Translations under genes and position numbers: made by a program
Source of the DNA: Candidatus Omnitrophota bacterium
GTDB lineage: Bacteria > Omnitrophota > Gorgyraeia > Gygaellales > Profunditerraquicolaceae
DNA length: 5,982 nt
Direction: 5' to 3'
Assembly (NCBI GenBank): GCA_020062065.1
Contig: JAGUWZ010000104.1
Span: 1 to 5,982 of the forward strand
Shown: positions 1 through 5,982 of the stretch, in pieces
How positions within the stretch are numbered: the first letter of the stretch is position 1
Layout: each line of letters starts with the position of its first letter
Notes under the pieces: generated by a model
What the model was told of the DNA's origin: nothing
What the model saw: the letters and a program-made list of their open reading frames with translations, nothing else
Database searches by the model: none

Positions 1-39
1 GCGTTTGATTTGCGAATATCTGCGTTAAAATTGGGTTGA
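1..39 (+). CDS. possible C-terminal end of an upstream gene (partial)
   Basis: The frame beginning at base 1 is open and reads AFDLRISALKLG before a TGA at 37-39. Hydrophobic and polar residues alternate, as in an amphipathic beta-strand, but 12 residues are too few to identify a family. A second frame (2-28, RLICEYLR then TAA) is also open from the window edge, so the frame is not proven. If it is a gene, it ends 52 bases before the next start. This is a low-confidence call, made only because the window edge cuts through it. Confidence 0.2.
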   Translation, partial: AFDLRISALKLG

Positions 40-80
40 TTATCATTTTACTAGTTATTAAATCAGCTTATTATTCTCAA

Positions 81-85
81 AAGGA
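81..85 (+). promoter_or_regulatory. ribosome binding site of the DUF2490-like gene
   Basis: AAGGA lies 6 bases upstream of the ATG at 92 and supports that start. No convincing promoter is visible upstream: TTGATT at 36-41 with TAAATC at 59-64 has the right 17-bp spacing but a poor -10. Confidence 0.6.
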
Positions 86-91
86 AACAAG

Positions 92-751
92 ATGAAGAAA
101 ACGATTTTTTTGACAATCGGATTAGTCTTACTTTTGACACCAAAGGTTTATGCTTACGAGGACGGAGATTTTCAAATATGGAATACTGATGTAGAGGAAT
201 TAAAAATTAACAAGGAATTAAAATTAGCAATTGAAGAAGAATTTCGCTGGGGAAGTAATGCCCACGAATTTTATTATCAACACTACGACGTCGGGTTCTT
301 TTATGACCTGCGAAGCTGGTTGAATATTGGAGGAGGATATCGTCAAATTTATGAATTAGTTAAAGGAAAATTTAAACCGGAAAACGAACCTTATCTAACC
401 GCAACATTAGTTTGGGATCTAGAGGGGTTTAAATTTGAGGATCGTAACCGCATGGAATACCGAAATTTTGATTATAAGGATGACTCCTGGAGATATCGTA
501 ACAAAGCGACATTAAAGTTGCCGTGGAAGTTTACCAAGATAGATATTCAGCCGTATCTCTCAGATGAAATCTTTATATCTTTTGGCAGTGTGCCCAGCGA
601 ATTAAACCAGAACAGGTTTTCTTCCGGGTTTAGTATGAACTTGGCCAAGAATTTGAAAGCAGAAATTTATTATATGCTGCAGAGCGCCAAAAGTTCAGGA
701 AAGTGGGTAGATGTCAATGTGTTGGGGACGAAGCTAAAGATAGCGTTTTAA
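92..751 (+). CDS. DUF2490-like predicted outer-membrane beta-barrel protein
   Basis: A 219-residue protein of unknown exact function, predicted to sit in the outer membrane. Residues 1-21 form a signal peptide (MKK start, hydrophobic core at about 5-16, likely cleavage after VYA, mature start YEDGDF). The mature part is a series of short strands with alternating hydrophobic and polar residues, rich in Y, W and F, and it ends in KLKIAF. A terminal phenylalanine is the usual signal for insertion by the BAM machinery. The DFQIWNTDVEELKINKELKL start, the EEEFRWG segment (49-54) and the length fit the DUF2490 family as I know it; this is recognition by eye, not a search. It lies 75 bases upstream of pstS on the same strand with no visible terminator between, so it may help phosphate cross the outer membrane. 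However, the Pho box lies after it, so co-regulation is not shown. Confidence 0.7.
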   Translation: MKKTIFLTIGLVLLLTPKVYAYEDGDFQIWNTDVEELKINKELKLAIEEEFRWGSNAHEFYYQHYDVGFFYDLRSWLNIGGGYRQIYELVKGKFKPENEPYLTATLVWDLEGFKFEDRNRMEYRNFDYKDDSWRYRNKATLKLPWKFTKIDIQPYLSDEIFISFGSVPSELNQNRFSSGFSMNLAKNLKAEIYYMLQSAKSSGKWVDVNVLGTKLKIAF

Positions 752-752
752 G

Positions 753-785
753 ATTTCACATAGATTTTACATTAACTTCACCTAG
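753..785 (+). promoter_or_regulatory. candidate Pho box (three 11-bp direct repeats) upstream of pstS
   Basis: Three heptamers in exact 11-bp phase: ATTTCAC (753-759), ATTTTAC (764-770) and ACTTCAC (775-781), separated by 4-bp spacers ATAG, ATTA and CTAG. This is the 7+4 architecture bound by PhoB-type response regulators. The first unit matches the E. coli unit CTGTCAC at 5 of 7 positions. The array begins two bases after the stop codon of the preceding gene. A -10-like TATAGG starts 10 bases after the last unit, so the array would replace the -35 region as in PhoB-activated promoters. The regulator itself is not in the window. Confidence 0.7.
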
Positions 786-791
786 GCATAA

Positions 792-797
792 TATAGG
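792..797 (+). promoter_or_regulatory. candidate -10 element of the pst promoter
   Basis: TATAGG sits 10 bases past the last Pho-box heptamer, and no TTGACA-like -35 is present, as expected for an activator-dependent promoter. The predicted transcript would start near 804, giving a leader of roughly 23 bases. Alternatives are CATAAT at 787-792 and TAAAAT at 798-803. Confidence 0.5.
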
Positions 798-815
798 TAA
801 AATATGCTATAAACT

Positions 816-821
816 AGGAGG
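816..821 (+). promoter_or_regulatory. strong ribosome binding site that fixes the GTG start of pstS
   Basis: A perfect AGGAGG ends 5 bases before GTG at 827. A nearer ATG at 823-825 is only one base from the AGGAGG and runs into TAA after three codons (ATG CGT GTT TAA). The real start must therefore be the GTG, whose frame gives a proper signal peptide. Confidence 0.9.
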
Positions 822-826
822 AATGC

Positions 827-1681
827 GTGTTTAAGAGATTGTTATTCGTTCTGATAGTGGTTACATTCGCAACTTCCGCATTTGCGGCAAAAGCTAAAAA
901 TTTAATACAAGTCAAAGGTTCGGATACTATGGTTAATTTAGGCCAGGCCTGGGCTGAAAAGTATATGGAGAAAAATCCTACTAATTTCGTAGCTGTTACA
1001 GGCGGAGGTTCAGGCACAGGTCTATCGAGTCTCATCAGCGGCACCTGTGATATTGCTATGAGTTCAAGGAATATCAAAGAGAAGGAAATTAGTCTTGCCA
1101 AGCAAAAAGGCATAAATCCTAATGAAATAAAAGTGGCATTAGATGGCCTTGCGGTTGTTGTGAATCCGAATAACCCCGTAAGCAAGCTTACTATAGATCA
1201 ACTGGCAGCAATTTTTACCGGCAGAGTTGCTAATTGGAAAGAATTAGGTGGGAAAAATGAGAAGATTGTGATACTCTCGCGCGAAGTTAACTCTGGAACC
1301 CATGTTTATTTTAAGGAACATGTCTTAAGAAAGAATGAGCCTAATAGCAAAGAAGAATTTGCCCCAAGCGCTTTAATGCTTTCATCTTCTCAGGCAATCG
1401 CAGATGAAGTAGCAGGGAATCCCGCTGCTATTGGTTACTATGGAATGGGGTATATTTCGAAAAAACAAAAGCCATTACATATAGCCAAAGATGAGAAATC
1501 AGAATATGAAGCGCCGACAATAGAGAACGTCATAAATGGTAAATACCCGATTTCAAGGCCGTTATTTCTCTATACCAACGGCATGCCGGAAGGCGCGGTA
1601 AAGAATTTTATAGATTTTGCGCTTTCTAAAGAAGGGCAGGATATTGTTTTGGTGACAGATTTTGTGCCAGTTAATAAATAA
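827..1681 (+). CDS. pstS: PstS, periplasmic phosphate-binding protein of the Pst ABC transporter
   Basis: Captures inorganic phosphate in the periplasm and delivers it to PstC/PstA. The 284-residue product starts with GTG (see the AGGAGG at 816). Residues 1-20 are a type I signal peptide (FKR, hydrophobic core, AFA before the cleavage site). No lipobox cysteine is present, so the protein should be soluble in the periplasm. Phosphate-site motifs of the PstS/PBP-like family are visible: GSDT at 31-34, TGGGSGTG at 58-65, D75 followed by SSR at 79-81, and SREVNSGTH at 151-159. The length fits the short PstS type (about 270-300) rather than the longer E. coli type. It is the first gene after the Pho box and, as the binding protein, probably the most highly expressed. 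pstC begins 5 bases after its stop. Confidence 0.95.
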   Translation: MFKRLLFVLIVVTFATSAFAAKAKNLIQVKGSDTMVNLGQAWAEKYMEKNPTNFVAVTGGGSGTGLSSLISGTCDIAMSSRNIKEKEISLAKQKGINPNEIKVALDGLAVVVNPNNPVSKLTIDQLAAIFTGRVANWKELGGKNEKIVILSREVNSGTHVYFKEHVLRKNEPNSKEEFAPSALMLSSSQAIADEVAGNPAAIGYYGMGYISKKQKPLHIAKDEKSEYEAPTIENVINGKYPISRPLFLYTNGMPEGAVKNFIDFALSKEGQDIVLVTDFVPVNK

Positions 1682-1686
1682 AATAT

Positions 1687-2553
1687 ATGCGTAAGCTAAA
1701 AGAGTTTATTATTGAAAAATTAATCTTAATTTGCGGTTTAGCTTCAATATTCTTTGTAGTGCTGATTTTTTTATTCTTGCTTAAAGAGGGGCTTGCAGTA
1801 TTTAAGACTGTAAACCCTTTAAAATTTCTCTTTGGTAAGAGCTGGTATCCTATTTCAGAGCCTGCGCAGTTAGGAATCCTGCCGTTAATTCTAGGGTCTC
1901 TATTAGTTACTTTGGGAGCGGCAATCATTTCCATACCCATAGGCGTTGGTTGTGCTATTTATATCGCTGAGATAGCCCCATTAAAGATCAAGGAGATTCT
2001 TAAGGCAGGGATAGAGTTGTTAGCAGCTATTCCCAGCGTTGTCTTAGGTTTTATCGGCATGGTAACCCTTGTCCCTTTAGTAAAAAATATCTTTCATCTA
2101 CCAACAGGTCTGACTGCTTTATCTGGTTCAATAATGTTGGCGTTTATGGCCATGCCCACCATAGTTTCTATTGCCGAGGATGCCTTGTATTCTGTCCCTA
2201 AGACGTATAAAGAAGGCGCTCTTGCCTTAGGAGCGACACACTGGCAGGCGATATGGCGGGTAATGCTTCCAGCAGCATCAAGCGGCATACTTGCTGCAGT
2301 TATGCTTGGGATCGGTCGAGTAATCGGTGAAACTATGGCAGTGATGATGATTACTGGTAACGCTGCGGTTATACCCAAGAGCATCTTAGTGCCCGTAAGA
2401 ACTTTAACCGCTACTATTGCCGCTGAAATGGGAGAGGCGGTAGTAGGCAGCGAACATTATTTTGCTTTGTTTGCCATCGGCATAGTCCTGTTTGTTATTA
2501 GCTTTGCAATTAACGTAAGCGCAGATTTATTTCTGCACAAAAGACAACAATGA
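1687..2553 (+). CDS. pstC: PstC, phosphate ABC transporter permease subunit
   Basis: One of the two inner-membrane channel subunits. The 288-residue product has six likely membrane segments at about 11-33, 63-95, 109-133, 142-163, 197-224 and 257-280. The EAA loop that docks onto the ATPase subunit is clear at 176-195 (EGALALGATHWQAIWRVMLP, with conserved G182 and the final LP). It is followed by GRVIGETMAV at 209-218, the conserved Arg/Glu stretch of Pst permeases. The ATG lies 5 bases after the pstS stop and no Shine-Dalgarno sequence is visible in the AT-only region before it, so translation probably depends on ribosomes finishing pstS. It overlaps pstA by 4 bases (ATGA). Confidence 0.95.
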   Translation: MRKLKEFIIEKLILICGLASIFFVVLIFLFLLKEGLAVFKTVNPLKFLFGKSWYPISEPAQLGILPLILGSLLVTLGAAIISIPIGVGCAIYIAEIAPLKIKEILKAGIELLAAIPSVVLGFIGMVTLVPLVKNIFHLPTGLTALSGSIMLAFMAMPTIVSIAEDALYSVPKTYKEGALALGATHWQAIWRVMLPAASSGILAAVMLGIGRVIGETMAVMMITGNAAVIPKSILVPVRTLTATIAAEMGEAVVGSEHYFALFAIGIVLFVISFAINVSADLFLHKRQQ

Positions 2554-3398
2554 AAAATCCTTACAGAACGCAGAATATCGCATTTTTCTTTTTATTCTTA
2601 GCCACACTTTTAATAATCATACCGGTTGGACTGATAGTTGTGGTTATTATCCAAAAAGGATTGCCTGCGATTAACTGGCAATTCCTTTCGGATATACCGC
2701 GGCAAGGAATGCGCGCAGGCGGAATATTGCCGGCAATTATAGGGACATTATATCTAGTTACAGGAGCGATTATCTTTGCTTTACCAATAGGTCTTCTTTC
2801 AGCCATATATTTAAGCGAATATGCAAAAGACAATATGCTTACCCGGATTATAAAATTAGCAATTGTTAATCTGGCAGGCGTACCCTCTGTAGTTTATGGA
2901 CTTTTTGGCCTAGCCCTTTTTGTAGTATTTTTAAAATTTGGAGCATCAATTCTTTCTGGTTCGCTTACGCTTGGAATTATGATCCTTCCTGTAATTATTA
3001 CTGCTTCAAGCGAAGCATTAGAAAGTGTTCCGTATTCTTTCCGCGAGGTAAGTTTATCTTTAGGCGCAAGTAAATGGCAGACCACCAGACACATTGTTTT
3101 GCCGAATGCCCTACCCGGAATACTGACCGGAACGATCTTAGGTTTGGGGCGAGCAGCAGGAGAGACAGCGCCCATACTTTTTACTGTTGCGGCTTTTTAC
3201 CTACCACAACTGCCTAAGTCTATCTTCGATCAGGCAATGGCTTTACCCTACCATCTTTATGTTATCTCAACCCAGGTGCCTAATGTCGATGAAAAAGTGC
3301 GTTATGGAACGGCGCTGGTATTACTAACATTAGTTTTGTTTATGAACTTAGTGGCGATAATCATCCGTTATAAATTCAGGAAAAATAAAAAATGGTAA
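2550..3398 (+). CDS. pstA: PstA, phosphate ABC transporter permease subunit
   Basis: Partner of PstC in the membrane channel. The 282-residue product has six likely membrane segments at about 11-34, 58-89, 103-128, 132-152, 188-215 and 252-274. The cytoplasmic EAA loop is at 166-185 (EVSLSLGASKWQTTRHIVLP, G172 and final LP), followed by GLGRAAGETAP at 198-208. The GETAP form, against GETMAV in PstC, is what separates PstA from PstC. The start overlaps the pstC stop (ATGA, 2550-2553), typical of coupled translation, and only a weak purine run precedes it. Its 3' end overlaps pstB1 by 7 bases. Because PstC and PstA differ, each can select a different ATPase subunit, which matters for the unusual PstB pair downstream. 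Confidence 0.95.
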   Translation: MKNPYRTQNIAFFFLFLATLLIIIPVGLIVVVIIQKGLPAINWQFLSDIPRQGMRAGGILPAIIGTLYLVTGAIIFALPIGLLSAIYLSEYAKDNMLTRIIKLAIVNLAGVPSVVYGLFGLALFVVFLKFGASILSGSLTLGIMILPVIITASSEALESVPYSFREVSLSLGASKWQTTRHIVLPNALPGILTGTILGLGRAAGETAPILFTVAAFYLPQLPKSIFDQAMALPYHLYVISTQVPNVDEKVRYGTALVLLTLVLFMNLVAIIIRYKFRKNKKW

Positions 3399-4138
3399 AG
3401 TTCAAAATACACGATTTAAATATTTGGTTTGGCTCTATCCATGCCTTAAAGCAGGTGAATATGGAGATTCAATCTAATGAAATCTTAAGCATAATTGGAC
3501 CTGCAAATAGTGGCAAGACAACTTTTTTACGCACGCTTAATCGTTTAAATGACCTTAATACGAATTTTAAGATGACCGGAGCGGTAGAGATAGAAGGGGA
3601 AGATATAAGGGGAATTAATATAGAGGTATTGCGCCGTAAGATAGGCATGGTATTTGCCTTGCCCTTGCCGCTCCCCTTATCCATATTTGAGAATGTATCC
3701 TATGGGCTTAGGATGCATGGAGAAAGAAAGAAAAAAAAGCTGGAAGAAAAAGTAGAAGAAGCATTACAGCAAGCATATCTCTGGGAGGAAGTAAAAAATC
3801 GGCTGGAGGAATCGGCTTTTAAATTATCAGGAGGGCAGCAGCAGCGCCTTTGTATTGCAAGGACGTTAGCAGTAGGGCCTGAAGTAATCTTATTTGATGA
3901 ACCATGTTCTGGGCTTGATCCTATTTCTACAGCGAAAGTAGAAGAGGCTATGGTTAAACTAAAACAAAAATATACAATCGTTTTAGTAACAAATAACGTA
4001 AAGCAAGCAGCCAGGGTTGGCGATAGGACAGCTTTCTTTTTAAATGGCGAGCTTATCGAGCTGGATAGAACAGATAAAATCTTTACTGCACCCTTCGACA
4101 AACGCACGGATGGTTATATCAGAGGGAAATTTGGATAA
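3392..4138 (+). CDS. pstB: PstB1, phosphate transporter ATPase with degenerate Q-loop and H-loop
   Basis: Cytoplasmic ATP-binding subunit of Pst, 248 residues, a normal PstB length. Domain order: A-loop aromatic F13; Walker A G36-T43 (GPANSGKT, consensus-compatible but unlike the usual GPSGCGKS); Q-loop at 86-96; signature LSGGQ at 145-149, perfect; Walker B VILFDE at 165-170 with catalytic E170 kept; D-loop SGLD at 173-176; H-loop at 199-203. Two key residues are missing. The Q-loop reads [11 protein letters not shown], with Ala at 89 (codon GCC, 3656-3658) instead of Gln. The switch motif reads VTNNV, with Asn201 (AAT, 3992-3994) instead of His. The frame is intact with no stops, so this is not simple decay. 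It overlaps pstA by 7 bases and pstB2 by 1. It probably pairs with PstB2 and supplies the working LSGGQ. Confidence 0.93.
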
Positions 4139-4893
4139 TGGCAAAGATAATAACTAAAAATTTGAATCTCTGGTACGGTGGCTTTCATGCTCTTAAAGAC
4201 ATAAATTCAAGCTTTGAGGCAAACAGGATTACTGCCATCATCGGCCCTTCGGGATGTGGCAAATCTACTCTTCTTAGGGTCTTCAATCGTATGAATGATT
4301 TAATTGATGGCGTGCGTACGGATGGAGAAGTCCTAATTGAAGATACTAATATTCTGAATTCTCAGACAGATTTAGTAGTCTTGCGTAAAAAAGTAGGAAT
4401 GGTGTTTCAGCGTCCCAATCCATTTCCTTTGTCAATTTATGAAAATATAGTTTTCGCAGAGAAGATTCATGGGGAGGGTGTAACCAGGGATAAATTAGAT
4501 GAAATAGTGGAAACAAGCCTTAAGGGGGTTCTTTTGTGGGAGGAGTTAAAAGATAAGCTAAATGAGCCCGCTTTAAAATTATCCTTAGAAGAGAAACAAA
4601 GGCTTTGTATTGCCAGGCTCATTGCGGTTAAGCCTGATGTCTTGTTAATGGATGAGCCCTGCTCTAGCTTAGATCCGCAAGCAACCGCAAGAGTCGAAGA
4701 ATTAATGCGGGAACTAAAGAATAAATATACTATAATAATAGTTACCCACAATATGCAGCAGGCAGCGCGTGTTTCAGATGATACGGGTTTTATGCTTTTA
4801 GGTGAACTAATAGAATTTGGAAAAACAGAAGAAATATTTACCGCGCCAGGTGATAGGCGCACAGAAGATTATATTACCGGAAGATACGGATAA
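4138..4893 (+). CDS. pstB: PstB2, phosphate transporter ATPase with degenerate signature motif
   Basis: Second ATP-binding subunit, 251 residues, clearly a tandem paralogue of PstB1: about half the positions match by eye, and both end in IFTAP-x-D-[KR]-RT...YI-x-G-[KR]-[FY]-G. A-loop Y13, Walker [10 protein letters not shown] at 36-44, Q-loop Gln91 (VFQRPNPFP), Walker B VLLMDE at 168-173, D-loop SSLD at 176-179 and switch His204 (VTHNM) are all canonical. The signature is not. Where PstB has LSGGQQQR, this protein has LSLEEKQR (148-155; codons TTA GAA GAG at 4585-4593), losing both glycines and the glutamine. The start uses TAATG, overlapping the pstB1 stop by one base. It retains everything PstB1 lost and lacks what PstB1 kept, so it probably forms the one complete ATPase site together with PstB1. 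Confidence 0.93.
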
Positions 4894-4898
4894 AAATC

Positions 4899-4903
4899 GG
4901 AGG
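4899..4903 (+). promoter_or_regulatory. ribosome binding site that fixes the phoU start
   Basis: GGAGG lies 6 bases before ATG at 4910. The open frame extends upstream to an ATG at 4817, but that start has no such site, would overlap pstB2 by 77 bases, and would add 31 residues unlike any PhoU N-terminus. This places the true start at 4910. Confidence 0.9.
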
Positions 4904-4909
4904 TTTAAA

Positions 4910-5587
4910 ATGGAACGGCATGTTGATCAAGAACTAAAAGAATTGAATAAGGATATTCTTAAGCTGGGCGCTTTGGCAGAAGAAGTTATTTATAAATCAA
5001 TTGAAGCGCTGAAAAATCGGGATAGGGATATGGCTAAGAGTGTCATAGAAAATGATTCCAATATTGATAAATTGGAATTAGCGGTAGATGAAAAATGCAT
5101 TGATTTGATAGCGCGCTATCAACCTATGGCTGGTGACCTCCGCTTTATTACCACTGGGATGAAAATAAATACTGACTTGGAAAGAATAGCAGATATTGCG
5201 GTAGATATAGCCCAGCGGACGCTTGAAATAGTGGATAAGCCTCTTTTAAAACCATTAATTGATATACCTAAACTGGCGGCTGTTGCGCAAAATATGGTTA
5301 AGATGTCCATAGACTCATTTGTGAGGGGAGATATTGCTTTAGCTAAAAAGGTATTGCTATCCGATTCCGAAGCTGATCAACTTCGCAACGCCATACAAAA
5401 AGAACTTATTGAAGATTATATGGTGAAAGATGGGACTACTGCGCCAAGAGCGGTTCAGTTATTACTAATAGCTCGCTTCTTGGAGCGTATATGTGATCAT
5501 ACTACTAATATCGCAGAAGACGTGATCTATTTGGTTCAAGCCGAAGTTGTAAAGCATCACCCTGAGAAATTAAAGAATAACAAATAG
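4910..5587 (+). CDS. phoU: PhoU, phosphate signalling and transport regulator
   Basis: Cytoplasmic regulator that links the state of the Pst transporter to the PhoR/PhoB-type two-component system and holds back the Pho response when phosphate is plentiful. The 225-residue product has the normal PhoU length and two tandem, mainly helical repeats of about 100 residues (roughly 10-108 and 118-212). Each carries the family's metal-cluster motif: ERIAD at 91-95 with D99, and ERICD at 192-196 with N200 and D204. RYQPMAGDLRFI at 69-80 is the conserved loop of the first repeat; the equivalent in the second repeat is at about 177-187. It starts 16 bases after pstB2 with its own good ribosome binding site, unlike the overlapping transporter genes, so it can be translated independently. 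No terminator is visible directly after it. Confidence 0.95.
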   Translation: MERHVDQELKELNKDILKLGALAEEVIYKSIEALKNRDRDMAKSVIENDSNIDKLELAVDEKCIDLIARYQPMAGDLRFITTGMKINTDLERIADIAVDIAQRTLEIVDKPLLKPLIDIPKLAAVAQNMVKMSIDSFVRGDIALAKKVLLSDSEADQLRNAIQKELIEDYMVKDGTTAPRAVQLLLIARFLERICDHTTNIAEDVIYLVQAEVVKHHPEKLKNNK

Positions 5588-5635
5588 TTCCCAATTTATT
5601 TGTCAAAGGTAGTGTAATAGGACAGCCATTCTTAA

Positions 5636-5740
5636 GGCTTAGGCGAACTTCGAGCGGTCGATGCAGTAACAAACGCCTTACAGGTTTCTTCTGTAGGACA
5701 TTCTGATGTAACAGCTGCACTGAGGTATTATGTGGAGTAA
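5636..5740 (+). pseudogene. probable remnant of a tyrosine recombinase C-terminus
   Basis: The frame between stops at 5633 and 5738 ends in VGHSDVTAALRYYVE then TAA. This strongly resembles the box II end of tyrosine recombinases (XerD: LGHSDLSTTQIYTHVA). The histidine (CAT, 5699-5701) and the first tyrosine of YY (TAT, 5726-5728) are 9 residues apart, the same as the catalytic H270-Y279 spacing of E. coli XerD. A leucine is replaced by Val before GHSD. Upstream, stops at 5615, 5618 and 5633 break the frame, and there is no catalytic HxxR motif or start codon. What remains is about 34 residues, too short to be active. It may mark a lost mobile element. Chance similarity cannot be excluded for so short a stretch. 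Confidence 0.45.
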
Positions 5741-5770
5741 CAGTTTGGGCTTTTAAAAGAACTCCTTTCT

Positions 5771-5791
5771 TTTTAACCCCCGAGGTTAAAA
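5771..5791. repeat. inverted repeat, 8-bp perfect stem
   Basis: TTTTAACC (5771-5778) and GGTTAAAA (5784-5791) flank the 5-base loop CCCGA. It is not followed by a T-run on either strand, so it is not a standard intrinsic terminator; it could be an operator or an RNA hairpin. The GAGGTT of its right side (5782-5787) is also complementary to AACCTC at 5811-5816, giving an alternative pairing. Confidence 0.5.
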
Positions 5792-5875
5792 TAAGTTTAA
5801 TCTATATGTAAACCTCATGGTTAGGTCCTACCAGTTCGTTGGAGCGCTTCCAAGAGCTCAAAACTACTACCAGGA

Positions 5876-5907
5876 TCAAGAAAAGTTTAGGCTAAAACTT
5901 TTCTTGA
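5876..5907. repeat. perfect 13-bp inverted repeat overlapping a -35-like element
   Basis: TCAAGAAAAGTTT (5876-5888) and AAACTTTTCTTGA (5895-5907) are perfect reverse complements around AGGCTA. The right arm runs into TTGACA at 5904-5909, a perfect -35 sequence, though no good -10 follows at 17 bp (TGTGCT at 5927-5932). It could be a repressor operator for the downstream gene or a GC-poor terminator; the lack of a GC core and of an immediate T-run argues against a typical terminator. Confidence 0.6.
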
Positions 5908-5912
5908 CAACC

Positions 5913-5938
5913 CAACTTTTTTAAGTTGTGCTTTTATT
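5913..5938 (+). terminator. weak hairpin followed by a T-rich run (possible terminator or attenuator)
   Basis: CAACTT (5913-5918) and AAGTTG (5923-5928) form a 6-bp stem with a TTTT loop, followed after GTG by CTTTTATT (5931-5938). The stem is weak and AT-rich. It lies about 40 bases before the next start codon, so if it works it could end pst read-through or attenuate the downstream gene. Confidence 0.3.
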
Positions 5939-5941
5939 GAA

Positions 5942-5965
5942 AGTAAGGATGTAAGGAAGTAAGAA
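5942..5965 (+). repeat. three tandem imperfect octamers before the next gene
   Basis: AGTAAGGA, TGTAAGGA and AGTAAGAA follow each other without gaps. The first two each contain AAGGA, a Shine-Dalgarno-like core, and a third AAGGA (5965-5969) lies inside the true ribosome binding site just downstream. Confidence 0.55.
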
Positions 5966-5970
5966 AGGAG
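5964..5970 (+). promoter_or_regulatory. ribosome binding site of the downstream gene
   Basis: AAAGGAG sits 8 bases before the ATG at 5979, good spacing for a Shine-Dalgarno site. Confidence 0.7.
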
Positions 5971-5978
5971 TGAACAAA

Positions 5979-5982
5979 ATGA
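5979..5982 (+). CDS. start of a downstream gene (cut by the window end)
   Basis: ATGA at the very end of the window, preceded by AAAGGAG with 8-base spacing. Only one codon is present, so nothing can be said about the product. A phoB/phoR-type regulator or another Pho gene would be natural here, but that is only a guess from context. Confidence 0.5.

Follow-up and report, generated by a model that had tools for sequence, protein, structure and literature searches.

The two adjacent pstB genes of an Omnitrophota phosphate-transport operon encode conserved ATPase subunits, PstB1 and PstB2, that are degenerate in complementary ways, and comparison of their sequences suggests that they probably form a heterodimer under PstC-PstA in which one ATP site is canonical and the other degenerate. 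The Pst system is the textbook high-affinity phosphate importer. The window, by which we mean the whole 5,982-nucleotide stretch of DNA that was analyzed, comes from a Candidatus Omnitrophota draft genome of 836 kb that is 71% complete and divided into 162 contigs. In a database search, the closest protein relatives with an organism name were likewise Candidatus Omnitrophota, and neither Rfam nor tRNA scanning produced a match in the window. A tightly packed pst operon lies on the plus strand in the order pstS-pstC-pstA-pstB1-pstB2-phoU, and the best model for each gene was its own NCBIfam family:

827..1681, + strand: pstS, phosphate-binding protein (TIGR02136, 270.9 bits, cut-off 206.6)
1687..2553, + strand: pstC, permease (TIGR02138, 293.2 bits, cut-off 196.45)
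2550..3398, + strand: pstA, permease, overlapping both pstC and pstB1 (TIGR00974, 298.7 bits, cut-off 193.45)
3392..4138, + strand: pstB1, ATPase subunit with LSGGQ intact and the ATP core altered (TIGR00972, 342.2 bits, cut-off 343.2)
4138..4893, + strand: pstB2, ATPase subunit with a canonical ATP core and a degenerate signature (TIGR00972, 366.8 bits, cut-off 343.2)
4910..5587, + strand: phoU (TIGR02135, 203.5 bits, cut-off 130.25)

The pst context is complete, with pstS, pstC, pstA and phoU flanking the pstB pair and each scoring above its own cut-off; the operon contains a single pstC and a single pstA. PstB2 exceeds the TIGR00972 cut-off, and PstB1 falls approximately 1 bit below it, yet TIGR00972 is the best family for PstB1 by 91 bits. 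Because pstB1 overlaps pstA, and the start codon of pstB2 overlaps the stop codon of pstB1 (TAATG), the two ATPase subunits are likely to be co-produced.

The original prediction described Ala89, Asn201 and LSGGQ in PstB1, and Gln91, His204 and LSLEE in PstB2, with Walker B and the catalytic Glu present in both proteins. Reading of the window DNA confirmed each of these states:

3497..3523, + strand: PstB1 Walker A, with the middle reading GPANSGKT versus the canonical GPSGCGKST
3656..3658, + strand: PstB1 Ala89, at the Q-loop Gln position
3824..3838, + strand: PstB1 signature LSGGQ (residues 145-149), intact
3899..3901, + strand: PstB1 Glu170, the Walker B catalytic-position Glu, kept (DE 169-170)
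3992..3994, + strand: PstB1 Asn201, at the switch-His position
4243..4269, + strand: PstB2 Walker A, canonical
4408..4410, + strand: PstB2 Gln91, Q-loop
4579..4593, + strand: PstB2 LSLEE (residues 148-152), replacing LSGGQ
4654..4656, + strand: PstB2 Glu173, the Walker B catalytic-position Glu (DE 172-173)
4747..4749, + strand: PstB2 His204, the switch His

The further claim that Walker A is kept in both proteins was correct for PstB2 and for the G-x4-GK[ST] skeleton of PstB1, including Lys42, but not for the middle of the PstB1 motif (GPANSGKT rather than GPSGCGKS). This alteration had been missed, and it strengthens the case for split motifs. PstB1 and PstB2 are two non-identical nucleotide-binding domains (NBDs) with 52% identity over 251 columns. 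Single-chain models of both proteins had ordinary PstB folds, with mean pLDDT values of 85 (PstB1) and 86 (PstB2), and the best match of each model was E. coli PstB 9k3x, with TM scores of 0.94 and 0.93, respectively.

We surveyed 327 loci, in which 508 PstB-like frames yielded 425 unique sequences after 83 identical copies were dropped; frames scoring below 170 bits were excluded, the window was counted once, and the pair in one locus (L190) that is identical to that of the window was counted once with it. The unique sequences comprised 162 of B1 type, 160 of B2 type, 88 canonical PstBs and 15 others, the last group consisting of truncated, masked and LSIGQ/LSVGQ-type sequences, one with ISGGQ, and two odd cases (the third gene of locus L254, and L331). 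The B1 and B2 classes are defined by the motifs, and the informative part of these counts is that there are few intermediates and no other mix between adjacent genes. The Q-loop position was occupied by Ala, Pro or Ser in B1 (144, 16 and 2 of 162) and by Gln in none of them, and Gln was found in 160/160 B2. At the switch-His position, which is class-defining, Asn was present in 162/162 B1 and His in 160/160 B2. B1 signatures read LSGGQ (158 of 162) or MSGGQ (4 of 162). In B2, signature position 4 was Glu in 158/160 sequences and Asp in the other two, making the change of Gly4 the constant feature; the LSLEE of the window is a minority spelling (10/160), and LSLEQ occurred in 108/160. Two Walker A columns also distinguished the classes, with Cys at column 40 in 0% and Gly at column 39 in 5% of the 162 B1, versus 100% of readable B2 for each. 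The catalytic-position Glu, the Walker A Lys and the Walker B Asp/Glu were invariant in 162/162 B1, and the catalytic-position Glu was present in 160/160 B2. Database relatives, taken as the 120 listed per search less the window's own protein, showed the same states: the best 119 of approximately 8000 scored for PstB1 all had Ala and Asn, with LSGGQ in 118 and LSGGP in 1, and the best 119 of approximately 8000 scored for PstB2 all had LSLEQ with Gln and His. Motifs were read solely in fetched stretches, and the pair counts that follow describe pairs rather than per-genome rates. Counting B1 and B2 per genome by score alone was rejected because canonical PstB scores overlap, and 239/384 phylum genomes matching at 1e-80 mix both.

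Within adjacent pairs the split was constant. The survey contained 157 adjacent pairs of the B1-B2 lineage (window included), of which 154 showed the full split and three had an unreadable position due to two truncated genes and one masked stretch; B1 was upstream of B2 in 154/154. In ABC dimers, an ATP site forms where the Walker A/B, Q and H motifs of one subunit face the signature of its partner, as described in the accessible text of PMC7756269. Assuming this standard dimer geometry, non-canonical residues lie on both faces of one site, which we call site II (B1 core plus B2 signature), and the other, site I (B2 core plus B1 signature), is canonical. The Gln, the His or the signature GG of site II was kept in 0/154 pairs, and site I was canonical in 153/154, with one gene truncated at the edge of its contig in the remaining pair. 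In a Planctomycetota/Verrucomicrobiota-type clade the losses were deeper on both faces, with the B1 Gln replaced by Pro and 8/16 partner signatures reading LQLEQ. Tandem pairs with both copies canonical numbered five in the survey, all from Bacillota, and none were among the 154 B1-B2 pairs. The original prediction had anticipated a clade in which the loss is always split in this manner, and such a clade exists (154/157 pairs, the other three not being fully readable); relatives with canonical motifs in both copies, named there as refuting evidence, were sought in the 157 pairs of the lineage and not found. The split is conserved rather than a product of local decay, and is far beyond chance.

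A scan of conserved columns gave a similar picture. The scan covered all 66 columns with conservation of at least 95% among the 88 canonical PstBs, and a column was scored as lost when the conserved residue was absent in more than half of the B1 or B2 sequences. B1 had lost eight columns (33, 38, 39, 40, 91, 96, 189 and 204), which map to the strand before Walker A, Walker A itself, the Q- and H-loops, and a single helix position beyond the D-loop (189). B2 had lost four columns (137, 150, 151 and 153), corresponding to the pre-signature segment, the two signature Gly residues, and the residue right after the signature. There was no overlap between the two sets, and all B1 losses were in the ATP-core half and all B2 losses in the signature half, an 8 + 4 split with a probability of 1 in 495 (Fisher's test, calculated by hand), in which columns are treated as independent although neighboring columns are not. 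A smaller set of sequences, with 64 conserved columns, gave 7 + 4 losses, with column 136 in place of 153 and without 189 (Fisher p 0.003), and the column-scan result therefore depends on its cut-offs. Column 189 is a non-active-site position.

The pair is widely distributed. A genome search of 98 related genomes gave PstB matches at E 1e-65 in 68, and the stretches fetched from those relatives contained 49 adjacent pairs. The full split was seen in 48 of them, and in the other a contig end cuts B2 before the His. Similarity to PstB1 guided the choice of 60 more stretches from the phylum. Species genomes were scanned with patterns holding LSGGQQQ or LFDEPCSG, giving at least 80 named loci, followed by a genome-wide look at 18 hosts. 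Among the 80 named loci listed, the pair was present in 22 (one with masked letters and one with a truncated B2) and B1 alone in 2, and the remainder contained canonical PstB or other ABC ATPases. Titles of the pair records included Omnitrophota, Elusimicrobia, WOR-1, Planctomycetota, Verrucomicrobiales, Acidobacteria, Aminicenantes, Deltaproteobacteria, Syntrophorhabdus and Poribacteria, and B1 records were also titled Elusimicrobiota, Endomicrobium, Ruminimicrobiellum, planctomycete/Pirellulales and Prosthecobacter, with a few given only as 'bacterium' or 'Proteobacteria'. Using B1 queries from Verrucomicrobiota and Planctomycetota at 1e-75, we obtained matches in 4/145 Verrucomicrobiota and 17/149 Planctomycetota genomes, centre genomes included; 14 of those 21 genomes came as loci, and the pair was found in 14/14. 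In 19 genomes that were at least 90% complete, the B1-B2 pair represented the sole two PstB matches at E 1e-65 (hand count).

The original prediction regarded the two subunits as obligate partners, a view that encounters one apparent exception. The genome G334, a draft that is 85% complete, has the arrangement pstC-pstA-pstB1-phoU; a B2 was not found, and a separate operon in this genome encodes a canonical PstB. In two Elusimicrobia genomes, B1 and B2 were located on separate contigs. Unpaired B1 genes numbered eight (G334, the two Elusimicrobia, and five where the contig ends or the neighboring partner gene is truncated), and unpaired B2 genes numbered six (three at a contig end, the two Elusimicrobia, and one with a masked partner). 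As a control, we examined 199 genomes of Bacillota (the phylum of an Oscillospiraceae genome), 147 of which had a match. At least five tandem PstB pairs were among the matches listed, and Q, H and LSGGQ were canonical in both copies in the 5/5 pairs fetched, as had been expected for this phylum; the accessible part of a study of Enterococcus faecalis (PMC12096839) describes the same. Tandem duplication alone, therefore, does not yield the split.

To examine the origin of the pair, PstB trees were made with the motif columns removed, using 32 pairs (window included) chosen for diversity from a 117-pair subset; one tree excluded four rows (three long branches and one with unusual composition), and the other excluded five. 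B2 formed one clade with support of 98-99. Five Planctomycetota/Verrucomicrobiota-type B1 were separated from the remaining B1 in the unconstrained (free) tree. Constraining B1, or B1 and B2, to one clade improved the score over that of the free tree by 79-85 log units, and because the constrained tree was better by approximately 85 log units, we read the separate placement of the five as long-branch attraction. Most likely, B1 and B2 descend from one old duplication, and the trees fit a history in which an ancient duplication preceded complementary losses and the pair then spread together. Fixation of the losses probably happened a single time, in a common ancestor, and the 154 pairs therefore do not represent 154 independent events. 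When compared with 12 close relatives each, PstB1 had dN/dS values of 0.026-0.069 in the unsaturated comparisons (7/12) and PstB2 had values of 0.036-0.109 in its own (8/12), demonstrating that both subunits are under strong purifying selection.

The permeases adjoining the pair also appear to form a distinct set. With homology spans, the ATPase gene next after pstA was B1 in 156 cases, B2 in 0, canonical in 75 and other in 10; ten rows in which B2 seemed to adjoin pstA were seen with whole frames, and dropped to 0 when homology spans were used. PstA and PstC sequences adjoining the pair clustered apart from those next to canonical PstB, with 3 and 2 label changes, respectively, against means of approximately 60 and 44 in shuffles (fasttree, indicative only). 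Planctomycetota/Verrucomicrobiota B1 frames of 440-840 aa were considered as natural PstA-PstB1 fusions, which would have placed B1 under PstA, and were rejected as stop-to-stop extensions over pstA in another frame.

We can postulate how such a heterodimer might operate. Site I, composed of PstB2 Walker A/B, Gln91 and His204 with the PstB1 LSGGQ, would bind and hydrolyze ATP and power phosphate import. Site II, composed of PstB1 Walker A, Ala89 and Asn201 with the PstB2 LSLEE, is expected to bind ATP, given that PstB1 retains Lys42 and the Walker B Asp/Glu, with little hydrolysis, and would serve as a hinge that keeps the dimer together from one stroke to the next. In a homodimer of either subunit both sites would be half-damaged, and selection would thus retain both genes together. 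Counting against this explanation, site II retains its catalytic-position residues, with the Glu and the Walker A Lys in 162/162 B1. In addition, replacement of the H-loop His by Asn or Gln in NBS2 of MRP1 left transport wild-type-like, according to the accessible text of PMC7756269, so that Asn201 alone need not abolish hydrolysis. A further reading, tentative and somewhat less likely than not, is that the pair is a one-stroke motor, spending one ATP per transport cycle at a single site while the degenerate site is permanently occupied and keeps the motor assembled, in an old importer lineage that spans multiple phyla.

A rival reading is that both heterodimer sites hydrolyze ATP, with Ala, Asn and LSxE representing a lineage-specific alternative chemistry. 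The Walker A Lys and Walker B Asp/Glu, invariant in 162/162 B1, the tolerance of an H-loop Asn in MRP1 NBS2 (PMC7756269, accessible text), and the fixed nature of the replacements (Asn in 162/162 B1 and Glu/Asp in 160/160 B2, both partly class-defining) are consistent with such a chemistry. We nevertheless consider it improbable, since several motifs of one site are altered together, and the degenerate LNVEQ of yeast Pdr5 likewise has Glu in place of signature Gly4, as given in the accessible text of PMC7756269.

That PstB1 and PstB2 form separate homodimers for different conditions, each tolerating half-degenerate sites, appears decidedly improbable. The occurrence of the genes apart in two Elusimicrobia genomes and of B1 alone in G334 favors homodimers, as does E. 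faecalis, where two canonical PstBs have unequal roles and surplus PstB2 substitutes for PstB1 (accessible part of PMC12096839). However, homodimers do not predict losses that fall, in all readable pairs, on the two facing sides of a single composite site, nor the two-faced deepening in the Planctomycetota/Verrucomicrobiota-type clade, and the window operon offers them one pstC and one pstA. As for sequencing error, an assembly artefact or decay private to the source genome, the fragmented draft (71% complete, 162 contigs) from which the window comes would invite such doubts, but the same motifs in 162 unique B1, 160 unique B2 and the best 119 + 119 database relatives, together with strong purifying selection on both genes, already refute this reading, and its probability is negligible.

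The predicted asymmetric heterodimer can be set beside several known systems. E. coli PstSCAB (PDB 9k3x, 9k3s) has the same subunits and fold as the operon described here, and contains two PstB copies, as indicated by one PstB sequence in four chains of the two entries. Its PstB is one sequence with LSGGQ, Q and H, whereas here there are two complementarily degenerate genes. The tandem PstBs of Bacillota (E. faecalis PstB1/PstB2, B. subtilis PstBA/PstBB) likewise comprise two adjacent pstB genes after pstA, but both copies are canonical, unlike those of the B1-B2 pair (5/5 pairs; PMC12096839, accessible part), and B. subtilis PstBA-PstBB has been modelled as a mixed pair (accessible text of PMC11466899). 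TAP, TM287/288, CFTR and Pdr5, from the portions of the literature available to us, also combine unlike NBDs with one canonical and one degenerate site, and the degenerate signature of Pdr5, LNVEQ, has Glu at the same place as the LSxEQ of the PstB2 type (PMC7756269, accessible text). Those systems are exporters or a channel, whereas PstB1/PstB2 belong to an importer. Moreover, several of them replace the catalytic Glu (PMC7756269, accessible text), while PstB1 keeps it and loses the Q-loop Gln and H-loop His. Among importers, RbsA and NupO resemble the proposed Pst pair in having paired NBDs with one degenerate site, but differ in that the NBDs are fused, the Walker A Lys is lost, and the proteins, which are not Pst components, are termed type II importers (PMC11466899, accessible text). 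The DppDF/OppDF peptide importers also have two NBD genes per importer, and a nucleotide analogue was bound at DppF only (PMC12136057, accessible text). Paired unlike PstBs in Bacillota (PMC12096839, PMC11466899) and degenerate sites in exporters and fused-NBD importers are already known, as far as the accessible parts of these sources extend; our literature search, which was thin on subscription papers, found no asymmetric or split-motif Pst ATPase.

The split-motif lineage amounts to a natural experiment on the need for two functional ATP sites in importers of this class, with an asymmetric version that has its own PstC/PstA lineage and has been retained across many phyla. Our findings suggest that many 'PstB' annotations in these phyla may name subunits that are unable to work alone, which bears on the use of pstB as a marker of phosphate uptake. 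If the one-stroke motor proves true, it would parallel the TAP/CFTR design among importers, cost less per phosphate and suit bacteria that are short of energy.

Examination of the B1-B2 pairs in the Planctomycetota/Verrucomicrobiota-type clade (loci L253, L254, L256, L258, L353, L354 and L356-L365) revealed that, in PstB1, Gln is replaced by Pro, DEPCS by DEFSI and TNN by TNL, and that LQLEQ is the signature in 8 of the 16 partners. Judged from these motifs, predicted site II, the composite of the PstB1 core and the PstB2 signature, is more decayed in this clade.

Other PstB proteins also depart from the standard type. Within the same class, a third type, found at five loci in stretches lacking a B1-B2 pair (L081, L086, L092, L096 and L100), combines an LSIGQ or LSVGQ signature with retained Gln and His, and its H-loop is mostly THILRQ. 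Close to the B1-B2 pair of a Poribacteria genome lies an additional divergent PstB (L254, 3941-4738), with Arg in the Q-loop, the signature LSIGQ and Asn at the switch-His position. The genome of the Trichormus record encodes a PstB-like protein (L331, 1432-2256) with Ala in the Q-loop, the signature ISYGQ and a retained His, which by its motifs we regard as another non-standard PstB.

Genome G362 (L190 and L191), which has a different genus code within the same family, carries a PstB1 and PstB2 identical to those of the window, possibly reflecting one contig binned into two draft genomes, together with a second, differing PstB1-PstB2 pair. The pair at L205, from a record titled Proteobacteria, has 74-75% identity to the window's pair, and the record may be a mislabelled Omnitrophota draft genome.

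One further gene lies 5' of pstS in the window:

92-751, plus strand: DUF2490 protein (PF10677, E 8e-34)

It is conceivable that this is an outer-membrane protein sharing a regulon with the pst operon. On inspection by eye it seems to carry a signal peptide.

The two ATPase genes are not always adjacent. Motif reading identified a PstB1 in genome G334 (L192/L341), in an operon ordered pstC-pstA-pstB1-phoU; no PstB2 was found in this operon or elsewhere in the genome, and a second contig carries a canonical PstB operon. Two Elusimicrobia genomes have both PstB1 and PstB2, but on separate contigs (L211 and L306; L212/L312 and L294), which makes them a naturally occurring test of whether the two genes are retained together when they are not linked.
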